From: Peredibacter starrii
GTDB lineage: Bacteria; Bdellovibrionota; Bacteriovoracia; Bacteriovoracales; Bacteriovoracaceae
Reading direction: 5' to 3'
Assembly: GCF_034259205.1 (NCBI RefSeq)
Contig: NZ_CP139487.1
Coordinates: 868,001 to 932,000 of the forward strand
Length of the DNA: 64,000 nucleotides
The notes under the pieces are model-generated. The model made no database searches. It had not been told where the DNA came from and saw only the letters and a program-made list of their open reading frames with translations. Below, piece after piece: positions 1 through 64,000 of the stretch. Positions within the stretch are counted from its first letter, which is position 1; every line of letters begins with the position of its first letter. Made by a program: the position numbers and the translations under genes.

Positions 1-542
1 ATCAAACTCCTTCAAAGGTCTACCAAATCATGGTGTCCAGTCAGTCATACCTCATTTCAAGTGCGCTCTTAGGAATTCTTGGGCAGCACCGTGAAAAGGA
101 TTTTAATCCTGCTGCCTTTTTGAAAGACGCGCAGGCAGAGATTGAGACCATTAATGGAGCGAAGAAGAAAAAATCAGAAGTAGAAGTGACGGTTCTTGAA
201 TTAGACCTGGGCACGTTAGAGCTTAAACTTCATTCACCAAACAAGCCTGAGTTATATAGTCAACAGAATGGTCGCATTGAGTTGGCCCGCGATAAAGGAT
301 ACAAGCTTTCTAAAGGAGAGAAATTTATTGTTTTCTCTCCGGGATTCATCTTTAATTGGAAAGAAGGGCATCCCAATAAAAACATTCATGATTTCCTAAA
401 AAGTCATGAGAAGTTGAACGCTTCTGAGACCTTGTCAGAGCTTTTCTTCCAGTTAAAAGACGGGAAGGAAAGTCAGTTCCTAACAAAAGACGCGACCGTA
501 GTAGTGATGGAGGTTAACCGTCATGGCATTCATAAAGTTTAG
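1..542 (+). CDS. SpoIIE/PP2C-type protein phosphatase, C-terminal part
   Basis: The gene enters from the left edge, and the frame is open from base 3 with no stop, so the methionine at base 30 is internal rather than the start. What remains (about 180 residues) has the layout of a SpoIIE/RsbU-like PPM phosphatase C-terminus: strand-rich segments (EVEVTVLELDLGTLELKL) followed by KLSKGEKFIVFSPGF, which corresponds to the GDxLlLYTDGl block that ends in the metal-binding region of the family. In this copy the usual Asp-Gly is replaced by Pro-Gly, so activity is uncertain. Enzymes of this family dephosphorylate serine/threonine residues, often on anti-sigma antagonist proteins. The 3' end overlaps the next gene by 20 bases, suggesting translational coupling. 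Family call is moderate; substrate unknown. Confidence 0.5.
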   Translation, partial: QTPSKVYQIMVSSQSYLISSALLGILGQHREKDFNPAAFLKDAQAEIETINGAKKKKSEVEVTVLELDLGTLELKLHSPNKPELYSQQNGRIELARDKGYKLSKGEKFIVFSPGFIFNWKEGHPNKNIHDFLKSHEKLNASETLSELFFQLKDGKESQFLTKDATVVVMEVNRHGIHKV

Positions 543-1185
543 TTTTTTATTTCTAGTGCTTGTAAGTAGTGCTTTTGCACAAACCCGTTTCAGCTCTAAG
601 AGTTGTTTGGATGCTACTTACAAAATGAAAATGGTTCAGAAGGGCCCGCTCTTTGGTCTTCTGAAACAAGAATTTGTGATTGATAAAAAGAACTGTATCG
701 TTCGTATCTCACATAAAAAATATCTTCCGAAAGAATGGATCGTGGATGTTTGTCGTGAGCCGGTTCACATCAAAGTAACTTCCGCCACAGGCGTTGATGT
801 TGCCAAGAAAGAGTCTGAGTGCATTCACCAGGACAAATCGAAAGACACATCAGACTTTTGTTCACAATACTTCGACATGATGGATGTGATTCAAGACGAT
901 GGTCTGATTTTTGCTGAAGGTGACCGCGATAATCTAAATTCAGATCACGGAAAAACTTTTTGTACTTATCTTTTAATGAAGAAATATTTGAATGATTCAG
1001 TGGTGTTCAGCCGCTATACAGAAGTTCCGGATATTTTCTCTGAGAAGGCGAAGGAAGTAACTCCTGCTCCGGTTGTTCCATCGGCACCGGTAGATCCTAA
1101 GAAAGAAAATCAGGAAGCGAAGTTAACAACGCCTCCTGAAGTTCCTGTTAAAACAACATTAGACGCGACTAAAAGCGTGCTCTAA
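523..1185 (+). CDS. Secreted protein of unknown function with proline-rich tail
   Basis: 220 residues. Residues 1-19 (MAFIKFSFLFLVLVSSAFA) form a clear signal peptide with an Ala-x-Ala cleavage site before Gln20. The mature part has several cysteines (for example in KSCLDATY, DFCSQYF and KTFCTYL) that could form disulfides in the periplasm, and a Pro/Ala/Lys-rich tail from about residue 185 that is probably disordered. The start lies inside the upstream phosphatase gene. The 3' end overlaps the convergent cystathionine enzyme gene by 27 bases. I do not recognise the family. Confidence 0.7.
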   Translation: MAFIKFSFLFLVLVSSAFAQTRFSSKSCLDATYKMKMVQKGPLFGLLKQEFVIDKKNCIVRISHKKYLPKEWIVDVCREPVHIKVTSATGVDVAKKESECIHQDKSKDTSDFCSQYFDMMDVIQDDGLIFAEGDRDNLNSDHGKTFCTYLLMKKYLNDSVVFSRYTEVPDIFSEKAKEVTPAPVVPSAPVDPKKENQEAKLTTPPEVPVKTTLDATKSVL

Positions 1186-2316
1186 GTCCTTCACTAAATC
1201 ATCACAATCCTCAATACCAACTGAGAGACGGATTAGGTTATCAAAAATACCTAGTCCTTCTCTTACATTTTTAGGAATCGAAGCGTGAGTCATGATGGCC
1301 GGGTGATCCACAAGAGATTCAACACCACCAAGTGATTCAGCAAGAGCAAATAGTTTTACGTTCTCAAGGAATTTACGAGATTCATCAATTCCACCTTTGA
1401 TGAAGAATGTAATCATCCCGCCGGCACCCTTCATTTGCTTCTGAGCAAGTTCATATTGAGGGTGAGACTTAAGACCAGGATAAATAACTCTTTCAACTTT
1501 CGGATGCTTCTCAAGAAAGTTAGCGATTTTCATCGCGTTTTCCTGGTGAGCTTTCATTCTTACGGCAAGAGTCTTGATCCCACGGATAACTAACCATGAA
1601 TCAAATGGCGACTGAGATGGGCCAATGGCATTCTGATAGAAGAAGATTTTCTCTTTGATTTCATCAGAGTTAAACATCAATGCCCCACCAACAACGTCTG
1701 AGTGACCGTTGATGAATTTTGTCATTGAGTGAAGAACAATATCAGCACCGTGATCAAGAGGGTTCTGGAAATACGGGCTCATGAACGTGTTATCTACAAC
1801 AGTTAAAGCGCCTACTTTTTTAGCAAGTGCCGCAATCGCCTTGATATCTGAAATTTTAAGAAGAGGGTTTGTTGGAGTTTCAAGCCAAACAAGTGCCGGC
1901 TTCGTCTCGTTGATTTCTTTTTCAAGTTTCACCAGATCAGTCGTATCTACGAACTTGTATTGGTGAATGTCATTGAAAACTTTTGAGAACAAACGGTAAG
2001 TACCGCCATATACATCGTCCCCACAAAGGATCTTTGAACCTTTTGGAAGCATATGCATGATAAGTGAAGAAGCTGAAAGACCAGAAGCTGTTACGAAACA
2101 GTGCTTAGCATTTTCAAGTGATGCAAGACACTCCTGCAGACGAGTACGAGTCGGGTTGTGAGAACGTGTGTACTCATAACCTTTGTGCTCACCTGGAGAA
2201 CTCTGCACATAAGTCGAAGTTTGGAAGATAGGGGGCATGATCGCGCCAGTTACTGGATCCGGCTCGCCACCTACGTGGATAACTTTCGTTTCGAATTTCA
2301 TTTCTTTCATACTCAT
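1159..2316 (-). CDS. Cystathionine gamma-lyase/synthase family PLP enzyme
   Basis: 385 residues, the usual length for Cys/Met-metabolism PLP enzymes. Visible family features are the Tyr-Arg phosphate-binding segment YEYTRSHNPTRTRL (about 48-60), the cofactor aspartate in VVDNTF (about 173-178), and the Schiff-base lysine K200 in HSMTKFINGHSDVVGG. The C-terminus (SLGGVESLVDHPAIMTHAS, then RLSVGIEDCDDL) is very like cystathionine gamma-lyases, including the animal enzymes, so lyase activity (cystathionine to cysteine, ammonia and 2-oxobutyrate) is more likely than synthase, but sequence alone does not settle it. It starts 3 bases after the gshA-type gene, so the pair probably feeds cysteine into gamma-glutamylcysteine. 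Cytosolic. Confidence 0.9.
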   Translation of the reverse strand: MSMKEMKFETKVIHVGGEPDPVTGAIMPPIFQTSTYVQSSPGEHKGYEYTRSHNPTRTRLQECLASLENAKHCFVTASGLSASSLIMHMLPKGSKILCGDDVYGGTYRLFSKVFNDIHQYKFVDTTDLVKLEKEINETKPALVWLETPTNPLLKISDIKAIAALAKKVGALTVVDNTFMSPYFQNPLDHGADIVLHSMTKFINGHSDVVGGALMFNSDEIKEKIFFYQNAIGPSQSPFDSWLVIRGIKTLAVRMKAHQENAMKIANFLEKHPKVERVIYPGLKSHPQYELAQKQMKGAGGMITFFIKGGIDESRKFLENVKLFALAESLGGVESLVDHPAIMTHASIPKNVREGLGIFDNLIRLSVGIEDCDDLVKDLEHAFSRV

Positions 2317-2319
2317 TAC

Positions 2320-3555
2320 TTACTCCATCAATTCTTTCATTTCATACGAAGCGGCCAGGGTCGAAAGGCGGGCAATCACCGAGTACACAGCTTCCTTTAT
2401 TTTATGATCGCAATCTTGTTTAACATCCGAAAGGCAAAGTTTCTGATAAATCATACCTTGTGAGTTAAGGTTTGCCTGCGTGCCTTTTAGAGGATTTGTT
2501 CTCATGAAGCCACCAGAACTCTTTCCATTAACCAGATAGATCGTTACTTCTGCCGGTGCATCGTCATATTTAACCACTGTTTCCACACCTTCCTGGATCA
2601 GAACTGATGTGAACTTAAGGTTGTTTTTGCCAACATCCATTTTGTTACGGCCTTTGCGGTTCATCGAGCGAATTTCTTCGCCGCTTGAAACCACTGAAAT
2701 CCCCATGCCGTAAGTCCCTTGCGAGGCCTTGGCAAATACTGATGAACCGGCCGGAAGAGTGGCCAGAAGTTTATCTACTTCATTTCCTAGCTCATCCAGA
2801 CCTTCCTTCGTGTTGAAATCAATGTTCTCAACGTATGAGAAGTGGGCCTGAATCAAATCGGGATTAATGCCGAAGTGATTAGCGAAAGCGTTGGCGGTCT
2901 CACGGTAGTGTTTGAAGTGATGGATCTTCTGGCGTTTAAACCATCCAACATACGGAGAAGGAAGAACAGGGGTCTTAATTGATTTCCAATCAACTTCCAG
3001 AGGAACTGATTGATCGTTATTAAGAACAACTGCTTCAAAATCAAATTTCACACCTGGAGTGTAAGAGATGAACTGACCGTCCTGAACTTGAGCTCGGTGA
3101 ATTTCAATCTTGTGACCCGAGAAAGATTCAAGGACCGCAACATCTCCACCGATTTCCACAAACAGGTTTGAATCAGGTGAGAAGAAAATCACATTCGCGT
3201 CTGACATCTCAATGGTTGATTTGAGTTTATACAAGTGATCAAGATAGTACTTATTTTTTGTATGAGATTCCGGAAGGATTCCCACGCGATTTAAGTTTGG
3301 TTTAATTTGATCAAATCTTTCACGAAAGTGATCTGCACAGAAAAGAAGATCTTTGCTGCAAAGGTTGTTGAAACCGGCCGGATACATATTGTGATCTACG
3401 GGAGCAAACTTCGTTTTACTTTCTCTCACATCAACACTTGAAGTAAGGGGTTGGGGCAGGGCCGCCTGGGCCTTATCAATCCATTCATTGATGGCATTGA
3501 GGTTATGGCAGAAGAACTGTTCAAGCTCTGCCTTCGTGTTCACTTTAAACGACAT
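2320..3555 (-). CDS. gshA: Glutamate-cysteine ligase, GshA family of the Acidithiobacillus type
   Basis: 411 residues. The segment VDVRESKTKFAPVDHNMYPA followed by GFNNL, and the later KASQGTYGMGISVV, match the signature blocks of the small non-canonical glutamate-cysteine ligase family (Pfam GshA, TIGR02049) rather than the E. coli or plant types. The reaction is ATP-dependent ligation of glutamate to cysteine, the first step of glutathione synthesis. No gshB is seen in the window. The start overlaps the end of the upstream ArsA-like ATPase by 11 bases, and the cystathionine enzyme follows 3 bases downstream, so these are probably one transcript linking cysteine supply to thiol synthesis. 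The family call rests on remembered motifs and is fairly secure. Confidence 0.8.
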   Translation of the reverse strand: MSFKVNTKAELEQFFCHNLNAINEWIDKAQAALPQPLTSSVDVRESKTKFAPVDHNMYPAGFNNLCSKDLLFCADHFRERFDQIKPNLNRVGILPESHTKNKYYLDHLYKLKSTIEMSDANVIFFSPDSNLFVEIGGDVAVLESFSGHKIEIHRAQVQDGQFISYTPGVKFDFEAVVLNNDQSVPLEVDWKSIKTPVLPSPYVGWFKRQKIHHFKHYRETANAFANHFGINPDLIQAHFSYVENIDFNTKEGLDELGNEVDKLLATLPAGSSVFAKASQGTYGMGISVVSSGEEIRSMNRKGRNKMDVGKNNLKFTSVLIQEGVETVVKYDDAPAEVTIYLVNGKSSGGFMRTNPLKGTQANLNSQGMIYQKLCLSDVKQDCDHKIKEAVYSVIARLSTLAASYEMKELME

Positions 3556-4591
3556 AGGACTTCCATTTTTCTGTAAGATGTTGAATATGATCTGTAGGTG
3601 AGAGACTAATCACCTCAGGGAATTCCAGTACCTCTGGAAATAACCCTCTTAACTGTTGTTTCAAAGATATTTCTTTACCCTCTAGGGATTTTTTTACATT
3701 ATTCAGCGATTCATCACTCGGAGACCAGCCTCTAAGCTCCTGCTCTAGGCATTTATTAAGCACCAGATAATGGTCTTGATGAATAAACTCACTGGCGTGG
3801 GACTTCATTTCCACTGCTTCCTGGGCCTTTCCTTGCTCTACCGACGTCACTAAGAACCAATTACATTCTGTGCGTGACTTTAATTTGTCTTGCAGGGCCA
3901 GCCCCTTCATGAAAGCTTCACGTGATTGATAAATAATGTGAATGGCCTGGATGAAATCATCAATAAATTCTGCTCCTGTGACGTTTTGAAGATAACCCAG
4001 GAGTTTTCTCACACCACTTGAAACGATTTTATTGATAAGACCAAAACCAAAAACTTTTTTACCGGCAGAAGCGGTCTTCTGTGAAAGATAACTAAAAATC
4101 TCTACGAAGTTCTGATTAAAGAAAGAACGGATTTTACCTACGCCTTCCAAAAAGTCCAGAAAGTGTGCACCTGGTGGAGTATCTAAGACCACCACATCAT
4201 ACTTTCCGGTCTCAAATTGCATCTGCACTTCGACCAAAGACAAAATTTCATTCATTCCACCATAGGGACGGGAAAGAATTTGAACAATGCGGTTACTGGC
4301 CAGATCAGGAGTGTTGTATTGACGGGCCATGCGCTGAATGGTTTTTTCCGGAGACATGAGAAGAGCATCAAGCTTCAAACCTTGAAGTTCAACCGAAGTC
4401 ACGTCACCGACGTGTTCACCTTTCAAACCAAGAAGATCTTTTAAACGTTTGGCGGGATCAATGGTGATGAGAAGAACTCGCTTTCCCATCTGAGAAAGAT
4501 TGAGGGCGCGCGACGTTGCCAGAGTTGTTTTACCAACTCCGCCCGTACCACAAAATATCTCGAACGATTTGATTTCGAGGCCCACATTCAA
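3545..4591 (-). CDS. ArsA-like (GET3/ArsA family) ATPase, copy 1
   Basis: 348 residues. A deviant Walker A (P-loop) CGTGGVGKTTLA sits at residues 14-25, followed by the switch-like VVVLDTPPGAHFLDFLEG, which corresponds to the DTAPTGHTLRLL block of ArsA/Get3. The TIDPAKRLKDLLGL segment after strand 2 is also typical. One ATPase domain only, so it should dimerise, perhaps with the neighbouring second copy. No arsenic resistance genes (arsB, arsR, arsC) are nearby, so an arsenite pump role is unlikely. Paired ArsA-like ATPases are common in Bdellovibrio and myxobacteria with no settled role. It sits between the second ATPase and gshA in one minus-strand operon. Confidence 0.85.
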   Translation of the reverse strand: MNVGLEIKSFEIFCGTGGVGKTTLATSRALNLSQMGKRVLLITIDPAKRLKDLLGLKGEHVGDVTSVELQGLKLDALLMSPEKTIQRMARQYNTPDLASNRIVQILSRPYGGMNEILSLVEVQMQFETGKYDVVVLDTPPGAHFLDFLEGVGKIRSFFNQNFVEIFSYLSQKTASAGKKVFGFGLINKIVSSGVRKLLGYLQNVTGAEFIDDFIQAIHIIYQSREAFMKGLALQDKLKSRTECNWFLVTSVEQGKAQEAVEMKSHASEFIHQDHYLVLNKCLEQELRGWSPSDESLNNVKKSLEGKEISLKQQLRGLFPEVLEFPEVISLSPTDHIQHLTEKWKSYVV

Positions 4592-4612
4592 TCCTTTGAA
4601 AGCCTCTCTATT

Positions 4613-5431
4613 CTATATGAGTTTTGAGAGAGACCCAACTAAATCCGACTCGATGGATTTAGTGTCATTTCCGAGTGAATGAGGAAGGATGCATTGCATT
4701 TCAGATTGGTGCTCTTCAACCAAGCGTTTTTCATTTAACGCTTTTTCACGAAGCCCTTGCGGCACTTCTTCAAATTTTCCCTCGAGAAGGGGATAAAGGC
4801 AGTTATTCACTGTGATGTCGACATCAACAGGTGTTCTCTCTCGAAGACCAGTGCGAAGTTCCTGTGCCTCTTGCCAAGACATGAGGCTCGGTAAACTTAC
4901 GACATGAATTTTCGTATAGCTTGGATCATTTAAGCGGCCAAGCATTTTTGTGGCGTCATCAAAGACAATTCCACTCTCAAAAATTTGTTTAAAGTTAGTG
5001 GTTGATTCCACCATTGTTAACGCGTGCCCGGATGCCGGTGCATCGAGTACAATTGTGAGACGAGGATTTTCTTTACCCATCTCGAGAATTTTTCCGAGGT
5101 AAATGAGATAACTAAAACCTGGAACCATGTTGATCAAGGCGCGGAAAAACGGAGTTTTTACAATCCATCCGCCGACCATTTTTGAATTGAGTCTTTTTTC
5201 AATATAACCGCGGGCACTCTCTTCTAAGTCGAGAGCAATTTCTTTCACGCCTTCATGCATGCGCTCAGTGGAACCGGTGGAGGTTTCACCCATCGCTTGA
5301 TTTTTAAATGTGAGGTAAACAGCTTCGTGATCGTGCTCAACGAGATATTTTACGAATGCGCGAGAAAGAGTGGTTTTTCCCACGCCGCCTTTCCCAGTGA
5401 AGATATAAAGACGACGTGGTTTTTGTTCCAT
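4613..5431 (-). CDS. ArsA-like ATPase, copy 2 (short form)
   Basis: 272 residues, shorter than copy 1. The P-loop FTGKGGVGKTTLS lies at residues 11-23 and contains the ArsA/MinD-type signature lysine. The nucleotide-sensing block reads TIVLDAPASGHALTMVES. The start codon overlaps the stop of the upstream beta-barrel gene by one base (TGATG), so translation is coupled. The tandem arrangement with copy 1 (21 bases apart) suggests that the two proteins form a heterodimer equivalent to the two halves of ArsA. The operon order beta-barrel, ATPase, ATPase suggests a role connected with an envelope protein, which is inference. Confidence 0.85.
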   Translation of the reverse strand: MEQKPRRLYIFTGKGGVGKTTLSRAFVKYLVEHDHEAVYLTFKNQAMGETSTGSTERMHEGVKEIALDLEESARGYIEKRLNSKMVGGWIVKTPFFRALINMVPGFSYLIYLGKILEMGKENPRLTIVLDAPASGHALTMVESTTNFKQIFESGIVFDDATKMLGRLNDPSYTKIHVVSLPSLMSWQEAQELRTGLRERTPVDVDITVNNCLYPLLEGKFEEVPQGLREKALNEKRLVEEHQSEMQCILPHSLGNDTKSIESDLVGSLSKLI

Positions 5432-6168
5432 CAGAAGAGGTACATTCCTGTGATGAGCATTTTAAAGTAGTAACCTTTCAGGTCCGATTGATTGTCTTGT
5501 TGAACTTTGAAAGGCCAGTGCATTTGTCCCAAAACACCCACAACGTAGTGTTCGTTGAGGCGAAGATCCACACCCGCACCAAAGTTCGCACCAAAAGTAA
5601 CTTTCTGATCAGACCATTTTGCCTTGCCTTGATCGTTCACACGCTTAGCTCTTGGGGCATAAAAGCCCAGACCACCCAAAAAGTAGGGAGAAAGATTGTC
5701 GTATTCAACGAAACGACCTTTGATTGAGGTAGCTAGACCCATCACTTTCATTCTCTCATTATCATTTTTGTGCTCAGACATGTGAGCGTTCACCAGTAAA
5801 TCGAACGAATAACTGGCGGCATATGAATAAAACAGGTCCGCCGTGATTTTGTCATCGCCGTACTTGCCATAATTCCCCATCAGGAAAGTTTGACCCAAAC
5901 CAACACCTAGACCGTGCTGACGCAGTTGTCTTGGTGAACTAGCACGAAGAGCCGCATCATTGGCCTCTTTTTCTTCCGCTTCACGTTCTCTTACCAGATT
6001 AGATTTTTTAATTTCTGGCTGCTCAGAAAGTTCCTGCGAAGTATTAGGGGTCTTGATTTTTGGGGAGAAGGCTTTTGGCTCATTAGTTTGAGCTAGAGAA
6101 AGAGAAGGGCTTAAAAAACACATGGCCGCAAAAGCGGCCATGAGCATTACAGAATTTTTTTTACTCAT
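5431..6168 (-). CDS. Outer-membrane beta-barrel protein, OmpA/OmpW-like size
   Basis: 245 residues. Residues 1-26 form a signal peptide ending LSLAQ. A charged, probably disordered linker (about 27-85, rich in Glu, Lys and Ala) follows, then alternating hydrophobic strands with many Gly and aromatic residues (LGVGLGQTFLMGNYGKYG, YFLGGLGFYAPRAKRV, VTFGANFGAGVDLRL). The last residue is Phe (TGMYLF), the usual C-terminal signal for barrel assembly by Bam. The barrel is probably eight-stranded. It is the first gene of the cluster with the two ArsA-like ATPases. Function unknown; it belongs to a broad class of outer-membrane proteins. Confidence 0.75.
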   Translation of the reverse strand: MSKKNSVMLMAAFAAMCFLSPSLSLAQTNEPKAFSPKIKTPNTSQELSEQPEIKKSNLVREREAEEKEANDAALRASSPRQLRQHGLGVGLGQTFLMGNYGKYGDDKITADLFYSYAASYSFDLLVNAHMSEHKNDNERMKVMGLATSIKGRFVEYDNLSPYFLGGLGFYAPRAKRVNDQGKAKWSDQKVTFGANFGAGVDLRLNEHYVVGVLGQMHWPFKVQQDNQSDLKGYYFKMLITGMYLF

Positions 6169-6177
6169 GAACTAAGA

Positions 6178-6573
6178 TTAGTTCAAAGTAGCAGAATTTT
6201 CCATAGAAGAGTTAAGACCAGCTACGAAAGCAGGCTTGAAATCTTCAGCAACAACAGCTGCTGGGATATCGAAAGTAAGGTTTAGCTTACCTTCTAGAGC
6301 ACCGATATAACCAGTAAGAGTGCCTTCTTCAGAGCGGATTACACGCTTAAGAAGCTCAGTGTTTCCTGGCTTAAGAGACTTACGCTCTTGATCGAAAAGA
6401 AGCTGGATCTGAGTCATATAAGTGATGTCGTTTTTAGACTTATTGTCGATAACTTGGATTTCGTGACCTTCGCGGATGATCTGAGCGATCTCTTCGAGAG
6501 TTACATAGCAGCTTTGGAAAGTGTCGTAGAGCTTGCGGTTCTGGTAACGCTTGATGATACGTACGTCTTTCAT
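6178..6573 (-). CDS. PhaR-like regulator, PHB/PHA accumulation DNA-binding domain
   Basis: 131 residues. The first 65 residues match the PHB_acc_N domain: IIKRYQNRKLYDTFQSCYVT, then LEEIAQIIREGHEIQVIDNK and DITYMTQIQLLFDQER. In polyhydroxyalkanoate producers this domain binds DNA and polymer granules and represses phasin genes. No PHA synthase or phasin gene is present in the window, and proteins of this family are also found in bacteria without PHA, so the target is uncertain. The C-terminal 60 residues are less conserved. It is separated from the downstream beta-barrel gene by 9 bases and may head that operon. Confidence 0.85.
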   Translation of the reverse strand: MKDVRIIKRYQNRKLYDTFQSCYVTLEEIAQIIREGHEIQVIDNKSKNDITYMTQIQLLFDQERKSLKPGNTELLKRVIRSEEGTLTGYIGALEGKLNLTFDIPAAVVAEDFKPAFVAGLNSSMENSATLN

Positions 6574-6969
6574 GTTGTTCCCCTAATTTGTGGTTATACC
6601 CTTTTAAATCATTTTAAAGGTACTTACGTTAATAGTTTTTATTGGCAAAAAGAAACAGCGCACTCAAAGAAATATGTTTTTGCGCGCTATCGCTCCGTAG
6701 TTTCGGGTGGGTTTTACTAATACCGCACTTGGCTGTCAACCCAGATGGTCATAAAAAATCCTAAAGATGAAAAAAAATGGTCCGAGGGGGAAAAAATTTC
6801 CTCCCTATGTAAAGGTTACCCTTTGTAAATCAATGGCTTAGGTCATTAAAATGGGCCCAGATTTGTTCTGCGTCAAAAAAATCAATTCCTAAAAAACCAC
6901 CTGTGGAAGCCGATAAAAGTCATAGAGGGAATCCATCGAAGGACTCCGTCTTCAACAGCTGGAAGTTTT
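6574..6969. promoter_or_regulatory. 396-bp divergent control region with inverted repeats
   Basis: This gap separates the minus-strand PhaR-like gene from the plus-strand TPR lipoprotein gene, so it must hold both promoters. I see three inverted repeats: AGCGC (6657-6661) against GCGCT (6684-6688); an imperfect G5/C5 palindrome around a poly-A/T centre at 6785-6806; and AAAGG-TTAC-CCTTT at 6811-6824. I could not assign a confident -35/-10 pair. No open frame with a ribosome binding site is visible. Confidence 0.4.
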
Positions 6970-8826
6970 ATGAAATTTGTCTCTGCCTTGGCCCCAGTTC
7001 TCCTCGCAAGTTCACTCCTAGTAGGTTGTGCTCATAAAATTGAACACAAGGCCCCTCAGCTTTCGGACTTTTCTCCGGAACAAATCGAGCAAATGAATAG
7101 GGACGCTCTGGCGATCGCCTCAAAGCGATTGGAAGAGATGGTGATTCAGGCGAAGGCCAGCCAATCAGGTGTAAATTATTTAGCTACGGACCTTTTCTTG
7201 AAGGCGAATATGTCACTTCTGGAAGGGGATTATGCGACTGCGGTGGTGTTGTTCAAACACGTGGTGGCCCTGGTTCCGAACGATGATTTCCTTCAGAAAA
7301 AGTATGCCATTACGCTTATCCGCACGGGCGATCTACAAGAAGCTCAGGTGGTTTTAGAGCGTCTTTATCAGAAGACAAAAGAAGAGAAGGTCGGGTTAAT
7401 TCTGGCCGGCGTTTATACTGGTGTGGACCAGGAAGAACATGCTCGCAGGATCTACCGTGATCTCCTATCAAACAATCCTAAAAACGAAGATGCCTGTGTC
7501 TTTTTAAGTAAGTCTTTGGCGGTTTCAAAAGAAACAACCAAGGCCCTGGCCCAGCTGAAAAGCTGTGCTGATAAAGATCAGAAGAACGGCATGTACGACT
7601 ACTATGCGGGGAAAATTTTCCTCGACATGGGCAATGTTCCCAAGGCCGTGGCAGCTTTCACTAAGGCCCATGAACGTCAGCCGAGCTTAGGTCAGGCAGT
7701 GAGTGCTCTAGGAATTTTGTTGGAAGAGCGTGAACAACACGAATCGGCGATTAAGATCTATGAAAAGTACCTGAAGGCCCAGCCGAAAGACTCTACGATT
7801 TTGACTCGTATGGTTCAGGTTTTATTCTTGAAAGAAAGATTCGCTGAAGTCATCCCATACGCGGAAAGACTAAGCGATATCGAGCCTGAAAATCTCAATC
7901 TGAAAGTTAAACTTGGTATCCTTTATACTGACGCTAAAAAGTATCCTGAAGCAATCTCGGTCTTCAAAGACCTTCTGGTGGCGGCCCCGCAATCAGACAA
8001 GATTCTTTATTACCTGGGAGCGATTCACCAGGAAATGAGCCAGTATCACGAGTCGATCGAGTACTTCAACCAGATCCCGTCTTCAAGTGGTCTCTATACA
8101 GATAGCTCGGTTCAGATGGCCAATATGCTTTCAACACTTGCTCAAAACGAACACCATGAGAAGGGTGAGACCAAGTGGAAGGACTCTTTTCTTAAGCACG
8201 TGAATGCTAAAATTGAAGAGTTCAAAGACATGAGAGTTGAATTCAGCGTGATCAAATCGGGGTACTTTGAAGGTATCGCAAACTATAAAGAAGCGATGGA
8301 AACGATGATGGTAGTGCAGGACGAGAAGAGCTTCTCGACCCAGCACAAATACTATCTTGCAAACCTCTATGAGAAAGAAAAGAAGTTTGAAGCTTCGACT
8401 GCACTCATCATGGGCATCATTGAAAAAGAACCAAAGAATGCTCATGCCTGGAACTTCCTTGGCTACTCACTTCTAGTGCGTGGTGAGCAAATGGAAAAGG
8501 CCTTCGAGTACATTCAAACCGCTCTGAAAATCAGTCCGGATGATGGTTATATTCGTGACTCTCTTGGCTGGTATTACTTCAAGCAAGGCAACATTAAAAA
8601 AGCGTTATCTGAGCTTGAACTTGCTCAGAAAAAAGTGCCTGACGATGTGGAAATTTTAAAACACCTGGCCGAAGTGCATAAGGAATTAAAAGATTACTCG
8701 CGTGCAAAAACATTCTTAGAGTCAGCATTAAAGCACGTGCGCTATCAGCAAGATCGTTTGGAGATTATGACTGCAATGGAAGAGCTTGATACAAGCCGTC
8801 TTCCTGCCTCAGGAAAACTCGATTAG
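6970..8826 (+). CDS. Tetratricopeptide-repeat lipoprotein
   Basis: 618 residues. The lipobox LLVGC puts the lipidated cysteine at residue 20, so the mature protein is membrane-anchored in the envelope. From about residue 75 to the end it is built of 34-residue TPR units; clear ones include NPKNEDACVFLSKSLAVSKE, AWNFLGYSLLVRGEQMEKAF and DGYIRDSLGWYYFKQGNIKK. Such proteins are scaffolds for protein complexes. In many proteobacteria a long TPR protein lies next to an outer-membrane lipoprotein gene, as here (39 bases downstream). The partner is unknown; the TPR and lipoprotein calls are secure. Confidence 0.9.
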   Translation: MKFVSALAPVLLASSLLVGCAHKIEHKAPQLSDFSPEQIEQMNRDALAIASKRLEEMVIQAKASQSGVNYLATDLFLKANMSLLEGDYATAVVLFKHVVALVPNDDFLQKKYAITLIRTGDLQEAQVVLERLYQKTKEEKVGLILAGVYTGVDQEEHARRIYRDLLSNNPKNEDACVFLSKSLAVSKETTKALAQLKSCADKDQKNGMYDYYAGKIFLDMGNVPKAVAAFTKAHERQPSLGQAVSALGILLEEREQHESAIKIYEKYLKAQPKDSTILTRMVQVLFLKERFAEVIPYAERLSDIEPENLNLKVKLGILYTDAKKYPEAISVFKDLLVAAPQSDKILYYLGAIHQEMSQYHESIEYFNQIPSSSGLYTDSSVQMANMLSTLAQNEHHEKGETKWKDSFLKHVNAKIEEFKDMRVEFSVIKSGYFEGIANYKEAMETMMVVQDEKSFSTQHKYYLANLYEKEKKFEASTALIMGIIEKEPKNAHAWNFLGYSLLVRGEQMEKAFEYIQTALKISPDDGYIRDSLGWYYFKQGNIKKALSELELAQKKVPDDVEILKHLAEVHKELKDYSRAKTFLESALKHVRYQQDRLEIMTAMEELDTSRLPASGKLD

Positions 8827-8864
8827 TCCTTGCGTTTCAATGAAATAGATTTCAATATGGGGTC

Positions 8865-9530
8865 ATGCTTATTCTTAAGATGGCCCTTTTATTTTTTCTG
8901 ACCTCATGCGCTCTTTTTCAGAGTGCTCCTTCACTTAAATCAGAAAATAAAATGAAGCTTCTCGATGCCGTCAGACTTACTGGCGAAGGTCGCGGACGTT
9001 TAACTTTGGGTTCTAGTCAGTACGTTTTTAGTTTCGAAAGTTTGATGAAAGAAAACACTGACTGGCTCTTGGCCGTTTCGATTCCTCTTCATGGCGAAGA
9101 GGTGATGATTCTCCCTGAACTTAAGCAAAAGTCTATGCCTCAGTCTGAGTTTGAATCCTTCGAGGCACGTATCGATCGTGAGTTTGATAGATTAAAACTT
9201 GATAAGGTTTTAACCTCAGAAGAGTTTTTAAAAGAGTTCCGCTCATTAGTGCGATTTAATCTGGCCAAAAGTTGGGGGCTAAAGCCCAATTGTGCAGAGC
9301 AAGGAGAGGATCTTTTATGTGATTTGGACGGAGAAAAATTTCTAGTTCAGGTTACGGAGAAAGAAATCAGCATCATTAAGCTTCTCGGAAAGGGAAGAAG
9401 CCTCGTTCTTAACGCCAAAAATCTTACGAAATCTTTCTTTGATCGCACCGACATTCGTCTTTATTCCAGTGAGTCTCATTCTCAGAAAAAAGAATCTTCG
9501 CTTTCACTTGAACTATTCTGGCAGAACTAG
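8865..9530 (+). CDS. Lipoprotein, possibly LolB-like
   Basis: 221 residues. A short signal peptide with lipobox FLTSC places the lipidated cysteine at residue 15. The mature part has a strand-rich pattern (GEGRGRLTLGSSQYVFSFES) resembling LolB/LolA-type half barrels that carry lipoproteins to the outer membrane. The position behind a TPR gene also recalls lolB neighbourhoods, but I see no diagnostic LolB motif, so this is a suggestion only. It is probably co-transcribed with the TPR lipoprotein. Confidence 0.6.
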   Translation: MLILKMALLFFLTSCALFQSAPSLKSENKMKLLDAVRLTGEGRGRLTLGSSQYVFSFESLMKENTDWLLAVSIPLHGEEVMILPELKQKSMPQSEFESFEARIDREFDRLKLDKVLTSEEFLKEFRSLVRFNLAKSWGLKPNCAEQGEDLLCDLDGEKFLVQVTEKEISIIKLLGKGRSLVLNAKNLTKSFFDRTDIRLYSSESHSQKKESSLSLELFWQN

Positions 9531-9642
9531 TTTTCTGAGTGATTTGGTATCAAATTGCACCTATTGTCAAAAGTTCATTGTTTTTATAGTGATTAGTGAA
9601 CTAATGGCATACAATATTCCATATTTTTAAATTAGGAGCATT

Positions 9643-11403
9643 ATGAAGAGATTGGCCCCGTTGTTGAGTTTGATGCTGATGCTGGCAATCGTTGGTTGTA
9701 GCAAGCAGGACAATTTCGATGAAAGGGAAATCAATCTAGTCTCTCCAGAAAAAATCGCAGGCTATGATCCGATCCATGCTTCTGATCAATACTCAGGAAA
9801 TGAGGCCGGAAAAGTTTACGAAGGTCTTTTCGAATTCCATCCACTAAAGCGTCCTTACGAATTAATGCCGAACCTTGCCGAAGCTCTTCCAACAGTAAGT
9901 GCTGATGGTTTGACTTACACTTTCAAACTAAGAAAGGGTGTGCTGTTTCACGATAGCCCTGCATTTAAAGATGGCATCGGTCGTGAAATGAAATCTGATG
10001 ATGTGATCTACTCACTTAAGCGTTTGGCCGATCCGAAACTGATGGCCAAGGGCTGGTGGTTATTTGATGAGCGTATTGTTGGTCTAAACGAGTGGAGAAC
10101 AAAATACTCTGCTCTTGATGCCACTGTTTACGAAGAAGAGATCGAAGGTCTTAAGAAAGTAGATGACTATACATTCACTGTAAAACTTAAAAGTCCTTAT
10201 CCTCAGTTCCTTTACGCGCTTGCGATGCCTTATTCTTTTATCGTAGCGAAAGAAGCAGTTGATCACTTCGGGAAAGAGTTTTTGAATCACCCAGTTGGAA
10301 CTGGTCCATTCATCCTTCCGAGATTCGATCAGTCAAACCTGATTGTTTATAACCGCAACCCTAAGTTCCGTGAGAAGTTTTATCCAACTGAAGGTGAAGA
10401 GGGCGATGATAAACTTGGTCTACTTGCTGATGCTGGTAAAAAAATCCCTCTGGTTGATCGTATCAATGTTCATATCGTAGTTGAGTCTCAGCCGAAATGG
10501 TTGTCTTTCCAAAAAGGTAAAGACGATGTGATTGAGCTTAAAGACAACAACATCGACCAAGCGATCACAAAAGAAAAAGAACTTCGTTCTGAGCACAAAG
10601 AAAAAGGCATTCGTCTAATTCTTAAGCCTCAGCTTGATGTGACTTTCTTTGCTTTCAACCACGAAGATAAAACATTTCAAAACCGTAAGCTTCGTCAGGC
10701 CATGAACATGGCGTACAACCGTGCTGAAGCGAATAGACTATTCTATGAAGGTACTGCAATTGATGCTCAAGGTGTAATTCCTCCAGGCATGGGCGGTTAC
10801 CGTAAAGAATTCAAAAACCCTTATGTGAAGTTTGATCTTGAAGGCGCCAAGAAGCTTTTAGCTGAAGCCGGTTACCCGGGTGGAAAAGGTCTTCCGGAAA
10901 TCACCATCCAAACTCGTAACGAAACAATTGCTCGTCAGCAAATTGAGTTCTTCGCGAAGTGTATGGATAAAATCGGTATCAAGATCAATGTAGGCATGAA
11001 CACATGGCCTGAACTTGTGAACAAAGTAACGAAGAAACAACACCAGATGTACACAATGGCATGGGGTGCTGATTATCCGGACGCTGAAAACTTCCTAGGT
11101 CTTCTTTATTGTCCAAACCAATCTCCAGGTTCTAATGGTGCTAACTATTGTAACCCAGAGTTTGATGCTCTTTATAAGCAAGCAACTGTGATGCAGGATT
11201 CTCCAGAGAGAACAGCACTTTATGAAAAGCTAAACGAAATGGCAGCTGTTGATGCTCCATGGGTATTCGGCTTTAACCGTACTCGTATGTATCTGGTTCA
11301 AGCTTGGCTTAAAAACTTTAAATTTATGGAATTCAACCATAACCAATTTCAATATCTGAACGTTGACCTTGAAGTGAAAAAAGAACTCAGTAAGAAGTTT
11401 TAG
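9643..11403 (+). CDS. Oligopeptide ABC transporter, substrate-binding lipoprotein
   Basis: 586 residues. The lipobox AIVGC puts the lipidated cysteine at residue 19. The body has SBP family 5 (DppA/OppA) features: the early YEGLFEFHP block, LTYTFKLRKGVLFHD, the hinge segment FLNHPVGTGPFILPRFDQSN, and LRQAMNMAYNRAEANRLFYE. The protein captures peptides in the periplasm and delivers them to the permeases encoded by the next two genes. Genes for the two permeases and a double ATPase follow with gaps of 8, 6 and 2 bases, so this is a complete five-domain importer in one operon. A second, non-lipidated paralogue is encoded near 62 kb. Confidence 0.93.
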   Translation: MKRLAPLLSLMLMLAIVGCSKQDNFDEREINLVSPEKIAGYDPIHASDQYSGNEAGKVYEGLFEFHPLKRPYELMPNLAEALPTVSADGLTYTFKLRKGVLFHDSPAFKDGIGREMKSDDVIYSLKRLADPKLMAKGWWLFDERIVGLNEWRTKYSALDATVYEEEIEGLKKVDDYTFTVKLKSPYPQFLYALAMPYSFIVAKEAVDHFGKEFLNHPVGTGPFILPRFDQSNLIVYNRNPKFREKFYPTEGEEGDDKLGLLADAGKKIPLVDRINVHIVVESQPKWLSFQKGKDDVIELKDNNIDQAITKEKELRSEHKEKGIRLILKPQLDVTFFAFNHEDKTFQNRKLRQAMNMAYNRAEANRLFYEGTAIDAQGVIPPGMGGYRKEFKNPYVKFDLEGAKKLLAEAGYPGGKGLPEITIQTRNETIARQQIEFFAKCMDKIGIKINVGMNTWPELVNKVTKKQHQMYTMAWGADYPDAENFLGLLYCPNQSPGSNGANYCNPEFDALYKQATVMQDSPERTALYEKLNEMAAVDAPWVFGFNRTRMYLVQAWLKNFKFMEFNHNQFQYLNVDLEVKKELSKKF

Positions 11404-11411
11404 TAGGAAAA

Positions 11412-12347
11412 ATGATTAAGTACATTATTCGTAGATTGCTCAACCTCATCCCGGTATTACTCGGGGTGAGCTTTATTATCTTTGTGCTCTTTAACCTGGT
11501 ATCAGGAGATCCGACTGCGGTTCTTCTAGGTAAGAACGCAACTGCCAAGCAAATGGCAGAACTCAGAGAACAACTTGGCCTTAATAAGCCATTGTTCGAT
11601 CAGTACCTGGACGTAGTGAAATCTGCCTTCACATTCGATTTCGGTAGATCATGGGCCACTAAGCAAGAGATCACTTATATGATCAAGCAAGGTGCTTATC
11701 CATCGATGGTTCTGACTGTTCCGGCATTCATCATCGCGACCATCTTCTCGCTCATCATTTCATTAGTGGTGGCCTTCTACCGTGGTAAAGGAATCGATCT
11801 TTTTGTTCGTATTCTTTGTATCGCCGGAGTGAGTGTTTCGGCCCTGGCCTACATTCTTGGTTTTCAATACCTCTTCGCTTACAAGCTCGGATGGTTTGAG
11901 ATTTCAGGTTTCGAATACGGTTTCCCGGATTTCGTTCCTTATATCGCACTTCCGGCGATCATCTGGATTCTTCTAAGCTTAGGACCTGATGTTCGTTTCT
12001 TCCGTACGATTATGCTCGATGAGATTTATCAGGACTACGTTCGTACTGCTCGTGCGAAAGGTCTTAGCGAAGTTGTGATCCTGCTTAAGCACGTTCTGAG
12101 AAATGCTTTGATTCCGATTATTACGTACGTTGTGATTCAGATTCCGTCGCTCATTCTTGGTGCGCTTCTTCTGGAAAATTTCTTCAGTATTCCTGGTCTT
12201 GGTGGAATTACCCTAAACGCTCTTAACTCGTCGGACTTCCCGGTGATTAAGGCGATGGCGATTCTATCAAGTGTTCTATACATCGTTATGAGTCTTGTAA
12301 CAGATATTTTATATACCCTAGCTGACCCTCGCGTTAAGTTGAAGTAG
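11412..12347 (+). CDS. Oligopeptide ABC transporter permease, DppB/OppB type
   Basis: 311 residues with about six membrane helices, starting with IIRRLLNLIPVLLGVSFIIF, the standard N-terminus of DppB/OppB permeases. The binding-protein-dependent transport loop that contacts the ATPase reads YVRTARAKGLSEVVILLKHV (about 215-235), with the EAA-type glycine in place. It forms the inner-membrane channel together with the next gene product. Confidence 0.95.
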   Translation: MIKYIIRRLLNLIPVLLGVSFIIFVLFNLVSGDPTAVLLGKNATAKQMAELREQLGLNKPLFDQYLDVVKSAFTFDFGRSWATKQEITYMIKQGAYPSMVLTVPAFIIATIFSLIISLVVAFYRGKGIDLFVRILCIAGVSVSALAYILGFQYLFAYKLGWFEISGFEYGFPDFVPYIALPAIIWILLSLGPDVRFFRTIMLDEIYQDYVRTARAKGLSEVVILLKHVLRNALIPIITYVVIQIPSLILGALLLENFFSIPGLGGITLNALNSSDFPVIKAMAILSSVLYIVMSLVTDILYTLADPRVKLK

Positions 12348-12353
12348 AGAATT

Positions 12354-13205
12354 ATGAAAGAGAATTCATTGTGGAAAGATGCTTTTAAGCGACTCATTAA
12401 AGATAAGTGGGCCTTCGGTTCATTGATCATTGTCGCTATTTATTCAATTGTGGCGATTCTTGCTGCTACTGGTTTACTTGCCGCTGATTGGGCAAGAGAA
12501 GTTGGTGCTTCGAATCTACCTCCAAGTGCTGAGCACTGGTTTGGTACAGATATCTTCGGCCGAGATGTACTTGCAAAGGTTCTTCACGGAACACAGATTG
12601 CGATGTCAGTGGGTCTAGCGACTTCACTTATCGCGATTCCAATTGGTGTGATCCTTGGTGCACTTGCTGGTTACTTCGGTGGATGGGTCGATGATGTGAT
12701 CACTTGGCTTTATACAACTTTTTCTTCAATTCCAAATATCATGCTTTTGATTTCAATCACGATGATTCTTGGAAAGGGTCTCTTCGCGGTATACATCGCT
12801 CTTGGTGCAACCAGTTGGGTAACTCTTTGCCGTCTTATCCGTGGTGAAGTGATGAAGCACAAAGAAAGAGAATACGTTCAGGCAGCAGGAGCAATTGGTG
12901 GTGGACACTTTCGTAAGCTGTTCCTTCACATCCTTCCGAACGTTACACACATTGTGATCATTAACACATCGCTTCAGTTCCAGTTCGCGATTAAATCAGA
13001 AGTTATTCTTTCTTATCTTGGCCTTGGTGTTCAAGGTGAACCAAGCTGGGGAACAATGATCGATGACGCTAAACTTGAGCTAGCACGCGGAGTGTGGTGG
13101 CAGCTTGCAGGTGCGACTACCGCCATGTTCATCGTTGTATTAGCATTTAACCTACTTGGGGACGCTCTACGTGATGCCCTAGATCCAAAGCTAAAAGGAA
13201 AATAG
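12354..13205 (+). CDS. Oligopeptide ABC transporter permease, DppC/OppC type
   Basis: 283 residues, about six membrane helices. The N-terminal segment [20 protein letters not shown] and the block [20 protein letters not shown] are typical of OppC-type permeases. The ATPase-contact loop reads [20 protein letters not shown]. It lies between the OppB-like permease and the double ATPase with very short gaps, and completes the membrane part of the importer. Confidence 0.95.
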
Positions 13206-13207
13206 CA

Positions 13208-14938
13208 ATGACATCTTCACCACTTCTTTCAGTAAGAAATCTCGTGGTTGATTTTCACACCAGTGAGGGTGTGACTCGAGCAGTAAATAACATCTCATTC
13301 GATATCCCGGCCGGTAAAACAATCGGTATCGTAGGTGAATCTGGTTCAGGTAAATCAGTTACGTCACTAGCTGTGATGGGACTTCTTCAAAAGCCTGCGG
13401 CCAAAATTCCTCAAGGGGAAATTCTTTTTAATGGCCAGGACCTTCTGAAGTTTAACGACGCTCAGATGCGTGATATCCGCGGAAATCAAATCTCAATGAT
13501 CTTCCAGGAACCGATGACAAGCTTAAACCCGGTTTTCAAAGTAGGGGACCAGATCGCGGAAACGATTCGTATTCACCGTCAGGTTTCTAAAAAAGAAGCT
13601 TGGGACCGAGCGGTTGATTTGATGAACCAAGTAGGAATTCCTAATCCTTCTGCTTCTGCTCATAAATACCCGCATGAAATGTCAGGTGGTCAAAAGCAAC
13701 GTGTGATGATTGCCATGGCGATTGCTTGTGAACCAAAACTTCTTATCTGTGATGAGCCGACAACTGCTCTGGATGTAACGATTCAGAAGCAGGTATTGGA
13801 CCTTCTTCACGGTCTACAACAGAAGCACCACATGAGTATGATGTTCATCACTCACGATCTTGGAGTAATCGGTGATATCGCCGATGACGTAGTGGTGATG
13901 TACCGCTCGAACGTGGTTGAGAAAAACAACGCCAAAGAAATTTTCTATACAGCGAAGCACCCATATACAAAGGGTCTACTTGCTTGTCGTCCGAAGCTTG
14001 GAGCTAATCCTCGTCGTCTTCTGACAGTAAGTGACTTCATGGATGACAACGGTGTTGAAAAACACGTTTCAGCTGAAAGAGTTCAAGTCTTTGAAAAAGA
14101 AGATGAGCCAAACAGATCAGACGAAATTCTTCTGGAAGTAAAAAACCTTGTGACTCAATTCCCCATCAAAGGCGGACTATTTGGTCGCACGGTTGATCAC
14201 TTTAAGGCCGTAAATGATGTGAGCTTCACTCTTAAAAAAGGTCAAACACTTGGTCTGGTAGGAGAGTCTGGTTGCGGTAAAACAACTTTGGGTCGTTCGA
14301 TCCTTCGTTTGATTGAGCCAGCATCTGGTAACATCATCTATAACGGGAAAGACATCACGCAAGTGGGGGCCGAAGAGCTTCGTCTTCTTCGTCGTAAGAT
14401 GCAGATCATTTTCCAGGATCCTTATTCATCTCTTAACCCGCGTATGACCGTGGCAGAGATTTTGACTGAACCACTAAATATTCACAATGTGGGAAGTGGT
14501 CGTCAGGAACGTCTCGATATGGCGAAACAGTTATTTGAGAAAGTGGGTCTTAAGGCCGCTCAACTTAATCGTTATCCGCATGAGTTCTCTGGTGGCCAGA
14601 GACAACGTATCTGTATCGCTCGTGCTCTTATGCTTCGTCCTGAGTTCGTGATTTGTGATGAATCAGTTTCGGCCCTCGACGTATCAGTTCAAGCTCAAGT
14701 TCTAAACCTTCTTCTTGATCTACAGGAAGAGTTTGGTCTTACATATGTGTTTATTTCGCACGATCTTGGCGTGGTGAATTTCATTGCCGACGAAGTGGGT
14801 GTGATGAACAAAGGTAAGATCATCGAGATGGATAAAGCGAGCCAGATCTATAAGAACCCGAAAGAAGAGTACACAAGAGCTCTCCTTTCAGCGATTCCTA
14901 AGGGTGAAGGTAAGGCTAATCTCGCGGCGCTGGTTTAA
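13208..14938 (+). CDS. Peptide ABC transporter ATPase, OppD-OppF fusion
   Basis: 576 residues with two full ABC ATPase domains. Domain 1: Walker A GESGSGKS (43-50), signature MSGGQKQRV, Walker [13 protein letters not shown]. Domain 2: Walker A GESGCGKT, signature FSGGQRQRI, Walker [13 protein letters not shown], in which the usual Pro after the catalytic Glu is Ser. Fused pairs of this kind occur in the YejF and GsiA importers. The oligopeptide-transport C-terminal extension (HPYTKGLL) is present after domain 1. It supplies energy for the importer. The 3' end overlaps the convergent symporter gene by 23 bases. Confidence 0.95.
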
Positions 14939-16370
14939 GCGTCGAGTAGATCTTCAAGAACAAGAGACTCATTCCGCATCCCCAATACACATTCAGGTTC
15001 CAGTCCCAGACTAGGACCTGAGTGTTTAAATAGACGCCGCTAATTCCGAATAAATAAGCTCCAATTACACTGACTGTTGAGAGTTGGTATTTAAACCACT
15101 TCTTCAGAACGATCTTACTCATGAAAAGTCCAAGCAGGGCCCCGCCTGTCCATGATTGAACTTTAAGACCAAGCATTAGAAGACCATCGTTAGTTGATGC
15201 CACAACCGCAATTCCAAATAAGAGTAGGGTAATGATCAGCGTATCAAAGAACGAATACAGCTTCATTTTTTCCGGTTTTCTCAGAGGGAAAATATCGTTG
15301 TAAACAGTGGCGCAAAGAGCATTGATTGTGGAATCAAGAGTACTCATTGTCGCGGCAAGAACTCCTGCCACCATAATGCCTCTGATGCCAGCAGGAAAAT
15401 AATTAATGATGTAATGACTGAACAAATGATCAGCATTGATGACTGACTCAGGCATTGGTTCAGATTGATAATGCACCCATAGTAGAGCACCTACACCTAG
15501 AAACAACAGTCCAACTGCGATTGAAATAAATGAAGAAAAGAAAATCGCCATCTGTCCTTTGCGAAGACTTTGACTGGCAGTCAGTCGTTGAGCGAAGTCT
15601 TGATCTACACCATGAGTGGACATATCAAATAAAATACCGCCCATGATTCCGAAAATAAAAGGCCAAGGATTCTCAAAACTGAAGAATGATGTTTTGCCTG
15701 CATTATGAGCAAAAATCATCATGTCTGACCATGCCTGGTTACTTGTTTGTGGAATTAAATAATGAGCAATCAGACCACCTAAAACAAATAAACTCATTTG
15801 CATGATATCTGTTCTTACTACGGCCTTCAGACCCCCAATCAAGGTATACAAAAAAGTCATACCCGTTACAATGGCCAGACCCAGATACACATTGATGCCA
15901 AGAAAGTGCGACACCAAAATCGATCCGGAGAACAATCTCACACCAACGGAAAGAATTTTAGAAACCGTGTAAAACATGGCCACTGCTCTTTGACCGGAAG
16001 GTAGCCCGGTTTCTTGGGCCATGACTTCATAAATCGTAAGTCCTTTGCCATAGACCTTCGGAAGAAAAACGAGCGCAATAACCAGACGGCCAACAATGGC
16101 ACCCATGTAGATTTGAATGAAGGAAAAGTTATTGTTGAAGGCAAATGCTGGAATACCTAGAAAAGTGAGAGCAGAGACCTCTGTGGCAATAATCGAGCAA
16201 ATTGATTCAGTAAAGGTGAGCGAGTTATTGGCCAGATACTGTTCTTTTGCCAGAACCTTAGGGTCGTTCGAATGAGAAACTTTGGTCGCCTTTCCCGCAC
16301 GAATAGCTAGGTAAAATACTAGAATGATATAAAAGACGATGACCGCCCAGTCGATTAATTGAATATCCAT
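14916..16370 (-). CDS. Sodium:solute symporter (SSS family)
   Basis: 484 residues with about 13 hydrophobic segments. The SSS signature is visible in [20 protein letters not shown] (about 185-204) and in the glycine-rich [20 protein letters not shown], where [10 protein letters not shown] is the core sodium-binding helix of the family. Such carriers take up sugars, amino acids, nucleosides or carboxylates with Na+. The substrate cannot be told from the sequence. The gene stands alone on the minus strand, convergent with the peptide importer and divergent from the HD-GYP-like gene. Confidence 0.9.
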
Positions 16371-16503
16371 GATGTTCTCCAGGTAAGAACGAGTCTATGA
16401 TAAGCAGATCAAATTCGTCCATCATTCTAGCGTTTTTCTTTTGCTAAAGTATCTCATTCATTCGCTTTTTTTTCCGATAGGTATTGAGAAGTACTAGGGT
16501 TTT

Positions 16504-17499
16504 ATGACACAAGAAGCGACCTCTACATTCAAACTTCCGGTGAAGGATTTAGCAAAGAAAGTTATTTGCGATGGTCACCTTTTTCTCACCAGTGGTGGGA
16601 GAAAATTCTATTTGATGAAGCCTGGTGTGTTTGTTGATCCGGCCTTTGTAAAAAAACACGCGCCTCATAATTCTAATTTTGATTTTGAAACCGTTGTTCA
16701 TGATGAAGTGAAAGAAAAATTTAAAACACTCTTTCGTGAACTTCGTTATTTGCAGTTTGAAAAAGACCTGCGCTTAAAGTGTTTTGAAATCGTTGCCTAC
16801 TTCTATCGCACTTATTCGAGTGATGAGCATTTCTTATCATTTGCTCTGGCCTGTCATGAAGAGTTCTGCCAAATCTCAATTGATGAGCAGCTAAAAATGC
16901 ATGAAACCGATATGCATCTCTTTAGAAAATCAATTTACTCTGCGGCCTTCGCCGTGATCATTGGCATGACAAATGACTTCTATCATTTCTTGATGCTGAA
17001 AGATTTTTATAACCTCACAATGGCCCTCGATATTGGTCTGTGTGATACGAGCTATAGTTGGTTTGTGGCCCAGGCCTGTAATGAAGAAAATCGTCAGCCT
17101 GGTACGGGTAAGGCCTATCTGGAAAAAGAAAAGGCGACAGAGCAGGAGATTCAGGTCTTCTTGAAACATCCTGAGCGTGGTTATGAATTCTTGAAGAGCA
17201 ATAGTTTATTGTCCCATCCGGAACTGAAGGAAGTGGCACTCTATCAGCATGAACTGTCTGATGGAAATGGTTTTCCAAGAGGTGTTGCCAAAGGGCAGGT
17301 CTCGAGTTGGGAAGCAGTGGTGATTTTCGCAGACTCATTAGTGGATATTCGAAGTGAATATTCATTTGAAACAGAAGTGATTAAGTATCTTCTGAATTTT
17401 CAAAATCAGAAGTTAAGAGATCTTCCCGTGGGAAGAGTTTATAAAAAGATGTGTATGGCATTTGATCATCTTGGGTCAATGAAGGAGACAGGGTCTTAA
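16504..17499 (+). CDS. Degenerate HD-GYP domain protein
   Basis: 331 residues. The C-terminal half keeps the GYP part of an HD-GYP cyclic-di-GMP phosphodiesterase: HPERGYEFLK (222-231) and HELSDGNGFPRG (249-260, family HHExxDGxGYP). The HD part is lost: the place of the HDIGK block reads LDIGLCDTSY (about 175-184), and the first metal-binding histidine also seems replaced in FRKSIYSAAFAVIIGM. Catalysis is therefore doubtful, and a sensor or scaffold role is more likely. Its stop overlaps the start of the coiled-coil gene by one base (TAATG), so the two products are probably made together. Confidence 0.7.
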   Translation: MTQEATSTFKLPVKDLAKKVICDGHLFLTSGGRKFYLMKPGVFVDPAFVKKHAPHNSNFDFETVVHDEVKEKFKTLFRELRYLQFEKDLRLKCFEIVAYFYRTYSSDEHFLSFALACHEEFCQISIDEQLKMHETDMHLFRKSIYSAAFAVIIGMTNDFYHFLMLKDFYNLTMALDIGLCDTSYSWFVAQACNEENRQPGTGKAYLEKEKATEQEIQVFLKHPERGYEFLKSNSLLSHPELKEVALYQHELSDGNGFPRGVAKGQVSSWEAVVIFADSLVDIRSEYSFETEVIKYLLNFQNQKLRDLPVGRVYKKMCMAFDHLGSMKETGS

Positions 17500-20234
17500 T
17501 GGAGAAGGAGCTTAAACCTCTAGCCATTTTGAATCTTACCGGAGCGATGACTCCGGAGCTCGCTCATTATTTCCAATCGAGAAATATCAGAGTCTATGAT
17601 CCGCTGGAAACTAATGAAGAGGCGGACTGGACCCATATTATCACAAAAGATATTCATGACTTCTCTTTGATCGGCACGACTTATGATGTGGTGGCGAAAG
17701 ATCGTCATATCATTTCACTATCAAAAGTTAACGACATTCAAAACTTCACCATCAACTACGGAAATCTGGTTCTGGATGATGTGTGGTTTAATGGACAGAT
17801 GGGTCCATTCATTCTGGATAAATACTTCCAGGGTTATGGCGGTATCACACTAGGTGATAACTATCCATCGTTCCAGGAGCTTGGATCTTTCCAAGTGGCC
17901 AATCCTTTTAATACTGGTGAGTATCTGGATCGCATGGTGCAGAAGGCCTTTGAAGCTGGCATTGAAGCACTTACGGTCAAAACTTATTTCGATCACCTGG
18001 TGATGTATCTTGCTGGTCTGAAAAAGAAAGGCAAAGTCGGTCTACCATTTGAGGTGACTTACGGTGCCTGTGAAGATGTGTTTGCGCTGCAAATGCATTT
18101 CTTCTCGGAGCCAATTGATATTCTGGATGTTTCAACCAGTCTTTCACAGAACATAACGAAGAAAGCAGAAGAGTACTTCTTAAATATTTCAGTTCAGTCA
18201 GCTGACTTCTTTGACTTCTCTTATATGGCCGATGTGAACAAAGTGATTGTGACGGCTCTTTGGACGAAAGATGAGAGAATCAAATTTGAGAACCGCGGAC
18301 TTATGTTCTCGGCACTTGTTCCAGGAAGAATGATTACTCAGTATCAAATGGAAGGTCAGACTTCTATTCTGGTTCAAGGAAATAACGCCATTCCGGATAT
18401 GACGGACAAAGTGGTTATTCCGGACAATCTTCCGCCTGAGGCAATTGAGAAGAGTGTTATTAAGGGTCTTGCGGAGGCCAAAGAAGAAACGACAGTTGTG
18501 AGTGGCCTTCCTGGTGAAGCAGAGGCCGCGCAATTAGTTAAAGGCACGGTTGATCCGCTTGATACATCGGTTGAGATTTTCACCGAAGATGAGACGCGAG
18601 ATGAGCCTTCACTGGTTAAGGGTCTAAGTGAACTCGAGCAGTTGATCAATACAGTGAAGGGCAAGTTCGAAGACGAAAAAGTCGATGTTCGTATTGCAGG
18701 AGATAAGCTGGATGTAGATAAGGCCGCCTGGAGAATTGCTGCGACAGTTGATGAAAGTACAAAAGAGAACAATCTCAAAGTGCGTATCCTTGGGGACAAA
18801 CTTCCTGAGCATATTAAAACTGGTCTCTTTGATTTCGCCAAAGGCATTTCAAAGGAAGTGGAAGATCTGGATAACCAGGATCTCGATCGCTTCCAATTAG
18901 AACGACTTCCGGACATTATTAAGGCAGGACTTCTTCAGCAGCGTGCTCTTTCAAATGAAAAGCAAGCAGTCCTTGGTATTTCACCACAAGCAATGAAAGT
19001 GGTGGAGACCAAACTCATGGCCTCTCAGGCCGAGAATGAAAAACTCAGAACTCAAATTAAGCATATGGCCTCTGAAGTTCGTATTTTAAAAGATACGCGA
19101 AACAAGATGGCCGAAGTTCAGATGAAAGCGGCACAAGCTGCGGCCCTCGAAGCTTCAACGATTCAATTGAGTGATGTAGATGATGAATTACGCAAACAGT
19201 TCCAGCAAAGACTAGCGGAGCAGAAGGCCCTCAGCGACCAGGAACTTCAAAAGCTATCTGGTCTTCTTGAAAGAGAAACCAAGCTCATCGCTGATGTGAA
19301 AATGGAAGAGATGAAAGCGAAGAAGCTTCAAATTGAGGCCCTTCAGAAAGAAACTTTCTTTGGTGCTGAGATAGAGAAAGCGCAAAAGCAAATTAAGGCG
19401 AAAGATTCCATCATCATGAAGACCAAAGAGTCTTTCTTGAAACTGGTCGAGAAGAAAGATAAAGAGTTGATTGATTTAAGAAGTAAAACTGAGCAGATGA
19501 CCAAGGCCCTGGCGACAGGACCAAGTCAGAACCAGTCAATTATGATTAAAGAATTGGAACGTCAGAACCAGAACCTGACTAAGCAGTTAGATGTATATAA
19601 AGTGAAGGTCTCGAGTCTAGCGACTAACATGAATTCTACGAAAGATGATGGTCATTCGAAGGAAGAAGTTCGTAAGCTAGGCATGATAAATAATCAATTG
19701 AAGAACCAGGTCGAGGCGGCAAAGAAAGAGCTGTTGAAGATTCAAGAGAAGTCGATTCAAGACACAAGTTACATTGCGACTCTCAAACAAGATAAATCCC
19801 GTCTGGAAGGGCTTCTAAAAAAGGCCGCGATGGAAACAGTGAAGGACACTCCAAATATTGTACCTTCAAGTAATCCACAATCTGATCAGGAATTAAAACG
19901 TCTGCAGGCCCAGACCCAGATCATGGAAACGCAGAATAAAGAATCTCAGAAGAAGATTGCTGAGCTTGAGGCGAAGTTGATTGAGGCCATGAAGCAGCAG
20001 AAGGCGGGCCCTGGTATCGACGAAGCCTCGAAGGTGAAGATTGCCCAAATGGAAGGTTCGGTGAAGAAACTTACTATGGATCTTGTTGAGACCAAGAACC
20101 AGCTGGCGGAGATGAAAAAAGAAACCAATAAGTTACGCCAGGAAAAGACCGCCCTTCAGAACCAGGCAGATAAAATGAGGAAGGAAGCCGAGAAGGCCAA
20201 ACCGGCCGCGCCCCCTAAGAAAAAATCTGCATAA
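17499..20234 (+). CDS. Large coiled-coil protein with globular N-terminus, unknown function
   Basis: 911 residues. Residues 1 to about 280 look globular and mixed alpha/beta. Residues about 320-460 are acidic and low in complexity. From about 500 to 895 there is an almost unbroken Lys/Glu/Gln/Leu heptad pattern, predicted as a long coiled coil, and the tail is Lys/Ala/Pro-rich (AKPAAPPKKKSA). There is no signal peptide or membrane helix, so it is cytosolic. It is translationally coupled to the degenerate HD-GYP protein, which suggests a c-di-GMP- or polarity-linked scaffold; that is inference. I do not recognise the N-terminal domain. Confidence 0.75.
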   Translation: MEKELKPLAILNLTGAMTPELAHYFQSRNIRVYDPLETNEEADWTHIITKDIHDFSLIGTTYDVVAKDRHIISLSKVNDIQNFTINYGNLVLDDVWFNGQMGPFILDKYFQGYGGITLGDNYPSFQELGSFQVANPFNTGEYLDRMVQKAFEAGIEALTVKTYFDHLVMYLAGLKKKGKVGLPFEVTYGACEDVFALQMHFFSEPIDILDVSTSLSQNITKKAEEYFLNISVQSADFFDFSYMADVNKVIVTALWTKDERIKFENRGLMFSALVPGRMITQYQMEGQTSILVQGNNAIPDMTDKVVIPDNLPPEAIEKSVIKGLAEAKEETTVVSGLPGEAEAAQLVKGTVDPLDTSVEIFTEDETRDEPSLVKGLSELEQLINTVKGKFEDEKVDVRIAGDKLDVDKAAWRIAATVDESTKENNLKVRILGDKLPEHIKTGLFDFAKGISKEVEDLDNQDLDRFQLERLPDIIKAGLLQQRALSNEKQAVLGISPQAMKVVETKLMASQAENEKLRTQIKHMASEVRILKDTRNKMAEVQMKAAQAAALEASTIQLSDVDDELRKQFQQRLAEQKALSDQELQKLSGLLERETKLIADVKMEEMKAKKLQIEALQKETFFGAEIEKAQKQIKAKDSIIMKTKESFLKLVEKKDKELIDLRSKTEQMTKALATGPSQNQSIMIKELERQNQNLTKQLDVYKVKVSSLATNMNSTKDDGHSKEEVRKLGMINNQLKNQVEAAKKELLKIQEKSIQDTSYIATLKQDKSRLEGLLKKAAMETVKDTPNIVPSSNPQSDQELKRLQAQTQIMETQNKESQKKIAELEAKLIEAMKQQKAGPGIDEASKVKIAQMEGSVKKLTMDLVETKNQLAEMKKETNKLRQEKTALQNQADKMRKEAEKAKPAAPPKKKSA

Positions 20235-20252
20235 TTTTTTTTATCAAAATTC

Positions 20253-20281
20253 TTGCCAAATTCTTTTCGTTACTCCATAAT
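20253..20281 (+). promoter_or_regulatory. Sigma-70 type promoter of the tRNA-Leu gene
   Basis: TTGCCA (20253-20258), a 17-base spacer, then CATAAT (20276-20281). Both hexamers are close to consensus, and transcription would begin near 20288, about 19 bases before the tRNA. Confidence 0.65.
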
Positions 20282-20306
20282 CTGGTTCTCTGTCACATAC
20301 CTAGAT

Positions 20307-20389
20307 GCCCAGTTGGTGGAATTGGTAGACACGTTAGGCTTAGAACCTAATGCGCGAGCGTGGGGGTTCGAGTCCCTCACTGGGCACCA
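20307..20389 (+). tRNA. tRNA-Leu (anticodon TAG)
   Basis: The 83-base cloverleaf has acceptor arms GCCCAGT (20307-20313) and ACTGGGC (20379-20385), then discriminator A and an encoded CCA. The D-arm contains GGTAGAC, the anticodon stem-loop is TTAGG-CTTAGAA-CCTAA with anticodon TAG, the T-arm contains GGTTCGAGTCC, and there is a short class-II variable arm (TGCGCGAGCG region), as expected for leucine. It reads CUA and, by wobble, other CUN codons. It has its own promoter and a terminator downstream. Confidence 0.97.
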
Positions 20390-20434
20390 AGTTTTTGCGA
20401 AAGCAGCAACTAAAACACGTGTGATAGTTTTAAT

Positions 20435-20467
20435 AAAGCCAGGTCTCGCGCCCTGGCTTTTTTTTTG
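20435..20467 (+). terminator. Rho-independent terminator after tRNA-Leu
   Basis: AAAGCCAGG (20435-20443) pairs with CCTGGCTTT (20452-20460) around an 8-base loop, followed by an unbroken T run to 20466. The A run on the 5' side is too short for strong action in the other direction. Confidence 0.9.
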
Positions 20468-20498
20468 CCTTTTTTTTCGAATTCTGCTGTGTATTGCA

Positions 20499-21044
20499 TT
20501 AAATCCCGAATGGAAAAGACAGCTGTAATCCCACTTGAGAATAGCTAACGTCGGTTACGACTTCATTTGTTTCCACCATCCGATATTCAACAGAAAAAGC
20601 CATATTTCTGAGGGCATAGAAAGTAAGGCCAGCTTTAAGGCCTTGTCCTGGATCGACATCATCAAGATCTTCTAAATCCGCACTGAAGATATAACCTCCG
20701 TAAAGACGGAAAAATCCAAATCGATAGCCAATAAGCGCGGTCCATTCTTTTGTATTAAAGTCGTCATCTTCAAGAATATCCACACCGGAAGATTTTAATT
20801 TGTGTTGCATGTATTCAGCACCAAGTTGCCAATTTCCAAATTCGAATCCACCGCGAGCACCGAAACCGAGACCTTTTAGATCAGTCTCATCAGAAAAAGA
20901 GTTAGTTGGGTCGGCAAGGTCAGTATAATCAAATTTCATGCTACCAGTTCCATAACCTAGAACAGGTTCAAAGAACACAATCGCTTTTGCTGATTGAATA
21001 GAAATAGCAGTGAACAACAACACTAATAAGAGATGTCTGAACAT
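20499..21044 (-). CDS. Small outer-membrane beta-barrel protein
   Basis: 181 residues. Residues 1-21 are a signal peptide ending SAKA. The mature protein alternates polar and aromatic residues in short strands (FGFGARGGFEFGNWQLGAEY has the pattern; also TALIGYRFGFFRLYGGYIFS and MAFSVEYRMVETNEVV), consistent with an eight-stranded OmpA/OmpW-like barrel. It ends LSFPFGI rather than with a terminal Phe. It stands alone on the minus strand; no partner is evident. Confidence 0.75.
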   Translation of the reverse strand: MFRHLLLVLLFTAISIQSAKAIVFFEPVLGYGTGSMKFDYTDLADPTNSFSDETDLKGLGFGARGGFEFGNWQLGAEYMQHKLKSSGVDILEDDDFNTKEWTALIGYRFGFFRLYGGYIFSADLEDLDDVDPGQGLKAGLTFYALRNMAFSVEYRMVETNEVVTDVSYSQVGLQLSFPFGI

Positions 21045-21150
21045 TTCGCCTCCGTGTGAAATAAAGTTTTATGTTAATTGGAGCGAGGAAAGTTGGTAGT
21101 TAATTTTTCTTAGAGGATATTTTTAGATCGAATTATTTAATGAGTCTTAA

Positions 21151-21486
21151 TTGTTTGGATTGTCAGGAGCAGCGGCTAACTATGCGAAGACTTTTGGCAC
21201 ACAGGTAGTCCTCGGTGCACTAGGGGGAGCTGCAGGTGGTTACATTAGTGCACATGTTAGTGCTCAAATAAATGAAGGGAATTGGAGAAAAGCATCTTCT
21301 CAAGATATTATGTTTTCAATGTTTGGTGGTGCTTTAGGTGGGATGATTGCAGGACCTTATTTTGCAAATACGCCGGGTGGTATCGCTGCTGGTACTATGG
21401 AAACTGCTTCATCCAGTGTAGGCGGCGCAACTTCATCACCGCCAAGAGGTTACTATAATGATGCAGGTACATGGACTTCTCCTTAA
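21151..21486 (+). pseudogene. Glycine-rich fragment resembling the C-terminus of an RHS/polymorphic toxin
   Basis: The frame begins with TTG directly after an in-frame stop at 21148-21150, with no ribosome binding site. The 111 residues contain glycine-zipper-like hydrophobic segments (GTQVVLGALGGAAGGYIS, MFGGALGGMIAGPYF) separated by NEGNWRKASSQDI. This layout resembles the linker just before the toxin tip in RHS-type proteins. I read it as a leftover 3' end of such a gene, because no RHS repeats lie upstream. It could instead be a short intact gene with a TTG start. The downstream membrane protein is in the position an immunity gene would take. Confidence 0.35.
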
Positions 21487-21503
21487 TTAAACTGGGATAT
21501 GAA

Positions 21504-21974
21504 ATGAATTTCGAAATTGATCTTGTAGATAAATCGATTCATCGTAATCAAATGAAAGCAATCTTTTACGAGTTGGCATTGCTTCATGACAGAGGTAAGC
21601 CATTCAAATCAGTATTCACTCTTTGCTTATTTCTAGCATTTACGATCTTTGTATTTGTAGAAAAACCTAAGTTGTATTTATTGGCGGGATCTATCGGAAT
21701 AATTATTTTAGCTTTTCCATTTTGTGCTTCGGCAATCATTTATTATTCGAAAATGTATGTTTCCAATGGAAAGTTTGAAGTCAGATGTGGTCCATTTAAG
21801 TATCACAGTGGCCCGCTTTCCAATTTAATTGAAATTCATCATTTAAGGCAAAGTTTTAATGGAATTTACAGAGTCAGAGTTCTGGGTTTTGGTGAAACTT
21901 CTGGTTTTACTCTACACTACAATGAAGTTCCAAAGGCTTTGCAATTTCTTAAAGTGATAGAAAAAGATGTGTGA
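21504..21974 (+). CDS. Two-helix membrane protein, possible immunity-type protein
   Basis: 156 residues from the ATG at 21504; an in-frame ATG at 21471 overlaps the preceding fragment and is less likely. Two close hydrophobic segments (SVFTLCLFLAFTIFVFV and YLLAGSIGIIILAFPF) sit at about residues 35-80, followed by a soluble C-terminal part with beta pattern (GKFEVRCGPFKYHSGPLSNL), somewhat like a membrane-linked PH-type fold. No family recognised. It directly follows an RHS-tail-like fragment, so an orphan immunity role is possible but unproven. The codon choice looks more A/T-rich than in neighbouring genes. Confidence 0.6.
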   Translation: MNFEIDLVDKSIHRNQMKAIFYELALLHDRGKPFKSVFTLCLFLAFTIFVFVEKPKLYLLAGSIGIIILAFPFCASAIIYYSKMYVSNGKFEVRCGPFKYHSGPLSNLIEIHHLRQSFNGIYRVRVLGFGETSGFTLHYNEVPKALQFLKVIEKDV

Positions 21975-22108
21975 ATTGTTGTCTGTGAGGCGCCTTGCGT
22001 TGTTGTTAAATAAAATTCCTTACGTCATTTAAGAATTGCTGGTTATTCGTAGACTATCTTTGTCATTTTCTTGTAGTTTACCCCCACTGAAAATTCATGT
22101 GAGGTTTT

Positions 22109-23974
22109 ATGATCAAAGAACTTAGCGAAGAGCAAGTCCGCACGATGACGCTCGAGGAAAAAGACCAATGGTGGCTGAAGAATGTCTATAAAGGAGACAT
22201 GCCTCAGTTAACTATTCGTTCTGCCTTAACTGGTATGATCCTTGGGGGAATTCTTTCTCTAACAAACTTGTATATTGGTATTAAGACTGGTTGGACTCTG
22301 GGAGTAGGTATCTCTTCAGTTATCCTTTCATTCGCATTCTTCAAGCTTATTCAGAAGCTAAAACTTGGTTCTGAAATGAGCATCCTTGAAAACAATGCTA
22401 TGCAATCCATCGCTACATCAGCTGGTTATATGACAGCTCCAATGATGGCATCAATTCCTGCTTATATGATGGTAACTGGCCAAGTTATCCCTATGTGGCA
22501 GTGTTTCTGGTGGATCGTTGTTCTTTCTCTTCTTGGTGTATTGTTCGCATTCCCACTTAAGAGACGTTTCATCAATGATGAACAAATGCCATTCCCTGAA
22601 GGTTATGCTGCAGGTGTGGTTCTTGATTCACTCCACGATGAAGACGGCAAGCAAGGTATGTTCAAAGCGAAGCTTATGATGATCGGTGCTGGTCTTTCAG
22701 CTCTTATCGAAATCCTTCGTGCTGATACTCTTCTTGCAAAATTCAAGATGGGCTTCCTTGCTATCCCTCACTACTGGGATGATTTCATTTACAAGTTTGC
22801 TACTCCAGCAATCATGGGTACTCCGCTTAAACATCTAACAGTTCAATTCGATACTTCGATCGTTATGATGGGTACTGGTGGTCTAATGAGCATGAAGACG
22901 GCCATGTCGATTCTTCTTGGTGCTTTCATTAACTACTTCCTTCTTGCTCCAGTAATGATTGATGCAGGAATCATCACAGATACAACTTTCAAAGCGATCA
23001 CTATGTGGAGCTTGTGGGGTGGTGCTGCTGTAATGACGACTTCGTCTCTTTACAGCTTCTTCTCGAAGCCTCAGATCATCATCCAGTCTTTCAAGAAGAT
23101 GTTCTCTAAGAAAGAAGCAAAAGATGATATTCTTGAAAAAATCGAACTTCCTATGTGGATCTTCGCAGTTGGTATTCCTGTAATTGGTGCTCTAACTGTT
23201 TACCTTGGTCACATCTGGTTCGGCATTCACTACTGGCTTGGTATCATTGCCATTCCTCTAGTGTTCGTATTCACACTTATCGCAGTAACTTCAACTGGTC
23301 TTACAGCAATCACTCCTGGTGGTGCTCTTGGTAAGTTGACTCAAATTACTTACGGTGCTCTTGCTCCGGGTAACGTGACAACTAACCTTATGACTGCTGG
23401 TATTACTTCAGAAGTATCTCTGAACGCTTCGAACCTTCTTATGGATATCAAGCCTTCATATATGCTTGGTGGTAAACCACGTCTTCAGGCCCTTGGTCAC
23501 ATCCTTGGTATCTTCGCTGGTGGTCTAATTGCTGTTCCTGTTTTCTACAGCATTTTCCACGGTGATATCTCTCTCTTCACAACAGACGCTCTTCCTCTTC
23601 CATCAGCACTTGTATGGAAAGGTGTATCTGAAGTTCTAACTAAAGGTCTTTCGAACCTTCACTATACTGCTCAAATTGCTGCTGGTATCGGCGCGGTTCT
23701 TGGTATCGTGATTGAAATCGCAAACAAGAAAATGAACGGCAAATTCCCACTTTCTGGTGTTGGTCTTGGTCTAGGTTTCGTTCTTCGTTTCGCTGATGCT
23801 TGGTCAATGGCCCTTGGTACACTTATTTTCTGGGTTGCTAAGAAAATGTGTAAGAACAAAGATGGCGTTGGTTACAGAGCTTTCGTTGATAACCAAGAGA
23901 CTCTTGCTGCTGGTGTAATCGCTGGTGGTTCGATCATTGGTATTATCCTGATTCTTCTAGAACAAGCTGTATAA
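22109..23974 (+). CDS. OPT family oligopeptide transporter
   Basis: 621 residues with about 14 hydrophobic segments. OPT family features: an early LTIRSALTGMILGGILSLTN block, LYIGIKTGWTLGVGISSVIL, and the conserved FPEGYAAGVVLDSLHDED segment corresponding to the FPxGxAxA motif of the prokaryotic branch. These transporters bring in oligopeptides or metal chelates by proton symport. Together with the ABC importer at 9.6-14.9 kb and the second binding protein near 62 kb, it points to a peptide-based diet. It has a strong terminator directly downstream. Confidence 0.92.
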   Translation: MIKELSEEQVRTMTLEEKDQWWLKNVYKGDMPQLTIRSALTGMILGGILSLTNLYIGIKTGWTLGVGISSVILSFAFFKLIQKLKLGSEMSILENNAMQSIATSAGYMTAPMMASIPAYMMVTGQVIPMWQCFWWIVVLSLLGVLFAFPLKRRFINDEQMPFPEGYAAGVVLDSLHDEDGKQGMFKAKLMMIGAGLSALIEILRADTLLAKFKMGFLAIPHYWDDFIYKFATPAIMGTPLKHLTVQFDTSIVMMGTGGLMSMKTAMSILLGAFINYFLLAPVMIDAGIITDTTFKAITMWSLWGGAAVMTTSSLYSFFSKPQIIIQSFKKMFSKKEAKDDILEKIELPMWIFAVGIPVIGALTVYLGHIWFGIHYWLGIIAIPLVFVFTLIAVTSTGLTAITPGGALGKLTQITYGALAPGNVTTNLMTAGITSEVSLNASNLLMDIKPSYMLGGKPRLQALGHILGIFAGGLIAVPVFYSIFHGDISLFTTDALPLPSALVWKGVSEVLTKGLSNLHYTAQIAAGIGAVLGIVIEIANKKMNGKFPLSGVGLGLGFVLRFADAWSMALGTLIFWVAKKMCKNKDGVGYRAFVDNQETLAAGVIAGGSIIGIILILLEQAV

Positions 23975-23987
23975 GCTTTTCAAATAG

Positions 23988-24014
23988 GGGCCTCGAAAGA
24001 GGCCCTTTTTTTTT
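23988..24014 (+). terminator. Rho-independent terminator after the OPT transporter
   Basis: GGGCCTC (23988-23994) pairs with GAGGCCC (23999-24005) around a GAAA tetraloop and is followed by nine T residues. Confidence 0.95.
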
Positions 24015-24035
24015 GCCTTCAGGTAAGTATTTGAA

Positions 24036-24082
24036 ATTGCGAATTCGCAATGTGTGTAAAAATGCTTTATCCTTAATAAAGC
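24036..24082. promoter_or_regulatory. Two palindromes upstream of the TIGR02147-type regulator gene
   Basis: A perfect 16-base palindrome ATTGCGAATTCGCAAT lies at 24036-24051. A second inverted repeat, GCTTTAT (24064-24070) against ATAAAGC (24076-24082) with a 5-base loop, follows 12 bases later. Both lie 75-120 bases before the regulator start and are good candidates for operator sites, perhaps of the regulator itself. Confidence 0.5.
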
Positions 24083-24155
24083 AAGTAGTCAGCAGATAAA
24101 AGATTTGGATAGAACAAGAGTCTTAAAATTTAATCAATGATTAAGTGAAGGTCTC

Positions 24156-24920
24156 ATGTCTTACACATCTTTCGCTGATTTTCTTCATTCAAAGTACCTG
24201 GAGCGCCATCAGAAAAATGCCCAGTACTCACTGCGCTCTTTCTCGCGTGATATTGGAATCTCTTCAGGAAGACTTACCAATTTATTGAAGGGAAGAGACA
24301 TCCCTGGTGATGAGACGGTTGAGAAGTTCTTTGCTATTTTTAATCTCGCTGAAGAAGAAAGACTAAAACTTAAAAAAACGATTTACTCTCAAAAGTATCT
24401 TCGTCGTGGAACTGGTTTCTCAAAACAGCTTAACGAAGAAGAATTCAATAAGATCTCAGACTGGAAAACCTGGTCCGTCTTCACCATGTTTCAGGCCTCG
24501 GATTTTCAGCCTAGCTCATTATGGTTTTCTGAGAAATTAAAACTCTCGGTTCAAGAGATTGAGGTTTGTCTTAATAAAATTTTGGAACTGGGTCTTATCG
24601 CAATTAAGGATGACTTTTACGAATTGATTTGTGACCGAGTTACTACTACCAATGACGTACCATCAACGGCCATTCGGAAGTTCCATAAAGAGTTCATTCC
24701 TATTGGTTTGAAGTCTCTGGATAAAGTCAAAGTCGACGAAAGAGATGTCTCGAGTCTGACATTTTGTATCGATAAAAAGATGCTTCCTGAATACAAGAAG
24801 GCCCTTGCTGAGTTTCGTGCCAAGCTTTCTCAGATTGCGAAACAGTCCGTCGTTTCTGATGAACTCTATCAACTCAATATGCAGTTTTTCCCTGTGGCAT
24901 TTGAAGGAAATAACGAATGA
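24156..24920 (+). CDS. TIGR02147 family protein (DUF4423-type regulator)
   Basis: 254 residues. The N-terminal helix-turn-helix-like part has the family pattern YSLRSFSRDIGISSGRLTNL then LKGRDIPGDETVEKF. The middle contains SDWKTWSVFTMFQASDFQPS, the position of the conserved Trp-rich block of TIGR02147 proteins. Members are plentiful in Bdellovibrionota and Fibrobacterota and are thought to be transcription regulators, usually of the gene next door. Here the stop overlaps the start of a secreted-protein gene (ATGA at 24917), which fits that pattern. Confidence 0.8.
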   Translation: MSYTSFADFLHSKYLERHQKNAQYSLRSFSRDIGISSGRLTNLLKGRDIPGDETVEKFFAIFNLAEEERLKLKKTIYSQKYLRRGTGFSKQLNEEEFNKISDWKTWSVFTMFQASDFQPSSLWFSEKLKLSVQEIEVCLNKILELGLIAIKDDFYELICDRVTTTNDVPSTAIRKFHKEFIPIGLKSLDKVKVDERDVSSLTFCIDKKMLPEYKKALAEFRAKLSQIAKQSVVSDELYQLNMQFFPVAFEGNNE

Positions 24921-25531
24921 AGAAAATACTTTCTTTGATCATTTTCATGGCCCTTTCTCTTTCTGCTGTTGCCGGAAACGAAGTTGGCAATGGAGGAGGC
25001 GTCCTTTATCAATTGAAGAGTAATACTCCAATTATGTTCTTTGATGCCTTTGAAACTGAGGCCAGATACGGCTATCGTGTGCAGTGGCCCCGAGAGATTA
25101 GAAATGATCGTGAGGTCGCCATGGCCTTCACCAGTCGTCTTGCTAAATATGATCCGAAACTTCAAAGACAGCTGAATAATTGGATCAAAGCTTTTTATAG
25201 CGAGGCCGTATTTTCAGAGACAGACCTTCCAGTTATTTTTGATATGGGGACAGGGATTCATATACCTGAAGGCACAGGAATCGCTCAGCTTGTAATTCAG
25301 ACCAAGAGTGGCTATATCTTGAATCAGAGATATTGGAATCGTTTATCCTCTGAGCAAAGAGGAGTGGCGATCCTTCATGAAGTGATCTATCGCAAAGCAC
25401 TTGAGGTCAATCCGAGACTCTTCTCATCAGTAAAAGTCAGAACATTTGTTGCGATCTTGATTTCAAATGAGCTTCGTTTCTTCACTGCAGATGGTTACCA
25501 AGGGCTTTTGCAGAACCTTGAACTGAAATAA
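24917..25531 (+). CDS. Secreted protein with GNGG motif and His-Glu pair
   Basis: 204 residues. Residues 1-19 are a signal peptide (ending SAVA). The mature N-terminus begins GNEVGNGGG, a motif seen in many exported Bdellovibrio-type proteins. AILHEVIYRKAL (about 152-163) is in the position where related proteins carry a Leu-His-Glu helix, but the full HExxH zinc motif is absent, so protease activity is not supported. It is translationally coupled to the TIGR02147-type regulator. Function unknown. Confidence 0.75.
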   Translation: MKKILSLIIFMALSLSAVAGNEVGNGGGVLYQLKSNTPIMFFDAFETEARYGYRVQWPREIRNDREVAMAFTSRLAKYDPKLQRQLNNWIKAFYSEAVFSETDLPVIFDMGTGIHIPEGTGIAQLVIQTKSGYILNQRYWNRLSSEQRGVAILHEVIYRKALEVNPRLFSSVKVRTFVAILISNELRFFTADGYQGLLQNLELK

Positions 25532-25645
25532 ATTCGTTCTCATTGTTAAGATTGTTAGGTTTTCGACCAGATACTCTGGCACTATTCCCAAGCCGAATTG
25601 TCTCTGGCAAATATGCGATCATTCACTTAACCAACAGGAGTTATT

Positions 25646-26305
25646 ATGAAATTGATCGCAGCTCTATCACTATTTGCCCTCTCACTTTCTGCATTTGCTG
25701 TTACGAAATCTGTTCAAGCGGATTTCACAAATCTTTATAAAGGCTACAACGCTGGCTCTTATAAAATAGATTTGAAGCTAGTTTCTAAGCCAACTTTGTC
25801 TGCAGCAGAAATTACCACTCACGTAAGACGTTTTGATAACGATTACTTTTGCGTAACAACGGCAAAATTTGAAGTTGGTCAAATGACATTCTCAATTGCT
25901 CAGAACGGTACGTCTTGGAAGAGAGTAACAACTCAAAAACTATATGGTGAAGTTTCTCACGAAGTAGATGGCACTGAATGTGATCTTTCTCTTGAGAATT
26001 TAGCAAATCAAACTACTCTTCACGTAAATATAGTTCCACAAAATAGCCCAATCGAACTTCCAGTGAAACCATTTGCTGGTTACGAGAAGACTCAAGTGCA
26101 CCTTATTCCGTTTGATGGATATGTTTATGTTGATACTGAAATTAAGATTGTTAACAACTCTCTGGTTTTAAATCCAGCAGGTCTTCTTTCTGAAAGAAGC
26201 GTGTTCTCTAGAAACACAGATAATCTTCGCAGAATGTTCTATTACGTTCAGTCTTCGACTGGCTCATCACATCTTTCATTAGGTAACGGACACCTTTCTC
26301 TCTAA
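25646..26305 (+). CDS. Secreted protein of unknown function
   Basis: 219 residues. Residues 1-19 form a signal peptide ending SAFA. The mature part is strand-rich with two cysteines (YFCVTTAKF, GTECDLSL) likely to form a disulfide. AACAGGAG lies just before the ATG as ribosome binding site. No family recognised. A strong terminator follows the stop. Confidence 0.75.
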   Translation: MKLIAALSLFALSLSAFAVTKSVQADFTNLYKGYNAGSYKIDLKLVSKPTLSAAEITTHVRRFDNDYFCVTTAKFEVGQMTFSIAQNGTSWKRVTTQKLYGEVSHEVDGTECDLSLENLANQTTLHVNIVPQNSPIELPVKPFAGYEKTQVHLIPFDGYVYVDTEIKIVNNSLVLNPAGLLSERSVFSRNTDNLRRMFYYVQSSTGSSHLSLGNGHLSL

Positions 26306-26319
26306 TATTTGCTTCCAAT

Positions 26320-26347
26320 GGCCAGGGGAAACCCTGGCCTTTCTTAT
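26320..26347 (+). terminator. Rho-independent terminator
   Basis: GGCCAGGG (26320-26327) pairs with CCCTGGCC (26332-26339) around a GAAA tetraloop, then TTTCTTATTT. Confidence 0.9.
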
Positions 26348-26501
26348 TTGCCAAGCATCAAGTTATTGAATTTAAGAGCACTAAAGACGCAAAGAGTCTA
26401 CAGAAGTCAATAAGAGTAAGAAGTTAGACCTTGGCATATGGTGACATTCTGAAGGACACTTTTCGCGCTTAAAATAAGCCTAGTAATTTCAGGAGTGTCT
26501 C

Positions 26502-27386
26502 ATGAAAAATCTTTTAAAGAGCTCTGCGTTTGCTCTTTTAATCGTAGCTCAATCTTCATTTGCGATCTGTCCAGATTGGAACGCTAAGCAAGTGGGTGTC
26601 CTTGATAGAAATACAATTGATGAAGCAAGTGGCCTCACAGCTTCTCTTCTTCAAAAAGGCAAATTCATCTGGTCTAACGACTCAGGTGGTGATTCTGCTC
26701 TATACGCAACTGGCATTGATGGAAAACTCATCAAGACTGTTCGTCTGAATAACTTTCCAAACGAAGACTATGAAGCAGTAGCTGCTGGTCCATGTCCATC
26801 TAACCGCGCTGAAGCTTGTATTTACGTTGGTGACATTGGCGATGGTATGGGTTGGAGAAGCAATTTCAAAATCGGTATCTTTAAAGAAGCTGATTTCTGG
26901 GCATCAAATTCAATTCGTCCTGAAAAAGTGATTAACTTTTCATACCCAGGTGGAGCTAACAACGCTGAAGCGATGGTAGTAACTCCAGATGGTCAAATCC
27001 TGATCTTCACTAAAACAGAAGGCAGCACTCAATTGTTCGTTATGGATGCTATCTCTGGAAAAATGGGCCGTGTAGCTCAAGTGAGCCTCGCGGGAATCGT
27101 GGGCCCAGCTCGTGGTAAAGCCCCTCGTATTACAGACGCTTCTATCTCTCCATCTGGTGAAAAAGTTGCGATCCTGACTTACGGAGACATTCTTGAAATC
27201 AATCTTAAGGCCTTCGCTAATATCAACAGCAGAAGCTGGAAACGTGGTGTGGATTTCAATATCGTAAAAGGTCCAGGTCTTCCTCAACAGGAAACTCTGA
27301 CTTATACATCTGAGAACTCATTTATCGTATCGACTGAGTCTCCAGATGGTGATGCTCCAGCAATCATTGGTTATTCTTGTAAGTAA
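26502..27386 (+). CDS. Secreted beta-propeller-like protein
   Basis: 294 residues. Signal peptide of about 21 residues ending SSFA. The mature part has repeated blade-like segments: EASGLTAS...FIWSNDSGGDSALYA, NEDYEAVAAGPCP, IYVGDIGDGMGWR, NNAEAMVVTPDGQILIFTKT and DASISPSGEKVAILTYGDIL. Together these suggest a five- or six-bladed propeller of the kind found in secreted phytase- or esterase-like proteins. Several acidic residues could bind calcium. No catalytic motif can be named. It has an AGGAG ribosome binding site and a shared bidirectional terminator downstream. Confidence 0.7.
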   Translation: MKNLLKSSAFALLIVAQSSFAICPDWNAKQVGVLDRNTIDEASGLTASLLQKGKFIWSNDSGGDSALYATGIDGKLIKTVRLNNFPNEDYEAVAAGPCPSNRAEACIYVGDIGDGMGWRSNFKIGIFKEADFWASNSIRPEKVINFSYPGGANNAEAMVVTPDGQILIFTKTEGSTQLFVMDAISGKMGRVAQVSLAGIVGPARGKAPRITDASISPSGEKVAILTYGDILEINLKAFANINSRSWKRGVDFNIVKGPGLPQQETLTYTSENSFIVSTESPDGDAPAIIGYSCK

Positions 27387-27395
27387 TCTGATAGG

Positions 27396-27424
27396 GAAGG
27401 AGCACGAAAGTGCTCCTTCTTATT
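27396..27424. terminator. Bidirectional terminator between convergent genes
   Basis: GAAGGAGCAC (27396-27405) pairs perfectly with GTGCTCCTTC (27410-27419) around GAAA. T-rich sequence follows on the plus strand. The stem overlaps the last bases of the minus-strand DUF2252 gene's end, so it is suited to stop the propeller gene and may also serve the opposite operon. Confidence 0.85.
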
Positions 27425-28571
27425 CCTGTCCGGCGTTATAGGCCTTCTTCACAACTTTCTTCATCACTTTCACTGAATCTTCCCATTCCTGAATAGAAAC
27501 GGTTTCCAGATCCTTCGCGTAAGCAGTTACACCCGTGTTGGTGTTTCCTAATGAGCGACGGTGAAGAGTACCTAAAATATAGAACTCATCAGCGATGACG
27601 TTCTCAACTTCTTTTTTACTAACTGCACTTACATCAATGGCCTTGTTACCTTCGGTTTTAAAACGCATCTGATAGGATTTATCGCCGATTTTTACGACAC
27701 TCAGGTTCTCATCAAAGCCTTTTCCTAAGTAAGTATTCATAGCGCCTTCAACGCGCTTACCATCAGTGGCGGCTTTTTTCCCCCAACCAATGACTCCACC
27801 TTTCATGATTTCTTTAAATTCAACGAAAGTAATCTTGCCGTCAATTTCTACCAGCCCATGATAGCGAGTTCCGTAGGCCGAACCACCGCTTTCTTTCATG
27901 GTGCTATAAGAGTCATGAAGTTTTGTATTTTTCCCGAATTTTGTCTGGAGAACTTTTTCAAGAGATTTCTGCTGGGCCGGTTGAAGCGCAGTAGCAGGTT
28001 CGGTTTTCTCACCAAAGCGAGGACCTTGAGGAGTGGTGAGAACCTTTGCCTTAGGTGTTTGTCCGCCTTTTATTGACTTGGCCTGAAGATCCGTCATGTA
28101 TTGTGAGACCTGATGATCAGTTCCTTTAAGACCTCGTTTATAGGCCTCTAAAAATTTCGTCATATCAAAATCATCGACGTAAGAGGCAGACTGAGACAAT
28201 CTCATGACATCTAGAAAAAGAGGGGCCTCGCCCACATCATCATAGTCCACCAGGGTCATGGCGGGCTTTCCTTTGTTGTCCAAGAGAAGACCAAAGTTAC
28301 CTACGTGAGCATCACCCACGATTTGCCCGCGGTGATTTTTAAGTTTTTGAAAGACCGGAATTGTTTCCTTAATTTCGAATGATTCTTTGTAGTAGTAAGG
28401 AATAAACGCGCGCATAAACATGTGCTTGTCCTGAGCGTTTTTAATCCTGGTGATCATCATTTGTGTGTTCTGATCAGGGTAGAGTTCCAACATCTTCGAT
28501 ACTAAGTTGGTACAAGGCTTAGCATGAAGTTGAGATGAAAGAAGAAAAAAAAGAAAGAAGCTTTTTTTCAT
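27420..28571 (-). CDS. Exported DUF2252 protein (kinase/APH-like fold)
   Basis: 383 residues. Signal peptide MKKSFFLFFLLSSQLHA (1-17). The body carries the DUF2252 core: QIVGDAHVGNFGLLLDN (about 83-99), which matches the HGDxHxxN catalytic loop of aminoglycoside-kinase-like folds, and TLVDYDDVGEAP (106-117), which matches the metal-binding Asp block. The catalytic residues therefore look intact (D87, N92, D109-D112). DUF2252 proteins are normally cytosolic; export of one is unusual. It is the last gene of a three-gene operon of exported proteins, overlapping the preceding stop by one base. The substrate is unknown; an ATP-using enzyme acting outside the cytosol, for instance inside prey, is inference. 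Confidence 0.85.
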   Translation of the reverse strand: MKKSFFLFFLLSSQLHAKPCTNLVSKMLELYPDQNTQMMITRIKNAQDKHMFMRAFIPYYYKESFEIKETIPVFQKLKNHRGQIVGDAHVGNFGLLLDNKGKPAMTLVDYDDVGEAPLFLDVMRLSQSASYVDDFDMTKFLEAYKRGLKGTDHQVSQYMTDLQAKSIKGGQTPKAKVLTTPQGPRFGEKTEPATALQPAQQKSLEKVLQTKFGKNTKLHDSYSTMKESGGSAYGTRYHGLVEIDGKITFVEFKEIMKGGVIGWGKKAATDGKRVEGAMNTYLGKGFDENLSVVKIGDKSYQMRFKTEGNKAIDVSAVSKKEVENVIADEFYILGTLHRRSLGNTNTGVTAYAKDLETVSIQEWEDSVKVMKKVVKKAYNAGQE

Positions 28572-29971
28572 TATGGTGTGACCTGATTTCGGGCCAGGAA
28601 GACTTTGAGAGCGTTAGAACATTTTCTGTTGATGGCGACCTTTGTATGGCCACTCCAGCGTTTTGTGAATTCATCATAACTCATTGGGTGCTTCACATCG
28701 GCGGGGATGGGACCGGCGTCAATCAAATACACCTTCCCGTTCCAGATTTTTAGGTTATCAACTGAAAGGTCGAGCTTGATATTGGTCTTCTTTGAAAGCT
28801 TGATCATATCATCAACGGCTTGACGAAGTTGCTTCTCAATATGAGGCTCAATGTAACCATTGTTTTTTTGAAGATAATCGCCAAGACTTTCACCACCAAC
28901 GAGTGTGGTGATCTTCCATTTTCCCTGAGGGTCCATGGCCTGAACGTCCGGAACTTTGATGGAAGTTTTTTGGTTTAACCACTGACCAATTTTTACGTCC
29001 TGAGCAATGGCAAATCCACTTCGAGGACGATCATTGGCAATTTTAATAACGTGATTTTGACCTTCGAATTCAAAAATATAAGCATCGGCGGTGAGACCTG
29101 AGCCCAGATGTTTTTTGAGCGGATAGGTCTTCCCATCAATAACAATTTCAGTCAGAACGTCTTGCTTATTTTTATTCACGAGAATTTCTCGTAGTGGATG
29201 GAAGAGTCCGACCTTGTCCAGACCAGAAGTTACTGCGGTCTTTAAAATACGAGCAGGGCTTCTTGTTGTTACACCATCAGTTCCGAGATAAAGACCGTTC
29301 TCTTTGATGTATTTTGAAACTTCAGGATTTAAAATATCGTTAGGATATCTTTCCGCGGGTACATCTTTAGCAAAGTAGACATCATCATTTTGCACAAACC
29401 ATTTTCTGGCCTGTGTACTTGAATATGACTCAGGAACTTCAACTACGTGGAGAGGTTTGTTCTTAAAAGCGTCTGCAATTTCAACTTTTTCTCCGGCACC
29501 ACGACCCGTGACGATGTAGCCGTCCGGTCCGAGACGAAATTCATTGATGTAATACATCTTCGTTTGAGGTGAAAGGTCACTCCCAAGCACCGCAAAGACT
29601 TCTTTCTGCTGACCTAGAGTTTTAAGTTTTTCAACATATGCCTTTGGACTAAGTTTTGTGTCCTCTTGAGCAGGGTAGAAATAGTTTGGTTTATCTTTAA
29701 GGGCCGCTTCGAGCATTTCGTAACGAGTTTGAAAAGGGCTTGCGATTTTGTGAGGAGGATCTTGAGTCGGAAGATAAACCACACAATCAAATGGTAATTT
29801 TTCAATGATCGCTTTACCCATGTACTCATGCCCATAAGTGAAAGGATCATAGGTACCGGCGACGATGGCAATCTTCTTACAGTTTTTAATATTTTCTTCT
29901 GAAAATACTTTGGCAAAACTGTGAACAGTTAAAAGGAGGGGGGCCAAAGCAAGAAGCTTAAGTGCTTTCAT
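28571..29971 (-). CDS. Exported nucleotidyltransferase-protein kinase-like fusion
   Basis: 466 residues. Signal peptide about 1-20 (ending HSFA). Residues 33-225 are a NadD/CoaD-type nucleotidyltransferase: VAGTYDPFTYGHEYMGKAI (38-56) holds the T/HxGH motif as TYGH, and SYSSTQARKWF (182-192) is the ISSTxxR block. Residues 285-430 look like a protein kinase fold: LGSGLTADAYIFEF is the glycine loop, VIKIAN holds the VAIK-like lysine K310, LDLSVDNLKI holds D401 and N406, and YLIDAG holds the DFG-like D418. All catalytic positions of both domains seem kept. The first half probably joins a nucleotide to a mononucleotide such as nicotinate mononucleotide. It sits between two other exported genes with 2- and -1-base spacing. 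Confidence 0.8.
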   Translation of the reverse strand: MKALKLLALAPLLLTVHSFAKVFSEENIKNCKKIAIVAGTYDPFTYGHEYMGKAIIEKLPFDCVVYLPTQDPPHKIASPFQTRYEMLEAALKDKPNYFYPAQEDTKLSPKAYVEKLKTLGQQKEVFAVLGSDLSPQTKMYYINEFRLGPDGYIVTGRGAGEKVEIADAFKNKPLHVVEVPESYSSTQARKWFVQNDDVYFAKDVPAERYPNDILNPEVSKYIKENGLYLGTDGVTTRSPARILKTAVTSGLDKVGLFHPLREILVNKNKQDVLTEIVIDGKTYPLKKHLGSGLTADAYIFEFEGQNHVIKIANDRPRSGFAIAQDVKIGQWLNQKTSIKVPDVQAMDPQGKWKITTLVGGESLGDYLQKNNGYIEPHIEKQLRQAVDDMIKLSKKTNIKLDLSVDNLKIWNGKVYLIDAGPIPADVKHPMSYDEFTKRWSGHTKVAINRKCSNALKVFLARNQVTP

Positions 29972-29973
29972 AC

Positions 29974-30702
29974 TTATTTATTCTCCTCGCGAGAGAGGAC
30001 AATTGCTTTGTCTGATTTAGCATCTTTCTCATCCATATAAAGAAAAATCGTTCTGCCTTCATCGCGGTTCGAGAATTTAAATTTTTGTTCTTTGACTAAA
30101 GATTCCGCGACAAATTCAACTTCGATCTCATCTATCACACCAGAAAGTTTAATGGCCGCAAGACGACGGTGATCGAGTGTCCACACGCGACCCTGAACGT
30201 CTCTCCAAACTCGAATGGTTGGAAGTTTCGTAATATTGAGAGAGCCGTCTTTAATGGCCTTCGCATTTCCAACAATGGTGTACTTACCATCTTGACTTAC
30301 GTTATTGGCGGCCATTTGAGACCATCGAATATCATTAACTTTGATTTTGGCCTTACCAATTTTTTGAGTCTTGTCATAGAGAGGCATGTATTTAGAAGCG
30401 AGTTCATCCATTTCGAGTTTCTCGATACCAAAACGTCTGACAATCTCACGCTTCTTGGGTGACCATGGAACAACGGCCGAATAGTTTAGACCTTTTAATA
30501 GTTCATGAGTCTTAGTGATGTCTGCTTTTGTCGCCTTGTCTCTATCATTGATGTGTCCGTAGCGAAGACTGGTTTGAAGTTTAAAGCATTGGAGTAGAGT
30601 TAGTTTATTGCCAGTACTCTTAGCAATAGATGCCTCTGAGAATAAGATGGAGAGTGCAATAACACTCAAAGTCCATTTGCCTGTAGCCATACTTTTATTC
30701 AT
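29974..30702 (-). CDS. Exported ParB/sulfiredoxin-fold-like protein
   Basis: 242 residues. A long signal peptide (about 1-27, ending EASIA) directs export. The C-terminal half contains NDIRWSQMAANNVSQDGKYT (about 123-142), then LPTIRVWRDVQGRVWTLDHR and RLAAIKLSG (160-188). This arrangement (SQ near a strand, IxV, then tLDxRRLaA) is that of the ParB-like domain found at the tips of some polymorphic toxins. The ParB/Srx superfamily includes nucleases, NTPases and ATP-dependent kinases. It is the first gene of the operon, 2 bases ahead of the nucleotidyltransferase-kinase fusion. The domain call comes from motif memory, not from a search. Confidence 0.6.
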   Translation of the reverse strand: MNKSMATGKWTLSVIALSILFSEASIAKSTGNKLTLLQCFKLQTSLRYGHINDRDKATKADITKTHELLKGLNYSAVVPWSPKKREIVRRFGIEKLEMDELASKYMPLYDKTQKIGKAKIKVNDIRWSQMAANNVSQDGKYTIVGNAKAIKDGSLNITKLPTIRVWRDVQGRVWTLDHRRLAAIKLSGVIDEIEVEFVAESLVKEQKFKFSNRDEGRTIFLYMDEKDAKSDKAIVLSREENK

Positions 30703-30871
30703 TCATTGTCCCTAAATCATAGAATCCCGGTCTATTTTCGACATATTAGAAGAAAGACTTTAGCCATACCTGACTAATTCTTTCTGGATTAAAAAATGTT
30801 AATGACAAATTTGGTCCAGAATATTGTTAAGTTCTTAAAAATATCTTCCGAAAAGTGAGCAGGAGAATTTT

Positions 30872-31393
30872 ATGAAGTGGTTAATCTCAATCCTTGCTCT
30901 GAGTTCTGTGGCCCATGCCAAGATTGCGTCTTTCGAGTTGAAAGATAAGCATAAAGTGACTGTCACCCATCCGGATAATTGGGAGACGGCAAGAGAGCTA
31001 TACGGAATTCCGTTGGCCGTTCTCGGCCCTTACGCCAATGAATCACGACCAGTGCTTTCGATCCTTCCCACAAATGTGAAGAAAGAAAAACATTCTGAAG
31101 CGGAATTTCAAAAATTATTCCAAGAATTTAAGACTAAAAAAGAAGAGTGGGTGAGTTCTCATAAAGGGAAACTTCTCAAGTATGAACCATTAACATTGGT
31201 TGAGCCCAGACAAGATCTGAAGGGTCACTTCATTGGGGCCGAGTACGCCATCAATGGTATTCACTTTGTCGAGAGAAGCTATTATCTCTACTGTAAAGGT
31301 GAGGTGTATAACCTCAAGTATTCAATTCGTGACGAACACAGAAAATATATTCCAGATCTTCAAAAAATGATTGGGGACTTCAAATGCGAATGA
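30872..31393 (+). CDS. Small secreted protein, PsbP/DUF1795-like shape
   Basis: 173 residues. Signal peptide about 1-16 (ending VAHA). The mature protein opens with a strand, then THPDNWETARELYGIPLAVL, recalling the 'sP.gW' start of PsbP/DUF1795-type domains that bind surfaces or small ligands. Two cysteines near the C-terminus (YLYCKGEVYN, GDFKCE). An AGCAGGAG ribosome binding site lies before the ATG. It overlaps the next gene by 10 bases, so it is the first gene of a three-gene exported-protein operon. Confidence 0.65.
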   Translation: MKWLISILALSSVAHAKIASFELKDKHKVTVTHPDNWETARELYGIPLAVLGPYANESRPVLSILPTNVKKEKHSEAEFQKLFQEFKTKKEEWVSSHKGKLLKYEPLTLVEPRQDLKGHFIGAEYAINGIHFVERSYYLYCKGEVYNLKYSIRDEHRKYIPDLQKMIGDFKCE

Positions 31394-33147
31394 CATTTTT
31401 ATTGTCTTTAGTGTTTCTTTTTTCGATGGTGGGGCAGGCCTTTGCAGTGTCTGATCTGGACTCTCGCATTGCTCAGTTCAAAAAGCTCCAAAGTCGAGTG
31501 GAAAAGGAATGTCTTAAAAACGCTAATTCTAAAAACTTCGAAATCGAAGTAGAAGGCAAAAAATTAAAGTGCCAGGAATTAATTGTCATAACCAATCAGC
31601 TGAAAATTCAGATTGATAAAGAAGTGGCAGAATTAAAGGCCTGTGAAGAGGCCCCAAAAGGAGCCGCTCTTCTGCTTGCTGCAGATACGGGTAAAATTTT
31701 GGAACAGTCTGGTTCTTGTAAACCATCTCCAGATCAAGGACAGTGTTTAAAACAATTTGGTTGTGCAACTCTAGCGGCGGTCGGACCGATGAAGTCCTTC
31801 ATGGAAATCGCAGGCAAGGCATTTGATAGCACTGCTTTAAAAGAGTGTTCAGGTCAAGGGAACGACTGTCTATTGAACGTTCTAAGAGGTATCTTCGATT
31901 CTATCTGGTCTTCGCTAAACCTAGTGTGGGACCTCGGTAAGATGGCAGTTACAAAAACTGGTGAACTTCTTGGAATTGTAGAAAAATCAGAGATTGAAAC
32001 TTCTGAGCGTGCAATGGCCGCTCAGCAAGCAAGCCCAGGTTTCTTGAAGAGCATGGCATCGGATCCAGTTGGAACCGTGAAAACCATGGCTAAAAATCTC
32101 TACGATTCATTAGAAGAGGCCGCAATGAACCACTATGGTTGTGAGAAGTGGGCAGGTCTGCCTTTCACATCTAAGTGTCTTGCGCCAATGACTACATGGA
32201 ACTGTGCGAGCTGTGCTCAGAAGTCACAAGTCTATTGCGGTATCGCCGGATATGCAGTGGGTGAAATTGGAACTGCGCTTTTAACTGGTGGTCTAGTTGC
32301 TGGTGGTAAGGCAGTCATCGTGGGCTCAGTGAAACTTGCTTCAGGCCCTGCCAAAAACGTTGCCGCCTTTATGAGTAAATCATTCCCTAAAGCAACATCT
32401 GTGACAGCAAAGGCCGGCCAAAAAATCGGTTCAGTGGCAAAAACCACTCTGACATTTGCTGAACGTAAATCAGTTGATACCTGGGAAAGAATTGCTAATA
32501 GTAAGACGGTAGAGGCGATCTCTAAGAGTGCCAAAGCAGTGTCTGAAAGTGTTGTGGGTAAAGTAGTGGGTGCCGGTCTAAAACCGATCTCTGTTTACCT
32601 TTCAGCAATGGATAAGGCCTTCCGTCTAGGTTACACATCAGTTGATAATGCAGTTGCGAGAGCGACAGGTGCGGCAGCGGTTCCTGCTAAAGTTGCGGCA
32701 GGTGCTAAAATTGCTGATGAAGCAATGGGTGTTAAAGAACCTACAGTAAAAGTTGCTAAGGACCAGTCGAAAGCGACTCCAGGTTTTGTGATTGTTGATT
32801 CTCCAAAAGTAGCGCCGCCACCATTTGCTAAAACTGCAATTGCAGAAGCGGTTGAACAAGTGAAAGCTCCAAGTGTTGCCTCAAAGCCGACACAAGTTCC
32901 TCTGAAGGCTCCTGCTGCAGTTTCAAAATCAGCGGAAGTAGCGGATGACTTAGATGTGGCCGCTCAGGTCGCTAAGTATAAGGATGACCAAGAGTACTTC
33001 AAACTTTTCACTGCGAAGAAGCCATATGATGACTATCACAATGATGTTGCGGCAGTAATCATGACATTGGAGAAGACACATCCAAATATGTCGAAGGCAG
33101 AAATTAGAAAGAGCATTGAGAGTATGATGAATTCATGCGATCTATAA
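31384..33147 (+). CDS. Large secreted protein with cysteine-rich N-half and hydrophobic glycine-rich segments
   Basis: 587 residues. Signal peptide about 1-21 (ending QAFA). The N-terminal half has at least 14 cysteines (for example in EKECLKNA, SCKPSPDQGQCLKQFGC and WNCASCAQKSQVYCG). The middle has amphipathic Gly/Ala-rich stretches (GEIGTALLTGGLVAGGKAVI) like the hydrophobic linker of polymorphic toxins. The region 430-530 is Ala/Pro/Lys-rich and probably disordered. The end is a small helical domain (PNMSKAEIRKSIESMM). It overlaps both neighbours (10 and 13 bases) and lies just before an exported phospholipase D-like gene. Function unknown; it may be a carrier or pore-like factor for that enzyme, which is inference. 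Confidence 0.65.
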   Translation: MRMTFLLSLVFLFSMVGQAFAVSDLDSRIAQFKKLQSRVEKECLKNANSKNFEIEVEGKKLKCQELIVITNQLKIQIDKEVAELKACEEAPKGAALLLAADTGKILEQSGSCKPSPDQGQCLKQFGCATLAAVGPMKSFMEIAGKAFDSTALKECSGQGNDCLLNVLRGIFDSIWSSLNLVWDLGKMAVTKTGELLGIVEKSEIETSERAMAAQQASPGFLKSMASDPVGTVKTMAKNLYDSLEEAAMNHYGCEKWAGLPFTSKCLAPMTTWNCASCAQKSQVYCGIAGYAVGEIGTALLTGGLVAGGKAVIVGSVKLASGPAKNVAAFMSKSFPKATSVTAKAGQKIGSVAKTTLTFAERKSVDTWERIANSKTVEAISKSAKAVSESVVGKVVGAGLKPISVYLSAMDKAFRLGYTSVDNAVARATGAAAVPAKVAAGAKIADEAMGVKEPTVKVAKDQSKATPGFVIVDSPKVAPPPFAKTAIAEAVEQVKAPSVASKPTQVPLKAPAAVSKSAEVADDLDVAAQVAKYKDDQEYFKLFTAKKPYDDYHNDVAAVIMTLEKTHPNMSKAEIRKSIESMMNSCDL

Positions 33148-34403
33148 TTTTACTTCTTACACTACTACTTTGGGTATTACCGGCTTCATCAGAAGATGAA
33201 GTCGGTATTTTGTTCTCTCGAAATGAGTCTCATCTTACTCGCGCGGAGCTTATCCGCAAGGAAACGAAGGAACTTCGTCTTACGACTTTTACGTTTAACC
33301 TGGATGATTTCGGGAAAGAAACACTTGGTCTTTTGGTGGACGCTGCCAAAAGAGGTGTGAAAGTAAAATTGGCGGTGGATGGTTTTGAAGGTTCTCTTCC
33401 TAAAAACCTTGCCGTGCTTAAGGCACTGGAAGAGTCCGGTATCGAAGTAAAACTTTTCAATCCCGCATTCCGAAATGCTCTCGCTATTAACAATCGAAAT
33501 CACCAGAAAAGTTTGATCGGAAGTGATTTTATGATTGTTGGTGACCGAAACATGACCGGTGACTATTTTAAACGTCAAAGTAACAACAATTACATTGGAG
33601 TTGATGTCTTAGTTAAAGGATCGCAAGTAGATGCGGCCCGTTCGCACTTTGATGAAGTGTTCGAATCCAGCCAAATGAAGAAGAACGCGGGTCTTGCAGT
33701 TTATGACAGAGAAATTGCACAAGCTAAAGAAGACATTCAAAATTGGCGTGATCAGGCCAAGCATGTTCAGGATGTCCGCACACCGCTACCTGAAGGCAAT
33801 TTGAAAGTAGAAGAGATCAGATACAAGGCCGACAAATCGGACGGCTGGTGGTTTAAAGATCGCGACAGCCTTCACTCACAAGTTGTGAAGATGATCGATG
33901 AGGCCAAAACATCATTGGAATTCATGAACCCTTATGTACTAATGACTCCGGAAACGAAAAAGGCGGTAAAAAACGCTTTGGATCGCGGAGTAAAGGTAAA
34001 GGTTCATTCAAACTCTGCGGCGACTACCGATTCAAAATTAATGGCCATGGCCTGGGACTTTCAGAAGAAAGAACTGATGGAGATGGGAATTGATGTTTAT
34101 GAGTTAAAACCGGGCCAGTTCCTGCATGCCAAAACCATTGTTAAAGATGGTAGTGAAGTGTTTGTCGGAAGCTTTAACCTGGATCCTCGTTCTCAGAACA
34201 TTAACCTTGAGAACGGAGTATTTGTTAAAGATAAAAAAGTCGCGGATAGAGTGACAGAATACAATCGAAAAATTCGTGAGCGGTTAATGGTGAAGGTTGA
34301 ACGAGAAGAGTGGCCTAAAATGACCGCTAAACAGAAGTTCATCCACTGTACGAAAAGAAGTCTCAGAAAGGCCGTTTCAAAGGCCATGTTCCCACTCTTA
34401 TAA
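33135..34403 (+). CDS. Exported phospholipase D-like enzyme with two HKD motifs
   Basis: 422 residues. Signal peptide about 1-19 (MRSIILLLTLLLWVLPASS). Two HxKxxxxD motifs mark a complete PLD-family active site: H123-x-K125-x5-D131 in NHQKSLIGSDFMIVGDRN, and H331-x-K333-x4-D338 in HAKTIVKDGSEVFVGSFN, the second followed by NLDPRS as in cardiolipin synthase/PLD proteins. There are no transmembrane helices after the signal, so it is soluble in the periplasm or secreted. Likely substrates are phospholipid phosphodiester bonds (or nucleic acid, as for Nuc-type members). In a predator it could attack prey membranes. It overlaps the upstream cysteine-rich gene by 13 bases. Confidence 0.88.
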   Translation: MRSIILLLTLLLWVLPASSEDEVGILFSRNESHLTRAELIRKETKELRLTTFTFNLDDFGKETLGLLVDAAKRGVKVKLAVDGFEGSLPKNLAVLKALEESGIEVKLFNPAFRNALAINNRNHQKSLIGSDFMIVGDRNMTGDYFKRQSNNNYIGVDVLVKGSQVDAARSHFDEVFESSQMKKNAGLAVYDREIAQAKEDIQNWRDQAKHVQDVRTPLPEGNLKVEEIRYKADKSDGWWFKDRDSLHSQVVKMIDEAKTSLEFMNPYVLMTPETKKAVKNALDRGVKVKVHSNSAATTDSKLMAMAWDFQKKELMEMGIDVYELKPGQFLHAKTIVKDGSEVFVGSFNLDPRSQNINLENGVFVKDKKVADRVTEYNRKIRERLMVKVEREEWPKMTAKQKFIHCTKRSLRKAVSKAMFPLL

Positions 34404-34405
34404 AA

Positions 34406-35653
34406 TCATTCTTTTTCTATAATAAGTCGTGCCCCACGACGGTTCGTCAGATACATCCAGGCCCATTGAAAGAGAACGAACAAACGATTCTTGAATCCAA
34501 TTAAGTAATAGATGTGAACAAACAACCAGGCCATCCAGGCCACAAATCCATGGATCTCAATGTCCTTGTACATGGCCACTGCACGAGATCTTCCAACTGT
34601 TGCCATCTGTCCTTTATCAACATAACGGAACTCAGGAAGTTTTCTACCTTCGAGTTGATTTCGAATATATTTTGCAACAAAGCGGCCCTGTTGCATGGCC
34701 ACGGGAGCGAGACCTGGTAGAGGTTTTTTTTCTGCTCCCCATTCATAGTGGGCCTGATCTCCAATGACAAAAATCGCTGAGTGTCCTGGTACCGAGAGGT
34801 CACGATTAACTATAATTCTTCCCTGGCGATCGAGCTCAACACCAAGTTTTTTGTTAAGTGGGTTGGCGGCAACTCCTGCGGCCCAGAGAATCGTGGCGGA
34901 TTCAATGAATTCATCGCCGGCCTTAATTCCATTTTCATTGATCTCTGAAACTTTGGAATTAACTCTGACTTCAACTCCAAGCTCTCCCAATTCTCTTACC
35001 GCTTCTCTTGAAAGCTCTTCCGTCATAGTTGGAAGAATTTTTGGGCCCGCTTCAATCAGAATAATTTTTGTCTGTTGGGGTTTAATGTGATCAAAATCGC
35101 GTAGGATACTATAACGAGTGATCTCACCGAGCGTCCCTGCAAGTTCAACACCTGTTGGGCCACCACCAACTACGACAAAGGTCGTATAGAATTCTTGTTT
35201 TATTTTATCGGTCTCTCGTTCCGCTTTTTCGAACGCAAGGAATACACGACGACGAATTTCCGTCGCCTGCATAATGTTTTTAAGTCCTGGAGCAAATGGT
35301 TCCCACTGCGGAGAATTGAAATAGGTATAGGTCGAGCCACAGGCCAGAATGAGATAATCAAAATGGATTTTATTCGTGTCGGTTTGAATCCACTTTTCTT
35401 CTTTATTGATCTCTTTTACTTCGCCCAGGAGAATTTCAACCTGATCATGAGAGGCAAGAAGGGAGCGAAGAGGATACGCGATTTCCGCTGGCGAAAGTCC
35501 GGCCATGGCCACTTGATAAAGCAAGGGTTGGAACAAGTGATAGTTTCGCTTATCAATAAGAGTAATTCTGAGGTTCTTAGACTTTACGAGCGCCTTGACT
35601 GCGGCCAAACCACCAAACCCACCGCCAATGACAACAATATGAGGAGTTTTCAT
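34406..35653 (-). CDS. ndh: Type II NADH dehydrogenase (NDH-2)
   Basis: 415 residues. Two dinucleotide-binding motifs: FAD site VVIGGGFGGLAAVKAL (about 5-20) and NADH site VVVGGGPTGVELAG (about 160-175). The quinone-site region LAPVAMQQGRFVAKYI and a hydrophobic C-terminal membrane-attachment part (AWMAWLFVHIYYLIGFKNR) are those of bacterial NDH-2. It passes electrons from NADH to quinone at the inner membrane without proton pumping. It stands apart, convergent with the PLD-like gene 2 bases away. Confidence 0.93.
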   Translation of the reverse strand: MKTPHIVVIGGGFGGLAAVKALVKSKNLRITLIDKRNYHLFQPLLYQVAMAGLSPAEIAYPLRSLLASHDQVEILLGEVKEINKEEKWIQTDTNKIHFDYLILACGSTYTYFNSPQWEPFAPGLKNIMQATEIRRRVFLAFEKAERETDKIKQEFYTTFVVVGGGPTGVELAGTLGEITRYSILRDFDHIKPQQTKIILIEAGPKILPTMTEELSREAVRELGELGVEVRVNSKVSEINENGIKAGDEFIESATILWAAGVAANPLNKKLGVELDRQGRIIVNRDLSVPGHSAIFVIGDQAHYEWGAEKKPLPGLAPVAMQQGRFVAKYIRNQLEGRKLPEFRYVDKGQMATVGRSRAVAMYKDIEIHGFVAWMAWLFVHIYYLIGFKNRLFVLFQWAWMYLTNRRGARLIIEKE

Positions 35654-35722
35654 AAGCGCATTTTATCAAGGTTAGAAGTGGCTTACGAGAGGGCGTGCAT
35701 TAGCTTAACACGCTGAGGAAAA

Positions 35723-36355
35723 TTACTGAAAAATGGCGGGATTTCCTGCGCCCTCTCTCACAACTTCCGGTTCTCCACTGCTAAAGTCCACAATAGTTGT
35801 AGAACCGATAAATTCAAATTCACCTGGATCGATGATCATATCAATCATGTTTCCAAATGCATCTTCAATGAGAGCACTGTACAAGGGCATATCCGGATCG
35901 GCACCCTCCACCATATCGTGGGAAAGGTGAGTGCTAAGAAGAACGCCATCAAAACCATCCAAGATAGTTCGTGCAAGCTTACTTGGAGGAAAACGAATCC
36001 CAACCTGATGGTCGACTTTTGAGGCCTTTAAGAATTTAGTAATCTTCTTTTGAGCTTCGAAAATAAAGGTGTAGGAACCAGGGATGACCTTCTTCATTAG
36101 ACTGAAGGCCCCATCGTTAATGAGAGCTATTTCCTGCGCTGTTTTGAAGGTGCAGCAAAGGACGGTTAAATGCTTGGTGTTTTCAATGTGACGGAGGCGG
36201 TAAAGCTTTTCTACGCTGTCTTTATTGAAGGGATCGCAGACCACTACCCAATTAGTCTCGGTGGGAAAACACAAAAGCCCCCCGGATCTTAAAATCTGGG
36301 AGGCCTTGGCTATAATTCGATCATCTGGATTATGTTCTAAAACGTATTCAATCAT
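35723..36355 (-). CDS. Sua5/YciO/YrdC family protein
   Basis: 210 residues. The RNA- and nucleotide-binding core is visible: GGLLCFPTETNWVVVCDP (about 29-46, family GGvvvyPTdTvYGlg), KHLTVLCC and VGIRFPPSKLARTILDGFDG. The family makes threonylcarbamoyl-AMP for tRNA t6A37. The TNWVVVCD variant in place of T-x-YGLGCD and the length favour the YciO branch, so activity in t6A synthesis is not certain. Its start abuts the stop of the DksA-like gene, so they are one operon. Confidence 0.85.
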   Translation of the reverse strand: MIEYVLEHNPDDRIIAKASQILRSGGLLCFPTETNWVVVCDPFNKDSVEKLYRLRHIENTKHLTVLCCTFKTAQEIALINDGAFSLMKKVIPGSYTFIFEAQKKITKFLKASKVDHQVGIRFPPSKLARTILDGFDGVLLSTHLSHDMVEGADPDMPLYSALIEDAFGNMIDMIIDPGEFEFIGSTTIVDFSSGEPEVVREGAGNPAIFQ

Positions 36356-36793
36356 TTAGTGTCCGCTGACACTCATCTCTCTTCCAAGTGATTTAGAACG
36401 GCGCTCGAAGAAGTTCTGAGATTCTTCTCTCTCAGACTCTTCTTTACAAAGAATGCACATTTCAGAAGTTGGACGAGCAATGAGTCTCGAATAAGTAATG
36501 GCTTCACCACACTCATCACACATACCATATTGCTCAGATTCGATCTTACTTAAGGTTTTCATAATCTTCTTGTAGTACAGACTTTCGCGGTTCGAGAAAC
36601 GCATGTCCGCAGCTAGAAGGATATTGTCATTTGCAGAATCAACCTCGTCCTTGGCTCCAGTGATGGAATGATTCTCGTATTCGCTTTTCTTCAGTTGAAA
36701 GTTTGAACGGATACGCTCCGCTTCAGCTAAAAGTTTGTCTCGAAGCATCGTAATTTGCTTGTCTGACAAATGACTGTTTAGTCGAACTGACAT
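36356..36793 (-). CDS. TraR/DksA family zinc-finger protein
   Basis: 145 residues. The N-terminal two-thirds is helical coiled coil and contains DEVDSANDN, close to the acidic tip region of DksA-like proteins. A Cys4 zinc finger near the C-terminus reads CDECGEAITYSR...EMCILCKEE, with C-x2-C and C-x2-C spaced as in DksA/TraR. Such proteins enter the secondary channel of RNA polymerase and alter promoter response to ppGpp. Co-transcribed with the Sua5/YciO-type gene. Confidence 0.92.
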   Translation of the reverse strand: MSVRLNSHLSDKQITMLRDKLLAEAERIRSNFQLKKSEYENHSITGAKDEVDSANDNILLAADMRFSNRESLYYKKIMKTLSKIESEQYGMCDECGEAITYSRLIARPTSEMCILCKEESEREESQNFFERRSKSLGREMSVSGH

Positions 36794-36971
36794 CCTAAGT
36801 TCTCCTCGTTACAGGTGTTGCGTGTATTGGTAGAGAAAATTAAAACAAGACTTTTTTTTATTGCCAACTTTATAGAGTGTTCCAAAGAGTTGATTTGTCT
36901 AACATTTACTTTCACGATTGCGAGTTAGTGTAAGGTTCTGATACATCTAGAGCACAAAAATAGGTATATGA

Positions 36972-38378
36972 ATGTCTCATTCTAAAGATCAGTTTCTAAA
37001 TGACGTTTTTTTGACACTTCAAAATTACATTCGTGAGAGTGGGAATTCTGAAAAAGTTGTCTCTGTTAAGAGACCAGACGCTCTAAAAAAAATACTTCCA
37101 GCAATCAGTGATGAAGGTGTTAGTGATCAAACACTTGTTCAAGAATTGAAGACGATTCTTGATCATAGCGTGAACACGACTCATCCCATGTTCTTGAATC
37201 AACTCTTTGGTGGATTCGATGCTGCTGCCTGGGCCGGAGAAGTAGCAAGCACGCTGCTTAATCCAACCATGGCAACCTATGAGATTGCCCCTATAGCGAC
37301 AGTAATTGAAAAGAGAATTGTTAACGAACTCTTGGAGATGATGGGCCTTGAAAGAGGCGAAGGCATCATGGTAACAGGTGGAAGTAATTCTAACTTACTT
37401 GCCATGCTTTGTGCTCGAACCGATTACAACCCAAGCATTCGCCAGACTGGTTTTGGACATAACCGCTTCCGCGTTTATGTTTCGGCCGAGGCACACTATT
37501 CATTTGATAAGGCCGCCAATATCACCGGGATTGGAACTCAGAACTTGATTCAGATTCCATCTAATGACAAAGGGGAAATGATCCCTGAAGAATTAGAAAG
37601 AATTATCGCCGCCGACATCAAAGATGGTTATGTGCCAATCATGGTAGGGGCCACATTTGGAACAACTGTTTTAGGTGCTTTTGATCCTCTGCCAAAAATT
37701 GCTCGCATCTGTGAAACCTACAAAGTATGGCTGCATGCTGATGCTGCCTGGGGTGGTGGGGCCCTGTTCTCGCACTCTGCCCGTCATTTGTTAAAAGGTA
37801 TTCAGCTTGCTGATTCTGTAACATTCGATGCACATAAGACTTTAGGAACTCCATTAATTACGTCCTTCTTTTTAACTAAGCACTCAGGCATTTTAAAGAA
37901 TACTAACCGCGGTGGTGGGGCTGAGTATTTGTTCCATGAATATGACAACTCTGAGTGGGACACTGGAACTTATTCCCTTCAATGTGGAAGACGTGCCGAC
38001 GCTCTTAAATTTTGGCTTCTTTGGCGTTCGTACGGAACTGAAGGCATGATTCAGCGAACCGAGCATCTACTTGAGCTTGCTCGTTTTGCGACGAAAGAGA
38101 TCTCTGAGAACCCACGCTTTAAGCTTATACACTCGAACTATTTAAATGTTTGTTTCCAGGTTCATGCCCGTCGTGATGTGGAGAACATCAACTCGTTTAC
38201 CTTGAAGGTCCGAAATGCTCTTTTAAAAGAGGGCAAGGCCATGGTGAACTATGCCACAAGGGCGGATGGGACCGTTTTCTTCCGTTTGGTTTTCCCAAAT
38301 CATCAAACTCAAAAAGGTCACGTAAGTGAGCTTTTAAAGATTATACTAGAAACAGCTGACCGAATTGAAATTGCCTAA
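36972..38378 (+). CDS. PLP-dependent group II decarboxylase (glutamate/aspartate decarboxylase-like)
   Basis: 468 residues. The group II decarboxylase pattern is clear: THPMFLNQLFGGFDAAAWAG (substrate-side start), VTGGSNSNLLAMLCAR, WLHADAAWGGGALFS with the cofactor Asp, and the Schiff-base lysine in DSVTFDAHKTLGTPL. Likely substrates are acidic amino acids (glutamate, aspartate, cysteine sulfinate). An aspartate decarboxylase role in beta-alanine/pantothenate supply (PanP type) is one option. Cytosolic. It lies upstream of DUF2231 with a 9-base gap. Confidence 0.85.
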   Translation: MSHSKDQFLNDVFLTLQNYIRESGNSEKVVSVKRPDALKKILPAISDEGVSDQTLVQELKTILDHSVNTTHPMFLNQLFGGFDAAAWAGEVASTLLNPTMATYEIAPIATVIEKRIVNELLEMMGLERGEGIMVTGGSNSNLLAMLCARTDYNPSIRQTGFGHNRFRVYVSAEAHYSFDKAANITGIGTQNLIQIPSNDKGEMIPEELERIIAADIKDGYVPIMVGATFGTTVLGAFDPLPKIARICETYKVWLHADAAWGGGALFSHSARHLLKGIQLADSVTFDAHKTLGTPLITSFFLTKHSGILKNTNRGGGAEYLFHEYDNSEWDTGTYSLQCGRRADALKFWLLWRSYGTEGMIQRTEHLLELARFATKEISENPRFKLIHSNYLNVCFQVHARRDVENINSFTLKVRNALLKEGKAMVNYATRADGTVFFRLVFPNHQTQKGHVSELLKIILETADRIEIA

Positions 38379-38387
38379 GGAGGCAAC

Positions 38388-38996
38388 ATGCACGTTCCGT
38401 TTCACCCGATGATTGTCCATTTTCCAATGGCGCTGACATTCATTCTGCCAATTTTGGTACTGGTGTTCGCTTATATGATTCACATTAATAAGATGACTCC
38501 GCGTGGATGGCTGATCATTGTTGGTCTTCAGCTGGCCGTGACTATCACTGGATATGTTTCTTTGGAATCTGGTGAAACTGAAGAGCATACAGTTTCAAAG
38601 GTCGTGGCGAAAGACTATATCCATGAACATGAAGAGGCCGCAGAGATTTTTGTTGGCTCAACTGTAATTGCTCTCGTTGTTTCAATTGGTGCTTTCTTTC
38701 TAAGAAAAGAACTTCAACTTCCTATCAAAGTCGCTGTGGCGGTAATTGGTCTGGTGTCTTGTTACCTTGCATACCGCACAGGAACTTTAGGCGGAGAGTT
38801 AGTTTATAAACATGGCGCGGCCTCTGCTTACGCAGTGGGAGAGTCGCAACCGGAAGGAATTCTTCCTACTCCGGGTCTTAATACCTCTGAGTCACCGATG
38901 CCAATAGACGAAAACGAAAGTCTTAAAGCAGATGAGAATGACTATGGGAATGGAGATGAGTCAGAATCTGACGACGAAGTAAAACAGGAGGACTAA
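38388..38996 (+). CDS. DUF2231 membrane protein with acidic tail
   Basis: 202 residues. The DUF2231 hallmarks are the N-terminal HPMIVHFPMALTFILPIL and the late GTLGGELVYKHGAA. Four membrane helices are predicted between about 12 and 140. The C-terminal 50 residues are strongly acidic (DENESLKADENDYGNGDESE and onward) and probably exposed and disordered. Function of the family is unknown; it is often linked to haem or redox proteins. Its stop overlaps the next start by one base. Confidence 0.85.
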   Translation: MHVPFHPMIVHFPMALTFILPILVLVFAYMIHINKMTPRGWLIIVGLQLAVTITGYVSLESGETEEHTVSKVVAKDYIHEHEEAAEIFVGSTVIALVVSIGAFFLRKELQLPIKVAVAVIGLVSCYLAYRTGTLGGELVYKHGAASAYAVGESQPEGILPTPGLNTSESPMPIDENESLKADENDYGNGDESESDDEVKQED

Positions 38997-39520
38997 TGAA
39001 AGTTCTATTTCTTCTTGGTTTAATGAGTTTTAGTGCTTTCGCTCAACCGATTTATCCTGTTGCCTGCGATGGAAGTGATCTAATTTCTAATCAAGGGCGC
39101 GTGATTTATCAATTCACCTTCACATCGGATTGCCGAGAGGCCTTAGAGACTTCCCGTCTGAACCAAGGTCGCTTCTGTGATGATGGAAAACTGGTTGGTG
39201 AAAATGGTCAGGTTGCCCATTATTTTACGTTTGAATCAGACTGTAAGGATGCTCTGACTGATCTAAGAAATTCATACTACGGACTTTTTTGTGACGATGG
39301 AGACATGATTCAGATCAGGCGTGGGTCTATTGCTAATTTTACTTTTGAGTCAAATTGTAAAACGGCACTTCAAGAGGCCGCCAGATATAGAGGTCTTTTT
39401 TGTCGAGACGGTCTCATGATGAATCATCGAGGTGAATCTCTGCGTGATTATACTTTCAGATCAAATTGTCAGGATGCCCTGAGATCATTTTCTGAAAATA
39501 AAGTAAACCGCGCCCACTAG
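38996..39520 (+). CDS. Secreted protein made of four cysteine-paired repeats
   Basis: 174 residues. Signal peptide 1-16 (ending SAFA). The mature protein consists of four tandem units of about 36 residues. Each begins C-D-x-G (ACDGSDLI, FCDDGKLV, FCDDGDMI, FCRDGLMM) and ends with F-x-SxC (FTSDCREAL, FESDCKDAL, FESNCKTAL, FRSNCQDAL), so each probably closes one disulfide. The repeats are clearly homologous, a sign of internal duplication. Function unknown; a small repeat scaffold or adhesin-like protein fits. Coupled to DUF2231. The 3' end overlaps the convergent DUF486 gene by 36 bases. Confidence 0.8.
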   Translation: MKVLFLLGLMSFSAFAQPIYPVACDGSDLISNQGRVIYQFTFTSDCREALETSRLNQGRFCDDGKLVGENGQVAHYFTFESDCKDALTDLRNSYYGLFCDDGDMIQIRRGSIANFTFESNCKTALQEAARYRGLFCRDGLMMNHRGESLRDYTFRSNCQDALRSFSENKVNRAH

Positions 39521-39817
39521 GCAAAGTGAAGCGTAGACAAAATTTCGATTAAGCGGCTCTTTCATAAAGAAGATCGTAAACAGGGAGAAAATCACCATGG
39601 TGACGACTTCCTGAATGATCTTGAGTTGCGCCAGAGTGAAGTATCCATATCCAATTCTATTGGCCGGCACCTGAAAGCAGTATTCAAAAAGCGCCACGCC
39701 CCAACTGATGGCAATGGCGATCCACATTGGTTTCCCTGCCAGAGTCTTCAAATGCCCATACCAGGCATAGGTCATAAAGATATTCGAAAGAACAAGCAGC
39801 GCGATTGTTTTAAACAT
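39485..39817 (-). CDS. DUF486 small membrane protein
   Basis: 110 residues with four membrane helices, like a half-size drug/metabolite transporter. The family pattern is visible in LLVLSNIFMTYAWYGHLK and VALFEYCFQVPANRIGYGYF, then LAQLKIIQEVVTM and FMKEPLNRNFVYA. The transported compound is unknown. It ends 2 bases from the start region of the TlpA-like gene on the same strand, so they may be co-transcribed. Confidence 0.9.
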   Translation of the reverse strand: MFKTIALLVLSNIFMTYAWYGHLKTLAGKPMWIAIAISWGVALFEYCFQVPANRIGYGYFTLAQLKIIQEVVTMVIFSLFTIFFMKEPLNRNFVYASLCLVGAVYFIFRK

Positions 39818-39818
39818 A

Positions 39819-41021
39819 TTATTTCAATAGCTCACTTACAGTTTGAGTAAATTCAGTTTTCCACTTTTCGTAAAATTCACCTGTGCTTGGTCCGTTGAAA
39901 CCAGCGTGAACTTTTACAACTTCGTGGTTCTTATTCAAGAACACAGTGGTTGGAAAAGCAATGAAGTTTTTTAGTCCCGGAATCTTTTCGGCCGGTTTAT
40001 CTGCACTGGTAGAACCAGCGAGAAGAAGGGCGTAAGGAACTTTCTTGGTCTTCTGAACTTTCATCAGCTGTTTCTTGGCATCCGCTTCTGTGAGACTTCT
40101 CTCAAATGCGAGGGCCACAATTTCAATTCCACGCTTGTGATTCTCGTTATACCAAGGAATGAGGTAATTCATTTCATCAATACAGTTTGGGCACCATGAC
40201 CCGAAGAAAGTGATGATCACAGGCTTGTTCAGATACTTTGGATCCTTGAGAGAGACTTTTTTACCCGTCAGGTCTGGGAATTCAAAATTGAGAGCGGTAA
40301 CTTGAGTCTGCTTGTAGGCATCTGGAAGTTGGGCCTTATCATCTTTTGAACCTTCAACTGCCGTTCTGTAATTGGCAAGGATTTTTGCCTTCAACTTTCC
40401 ATCCTGAACCACCCCACGAAGAAGATAGTTGTAAACACCATCGAAGCTTGCTGCCTCGAATTCAACTCCTGATACAAATCCTTCGAAGTAACGATAGTCG
40501 CCAGTCGGAGTAAGAATTGTTCCGTGAAGATCGTTTCCTTTTTGTTTAAAAACGATGATCCCATCTGTCTTTAATTCTTGTTCATCGGTCATCACAACCT
40601 TCCAACGGCCGTTAAGATCGATTCTTGGCTTACTTTTTTCTTCTGGAAAACGTTCTTTTTCTCCATGAAGAGCAAAAACAGGCGTTTTGACTTCGGGTTT
40701 TTTATTGTGTCGGATGAGAAATCCTGTCATTGAGTCCTGAGCCGATAATTTCATGTCCAGGCTCATTTCATACATTTGAAGTGGAATTTTAAGCTCGTCA
40801 TTGGCAAAGGTCAGACCCTTCAATTGAATGGTCTCTTCCCCGTTATGAAGGACCCCGGAAAAGTGGTTATTTTTCTTTTTAATATCGATCACGAAAGGGA
40901 TCGTGCCATGAGTGGCCCTAAGCTCAAAACGCCACGGCCCGGTGTTTAAAGTTTTAGAATGTGCCATAAAGCTCATCAAAAGCGTGTTCAGAGACAAAAG
41001 AAGCGCAATTTTTTTAATCAT
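39819..41021 (-). CDS. Exported TlpA-like thioredoxin protein with large N-terminal domain
   Basis: 400 residues. Signal peptide about 1-22 (ending MAHS). Residues about 23-240 form two lipocalin-like or beta-sandwich segments (the paired LNGRWKVVMTDE and GPWRFELRATHG starts look like a duplication). Residues 250-400 are a TlpA/AhpC-type thioredoxin fold with ITFFGSWCPNCIDEM, whose CxxC pair is Cys-Pro-Asn-Cys, and a later cis-proline in AFPTTVFLNK. It would act as a thiol-disulfide oxidoreductase in the periplasm. The partner is unknown; the N-terminal domain may position it on a substrate. Confidence 0.85.
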   Translation of the reverse strand: MIKKIALLLSLNTLLMSFMAHSKTLNTGPWRFELRATHGTIPFVIDIKKKNNHFSGVLHNGEETIQLKGLTFANDELKIPLQMYEMSLDMKLSAQDSMTGFLIRHNKKPEVKTPVFALHGEKERFPEEKSKPRIDLNGRWKVVMTDEQELKTDGIIVFKQKGNDLHGTILTPTGDYRYFEGFVSGVEFEAASFDGVYNYLLRGVVQDGKLKAKILANYRTAVEGSKDDKAQLPDAYKQTQVTALNFEFPDLTGKKVSLKDPKYLNKPVIITFFGSWCPNCIDEMNYLIPWYNENHKRGIEIVALAFERSLTEADAKKQLMKVQKTKKVPYALLLAGSTSADKPAEKIPGLKNFIAFPTTVFLNKNHEVVKVHAGFNGPSTGEFYEKWKTEFTQTVSELLK

Positions 41022-41097
41022 AAGCTTTAACCCCGCGGCCTAGTTTGGTAATATCTTGGTCCAATCGTGGGATTTTGTCACCTTTGACGGAGGATCG

Positions 41098-43830
41098 ATG
41101 AAGCAGTTCATCATAGGCCAACGCTGGATATCGGAATCTGAGCCTGAACTAGGGCTTGGAGTTATTGTTGAGGTAGAAGCGAAGACCGTTACTTGTTTTT
41201 TTCCAGCAGCTAAAGTGGACCGCAGATACGGCACTCAAACCGCACCATTACGCAGAATTAAATTTGTTCAAGGGGACGAGATTAAGGCCCAGGACGGAAC
41301 AAGCTTTATTCTCGAGAACACAACTGAAGCACAAGGCATTGTGACTTATCACGGAGAGGGGAAGACCCTTTCTGAGTCATTGCTTGCTGACACACTTTCG
41401 TTTTCGAAACCGGAAGAGCGTTTGTTCGCCGGTAACATTGATTCGAATGAACTGTTCAAACTTCGTTATGATGTTCTTTTAAATCAGCGAAAACTTTTCA
41501 TTTCTCCTATTCGTGGTTTTTCTGGACCACGATTGAATATCATTCCTCACCAAATGTATGTGGCGAATGAAGTAACAAAACGTTCTCGTCCTCGCGTACT
41601 CCTGGCCGATGAAGTGGGTCTGGGTAAAACCATTGAGGCGGGTCTAATTCTGCATCAATTAATTCTTACTGGAAGAGTTGAACGTTGTTTGATTCTTGTT
41701 CCTGATTCACTGGTTTATCAGTGGTTCGTGGAAATGCTGAAGAAGTTCCAGATGACTTTCACAACGATTAACCATGACTCAAAATTAGAGCGTGGGGACC
41801 GTCCGTTTGAAGATGGTCAGTTGTTTGTGGCATCTTTGAAATATCTCATGAAGGAAGACTGGTTATTAGAACAAGCGGTGGATTCGAAGTGGGATCTCCT
41901 GGTTGTGGATGAGGCCCATCAGCTTCGTTGGTCACCAGATAATGCTTCGATGGAATATGATTTTGTGGCGGCGATTGCGGCGGGAACTCCGGGTGTGCTT
42001 CTTCTTTCTGGTACGCCGGAAATCTTGGGTCTGGCCGGACACTATGCTCGACTTCATCTTCTTGATCCAAACCGTTTCCACGACTTCAATCAATTCGTGG
42101 AAGAGACCACGGGCTATAAGCCAATCACTGATCTCGCGAACAAACTCATAAAGGGATCGGCCCTTACTGCCAACGATAAAAAACTTTTGAAAGAAAAAGT
42201 TGGAGTCGATGTAGAGGACAAAGAGAAGGCGCTACAAATGCTCGTGGATCGTCATGGAACCGGTCGCGTGTATTTTAGAAATACTCGTAAGACCATGGCG
42301 AGCTATCAGGAGTTTTTCCCGAAGCGTGTGTTTAACTCTTATCCGATTAAGATCGGAAAGACGAAGAACCCTGAGAAAAAACTATTTGAACAAAAGGCCC
42401 AGTGGCTTGCTGAGTTTGCTGAAAAGCACAGAGACGATAAGACCCTTCTTATCTGTCACGATAAAGAAGTGGTGATTGATCTCGAAAAGGCCCTTAAAGA
42501 TAAAACCACGGCGAAAGTGGCGTTCTTCCATTCGGGAATGAACCTCATGAACCGTGACCGTCAGGCGGCGTATTTTGCTGATCCTGAAGGTGCTCAGATT
42601 CTTTTAAGTACGGAAATCGGATCAGAAGGTCGTAACTTCGAGTTCGCTCGTCATTTGATTCTTTTCGATCTACCGAAACTTCCTGATCTTCTTGAGCAGC
42701 GTATTGGTCGTCTCGATCGTATTGGTCAGAAGAATGATATCCAGATTCATGTGCCATATGTTGAAGGTTCAGCGGATGAGTTACTTATGCGTTGGTATCA
42801 CGAGGGCTTTAATGCTTTCGAATCTTCTCCACGTGGGGGAACTGAGCTTTATGCGACAGTGAGACCAGAGCTAGTGGAACTTCTTCAGGAAACAGAAGAA
42901 GGAACTTTCCCAGAGAAGAAATTTGCGGCGTTTTTAGATAAAACTCAATCCATCCATCAGGACATTGAGAAGAAACTTGAAGAAGGTCAGGATCAGCTAG
43001 TTGAAATCAACTCATTTAATCACAATAAGGCGATGGAGTTCGTGAAAGAACTTAAGGCCATGGATGATTCAAATGATCTTCGTGATTTCATGATTAATCT
43101 ATTTAACCAGCTAGGAGTGGACGTTGAGGACATGAATGATCCTTATACGTTTTTCATCAGACCTGGTGACAACATGTATCTTCCTCACTTCCCTGGGCTT
43201 GAGAGTGAAGGAATGCAGATTACTTTTAAACGTGCCAATGCCCTTTTAAAAGATGATACGACTTTCCTTACCTGGGACCATCCGATGGTGATCGGTATTA
43301 TGGATTTCATTTCTTCGAAAGAGATGGGGAACTCAACCATCGCGAGCTGGAAGACTCCTTCGAAAGAGCCATTCCTGTTTGAAGGTTACTTCTTACTTAA
43401 TTGTGTGACTGAGAAGAAGCTTCAAATTGAGAAATGGTTCCCGCCAACTCCGCTTCGTGTCCTCTTAGACTCGAAAATGCAGGACGCGACTCAGAAGATG
43501 CCGAAAAAGTTCATCGATGAGAACGTTGAGCCACTTGATGCTGAAAAACGTGCTCAACTAAAAGAACTTCCGAAAGACTTCATCAAAGAATGTATCAAAC
43601 GCGGAAAAGAGCTGTGTATTGCTCGCGCGAAACAATACAAGGAAAAGTTTAAGGACGATATGATGAAACACATGAATGCTGAGATTGAAAGATTGGAGGC
43701 ACTCAGAAAGGTTAACCCTACGGTTTCAGAAACTGAAATCCTGTTACTAAAACATAACCGCGAAAAAATGGTGAAGGCGATGGATAAGGCCGAGCTTTCT
43801 CTGGACTCCCTTCGCATCGTTATTAATTAA
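41098..43830 (+). CDS. rapA: RapA-like SWI2/SNF2 ATPase, RNA polymerase recycling factor
   Basis: 910 residues from the ATG at 41098, chosen because GGAGG stands 5 bases before it and MKQFIIGQRWISESEPELGL aligns with the start of E. coli RapA; a TTG 42 bases earlier has no such support. Motifs of an Swi2/Snf2 translocase: LLADEVGLGKTIEAG (I), VVDEAHQLRWS (II), LLSGTPE (III), STEIGSEGRNFEFA (V) and LEQRIGRLDRIGQ (VI). N-terminal Tudor-like and C-terminal RapA regions are present. It releases stalled RNA polymerase after transcription. A thioredoxin gene follows 9 bases later. Confidence 0.95.
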   Translation: MKQFIIGQRWISESEPELGLGVIVEVEAKTVTCFFPAAKVDRRYGTQTAPLRRIKFVQGDEIKAQDGTSFILENTTEAQGIVTYHGEGKTLSESLLADTLSFSKPEERLFAGNIDSNELFKLRYDVLLNQRKLFISPIRGFSGPRLNIIPHQMYVANEVTKRSRPRVLLADEVGLGKTIEAGLILHQLILTGRVERCLILVPDSLVYQWFVEMLKKFQMTFTTINHDSKLERGDRPFEDGQLFVASLKYLMKEDWLLEQAVDSKWDLLVVDEAHQLRWSPDNASMEYDFVAAIAAGTPGVLLLSGTPEILGLAGHYARLHLLDPNRFHDFNQFVEETTGYKPITDLANKLIKGSALTANDKKLLKEKVGVDVEDKEKALQMLVDRHGTGRVYFRNTRKTMASYQEFFPKRVFNSYPIKIGKTKNPEKKLFEQKAQWLAEFAEKHRDDKTLLICHDKEVVIDLEKALKDKTTAKVAFFHSGMNLMNRDRQAAYFADPEGAQILLSTEIGSEGRNFEFARHLILFDLPKLPDLLEQRIGRLDRIGQKNDIQIHVPYVEGSADELLMRWYHEGFNAFESSPRGGTELYATVRPELVELLQETEEGTFPEKKFAAFLDKTQSIHQDIEKKLEEGQDQLVEINSFNHNKAMEFVKELKAMDDSNDLRDFMINLFNQLGVDVEDMNDPYTFFIRPGDNMYLPHFPGLESEGMQITFKRANALLKDDTTFLTWDHPMVIGIMDFISSKEMGNSTIASWKTPSKEPFLFEGYFLLNCVTEKKLQIEKWFPPTPLRVLLDSKMQDATQKMPKKFIDENVEPLDAEKRAQLKELPKDFIKECIKRGKELCIARAKQYKEKFKDDMMKHMNAEIERLEALRKVNPTVSETEILLLKHNREKMVKAMDKAELSLDSLRIVIN

Positions 43831-43839
43831 GGAGTAGCT

Positions 43840-44145
43840 ATGAATGAACTTAATGACGACACAATCTTTGAAGTAATTGAAAAAGAACCTCTGGTGTTTA
43901 TTGATTTCTACGCTTCTTGGTGTGGATCATGCCGTGTGGCCGCTCCAATGTTCTCAAAAGTCGCGGAAGCTGAAGGTGTAAAAATTTATAAGATTGACGT
44001 TGAGAAAAACCCAAAGATCAAAGAGATGGTGACTCTGCCGGGTCTTCCATCAGTTGGATGTTTTAAAAATGGTGAGCCACAAGATCTTGTGAACGTTACG
44101 AAGGAAGAAGCTTTCCGTGAGTTCGTTCAGAAAATGAAGGCGTAA
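43840..44145 (+). CDS. Thioredoxin
   Basis: 101 residues, full thioredoxin length, no signal peptide, so cytosolic. The active site is WCGSC (family WCGPC) in FYASWCGSCRVAAPMF; Ser in place of Pro should raise the redox potential. The cis-proline is in GLPSVGCFKNGE. It lies in a tight run with rapA, a small unknown gene and a GNAT gene (gaps of 9, 2 and 0 bases). Confidence 0.92.
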   Translation: MNELNDDTIFEVIEKEPLVFIDFYASWCGSCRVAAPMFSKVAEAEGVKIYKIDVEKNPKIKEMVTLPGLPSVGCFKNGEPQDLVNVTKEEAFREFVQKMKA

Positions 44146-44147
44146 CA

Positions 44148-44387
44148 ATGAACGCAAAAAACATGAAAGAGCTCGCCGGGAAATATACCTTCGATGAGCT
44201 TAATAAATTTGCTGATGAATTTGAAAATACCGGAGTGGCCCCGGTTAAGACATCAGAAGAGCCGGGGGACCAGATGAGTGATTATCTCATGGCCGCTGAG
44301 CTACGTTTTCTAATGGATGAGCAGGGACTAGATGTGAATAATGCCCTTCGCGAGTTCTCAAAAAGAGTGAGAGGAGTTTTGACTTAA
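44148..44387 (+). CDS. Small helical protein, DUF6952-like
   Basis: 79 residues, no signal, predicted helical, and acidic in the middle. The ending ALREFSKRVRGVLT, after MAAELRFLMDEQG, resembles the small DUF6952 proteins found next to thioredoxin-family genes in Bacteroidetes. The match is from memory and weak, but the genomic position directly behind a thioredoxin is the same. Stop and the next start are adjacent (44387/44388). Confidence 0.6.
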   Translation: MNAKNMKELAGKYTFDELNKFADEFENTGVAPVKTSEEPGDQMSDYLMAAELRFLMDEQGLDVNNALREFSKRVRGVLT

Positions 44388-44846
44388 ATGAATATTAAAA
44401 TCCGTCCCGGGCTTCTCTTTGATATCCAGACAATCGCCGATTTTCAGGTGAAGATGGCCTTTGAAACAGAAAATGGTTTAAAACTTGATCCTCCTACAGT
44501 CGACAAAGGTGTTACTGCAGTGATGGATGATCCTTCAAAGGGCAAATACTGGTTAGCAGAAATTGATGGCCAGGTTGTAGGATGTCTTCTTACTGTTCCG
44601 GAATGGAGTGACTGGCGCAATGGTACCGTTCTATGGATCCATTCGGTTTATGTTCATCCAGATTTCAGAAAGCACGGGGTATATAAGGCCCTTTATTCTC
44701 ATTTGAAGACCATGGTGGAAGAGTCACCAGATCTAAGAGGTCTTCGTCTCTATGTCGATAAAACCAATGTAAAAGCACAAGATGTGTATAAGAAGTTGGG
44801 TATGACGGATGAGCATTATCATTTATACGAGTGGATGAAAGGGTAG
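44388..44846 (+). CDS. GNAT family N-acetyltransferase
   Basis: 152 residues. GNAT motif A is WIHSVYVHPDFRKHGVYKAL (about 83-102), where RKHGV replaces the usual Q/RxxGxG/A, so acetyl-CoA binding is likely but slightly atypical. LYVDKTNVKAQDVYKKLGM is the C-terminal motif B region. Substrate unknown. It starts directly at the end of the upstream gene and is the last gene of the rapA operon. Confidence 0.88.
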   Translation: MNIKIRPGLLFDIQTIADFQVKMAFETENGLKLDPPTVDKGVTAVMDDPSKGKYWLAEIDGQVVGCLLTVPEWSDWRNGTVLWIHSVYVHPDFRKHGVYKALYSHLKTMVEESPDLRGLRLYVDKTNVKAQDVYKKLGMTDEHYHLYEWMKG

Positions 44847-44849
44847 TGT

Positions 44850-44978
44850 AAGAAAACCTAGCTGAGTGTGGGACGATGAAGGGTGTTTGTGCAGGCCTTA
44901 GAGGAACTTCGAAGAGGTTTTAACTTCTTGTTCCGGGGATATTGTGTGAACTTTTTAGGAGTCCTCACCCTCAGCTCA
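44850..44978 (-). ncRNA. Predicted sigma-54-driven structured small RNA, copy A
   Basis: On the minus strand the RNA begins with AGCTGAG (from 44976), which pairs with CTCAGCT (44866-44860). Further pairs follow (CAC with GTG), then a large open bubble, and an apical hairpin in which GGAAC pairs with GTTCC and GAAGTT-side bases close a 6-base loop (44902-44935). The 3' arm is followed by AGGTTTTCTT. A second element at 50.1 kb has the same 117-base span between stem ends and a matching block of about 35 bases. A sigma-54 promoter is placed so that transcription starts at the foot of the stem. No coding frame is conserved between the copies. The outline recalls 6S RNA or Qrr-like regulators, but I recognise neither. 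Confidence 0.6.
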
Positions 44979-45185
44979 ATATCCTTAGAGCAGGATTCGT
45001 GCCAACTTTAAGTCGTTGAAAAGCCGTACTGATTCGGTCTGGAATGGTGCCAGATTGATTCTGCGGTTCTTTTTGAGACCAGGGGGCGGAGTCAGAAAAA
45101 ACCGCTTTAACATCTAGTAAAGCTTTATCACCCAGAGAGAATTTTAGCTGAACCTAAAACTCGATTGTGGATAAAGGTAGAGATC
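44979..45185. promoter_or_regulatory. Remainder of the GNAT to pseudopilin gap: control region with inverted repeats
   Basis: Besides the sigma-54 promoter at 44990-45004, this stretch holds an inverted repeat TCTGG (45038-45042) / CCAGA (45050-45054) and a larger one with arms GCGGTT (45063-45068) and AACCGC (45100-45105) extended by T/A-rich bases. The larger repeat lies about 86-128 bases upstream of the predicted RNA start, the usual place for an activator site. The plus-strand pseudopilin gene must also have its promoter here; I cannot name it. Confidence 0.4.
44990..45004 (-). promoter_or_regulatory. Sigma-54 (-24/-12) promoter of small RNA copy A
   Basis: The minus strand reads TGGCACGAATCCTGC, against consensus TGGCACG-N4-TTGC: one mismatch (C for T in the -12 part). 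GG (45003/45002) and GC (44991/44990) have the required 12-base offset. Counting C as -12 puts the start at 44978, two bases from the closing stem. Confidence 0.75.
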
Positions 45186-46751
45186 ATGCTTAAGAAGCAA
45201 GGCGGTTTCAGTTTAGTTCAAGTGTTAATGTCGATTGGGCTCCTATCTGCACTTGGACTTGGTGTTGCTCAACTGATCCAAGATTCTAATAAGGCCGTTA
45301 ATAAGATGGAAGTAGATGCGGATCTTTTAGTCGTCTACCGAAGCATTATGAGCGTGCTCTCAGATCCGCTCAATTGCGCAGAAACGTTCCGAAATCGTCT
45401 TGCTGCAAATACACCAAATGCTACGATTCAAATTAAGAAGGATGTGAAAGGCGTCTTCGTTAATGAATTTCCTGCTAACCAAGTTTATGGTTCAAAACAA
45501 TTAAAAATTCTAAGTTATTCTCTTTCTGATGCGGCAGCTGATGTTGATGTGGCCACTAAGAATACCACTCATCTTATTATTGAATTCGATCGTGGTATGG
45601 GGAAAGTCGGATCAAGAATCATAACGAAAAAAATTGTTCTGAATGTGCAGGTCGATGCTTCGAACCGGATCACATCTTGTTCGGCCCATGGTGAAACCGG
45701 AAGTGATATCTGGAAATACTCGGCAAATCAGAGCGATATTTTCTTCAGTGGAGGTAATGTAGGAATCAATACCAGTACTCCTGCGGAGAAACTTCACATC
45801 TATCGAGGAAATGCTAAAGTTTATATAGACGGGAATGGTGGTTTAGGTGGACCTCCTTCTGGAATGTTTCTTACAGGAAATAATATTACCGGCCAACAAA
45901 TTGGACTCTTCTTTGGAACTGACGGCCCAATTTACGAACGTGGATTGGTATATGACACTGCCTCGGCCAGATTGAGTCTCGTTAATAATGCAAGTTCTGC
46001 TACGAGGACTCCACGCTTAGTTGTGAAACCAGATGGTAATATCGGAATTGGCGAGATTGATCCCAATCATTTGTTGAGTCTCAAATCACATGGCACTCTC
46101 ATCGGAAACAATGCTCAAATCATGATTAGAGACCCTGATAATCTTTCGAGAGGTCTGGGTATTGGTTATGAGCAAACCAATGCGGTCCAGACTTTTGCCT
46201 TCCTTCAGACATCATTTGATGGAATGGGTCTTTATCCACATCTTGTTATGCAGGCCTCGGGTGGAAATGTCGGAATAGGAACTACAACTGCCTCTCATAA
46301 GCTTGATGTTGTTGGCACCAATGGTACAACGGTGGCCCATTTTTCCGATGGGTCTCAAAGCTGTTCAATTCGTCCAGCAACTTCCGGCAACATCACTTGC
46401 TCTTCGGATGAAAGGCTTAAGAAAAATATTAAGGCATTCTCTAATTCAGAAGCTTTGAGAAAAATTCTGAAGCTTCAAACTGTGACTTTTGAATGGAAGA
46501 GTCTTAATGATGGTGCCCATACTGGCTATATAGCTCAAGCGGTAGAAAAAATTATTCCTGAACTCGTGAGCACTGATAAATCTGGATACAAGCAAATTGG
46601 CCAGATGGGATTAATTCCATGGATAACGAGTGCCATTAAAGAGTTGTATACTGATTCCAATGACAGAATCAAAAAGCTTGAAGCTGAAAATGCTGAGTTA
46701 AGGATTCGGGTTGAGAGAATTGAGAAGATGTATGCGGCTAAAAGTATTTGA
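45186..46751 (+). CDS. Pseudopilin-like protein with S74 tail-fibre chaperone domain
   Basis: 521 residues from the ATG at 45186 (a TTG at 45165 is possible). The N-terminus KKQGGFSLVQVLMSIGLLSA is a type III (prepilin) signal, cleaved after Gly-Gly before Phe, but the +5 glutamate of major pilins is Gln. After a pilin-like helix and about 130 residues of globular sequence come fibre-type segments (GGNVGINTSTPAEKLHIYRG, PDGNIGIGEIDPNHLLSL, GGNVGIGTTTASHKLDVVG). The end is a Peptidase_S74 intramolecular chaperone domain: SSDERLKKNIKAFSNSEALR, then TGYIAQAVEKIIPELV, and a coiled-coil tail. This suggests a pilus-linked fibre or adhesin that trimerises and clips itself. No other pilus genes are next to it. 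Confidence 0.85.
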   Translation: MLKKQGGFSLVQVLMSIGLLSALGLGVAQLIQDSNKAVNKMEVDADLLVVYRSIMSVLSDPLNCAETFRNRLAANTPNATIQIKKDVKGVFVNEFPANQVYGSKQLKILSYSLSDAAADVDVATKNTTHLIIEFDRGMGKVGSRIITKKIVLNVQVDASNRITSCSAHGETGSDIWKYSANQSDIFFSGGNVGINTSTPAEKLHIYRGNAKVYIDGNGGLGGPPSGMFLTGNNITGQQIGLFFGTDGPIYERGLVYDTASARLSLVNNASSATRTPRLVVKPDGNIGIGEIDPNHLLSLKSHGTLIGNNAQIMIRDPDNLSRGLGIGYEQTNAVQTFAFLQTSFDGMGLYPHLVMQASGGNVGIGTTTASHKLDVVGTNGTTVAHFSDGSQSCSIRPATSGNITCSSDERLKKNIKAFSNSEALRKILKLQTVTFEWKSLNDGAHTGYIAQAVEKIIPELVSTDKSGYKQIGQMGLIPWITSAIKELYTDSNDRIKKLEAENAELRIRVERIEKMYAAKSI

Positions 46752-46760
46752 CGCTTTTCC

Positions 46761-46776
46761 ACTTCGGCGCCGAAGT
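46761..46776. repeat. Perfect 16-base palindrome after the fibre gene
   Basis: ACTTCGGCGCCGAAGT is its own reverse complement and stands 9 bases after the stop of the pseudopilin-fibre gene. There is no T run, so it may be a factor-dependent stop, an RNA-end stabiliser or a protein-binding site rather than a classical terminator. Confidence 0.6.
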
Positions 46777-46902
46777 CTTAAGATTGGCTAATAAATTCGG
46801 CAACTTACGCTCTGTCTAAACCCTATACACCCCTGGAAATATATTCAATCGGTCCCCTGAAAATCCACCAGCTCTCTATAATCCTTCCATCAAGGATTAT
46901 TA

Positions 46903-48768
46903 ATGAAGAAGCTCACTATTCTTTCACTAGTGCTTTTCACAGCTCTTGCTCAGGCAGGAGAGGTTGAAGTTAGGGGCTCAGAGTTCTTTAAAAAAGAAGT
47001 AGAGGAGTCGCTAAGACTTCTGCCAACGAATTACCTTGATGCTGTTAAAAAGAAAGTAACGATTGAAGAAGAGTCACTAAAGTCAGATCAGTTCTATACA
47101 GAGAATCTTTGTAAATTAAATGAGAAAGTAAAATTCGGTTATACCCTAAGACACAAAGTCGCGATCAGCTCACGCCTTGTGAGGCTTGCGAATTCAAATG
47201 CGGATTCGTTTGATTGCGCTCATGGCTCGTTTCAGAACATGCTTCGTGCCACTATCATTCACGAACTTACTCACGTAAAAGACAATGCTGAGAAGATCAG
47301 CTCTGACGTAGATTTTCAGCGCATTGTTGGAATGAAGCGTGTGAATTCTCGTAGTAAAAAATCTGTGATGAATGCCAACACTTCGACTTCACCTGATGCT
47401 TACGAGTTTACAAATCTTGAAGAATCTCTAGGTGTAAACGTTGAGTATCTGGTGCTTGATCCTGAGTTTGAGTGTCGTAAACCAGCGACTGCTAATTTCT
47501 TATCAAAAAAGCTTAACATCGCTCTTAAGGGCGAGTGTCAGAAGAACTATAAAGTTCTCGCTCAGTCTGCTTTCCTGGAAGATAATTATCAACTTGCCAC
47601 AAGCATTGATCCAAAACGTGTTTACCAAGTTCATTATCTTTTCGCCGGTAAAGGGCAACAGCTTATGTCTCGATGGGGACATGCGATGTTCCGCCTGATT
47701 GTTTGTGCTCCTCACAGAAAGACAGTTGGCCCTGAGTGTATGAATGATGTTTCTCATCATCTGGCCTTAAGCTACCGCGCTTATATGTCGGACATGAATC
47801 TTAACTATATGAAGGGCATGTTTGGTGGTTACCCATCACAACTTTTCGTCATGCGCTTCCTGGAGATTCAGCAAGAGTATACTAAGTTTGAACTTCGTGA
47901 GCTTTACAGCGTTCCACTAAAAATGACGGCGGCACAAAAGCAAGATTTCATCGATATCACGCTTGAGCGCTACTGGACTTACCAAGGTAAGTACTACTTC
48001 TTCGATAATAACTGCGGTACTGAAACGAAAAAACACCTGGCAGTAGCATTGGATGAAGAACAGGCCGATATGATTTCATCAATCACTCCGCTTAAGCTTT
48101 ATAACGATATCGTAAAACACGAAGACGATCTCTCTGACGGTAACCTTCAAGGTCTATCGAAAGATCAAATGATCGCCAAACGCTACTTGATACCAAGCAT
48201 GTTCCAGGACTTTAACTCAAGCTATCAGTTCCTACGTCCTTATATGAGTTCATTTAAAGACTCTGACTTCAATAAGTTCCTGAAGAAGACCACGGCGAGA
48301 GCTCGTCTGATGGATCTGGAGAAGTTTAAGAACGACTTTCTTGGAATGACAGACGTAAATCTTAAAAAACAAATCATGATGAAGCTTACTCATCTAGAGC
48401 GATACCTTTCTACTCGTTACATGATGGCCATTCCTAAAAAGGCGATGGAAATGATGGATAAGGACCAAGACCTTAAAGATGCCGTGATGCAAATGGGTGA
48501 GTCTCTTAAAGAACTGAATGTTCAACCATGGAACGTAGTGAACTCTCTGTACGGTGTACCAACCGCGGATGAGTTCCAGGAACTGTATCCAAAATTCATC
48601 GAAGGTCGCAAAAACGCTGTGGCCTCTTCACTTGATCAACAAATGGAAAACCTAGATTCATTACTTGGCAGATCTTACTTCACGAAAGAACTGGCCGAGA
48701 TGGAAGACATGAAAAAAATTAAAACGATTACGAATGAATTTGTTCAGAACGTAAGTGTAATTAAATAA
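46903..48768 (+). CDS. Exported metalloprotease-like and Lnb/DUF4105-like fusion
   Basis: 621 residues. Signal peptide 1-18 (ending LAQA). Residues 115-130 hold IIHELTHVKDNAE, an HExxH zinc motif (H120, E121, H124), in a putative metalloprotease domain. From about 240 to 390 the sequence follows the Lnb N-terminal (DUF4105) pattern: YLFAGKGQQLMSRWGHAMFR with the conserved Gly-His (H260), and YYFFDNNCGTETKKHL with the Asn-Cys pair (C371). Lnb-type domains carry out lipoprotein N-terminal acyl transfer, and related ones are cysteine hydrolases. The last 200 residues are helical and unknown. -10 TATAAT lies at 46877-46882 and AAGGA precedes the ATG. It is followed at once by three small exported paralogues. 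Confidence 0.8.
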   Translation: MKKLTILSLVLFTALAQAGEVEVRGSEFFKKEVEESLRLLPTNYLDAVKKKVTIEEESLKSDQFYTENLCKLNEKVKFGYTLRHKVAISSRLVRLANSNADSFDCAHGSFQNMLRATIIHELTHVKDNAEKISSDVDFQRIVGMKRVNSRSKKSVMNANTSTSPDAYEFTNLEESLGVNVEYLVLDPEFECRKPATANFLSKKLNIALKGECQKNYKVLAQSAFLEDNYQLATSIDPKRVYQVHYLFAGKGQQLMSRWGHAMFRLIVCAPHRKTVGPECMNDVSHHLALSYRAYMSDMNLNYMKGMFGGYPSQLFVMRFLEIQQEYTKFELRELYSVPLKMTAAQKQDFIDITLERYWTYQGKYYFFDNNCGTETKKHLAVALDEEQADMISSITPLKLYNDIVKHEDDLSDGNLQGLSKDQMIAKRYLIPSMFQDFNSSYQFLRPYMSSFKDSDFNKFLKKTTARARLMDLEKFKNDFLGMTDVNLKKQIMMKLTHLERYLSTRYMMAIPKKAMEMMDKDQDLKDAVMQMGESLKELNVQPWNVVNSLYGVPTADEFQELYPKFIEGRKNAVASSLDQQMENLDSLLGRSYFTKELAEMEDMKKIKTITNEFVQNVSVIK

Positions 48769-48784
48769 CCCTTTGGAGGATTTT

Positions 48785-49186
48785 ATGAAAAAACTACTTT
48801 TTGTTGCTGCTCTTGCTCTAACTGTTGGCTCTATGAACTCTTTTGCTGTTTCTTTCGTTGAAACGACAGCTTCTCCGTTCATTACGGCGACTCGTCTTCT
48901 TGAGTCTACGGTTGCGGCCCCTTTCCTTTCAACTCTAGCTACAGTTCAGCAGCGTGGTGTTGCTGGTCGTGAGCAGATTAAAGATGAGATGGTTGCTCTT
49001 AACGACGATATCGTTGCTGGTCGCGTGAGTTCGATCGATGAAGTTCGTCAGCCTGCCCTAAAAGAGCTTTTCGCTGAAATCGCTTCAGATGAATCACAAA
49101 TGGATCAAATTAATTCAGTAGTAACTGAAGGTTCTGAACTTCACAAGGTTGCGACTGCTGTTTCTTACTTAATGCTTGCTGAGTAA
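48785..49186 (+). CDS. Small secreted protein, tandem family member 1
   Basis: 133 residues from the ATG at 48785, chosen for the GGAGG 6 bases before it. Signal peptide ends NSFA. The mature part is TTASPFITATRLLESTV, then LSTLATVQQRGVAGREQIKD, DEVRQPALKELFAEIASDES and a hydrophobic end. It shares about two-thirds of its mature residues with member 3, and fewer with member 2. Function unknown. Helical throughout, exported, and encoded right after the metalloprotease/Lnb-like gene with a 16-base gap. Confidence 0.85.
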   Translation: MKKLLFVAALALTVGSMNSFAVSFVETTASPFITATRLLESTVAAPFLSTLATVQQRGVAGREQIKDEMVALNDDIVAGRVSSIDEVRQPALKELFAEIASDESQMDQINSVVTEGSELHKVATAVSYLMLAE

Positions 49187-49205
49187 TCCTCGGCTTGGAG
49201 GTCCT

Positions 49206-49619
49206 ATGAAGAAAATTTTGATGGCAATGATTTTGATGTTCTCGATGAATTCTTTTGCGCAGGTTGCGCTTGAGATGTCGACGGCCACATCTCTATCACC
49301 TTTTGCAACTGCCACTCGGTTTCTGGAATACGGCTCGGTAACGACTCTGGCCCCTTTCGCTTTGACGATTGCCACGGCCCAGTCGAGAGGAGTTGCAGGG
49401 AAGGAACAAATCAAGGACGAATTAGTGGAACTTAATGAGGACATGATCGCAGGACGCGTGACTACAATTGAAGAGGTTCGTCAGCCAACGTTAAGAGAGT
49501 TGTTCGAAGAAATTGCTGCGGATGAAGAGCAAATGAACAACATTAAGTCTGCGCTTCAGATGGATACGGAGCTAAAAACTATCTCGACAGCGGTTACGAT
49601 TGCGATGTTGATTGAATAA
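49206..49619 (+). CDS. Small secreted protein, tandem family member 2 (divergent)
   Basis: 137 residues from the ATG at 49206, with TTGGAGG as ribosome binding site. Signal peptide ends NSFA. It keeps the family core (SPFATATRFLEYGSV, RGVAGKEQIKDELVELNEDM, EEVRQPTLRELFEEIAADEE) but has an extra insertion in the N-terminal part and different hydrophobic residues, so it is the most diverged of the three. Codon choice and spacing match its neighbours. The three genes most likely arose by two tandem duplications. Confidence 0.85.
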   Translation: MKKILMAMILMFSMNSFAQVALEMSTATSLSPFATATRFLEYGSVTTLAPFALTIATAQSRGVAGKEQIKDELVELNEDMIAGRVTTIEEVRQPTLRELFEEIAADEEQMNNIKSALQMDTELKTISTAVTIAMLIE

Positions 49620-49647
49620 AAAATTAAACCATTCCTTAGGAGGAATT

Positions 49648-50040
49648 ATGAAAAAACTAATCATGCTTGCTGCTTTGGCCCTTTCAGTTAATGCTTTCGC
49701 CGTTTCATTTGTTCAAACGACGGCTTCTCCATTTGTTACTGCAACTCGTCTGGTTGAGCTTACAGTTCTTGCTCCTTTCGCAAGTACTCTTGCTACTGTT
49801 CAACAGCGTGGTGTTGCTGGCCAGGAACAACTAAAAGATGAACTGGTTGCTCTTAACGATGATATGCTTTCAGGTGCTGTTAAAACAATCGATGAAGTTC
49901 GTCAGCCTGCTCTTAAAGAGCTTTTCGCTGAGATCGCTGCTGATCAATCACAAATGAATAGCATCAATTCTGTGCTTGAATCTGATTCTGATCTTGAAAA
50001 AATCGCTGGAACAGTTGCTGCTGTTCTTATGAATCAATAG
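49648..50040 (+). CDS. Small secreted protein, tandem family member 3
   Basis: 130 residues from the ATG at 49648, with AGGAGG before it. Signal peptide ends NAFA. The mature part (AVSFVQTTASPFVTATRLVE, ATVQQRGVAGQEQLKDELVA, DEVRQPALKELFAEIAADQS) is close to member 1, suggesting recent duplication or gene conversion. A strong bidirectional terminator follows 20 bases after the stop. Confidence 0.85.
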   Translation: MKKLIMLAALALSVNAFAVSFVQTTASPFVTATRLVELTVLAPFASTLATVQQRGVAGQEQLKDELVALNDDMLSGAVKTIDEVRQPALKELFAEIAADQSQMNSINSVLESDSDLEKIAGTVAAVLMNQ

Positions 50041-50060
50041 TTAATTATTCTTAAATTCCC

Positions 50061-50097
50061 AAAAAAAAAGCCCGAGTTAAAACTCGGGCTTTTTTTA
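50061..50097. terminator. Bidirectional terminator shared by the secreted-family operon and small RNA copy B
   Basis: A stem of at least 7 base pairs (GCCCGAG/CTCGGGC, extendable to AGCCCGAGTT/AACTCGGGCT) spans 50069-50090, with nine A residues before and seven T residues after. It can stop the plus-strand triplet and also the minus-strand RNA that starts near 50229. Confidence 0.93.
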
Positions 50098-50230
50098 TTT
50101 TTTAAAACCTGCAGGGGAAGGAACGGGGATATTTAAAGGGAGGGCTTTATGGGGAAAAGTGTAGTGGTTTAAGCTAGCTTTTCCTGGGACATTTTCTGAA
50201 CTTTTTTATGGAGTTCGGTCCCCCTGCTTG
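50061..50230 (-). ncRNA. Predicted sigma-54-driven structured small RNA, copy B
   Basis: On the minus strand GCAGGGG (50227-50221) pairs with CCCCTGC (50117-50111), and inside it GAAC (50216-50213, read as minus-strand GAAC) pairs with GTTC (50124-50121). An open bubble follows and an apical hairpin in which GGAAAAG pairs with CTTTTCC (50153-50184). The span between outer stem ends is 117 bases, the same as in copy A. The block on the 5' side of the bubble, ACTCC-ATAAAAAAGTTC then A-rich and TCCC, agrees with copy A in about 28 of 35 positions. The transcript should end at the bidirectional terminator. C-rich and CTCC-type unpaired stretches could pair with ribosome binding sites; this is inference. 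Confidence 0.6.
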
Positions 50231-50464
50231 GAGACATATAAAGCAAGGGTGATGCCAATGAATAAGGATGCGAGTTCAGTCATAACCTCCCAAAAAGATA
50301 TAGTTATTCCTATCGTCAAAATAAAAAAGCTCTTAGTCAGATTGCCCCAACGGGAAAAAAGGGTAGGGGCAAAACTGTCAGATATGATTTGTAAGGTTGT
50401 GTAAGTTCCAAGATTCTACGAAGTTAACCCAATTCTATTGATGTAAGAATATGTAAGACGCGTG
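50228..50464. promoter_or_regulatory. Upstream region of small RNA copy B, no gene
   Basis: No open frame with a ribosome binding site is seen. Besides the sigma-54 promoter, there is an inverted repeat TTGCCCC (50342-50348) / GGGGCAA (50366-50372) about 112-142 bases upstream of the predicted RNA start, where a sigma-54 activator site would be expected. It differs in sequence from the repeat at the same relative place upstream of copy A. Confidence 0.4.
50243..50257 (-). promoter_or_regulatory. Sigma-54 (-24/-12) promoter of small RNA copy B
   Basis: The minus strand reads TGGCATCACCCTTGC. TGGCA and TTGC match the consensus, and GG to GC has the required 12-base offset. Counting C (50243) as -12 puts the start near 50231, within about 3 bases of the closing stem, the same arrangement as in copy A. 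Confidence 0.75.
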
Positions 50465-51199
50465 CTAATCAACGCTCAGAAATACTTTTTCTGAAGCACT
50501 TTGGGACGATGTTTCCACTTTGAGCTCAGGATTTATTGAAACGTCGTGTCCTTTGTCGCGAAGATTCTTCACGATGCTTCCAATCTCAATTCGTTCGCCG
50601 CGATTTAGTTGGAGAGTGGTCGAGAGCATTGAAGTCTCCTGATCCGGTGGAGGATTATTCAGGGCCACAATAGTTCCCGGAGGAAGATTAACAGGAACAA
50701 TTGGTTTAGGATTTTTTCTCACTTCAAGCGAGATCTCATAGCGATTTGGATTTATAAAGCGACAGCGACCTTTGATCTCATCTTGATCAACAGTCAGATT
50801 GAAATCTTTCAGCGTTTGAATTTTCAAAACATCTGAGCCATTAGTCGTGGATGTAGATTGATTAAGAACATCCAGCCCCACTTGGGTTGAATCCAGATGT
50901 TTGGATTTTTCTTTTTCAACTTTCAACTGACAGGGATCTCGTCGTACATCTTCACTGGAAAAAGAAATGGAAACGTTAGGAAAGGAAGAGCGAATGAATC
51001 GCTGGATAAGTTCATGGCGATGTTCACTCATTTGGATGGTGAAACATTTGCCGTCCATCGTGAGCTGATCACTTGGAACCTGAATCGCTCTAAATTTTTC
51101 CCGGGCAGTGCTACTTTCAGCAGGAGAACCAAAACAGTATTTCTCTGATGCCGGATCAGAAGCAAAGGCCTGCAAAGAAAATAGGAGTAATATCCACAT
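50465..51199 (-). CDS. Secreted protein of unknown function, probably from a leaderless mRNA
   Basis: 244 residues. A short signal peptide (MWILLLFSLQAFA, 1-13) starts at the very first base after the promoter. The mature part has four cysteines (EKYCFGSP, MDGKCFTI, RDPCQLKV, KGRCRFIN), a Ser/Thr-rich middle, and a C-terminal QLNRGERIEIGSIVKNLRDK that looks like a SAF- or type-II/III-secretin-related strand pair; the family is not certain. There is no ribosome binding site before the ATG: a TATAAT box ends 6 bases upstream, so the mRNA would begin at the start codon. Confidence 0.65.
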   Translation of the reverse strand: MWILLLFSLQAFASDPASEKYCFGSPAESSTAREKFRAIQVPSDQLTMDGKCFTIQMSEHRHELIQRFIRSSFPNVSISFSSEDVRRDPCQLKVEKEKSKHLDSTQVGLDVLNQSTSTTNGSDVLKIQTLKDFNLTVDQDEIKGRCRFINPNRYEISLEVRKNPKPIVPVNLPPGTIVALNNPPPDQETSMLSTTLQLNRGERIEIGSIVKNLRDKGHDVSINPELKVETSSQSASEKVFLSVD

Positions 51200-51205
51200 A
51201 GAGAG

Positions 51206-51213
51206 ATTATAAT
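51206..51213. promoter_or_regulatory. Palindromic -10 element for two divergent leaderless genes
   Basis: ATTATAAT is its own reverse complement, so TATAAT is present on both strands. On the plus strand 6 bases separate it from the ATG at 51220; on the minus strand 6 bases separate it from the ATG at 51199. The usual 6-7-base distance to the start point places both starts at or next to the A of ATG. No good -35 box is visible on either side. Confidence 0.6.
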
Positions 51214-51219
51214 CCAGAA

Positions 51220-51597
51220 ATGCAGAAAGAACTTTCTTATTTAACTCCCGAAGGCTTTACCGTTTTCACCAGTCATTATCTTAAGAATAAAGGCACTTGC
51301 TGTAAGTCGGCATGTCTTCATTGTCCTTATGGTTTCACGATCAAAAAACACGGAATTCAATTTCGCGATGTTAGTGAAAATGATTTTGACTTGGTTGAAG
51401 AGATCCTGAAGGAGAATGAATCTTCAGTTGAATGGAAAACTTTCTGGCCCGAGAACGTTAAGCTTGTTTTGTTAAAAGAACGAGTTGCGGGCCTTATGCT
51501 AAAGAACCATATCGTTGTGAAACATTTGCTCCTTAGGCCCCATTTTCAGCACCAGGGTATCAGTAAAGAACTAGTTGAGAGCTATTTCTTTATCTAG
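51220..51597 (+). CDS. DUF5522 domain joined to a short GNAT-like part
   Basis: 125 residues. The first 45 residues match DUF5522: YLTPEGFTVFTSHYLKNKGT then CCKSACLHCPYGF, with a CC-x3-C-x2-C cysteine set that may bind metal. Residues 46-125 look like the first part of an acetyltransferase, ending HLLLRPHFQHQGISKELVES, where QHQGIS is the acetyl-CoA loop. The protein stops soon after this loop, so the GNAT fold lacks its last strands and may be inactive, or the gene is truncated. Leaderless start as described for the shared promoter. Confidence 0.7.
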   Translation: MQKELSYLTPEGFTVFTSHYLKNKGTCCKSACLHCPYGFTIKKHGIQFRDVSENDFDLVEEILKENESSVEWKTFWPENVKLVLLKERVAGLMLKNHIVVKHLLLRPHFQHQGISKELVESYFFI

Positions 51598-51733
51598 TGG
51601 CCTAAGAACTTGGCAGGGTCCTTTCTTAAAGGTTTCTTTAATAAAGCCATTTTTCCAGTGATTTAGAGACGTTTGGGGTGACAAACTAAACATTTTCTCA
51701 AGCTCGCCGATCAGTTTGGTGGAGAATTAGGGA

Positions 51734-54640
51734 ATGTTTAAATTGTTAGTGTTCACGTTCATAATGTTGATGTCATTTGGTGCTGCTGCTGAAAGTGTCC
51801 TTACTGCTTTAAATCCCTTCAAGCAATCATCTAATGCTGCTGTCTTTTGTGAAAGCGCTTACGAGAATTATCGATCTGCTGACAATTATGTTCCAGGTGC
51901 CACTCAAATAAGAGTCGAAGTTCCATCAACTCCTGAAAAACTTCAGGATGGTGACCTGATTAGTATCGTTAGTGCCATTAGATTATATCGTGGTGAAAAG
52001 AAGGACATTATCTCTGACTGTACTGTAAGAACCAACGGTAAACTTCAGGCGTTGAATATGACAGCGCTATCATCTGTTGTGAGTTTCGAGCAGACCGCAG
52101 ATCTTGAAGCAGAGAAATCAAAGCAAAAACGATTCGAAGGTCAGGTTGCTGCTTGTAAAAAATTGAAAGAAGACAGGCAGTGTACTGCTTTTGATGTTGA
52201 TGCAAAAAATGTCGCGTTTATTGAAGACGTTAGTAAGGATATTTTAAGTAACGTTACAGAGACTGATGGTTGTAATTGCATCAAACAGGTCATGAAACAG
52301 GCCGAACTGTGGAATGAGAAAGAATTCAATGAACAGAAAAAGCTTACTCAAGATAGAATGCACGATTCGATCATGGAAGGTTTTGGTAAGAAATTTCTAA
52401 ATGATTATGCGGCCAACATTGAAGACGTAGGTTACTTCCAGGTGAACGCTGCAAAATTTTTTGGTCTTGAAAAAGGTTCACAGGTCTCTGCTGCTAAGAA
52501 CTACGAGTGTTCAGATATTTCCAAGTATGAATCAGCAATTGATAAAAAGTGTTCGGCCAATGGTATCTCTCCAGCTGAAAGGCAAAAACGTTTAAATAAA
52601 ATATTCAATGCCTACGGTAATACAGATAGTGATGATCAAATGACTTTAGGGCAAAGATTCTCAAAATTAAATCAAAAGATTCAATTTTTAGATGATGGTC
52701 AAGTCGGGAAGAACGGTGGTTATTCCAGAAAAGATCACGATGCTAAACGTTTTGCTCTGGCCCGAAAAGAAGACTCTATTCAAATGTTAGATACATTTAT
52801 CAGATCAATCTTTTCTGATAGTGCTAAGTCATCGAAACTTACAGAGATGATAGAAGAGTATGGTGGCGCTCCAATCGGGGCCCTTGCCGAGTTTATGATG
52901 GATGAGGCAAAGAAAAATCCAACCGAGTTCTCTCGGAAGTATTTTAGTAATAAAAACCTAAACTCGGACTACGTTAAAAAATCAAAACAATTTCTTTTTG
53001 ATAAAAAGATATTTGATGATGTTAAGTATCAGGCAATCGTTACTCAAATTGAATTAGGCATGGGTATTCACCCCGGCCTTAAGGCGATGCTGACTGACAA
53101 GAATATTTTCATTAAAGCGGCCAAGGCGGCGGTTGCAGACGACAAATCAATTGTTGAGACTCTGGAGAAAAACGACTCAATTTTAGGCACTAATTATCAG
53201 AAACGTTGTCAGGATCTGATTGAAAAATTATCGGAAGCAACTTGTATTAAGGATACTGATATCATCGGCAAAGTCAGTGGTAATGAAATCGCAGCACTTC
53301 TAAAAGGCAAAGGTTATCCGGAAAATACTAAATACGAACTTCTGGTGAGCTGTGAAGCAGGTAGTGAATTTACTCAGAAGCCATTTGATGACCTCGTAAT
53401 GAAAGATCCTTATACTCACTCAGACCTTAAAGACCGCCTGACTAAACCAGCAAATGAACAAAAAAATGCTTTCCGTCGTCTCCATGATTCAAAAGATTCG
53501 GCAGTTCAGGACAAAGTTGAATCAGCCGTGGCCGAAACTCGCTCTCAACGTGAGGAAGTAAAAGACAGAAGTCTTGCCTCATACAAATATGCAGGTGGCG
53601 GAGAAGGTACGAAAGAAGGTTCTACTGAAGTGGCCCATCTTAATTCAATTGCTTCTTCAGACAGTGCTTCTACTCGCAGTGCTGAAGTAGATTCATCTTC
53701 AAGTTTTAGTGCTGCTCCTAACTTCATGGCCGCTCCGGTTGTTATGCCTTCGACCGTTTCTGCTCCTGCCGCTATCGAGACTCCTAAATCCGATTTAAAA
53801 AGTGAAGTCCGTGATTCTCTCTCTAATAAAGACAATCAGGATAAGGTTGAAAAACTACTTTCAAATACAGATGACTCTTCAATGAGGGAACTTCTTCGCT
53901 TGAAAGAAGAAAGCCTTAAAAATCGTCAGAAGATCCTGGAACTTACCAGTGAAAATGAGAAGCAGAAACTGAAGGATCTTGAAGAGAAGATCAAACTTCT
54001 TGAAACGAAAAAGCAGCAGATTGCTCAGACCCAGCATTTTGAGGAAGAAGAAGATGACTCTGTGTCTCGCCAGAGAAACACCCTCAAAGCTCCATCTCGC
54101 GATATTGCTTCAATCCGACCAATGATGGACTCATCAGGTTCGGGTTCAGGTGACTATGGTGGAACAGGTGGATCAAGCGGCGGTTCATTTGGTTCAGGTG
54201 GACTAGCTCCAACATCTGGTCGTGGTGGTTCAAGTGCGGCAGCTGCGAGAAGTGCGGTGAATTCAGATAAGTCATCAGACTCATCTTCAGATGGTTATAT
54301 TGTCATCAGTAATGACAATGTTTCACAAGGTGTTAAATCACAAGAAGTAAGCCAAGAGCTAATTAATCTCCTTTCATCAAGTGACCCTGATCTTTCTGCG
54401 CTTAAAAAACTGAAAGACAGCGGAATGCTGTATAAGTTTAAAGTGATGGAGAATGGTGTGCTGGTAGAAAAAGAAGTGCTGGTTGATTATAAAATGCTAA
54501 ATGAAGACGCTAAGAAATTGGTGGAAAGCAAACTTGCAATTAAACAGCATTCTCAAATTGAAACTGAGCTCGTTGCTGCTAGAAGAGTTCACTCATTCCA
54601 GGCCCTCAAGATTATCCTGGGTGAGCAACTTAGAAAATAA
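51734..54640 (+). CDS. Large secreted protein with coiled-coil and Ser/Gly-rich segments
   Basis: 968 residues. Signal peptide about 1-19 (ending GAAA). Residues 20-600 are mostly helical with scattered cysteines (SDCTVRTN, CNCIKQV, YQKRCQDL). Residues about 610-710 are Ser/Ala-rich. A coiled coil runs from about 720 to 780 (ELTSENEKQKLKDLEEKIKL). Residues about 795-840 are Gly/Ser-rich (GSGSGDYGGTGGSSGGSFGS), likely flexible. The last 130 residues form a compact domain (SSDPDLSALKKLKDSGMLYK) unlike the rest. No known family; the modular plan suggests a surface or matrix protein. Confidence 0.75.
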   Translation: MFKLLVFTFIMLMSFGAAAESVLTALNPFKQSSNAAVFCESAYENYRSADNYVPGATQIRVEVPSTPEKLQDGDLISIVSAIRLYRGEKKDIISDCTVRTNGKLQALNMTALSSVVSFEQTADLEAEKSKQKRFEGQVAACKKLKEDRQCTAFDVDAKNVAFIEDVSKDILSNVTETDGCNCIKQVMKQAELWNEKEFNEQKKLTQDRMHDSIMEGFGKKFLNDYAANIEDVGYFQVNAAKFFGLEKGSQVSAAKNYECSDISKYESAIDKKCSANGISPAERQKRLNKIFNAYGNTDSDDQMTLGQRFSKLNQKIQFLDDGQVGKNGGYSRKDHDAKRFALARKEDSIQMLDTFIRSIFSDSAKSSKLTEMIEEYGGAPIGALAEFMMDEAKKNPTEFSRKYFSNKNLNSDYVKKSKQFLFDKKIFDDVKYQAIVTQIELGMGIHPGLKAMLTDKNIFIKAAKAAVADDKSIVETLEKNDSILGTNYQKRCQDLIEKLSEATCIKDTDIIGKVSGNEIAALLKGKGYPENTKYELLVSCEAGSEFTQKPFDDLVMKDPYTHSDLKDRLTKPANEQKNAFRRLHDSKDSAVQDKVESAVAETRSQREEVKDRSLASYKYAGGGEGTKEGSTEVAHLNSIASSDSASTRSAEVDSSSSFSAAPNFMAAPVVMPSTVSAPAAIETPKSDLKSEVRDSLSNKDNQDKVEKLLSNTDDSSMRELLRLKEESLKNRQKILELTSENEKQKLKDLEEKIKLLETKKQQIAQTQHFEEEEDDSVSRQRNTLKAPSRDIASIRPMMDSSGSGSGDYGGTGGSSGGSFGSGGLAPTSGRGGSSAAAARSAVNSDKSSDSSSDGYIVISNDNVSQGVKSQEVSQELINLLSSSDPDLSALKKLKDSGMLYKFKVMENGVLVEKEVLVDYKMLNEDAKKLVESKLAIKQHSQIETELVAARRVHSFQALKIILGEQLRK

Positions 54641-54665
54641 CCCTGGCAAGTTCACCTCGCCAGGG
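54641..54665 (-). terminator. Hairpin ending the lexA-side small genes
   Basis: CCCTGGC (54641-54647) pairs with GCCAGGG (54659-54665). On the minus strand it is followed by TTATTTTC, a weak T-rich tail, and it stands 10 bases beyond the stop of the 29-residue gene. On the plus strand it follows the stop of the large secreted protein directly but has no T run, so it may serve both. Confidence 0.6.
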
Positions 54666-54675
54666 CAATTCAGCT

Positions 54676-54765
54676 TCAAACAACTCCGACAACACTAAAG
54701 ATGATAAAGCTTCCAATCAAAACGAGAATTGATTTGCTGATCCAAAGGTCTTGTTCCGTAACCAT
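54676..54765 (-). CDS. 29-residue single-helix membrane peptide
   Basis: The minus-strand ATG at 54765 is preceded by AGGAGG with ideal spacing (6 bases). The product begins MVTEQDLWISK and continues as one hydrophobic helix (SILVLIGSFIIFSVVGVV) up to the stop TGA at 54676. A hairpin follows the stop. Its position downstream of lexA and a 62-residue gene on the same strand recalls small SOS-type membrane peptides (TisB-like), but it has few charges and no known homologue that I recognise. The ribosome binding site, length of helix and hairpin support a real gene. Confidence 0.6.
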   Translation of the reverse strand: MVTEQDLWISKSILVLIGSFIIFSVVGVV

Positions 54766-54883
54766 GTATTCCTCCTGGGAGAGAGTTTTTTTTTAAAAAA
54801 GACAAAGTTCACCGTGCCCGTAACATTCGTTACTGAGAGTTCACTTAAAATCTTTTGGTTTCTTTTATTGTTGAGATCTACTT

Positions 54884-55072
54884 TTAGTGCAGAAAGTATT
54901 TCTCGAAGATATCGATGTTCCCGTCGACGGCGGATAGAACTTCTATTAAATCCCAGGCCATCTCGGAAGCGAGGCGCCCGTCAATACCGTAGCGGCCAGC
55001 TAGTTCTGTTTGAATTTTAATAAAGAGTTCTGTTTCAGTAAGTTCTACGTGCGAGCGTGCGTGTGCCAACAT
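54884..55072 (-). CDS. 62-residue soluble protein downstream of lexA
   Basis: GGAGG stands 7 bases before the minus-strand ATG at 55072. The product is acidic and helical (LTETELFIKIQTELAGRYGI, then SEMAWDLIEVLSAVDGNIDI), with no signal or membrane segment. It lies 61 bases behind the lexA stop on the same strand and could share the lexA transcript. Function unknown. A competing plus-strand frame over the same bases has no ribosome binding site. Confidence 0.65.
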   Translation of the reverse strand: MLAHARSHVELTETELFIKIQTELAGRYGIDGRLASEMAWDLIEVLSAVDGNIDIFEKYFLH

Positions 55073-55133
55073 AAACGTCCTCCTTGACGAATATTCAAGC
55101 CATGTGTGTCTCTATGTGTGTGATGCGTGTAAT

Positions 55134-55727
55134 TTAGTAGGTTCTGATCAATCCAACCAGAAGACCTCGAATTTCACATTCTTTGTCTTTCACAATGATA
55201 GGTTTCATTGTTTTATTGGCCGGATGTAGTTCAATTTGTTTTGCTTTCTTGAAGTAGCGCTTAAGAGTTGTTTCGTTCTCAACCACTGCTACAACAATCT
55301 GACCGTTGTCCGCTTGAGTTTGGTGCTTAATGATGGCGATGTCACCACTTAGGATGCCTTCTTCAATCATTGATTCACCCTTAACTTTAAGAGCATAGTG
55401 TTTACCACGTCCAAGCATAGTTGTTGGAACGCTGATCGTATCAGTATTCTCGATGGCCTCAATAGGAGTACCAGCAGCGATTGAACCTAGAAGAGGAATC
55501 TCTTCAGAGTTTTGTTGAACAGTAGATGGCATAAGACCACGAACTGAGTGAGCATCGTTATTAAGATATCCACCAGTCGTTAAGTATTTAATGTAATCTT
55601 GAACTGAACCAAGGGATTTAAAACCGAAGTGTTCTTGAATTTCTTTTTGAGTAGGTGAGTAACCATTTTCTCTCACGTAACCAGTGATGAAATCTAAAAC
55701 GTCTTTTTGTTTTTTAGTCAGTGCCAT
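55134..55727 (-). CDS. lexA: LexA repressor
   Basis: 197 residues. The winged helix N-terminus is LTKKQKDVLDFITGYVRENG then SPTQKEIQEHFGFKSLGSVQ. The autocleavage site is Ala-Gly in GSIAAGTPIEA (about 82-92). The catalytic Ser is in VKGESMIEEGILSGD and the Lys in ENETTLKRYFKKA. It represses DNA-damage genes until RecA* triggers self-cleavage. A near-perfect site of the Bdellovibrio LexA type lies just before its start, so it is probably autoregulated. Two very small genes follow on the same strand. Confidence 0.96.
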   Translation of the reverse strand: MALTKKQKDVLDFITGYVRENGYSPTQKEIQEHFGFKSLGSVQDYIKYLTTGGYLNNDAHSVRGLMPSTVQQNSEEIPLLGSIAAGTPIEAIENTDTISVPTTMLGRGKHYALKVKGESMIEEGILSGDIAIIKHQTQADNGQIVVAVVENETTLKRYFKKAKQIELHPANKTMKPIIVKDKECEIRGLLVGLIRTY

Positions 55728-55729
55728 AA

Positions 55730-55740
55730 ATACTCCGTAA
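55730..55740. promoter_or_regulatory. Predicted LexA operator
   Basis: The minus strand reads TTACGGAGTAT, which fits TTAC-N3-GTAA (the motif reported for Bdellovibrio LexA) except for the final base. It lies 3 bases before the lexA start codon and about 25 bases downstream of the -10 box, where binding would block transcription. Confidence 0.65.
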
Positions 55741-55760
55741 TCTTTCCGTACTTAAAGATA

Positions 55761-55789
55761 AGTATAGGCGTACTTTTTCCGTAGTTCAA
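55761..55789 (-). promoter_or_regulatory. Sigma-70 type promoter of lexA
   Basis: On the minus strand TTGAAC (55789-55784), a spacer of exactly 17 bases, then TATACT (55766-55761). Transcription would start near 55754, about 27 bases before the ATG. Confidence 0.75.
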
Positions 55790-55813
55790 CCAAAAAATGC
55801 AAAAAAAGTGATT

Positions 55814-56713
55814 TTAAATAGGGGCAGCGTCGGGGCGAGGCTTCTTATCAAAGCGTTTGATATAGGTACACTTCCGGCATAATTCCTCTGTAAGAAGCTG
55901 TTTCTTAAAGCCGTCTCTCATCTTTGTGAGTCTTTCTGAGCCCAGAATGCTTTCAAATGAGTCTTTTAAAACGTTGCCTAATGGGATGCCCGCCTCTTTG
56001 TCTAGACAGCAAGGAACCACGGTTCCGTCGGCATGAATCCCGATTTGTTGGGAAAGGGCGTGGCAAAAGCCTTTATCGCCACGGTCTGGATCAGCATAGT
56101 TGGGCCACTCAAAGCGGCTGTCGAAATGAAAATACAAGCGACCGGTGATGTTCTTACTTTTCTTGAAACCCACATCTATGCGTTCATTGACCGGAACCTG
56201 GAAGAACTCACATACGTGGTCGATGATGTCCTGGTTTTCATTTTTCATTTCAGTGGTCTGAATAAGGTTCCACAAACGATAGTTGATGTAGAGCTCGGGC
56301 TTTTCAGTCAGAGCGTCTTTTGAAAATTGCAGAATATCGTAGAGGTAAGGACGCATGTCCTGGCCCGGAAAATTATCTTTAAAACTATGAAGTGAGAAAT
56401 TGATCTGGCGAATGGCCTTCGATTTTAAAAACGTATCAAAGCCATACTTAGAAAGAAACGTTCCATTAGTTGTTAAGTGAATAACAGCGCCTTCTTCTTC
56501 ACAGATTTTCAAAATCTTCGGAAACTCCGGATGAGCAAGTGGTTCGCCCATAAGATGAAGACAAATCTGTTCAGTGTAGGGAAGAACTTGTTTTAAAACT
56601 TTGCGAAAGTCATCCGTCGACAAGATCTTCTTATCGCGTTCAACTTCAGGGCAGAAGGTGCACTGAAGATTACAGATGTTCGAAATTTCAATGTAGGTTC
56701 TTAGGAAACGCAT
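55814..56713 (-). CDS. Radical SAM/SPASM protein
   Basis: 299 residues. The radical SAM motif C14-x3-C18-x2-C21 is in SNICNLQCTFCPEVERDK, which binds the 4Fe-4S cluster that cleaves S-adenosylmethionine. The GGEP-like block reads CLHLMGEPLAHPEFPKI. The C-terminus has SPASM cysteines (GTVVPCCLDKEAG, ELCRKCTYIKRF), implying auxiliary clusters, as in peptide-modifying maturases and related enzymes. No small precursor peptide gene is next to it, so the substrate is unknown. Confidence 0.9.
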   Translation of the reverse strand: MRFLRTYIEISNICNLQCTFCPEVERDKKILSTDDFRKVLKQVLPYTEQICLHLMGEPLAHPEFPKILKICEEEGAVIHLTTNGTFLSKYGFDTFLKSKAIRQINFSLHSFKDNFPGQDMRPYLYDILQFSKDALTEKPELYINYRLWNLIQTTEMKNENQDIIDHVCEFFQVPVNERIDVGFKKSKNITGRLYFHFDSRFEWPNYADPDRGDKGFCHALSQQIGIHADGTVVPCCLDKEAGIPLGNVLKDSFESILGSERLTKMRDGFKKQLLTEELCRKCTYIKRFDKKPRPDAAPI

Positions 56714-56756
56714 GAGGAGCTTGTATCACAAGCTCCTCTATAAATCGTGGGAAATT

Positions 56757-57497
56757 TTATTGGTGAGAAGCAAGTTCACGTTTTTGCGAAGAGGATTCCG
56801 CTTCGACTGTTCTCATTAAATCATTGATACTCTTACTGATTGAGGCGAAAACCTGAGGAACTGAGACTTCCTTGTTAAGAATCCAGTGATCAGTTTCTGC
56901 GTGGTATTCGTAATCCATATGAGTTTGACCAGGGCCGACCTCAGTCAGGGTGTATGAAGAGCCGCTCTTATCGAAAGCGGAGTCTTTTCCAAATTTTGGT
57001 TCAGTGAAGGCCTTAACTTCAGAATCATTCAACATCTCAAGGGAGATGGTCATTGTTTTTTGATTCTTATCATTCACGCCGTTCTTAATTTGAACTAATT
57101 CATAATAAGTGTAAGTGCCACGGTTATAAACTTGTCTTCCAACCAGATAGTGCTCAACACCTTTGTAGGCCTCAACTGGTTTTAGATTTTTAACCACAAA
57201 AGTCTCAACAAGGTGTTCATTGAAATATTTGCATTCAGCTTCAGTTGAAGTGTATTCGCGCTTACTTTTGTAATCGTTATTACATTTTTCAGAAAAATTA
57301 GTAATTCCGTTTTTTACCATCTCAAGGGAGTAGGGGAAATCTTTCGAAATTTTGCCAGAATATGAGCGTATCTTTTCAGCTTTGCCTGAAGCAAGGATGA
57401 CACCGTTTAAATTATCTGATTTATCAAAATTCATTTCGGCGTGGGCATTGAAAGTCAGGGCCAACGTCATGGCCGTGGCAATTTTAAAATAGCGCAT
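56757..57497 (-). CDS. Secreted protein of unknown function
   Basis: 246 residues from the ATG at 57497, chosen because AAGGGAG precedes it and the signal peptide (MRYFKIATAMTLALTFNAHA) then begins at the first residue; an upstream ATG at 57530 would add 11 residues in front. The mature part is mixed alpha/beta with a segment YTLTEVGPGQTHMDYEYHAE that recalls START/Bet v 1-like lipid-binding folds; I cannot confirm this. It stands alone between the radical SAM and the greB groups on the same strand. Confidence 0.7.
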   Translation of the reverse strand: MRYFKIATAMTLALTFNAHAEMNFDKSDNLNGVILASGKAEKIRSYSGKISKDFPYSLEMVKNGITNFSEKCNNDYKSKREYTSTEAECKYFNEHLVETFVVKNLKPVEAYKGVEHYLVGRQVYNRGTYTYYELVQIKNGVNDKNQKTMTISLEMLNDSEVKAFTEPKFGKDSAFDKSGSSYTLTEVGPGQTHMDYEYHAETDHWILNKEVSVPQVFASISKSINDLMRTVEAESSSQKRELASHQ

Positions 57498-57615
57498 AAT
57501 CTCCCTTAAGATCAGTTGAGCTTTAATCATAAGGGCAAAAAGGAAAATCTTGGATGGGAAAATGTTGCGAAAGTGATGGGGCCATTTGAAGAATCAAATG
57601 GCCGATTAATTAGGT

Positions 57616-57984
57616 CTACCAGTTAAGAGCACATTTCAAATTGCCATTTAAACCACGAGTAAAAAACTTACCCTGATAAATGCGGCCCCATTCTGGAGTT
57701 TCATCGGGAGTGAAATCCACTTCCAAGGTGTAACCCTTTGATTCGTATCTCACATAACCCGGACCAGTGTATCTCATGGTCATGTTGAATTCCTGGTAAG
57801 TCGGTGTGCCGTTACCGTCGAGAATCAAAGATGATTCTCGCCAAGGCGTACCTGTAGAATTTCCTCGGGAAACTTCGACCAGGACATTGGTCTGATTAAT
57901 TAGGCCAATACACTTGGCCTCATCGAAATAAGCGAATGATGAAAGGGAAAAGAGGGCAGCAGTGGAAAATAATAAGAATTTCAT
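57616..57984 (-). CDS. Small secreted protein of unknown function
   Basis: 122 residues from the ATG at 57984 (GAGG precedes it). Signal peptide MKFLLFSTAALFSLSSFA. Two cysteines (DEAKCIGLIN, LKCALNW) probably pair. Mostly strands. It starts 7 bases after the greB stop and closes that operon. Confidence 0.7.
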   Translation of the reverse strand: MKFLLFSTAALFSLSSFAYFDEAKCIGLINQTNVLVEVSRGNSTGTPWRESSLILDGNGTPTYQEFNMTMRYTGPGYVRYESKGYTLEVDFTPDETPEWGRIYQGKFFTRGLNGNLKCALNW

Positions 57985-57991
57985 AACAACC

Positions 57992-58474
57992 TCAATCAAT
58001 GGATTTATAGGTAATAGAAACTACTTCGTATGTTATTTCACCGGCCGGGACTTTGACGATGACCTCGTCACCTTCATTTTTTCCTAAGAGGGTCTTACCA
58101 ATGGGCGACTGCCAGCTGATGCGACCTTTGGCAGTATCAACTTCATCAACACCTACAATTGTAAAGCGGCGCTCATTACCATCTTCATCAGTGACTTCAA
58201 CTGTGGCCCCAAACTGTATCTTATCTGAGGTTATTTTGAGGGGATCCACAATGACGGCCGCGTCCAAACGCTTGGATAAAAATCTGACTCGACGATCAAT
58301 TTCACGTAAACGTCTTTTTCCGTAAAGGTAGTCAGCATTCTCAGAGCGATCACCATTACTGGCCGCCCACTGCACCAGGCGTGTCACTTCTGGTCTTTCA
58401 ACTTTTAAGAGTTGATCCAGTTCATCAACCAGCTTTTGATGACCTTTGGGAGTGATGTAATTATTTTTTTCCAT
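57992..58474 (-). CDS. greB: Transcript cleavage factor GreB
   Basis: 160 residues from the ATG at 58474 (MEKNNYITPKGHQKLVDELD). The N-terminal coiled coil contains SNGDRSENADYLYGKRRLRE, the GreB-type acidic tip with the two catalytic acids, and LREIDRRVRFLSKRL. The C-terminal FKBP-like half is present (ISWQSPIGKTLLGKNEGDEV). It rescues backtracked RNA polymerase. The tip wording (DYLYGKRR) fits GreB better than GreA. It overlaps the upstream small membrane gene by 14 bases. Confidence 0.94.
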   Translation of the reverse strand: MEKNNYITPKGHQKLVDELDQLLKVERPEVTRLVQWAASNGDRSENADYLYGKRRLREIDRRVRFLSKRLDAAVIVDPLKITSDKIQFGATVEVTDEDGNERRFTIVGVDEVDTAKGRISWQSPIGKTLLGKNEGDEVIVKVPAGEITYEVVSITYKSID

Positions 58475-58796
58475 ATTCTTCGAGACCTTCAACAATGACG
58501 TTTTTCAGTTCAACTGAACAGGACCCGCTCTGAGCAAATTGATTAAGCAGAGCAGTTGGAGGTGTGTCCGATTTGTTTTGAAGATAATCGTCCAGGGCCT
58601 CAATGACATTGTCGAGCTCGGGCTGAGCCGTATCGTTCTTTTCAGACAAGCAAGATTGAAGAATCATCTCCATGACGATGGGACCCTTGTTGGCCTCGTA
58701 ATGCATGATTTTTCGTTTTTGGTAGAAATAGTAAAGCACACCGAAGAGTGTGAAGAGACCAATTTCAATTAAAATATTTCCCCAAAGATCAAACAT
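58461..58796 (-). CDS. Small single-pass membrane protein
   Basis: 111 residues. One N-terminal helix (ILIEIGLFTLFGVLYYFYQK, about 8-27) with the rest in the cytosol: KKRKIMHYEANKG-like basic stretch, then an acidic helical domain. No family recognised. It overlaps genes on both sides, so it is translationally coupled to the MBOAT-like gene and greB. Confidence 0.65.
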   Translation of the reverse strand: MFDLWGNILIEIGLFTLFGVLYYFYQKRKIMHYEANKGPIVMEMILQSCLSEKNDTAQPELDNVIEALDDYLQNKSDTPPTALLNQFAQSGSCSVELKNVIVEGLEEYGKK

Positions 58797-59505
58797 GCTT
58801 TAGTCCTAAAAAAGTTAACAGCGGTACATTGATAAAAAGTGGCGATGGGATCACGACCGCGCACCAGCAGTAAATACGCCTTAAAAAAGGAGAACTTACT
58901 TTAATATATTTTTTATCAATCCAAAGAGCCAGTCCTTGGATAAGAAAATAGGCCATCATCGTTCCAAAATAACTTTTCCGATAGATCAGCCAGTAAGGAA
59001 GATTGCACATAAGCTCGTGGAAGAGGCCTGAAAATAGAAAGCCCAGGAGAATTGTTTGAGATCGACTGTTGGATTTAAAAGCACCAGTAATGTCTCTCAG
59101 CCAGTCTTGAATCCAAAGGTTCCAGCGACGTCCCCAAAAATTCCCCAAGTCTCTACTCTTCAAAGGGTCGGCATGAATGGGCCAGGAATTTTTAAAGGGG
59201 AAGAGCAGTTGTCCAAGTGCTCCCATGGCTTCAGTGGAGAAATAAATCGCCGGTGATACCAGAAGGATTTTCCAGTAATTGAGATCTCCAAGAAAGTGCT
59301 TTGCTAGATAAACACTCAAAGCCGTCAGGGAAAAGAAGAGAACAAATTTTGGCACTAATCTTCGATTAGATCTCGGATGATGGTTCAAACTTCTAAGTGA
59401 AACATAAGGCGAGCGTAAGAAATTAAGCAATGTGATATTGGAGTGCTGGTAATTAAGTTTCCAACTCACGAGTTTCATCGCGAAATAACACGCAAAAAAA
59501 TTCAA
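58789..59505 (-). CDS. Wax synthase/MBOAT_2-like membrane acyltransferase, start uncertain
   Basis: At least 238 residues with about six hydrophobic segments. DLGNFWGRRWNLWIQDWLRD (about 128-147) is the family's DFWGRRW block, and ILLGFLFSGLFHELMCNL carries the conserved SGxxHE histidine region. Such enzymes move acyl chains to alcohols or sugars in the membrane. The listed TTG start has no ribosome binding site. The frame stays open for 10 more codons, and a CTG at 59529 has AAAGGG at good distance; it would complete a first helix (QLIFVLNFFACYFAMKLVSW). So the gene may begin at 59529 or lie in a shortened form. Confidence 0.7.
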   Translation of the reverse strand: MNFFACYFAMKLVSWKLNYQHSNITLLNFLRSPYVSLRSLNHHPRSNRRLVPKFVLFFSLTALSVYLAKHFLGDLNYWKILLVSPAIYFSTEAMGALGQLLFPFKNSWPIHADPLKSRDLGNFWGRRWNLWIQDWLRDITGAFKSNSRSQTILLGFLFSGLFHELMCNLPYWLIYRKSYFGTMMAYFLIQGLALWIDKKYIKVSSPFLRRIYCWCAVVIPSPLFINVPLLTFLGLKHV

Positions 59506-59662
59506 AACAAAGATGAGTTGATAAGTCAGATAATGCCCTTTCAGTTGACTGCATCACTACATTACACAATATAAATCTGCAATTTTTCGTGCGAAAAGAA
59601 AATGAAAACTATCTTTAGCGGATGCAGCAAAAACCGATAAGTCAGTAGGAAGGAGTGGTTAT

Positions 59663-59905
59663 ATGTACCATGCCAAAAGTTTAAAAGACCTATTGAAGAC
59701 AGTTCCTCTGACTGAAGATTTTTTCGTGGACCTTGATCCATTTCATCTCAACTATATTGATATGTGTTTCAGAAAATCTCTGGACGAGCAGATCGGCATG
59801 ATGTCTGAAACGGAATTCACCAATTATCAGTTGTTCCTCAAGTACAAAAGCGATTATGAGGAAGACTTTTATCCTGAAATTAAGAATCCGAAAAAGGCAT
59901 CTTAG
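59663..59905 (+). CDS. Small soluble protein of unknown function
   Basis: 80 residues, acidic, helical, no signal peptide. AAGGAGTGG precedes the ATG. It includes FFVDLDPFHLNYIDMCFRKS and ends with a basic tail. I do not recognise it. It stands alone between divergent operons. Confidence 0.65.
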   Translation: MYHAKSLKDLLKTVPLTEDFFVDLDPFHLNYIDMCFRKSLDEQIGMMSETEFTNYQLFLKYKSDYEEDFYPEIKNPKKAS

Positions 59906-59980
59906 TCTTACTTTCGCTAACTTCTTATCGTCACCCTAAAAGTGCGATGCTATCATTTTCCTACTTTCAAAGGGGAATGT

Positions 59981-60853
59981 ATGAAATGGCTCGTACTTGG
60001 GTTTTTGTTACTCAATTCTGCTTGGGCAGAAAACTCGAAGATCATCCCTGTCTTCATTGAGGCGACCAATCTCTATCTTGAAAGTAATCAGACATCAGAT
60101 GAATGTTTATATCTAAGGCCCGACATAAGGGCCGCGCTTAAAGTTTTGGAAGATCACAATATTGATCCTGAGATTTTAGAAAAGCGCGTACCGAAGGAAA
60201 GAATCAGTTATCCATTGCGCGCTGATGATAAATACGACCAATGGATTAAAAGACCCGCTAAACGCCCAGTTGAAGTTCCTGAGATGGCCATGCAAGCTTT
60301 TAAAATGAAAGTGATTGAAGAAAGTGATGGCTGGTTTAAAGATGATATTTATGTTTATTTCTTTGTTACTGATGGAGTAATTCCGACAGGCAAAGTGACT
60401 TCAATTTATAAGGGTGTGGGGCAAGGACAGAGTTTCTTTTTCAATGAAATCGATCGTGCCATTTTCCCTCTGATTGGAGTTCCTGCCAAGCGACCTGAAA
60501 ATCATCTCATCATCGATTACGGCATTATGGAATCTGATGGAGATGATATTAAAGAAATGCAAAAGATCTCCTCCATCATTATTGATCTGGCGATCGCTGT
60601 TTATGCCAGTCGTGATCCACAGAATGCCCAGGTGATCATTAATCTTCGTAAGGAGATCAAGGCCCTGACAGAACTTCTTCTTTCGCTCAATAACGATGAT
60701 CGTCAGGCGACAGGCACTATCGCTTACAAAGCGGAAGAGCTGACGGATATTTTGAGTCGCGATAGTTATGTTGAAATTAAACGCACCCATAAAGGAACTC
60801 ATCCGGTTAAGACTTGGGAGTACGAATTGTATTTTAGATTGTTAAGGAAATAG
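59981..60853 (+). CDS. Secreted protein of unknown function
   Basis: 290 residues from the ATG at 59981 (AAAGGGGA precedes it; a GTG 39 bases earlier is possible). Signal peptide MKWLVLGFLLLNSAWA. The mature part begins ENSKIIPVFIEATNLYLESN and holds mixed alpha/beta sequence without a known motif. It ends one base before the FAD oxidoreductase start, so it is the first gene of that operon. Confidence 0.7.
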   Translation: MKWLVLGFLLLNSAWAENSKIIPVFIEATNLYLESNQTSDECLYLRPDIRAALKVLEDHNIDPEILEKRVPKERISYPLRADDKYDQWIKRPAKRPVEVPEMAMQAFKMKVIEESDGWFKDDIYVYFFVTDGVIPTGKVTSIYKGVGQGQSFFFNEIDRAIFPLIGVPAKRPENHLIIDYGIMESDGDDIKEMQKISSIIIDLAIAVYASRDPQNAQVIINLRKEIKALTELLLSLNNDDRQATGTIAYKAEELTDILSRDSYVEIKRTHKGTHPVKTWEYELYFRLLRK

Positions 60854-60854
60854 A

Positions 60855-62021
60855 ATGACCACTTCTCACTGGTTACGAAAACACACATTTAGCACACCTG
60901 ACATTACAACGGATGTCTTAATCGTAGGTGGAGGATATGTAGGTCTCTCAACTGCCTATTGGTTGACGGAGATGCGCCCTGATTTAAAAATTACCGTCCT
61001 CGAAAGAATTCATTGCGGAGCGGGTGCGAGTGGTAGAAATGCGGGCTTCCTTACCAAGGGTAGTGCTTCATTCTTTAAAAGTCTGACGAGTAAGTGGGGA
61101 CATGATAGGGCACAATCGATCTATCGTTTCGCTGAAGAGTCTTTGGATTTGGTTCACCAGCATATCTTAAAAGCTTCTCCGGAGATTAAGTTTGAACGCT
61201 CATCTTCCATGACACTCTTTCAGTCCGAAAAACAATATCAGGAATGGACGACAAAAGATTTTAGTCCCGGTGAATTTAGGTTTGAGTGGCGTGAACAAGA
61301 AAAGCTTCCTCAACCTCTTCAAACAAAGTTCTTCGGTGCTTTTGAGAACGCCCCCGAGTACAAAATCAATCCTGTTCAATTGCTGGATTCAATTAAAAAA
61401 CTTCTTGAGGCACGTAAGGTTCAAATTATTGAAAACGTTTCAGCGTTCGAATTAACGCCGGATGGAGTTCAGACGGAAGTTAACACAATCAAAGCAAAAC
61501 AAACAATTCTTGCCCTCAATGGTTATTTCCCTCAGTTCAATGCACTTTTTAGAGATGTCATTGTCCCACGACGTGCTCAAATGCTTGCAGTTGAAATTGA
61601 AGAAGAGTTTAACTGTCCCGCTCTCCATTACGATCCACCTGAGCGCGTTTACTGGCGAAAGGCCCAGGATAAGGTGTTGGTGATTGGTGGGAAACGTTTA
61701 CTCGATGAACAAGGCGAGACCGGTGATTTCGAAAAGATTTCTCCTGTAATTCAGCGAGGTCTAGAGCAGTATTTAAAAGAGCAATTAAATTTGAAATATA
61801 AAGTTATTCATCGCTGGTCAGGAACCATGGGATTTACAGAGCATGAACTTCCTTTGATCTCAAAAGTGGCGGCACCGAATGAAACTTTCATCGTTGGAGG
61901 TTTCAGTGGGCATGGCATGGGTCTTGGGTTTCGTTCTGCCATGGATGTTGCTGAACTCGTGACAGGTCTAAAACAAGAATCTTTCTTCTCTCCATTTAAA
62001 AAAGTTGATTTCAAACTATGA
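60855..62021 (+). CDS. FAD-dependent amine/amino-acid oxidoreductase (DAO family)
   Basis: 388 residues. The FAD-binding motif VLIVGGGYVGLSTAYWL lies at 21-37 and CGAGASGRNAGFL (about 54-66) is the second nucleotide-contact block of the PuuB/GlyOx-like branch. The end FIVGGFSGHGMGLGFRSAMD is the family's C-terminal FAD contact. It probably oxidises an amine or N-substituted amino acid (such as gamma-glutamylputrescine or a methylated glycine), giving an aldehyde or keto product. It overlaps the binding-protein gene by 4 bases, and an aldehyde dehydrogenase follows. Confidence 0.88.
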   Translation: MTTSHWLRKHTFSTPDITTDVLIVGGGYVGLSTAYWLTEMRPDLKITVLERIHCGAGASGRNAGFLTKGSASFFKSLTSKWGHDRAQSIYRFAEESLDLVHQHILKASPEIKFERSSSMTLFQSEKQYQEWTTKDFSPGEFRFEWREQEKLPQPLQTKFFGAFENAPEYKINPVQLLDSIKKLLEARKVQIIENVSAFELTPDGVQTEVNTIKAKQTILALNGYFPQFNALFRDVIVPRRAQMLAVEIEEEFNCPALHYDPPERVYWRKAQDKVLVIGGKRLLDEQGETGDFEKISPVIQRGLEQYLKEQLNLKYKVIHRWSGTMGFTEHELPLISKVAAPNETFIVGGFSGHGMGLGFRSAMDVAELVTGLKQESFFSPFKKVDFKL

Positions 62022-63754
62022 GAAAAACCACTATTGTGCTGGCCGTTCTGGTTGCTGGCTTTGCATTCCTAACTGTTTGGACCTGGAAGAAATTAAATTT
62101 CTCTCCCATTTCAGAAACAAGCCTAAGGTTATCGCTTGATAACGTAGTAGAGAGTCTAGATCCCGCCAAGGCCTATAGTGATGACTCACTTCTGGTTTCT
62201 GCGCAGGTGCTGGAACCATTGTATCAATATCACTATTTGAAACGACCTTATGAGATCCAACCTCTCGTGGCGGATGGACTTCCGCAAATCCTGAATAAGG
62301 GAAAACTCCTTCAGATTAAAATTAAGAAAGGCATTTTTTATCATCCGCATGCGGCCTTTTCTAAACCTCGGGAGCTTGAAGCAAAAGATTTTGTTATTCA
62401 ATTTAAACGTATGGCCTTGGATGATTTGAAAAGCCCAGGACGTGGACTCTTCAATGGACTGATTGAAGGTTTTGAAGGCTACAACAAACTTGTTGGTGGG
62501 GATTGGACCAGGATTGAATCCACACCTCTGGCGGGAATTGAAGTTAAGGACAAGTATACGCTGGTGATTAATCTCACTAAGACTGAACCCAATATGATCT
62601 ATTACCTTGCACTGAATTTCTTGAGTCCAGTGCCTTGGGAACTCGTTCAGCATTCAAAGAATAATCTTGATCACGTTTTGATTGGAACCGGCCCTTATCA
62701 TTTCAAAGGGTATAACGGACAATATTTTGATCTGGAAAGATTCAGAGGTTATCGTGAGGATTTTTATCCGACCTCTGGCGACCGTTACGCCAACGTTCAA
62801 AATCTTTTGAATTCTTCCAAAGAGAAAATTCCTTTCATTGATAATGTGAGATTTTTCATCACGACGGCCGAGAACGATACCTGGCAAAAATTTTTTAACC
62901 ATGAGATCGATCTTTTAACTGTGCCAAAGACCTTCATTCCTAGACTTTATGATACCAATGGCGAACTAAATCCTGAGATTAAGAAAAATGGGGTAGAACT
63001 GAAACACTTCCCAATTCTCGCCAATCGCTGGCTTGCCTTTAACATGAAGGACCCTTTAGTCGGGAAAAATGAATTTCTCCGCAGGGCCATTGCTTATTCA
63101 ATTAACTACGAAGATTACATTCAGGTCATTTCTCAGAACACCAACCTAAGAGCAAACTCGATTCTGGTACCTGGCATCGCAGGTTACCTTCCCGCAAAAG
63201 ATTTCCGCTTTAAGCATGATCCTGCTCTCGCAAAAGAATATTTGAAAATGGCGGGTTTTACTGAGAAGAACATGCCGACGATTGTTTACTCAACCAGGGG
63301 CAACCAGGGCATCAATATTCTTGAGGCCGATTTCATTAAATCTCAGTTGGAGAAAGTTGGACTCAAAGTAGAGGTTCAAGTGCTTCCTTTCTCTGACTTC
63401 CTTAGAAAGGGCAGAGCAGGAGAACTCATGTTCTTTACTGATAACTGGTTATTCGATTACCCAGATGCAGAAAACATTCTTCAACTTTTGGTTTCGACGA
63501 ATTTCCCTGGGGTAAACAAATCGGCCTACAACAATCCAGAGATTGATGATCTTTATCAGCGATTGAAAGAAACGATGAACCCGGATCAGAAAGACAAAAT
63601 CGTTCACCAAATGGAAGAGATTATTTTCCAGGATCTTCCATGGATTCCCATGATGTATGAGAGTTCATTTGTACTTCAGTACCCGGAAATTAAAAACTTT
63701 CGTAAATCTTCAATTATCAGGAACTATGTTAAATATCTAAAAATTGAGAAGTAA
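62018..63754 (+). CDS. Peptide/amine ABC substrate-binding protein, membrane-anchored form
   Basis: 578 residues, SBP family 5. It differs from the copy at 9.6 kb in that the N-terminus (MRKTTIVLAVLVAGFAFLTV) has no lipobox cysteine and is an uncleaved-looking anchor helix followed by TWKKLNF. Family blocks: LDNVVESLDPAKAYSDDSLL, YEIQPLVADGLPQ, HVLIGTGPYHFKGYNGQYFD and RRAIAYSINYEDYIQ. No permease or ATPase gene is next to it, so it may borrow the OppB-OppC-OppDF system at 11-15 kb. It lies in an operon with an oxidoreductase and an aldehyde dehydrogenase. Confidence 0.88.
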   Translation: MRKTTIVLAVLVAGFAFLTVWTWKKLNFSPISETSLRLSLDNVVESLDPAKAYSDDSLLVSAQVLEPLYQYHYLKRPYEIQPLVADGLPQILNKGKLLQIKIKKGIFYHPHAAFSKPRELEAKDFVIQFKRMALDDLKSPGRGLFNGLIEGFEGYNKLVGGDWTRIESTPLAGIEVKDKYTLVINLTKTEPNMIYYLALNFLSPVPWELVQHSKNNLDHVLIGTGPYHFKGYNGQYFDLERFRGYREDFYPTSGDRYANVQNLLNSSKEKIPFIDNVRFFITTAENDTWQKFFNHEIDLLTVPKTFIPRLYDTNGELNPEIKKNGVELKHFPILANRWLAFNMKDPLVGKNEFLRRAIAYSINYEDYIQVISQNTNLRANSILVPGIAGYLPAKDFRFKHDPALAKEYLKMAGFTEKNMPTIVYSTRGNQGINILEADFIKSQLEKVGLKVEVQVLPFSDFLRKGRAGELMFFTDNWLFDYPDAENILQLLVSTNFPGVNKSAYNNPEIDDLYQRLKETMNPDQKDKIVHQMEEIIFQDLPWIPMMYESSFVLQYPEIKNFRKSSIIRNYVKYLKIEK

Positions 63755-63755
63755 T

Positions 63756-64000
63756 ATGAAAATCTCCATCCCGTCGATAGAAGAAAGAAAACTCAAACTC
63801 GAAAGACTTAGAAAAATAATTTTGAGGAAAGAGGTTCTGATCAATAAGGCCTTGATGGACGATTTAGGGAAATCTCATTTTGAAACTTATTTAACCGAAG
63901 TCGGTTTCGTCATCGAGGAAATTAACTTTGTCGTAAAAAATCTGGAAAGCTGGGCGAAACCAAAAAAAGTTTCAACTCCTATGAATCTTTTTCCGGCCTC
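63756..64000 (+). CDS. Aldehyde dehydrogenase, N-terminal part
   Basis: The ATG at 63756 opens a frame that is still open at the window end (81 codons visible). The residues include ALMDDLGKSHFETYLTEVGF, VIEEINFVVKNLESWAKPKK and VSTPMNLFPAS, the N-terminal pattern of class 3 (coniferyl/fatty-aldehyde type) aldehyde dehydrogenases. It starts one base after the binding-protein stop. It would oxidise an aldehyde to an acid with NAD(P)+, fitting the product of the upstream oxidoreductase. Confidence 0.85.
   Translation, partial: MKISIPSIEERKLKLERLRKIILRKEVLINKALMDDLGKSHFETYLTEVGFVIEEINFVVKNLESWAKPKKVSTPMNLFPA

Follow-up and report, generated by a model that had tools for sequence, protein, structure and literature searches.

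The window, a stretch of 64,000 nt of the Peredibacter starrii genome, harbors two elements on its minus strand, copy A (44978 to approximately 44850) and copy B (50231 to approximately 50061), that are predicted to be paralogous structured RNAs driven by sigma-54. In most of the genomes examined, the locus lies between the gene series rapA-thioredoxin-DUF6952-GNAT and a secreted-protein gene accompanied by a DUF5522 gene. The structured cores were delimited at 44850-44978 in copy A (covariance model R2 E-value of 4.2e-22, model match 44854-44980) and at 50104-50231 in copy B (R2 E-value of 2.2e-23). A profile of copy A homologues from which the window copies were left out recovered copy A at 1.3e-26 and copy B at 4.6e-11, the corresponding copy B profile matched copy A at 2.8e-9, and all other matches to these profiles in the 64 kb had E-values above 1. 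An earlier sequence-only reading of the same DNA had considered the resemblance between the copies hard to obtain by chance, which these cross-matches bear out; its estimate of about 28 identical bases in a shared block of 35 came close to the 26 of 35 obtained on recounting.

The absence of a reading frame common to A and B, already apparent from the window, extended to 51 homologues of 113 to 133 nt that contained no conserved ORF and differed by indels of 1-2 nt, by which a peptide-coding gene was ruled out. A cis-acting leader or riboswitch was likewise discarded since no gene lies downstream on the same strand for the RNA to control. The element bounds first proposed had to be extended, as copy B continues to an intrinsic terminator at 50061-50089 (minus strand; GCCCGAG..CUCGGGC followed by a U-run) and each copy is preceded by at least one enhancer-like dyad. 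The terminator stem has base changes on both sides across the copy B homologues and serves both directions, shared with a convergent gene ending at 50040. Copy A has no separate intrinsic terminator; a U-tract (UUUUCUU) follows its closing stem, as it does in most copy A homologues, such that the closing stem may itself act as the terminator.

Sigma-54 promoters and upstream dyads

The minus-strand sigma-54 promoters claimed for both elements were found in the sequence as described, with TTGGCACGAATCCTGCT at 44989-45005 for copy A (predicted start 44978) and TTGGCATCACCCTTGCT at 50242-50258 for copy B (predicted start 50231). In the pattern TTGGCA[C/T]-N5-6-TGC, the GG at -24, the GC at -12, and the spacing between them were kept in 40 of 40 aligned A and B homologues, and the predicted start fell 1-4 nt ahead of the closing stem P1. 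Exact TTGGCAYNNNNNYTGCTNTA boxes occur eight times in the 4.15 Mb genome, two of which belong to A and B, so that these promoters rank among its best sigma-54 boxes. The genome encodes RpoN (PF04552 at G000:C1:3640443, E-value of 5.5e-63), while Hfq (PF17209) was not found in it by searches whose controls were positive.

A de novo search of 48 upstream regions identified the palindrome TGGGGYCA-NN-TGRCCCCA, which recurs approximately -80 to -120 upstream of A, of B, and of the homologues in other genera, with a log-likelihood at width 18 of 219.5 vs. 27.9 on shuffled sequence, a difference inflated by kinship among the sequences. This distance is the usual place of sigma-54 activator sites. 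The best instance in the window was TGGGGCAATCTGACTAAG upstream of copy B (50332-50349, minus strand), with a position weight matrix (PWM) score of 14.7 against a 99% null of 10.4 and retention in the B homologues, followed by a second and weaker dyad-like site, TCTGACAGTTTTGCCCCT (50365-50382, minus strand; score 7.2). The copy A dyad AGAATCAATCTGGCACCA (45045-45062, minus strand) is a weak match to the palindrome, its score of 9.3 lying between the 95% (7.7) and 99% (10.4) null values. No activator gene was present beside the RNAs among the annotated neighbors.

Secondary structure and covariation

The RNA fold comprises a closing stem P1, a short inner stem P1b, a large central bubble, and a long apical hairpin P3. 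The 7-bp closing stem of the sequence-only reading was recovered in both copies (AGCUGAG/CUCAGCU in A and GCAGGGG/CCCCUGC in B), and the P1 arms of copy A, AGCUGAGGG (44968-44976) and CACUCAGCU (44860-44868), belong to a stem with compensatory changes at every pair. P1b consists of four pairs (GAAC/GUUC) joining the 5' and 3' sides inside P1, represented in copy A by GGAC (44961-44964) and GUCC (44871-44874); an AU to GC double change occurred in five sequences including copy A with zero mismatches at that pair, and P1b was absent from the model used for building the alignment. P3 spans 44903-44934 in copy A, contains AAAACCU in its loop (44921-44915), and showed compensatory changes at 11 of 12 pairs. 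The 5' side of the bubble (44935-44960), with the sequence UCC..AAAAGUUCA..AAUAUCCCC, was the most conserved unpaired stretch among the 51 homologues and is proposed as an interaction seed.

Single copies folded approximately two standard deviations better than dinucleotide shuffles (z of -2.0 for A and -2.3 for B), and the case for a structured RNA therefore rests on comparison. In the 51-sequence alignment, 90.8% of the cells in P1, P1b, and P3 were paired and 20 of the 24 pairs had changed on both sides. Double-change cells numbered 239 against 81.7 in shuffles, the probabilities from which are optimistic because the homologues are related and alignments A3 and A4 were partly fitted to the fold. 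Sliding the partners by one column abolished the signal, the covariation was GU-tolerant, and P3 kept its covariation when the sequences were aligned blind to the fold. A local hairpin P2 (GAACUCC..AGUUC), the first choice of RNAalifold on group A, was rejected in that it lacked covariation and was broken in several sequences whereas the long-range P1b covaries; P2 may represent an alternative conformation.

The AACC of the P3 loop is complementary to a GGUU immediately after P1, which in copy A extends to a 7-bp match between AAAACCU and the tail AGGUUUU (44853-44859, minus strand). The longest loop-tail match averaged 4.90, compared to 4.25 +/- 0.10 when tails were dealt to other loops, and the fifth pair, the next outward, was U-A in 18 sequences, A-U in 16, and C-G in one. 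The signal was significant in group A alone and weak in group B alone (p of about 0.06), and in genus g5 both the loop and the tail partners were lost. Since this complementarity exceeds that of shuffled partners, pairing of the P3 loop with the tail is probable, and it would close the RNA into a pseudoknot around a large bubble that has its most conserved unpaired sequence on the 5' strand.

The closing stem, internal loop, large bubble, and apical hairpin recall the outline of 6S RNA, and this likeness, pointed out from the window sequence, still stands. Membership of the 6S family was ruled out, as neither copy matched RF00013 at the gathering threshold or at E 5 and the genome's own 6S RNA matched it above the Rfam cut-off at a separate locus (G000:C1:457625-457815, 56.8 bits). 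That A and B are 6S-like mimics directed at RNA polymerase and made by the sigma-54 polymerase is consequently very unlikely, the more so as the proposed pseudoknot joins loop to tail, unlike 6S.

The pseudoknot and the strongly conserved bubble could also form the pocket of a stand-alone ligand-binding RNA serving as a reservoir or sensor, for which a precedent in the same phylum is merRNA (PMC3627812). Bdellovibrio bacteriovorus produces eight attack-phase RNAs (AP-sRNAs), three of the eight from FliA-type promoters, and merRNA carries a c-di-GMP aptamer (PMC3627812). Although these are likewise noncoding RNAs of a predator, A and B differ from them by their sigma-54 promoters and by the lack of a match to a c-di-GMP aptamer or other riboswitch in the Rfam scan, even at E 5. 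A ligand-binding role is decidedly unlikely given that result, the C- and A-rich character of the conserved unpaired strand, and the presence of two diverged copies that a reservoir does not need.

Distribution and history of the locus

When the other 25 genomes of the genus were searched, copy A and copy B were each found in about 20, and the covariance model placed the RNA in 25 of the 26 genus genomes, mostly in exactly two copies, and once each in two further Bacteriovoracaceae genera (g37 and g5). Fold and promoter were retained across these homologues; joint loss of the stem and the promoter, which the sequence-only reading had held would count against it, was looked for and both were found to be kept. 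In a phylum sample of 291 genomes, the R2 model detected nothing convincing outside the three Bacteriovoracaceae genera, and the named records carrying the element were mostly Bacteriovorax and Bacteriovoracaceae assemblies (a family of the Bdellovibrionota). One genome (G017) carried a third copy, copy A having undergone another tandem duplication there (L115 6154-6280 and 6478-6608), and weak second model matches in G021 and G023 (E-values of about 0.007) are candidates. Two other weak matches (L044 and L073) were rejected as further members, for they look like coding sequence and have neither the promoter nor this fold.

In many genomes of the genus some 150-230 nt separate the two copies, B being the upstream one, and g5 has a single copy in the same neighborhood; no homologue adjoining the GNAT gene was found in other genera. 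Other genomes, including that of the window, hold unrelated gene cargo between A and B, amounting to 5.1 kb in the window. The conserved locus and the close tandem pair in relatives therefore indicate that the window copies arose long ago in tandem and were later pushed to their present distance of 5 kb. The intervening region (45165-50040 in the window and the same spot in relatives) is an insertion hot spot, with cargo varying between S74-tailed pilin-like proteins, giant ORFs, and Lnb-like proteins. In the window, three tandem paralogous genes for small secreted proteins lie between the two RNA genes (48773-50040), and their copy number varies among genomes.

Such variable cargo might suggest that the conserved stretch is a DNA element or the remnant of a mobile element, such as a palindromic insertion hot spot, and no RNA gene at all. 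This is scarcely credible in view of the strand-specific order of promoter, stem, and terminator, the predicted start just before P1, the GU-tolerant covariation, and the fixed synteny of the pair. Searches of viral contigs, plasmids, and phages returned no match to the element, by which a mobile origin of the RNA pair was also ruled out. Four observations back the proposal of paralogous sigma-54 structured RNAs: the promoter is conserved in every aligned homologue, the stems covary, the gene was duplicated in tandem, and the genome encodes RpoN. On these sequence comparisons A and B almost certainly constitute a real sigma-54-controlled noncoding RNA pair.

Relation to known RNAs and possible mode of action

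A scan of A and B against Rfam at the gathering thresholds and at E-values up to 5 returned weak look-alikes only, mostly of the terminator, in agreement with the sequence-only reading that recognized no known family. As they match no cataloged family, A and B probably represent a novel small regulatory RNA in these predators. The best explanation as a whole, and one that is moderately favored, is that they are two genes of one new small noncoding RNA family in the Bacteriovoracaceae.

The analogies with Qrr and GlmY/GlmZ drawn from the window were fair for promoter and pairing and did not reach further. The Qrr RNAs of Vibrio have several paralogues, as A and B do, and, as proposed for A and B, are controlled by sigma-54 with an NtrC-type activator and carry regions that pair with ribosome-binding sites; however, they depend on Hfq and have no closing stem around the molecule, while Hfq was not detected in the host of A and B. 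GlmY/GlmZ are likewise a paralogous pair, with sigma-54 promoters in some hosts, but they differ in their fold and in acting through a RapZ and Hfq cascade. The Qrr, GlmY, and GlmZ covariance models all left A and B unmatched.

Pxr of Myxococcus and its relatives is closer, being a structured RNA of about 100 nt that has a sigma-54 promoter with an upstream enhancer region and acts as a gatekeeper of Myxococcus development, and of which Cystobacter has diverged paralogues in tandem, each under a sigma-54 promoter of its own (PMC5568312, PMC5684412). The neighbors of the pxr gene are pxrR/nla19, which encodes its activator, and a gene for an NADH dehydrogenase; the RNA itself is predicted to form three successive stem-loops (PMC5568312, PMC5684412). 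A and B resemble it in their sigma-54 promoters, tandem paralogues with separate promoters, host without detected Hfq, and occurrence in a bacterium with a life cycle. In contrast, they lie away from NADH dehydrogenase and activator genes, between rapA-trx-DUF6952-GNAT and the secreted-protein gene, and their P1/P1b enclose P3 in one closed, probably pseudoknotted body. Pxr is the nearest described analogue of A and B in control and copy number, but identity with Pxr is not indicated, since synteny and predicted fold differ.

A and B are most likely an Hfq-independent, Pxr-analogous pair of regulatory small RNAs that would act through the conserved unpaired UCC/UCCC strand. Each gene appears to comprise an upstream palindrome of the sigma-54-activator kind, a -24/-12 promoter, and a start 1-4 nt before P1, followed by an RNA body of P1, short P1b, large bubble, and long P3 that the P3 loop and the tail after P1 probably tie into a pseudoknot, with an intrinsic terminator in copy B. 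An NtrC-type activator together with sigma-54 RNA polymerase would switch on both genes under one nutrient or stress state. With no Hfq, the closed pseudoknotted body could shield the RNA ends and display the unpaired UCCA-AAAAGUUCA-AAU-UCCC, whose UCC and UCCC motifs may base-pair with target mRNAs at their ribosome-binding sites to reduce translation, while two copies might supply dose and partial specialization as in Pxr or Qrr. The conservation of UCC and UCCC on the unpaired bubble strand suggests such ribosome-binding-site pairing, and the probability that A and B act by pairing with mRNAs, as argued from this C-rich strand, falls just short of an even chance.

The conserved unpaired bubble and the compact covarying body would equally suit a protein site, in which case A and B would be decoys that capture a regulatory protein in amounts set by sigma-54. 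CsrB and RsmY capture CsrA in this manner and CrcZ, itself driven by sigma-54, captures Hfq. A decoy is nevertheless rather unlikely, in that A and B typically have a single GGA, located at the P3 base, in place of the repeated GGA loops of CsrB/RsmY, and no Hfq was found as a CrcZ-type decoy would need.

The enhancer motif of A and B also preceded the sigma-54 boxes of a gene for a DksA-type zinc finger protein and of a small ORF of 31 codons, with a weaker instance at a DUF1328 membrane gene, a pattern hinting that these genes may form one regulon. In a broader and tentative scenario, A and B would be a new pseudoknotted, sigma-54-switched, Hfq-independent RNA family that arose by a single duplication in the genus ancestor and governs, in predators of the Bacteriovorax type, a decision tied to the life cycle or to starvation, jointly with the DksA-like gene that shares their promoter and enhancer.

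Very little has been described of the small RNAs of the Bacteriovorax group, and none from Bacteriovorax was found reported in the literature searched, which leaves out most subscription journals. The A/B pair offers a conserved example with a testable fold, start, and switch in a host without detectable Hfq, and its parallel with Pxr in another life-cycle bacterium makes it a direct handle on the use of sigma-54 by these predators.

Several other sigma-54 boxes were identified in the genome. An exact box with two copies of the enhancer motif precedes the gene for a zinc finger protein of the DksA/TraR type at G000:C1:1111792 (L139), where a 26-nt stretch of the promoter is 96% identical to that of copy A. 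At G000:C1:2024296 (L140), a box and the enhancer motif precede a transcript region with short ORFs only, one of 31 codons with a hydrophobic start, and a GC hairpin, so that the locus could encode a small protein or a further small RNA. Exact boxes at G000:C1:199059 and 440195 (L134 and L135) precede two paralogous genes of approximately 257-293 codons, the products of which share the start ..AFGLF..GxYNAVVINxESHL...
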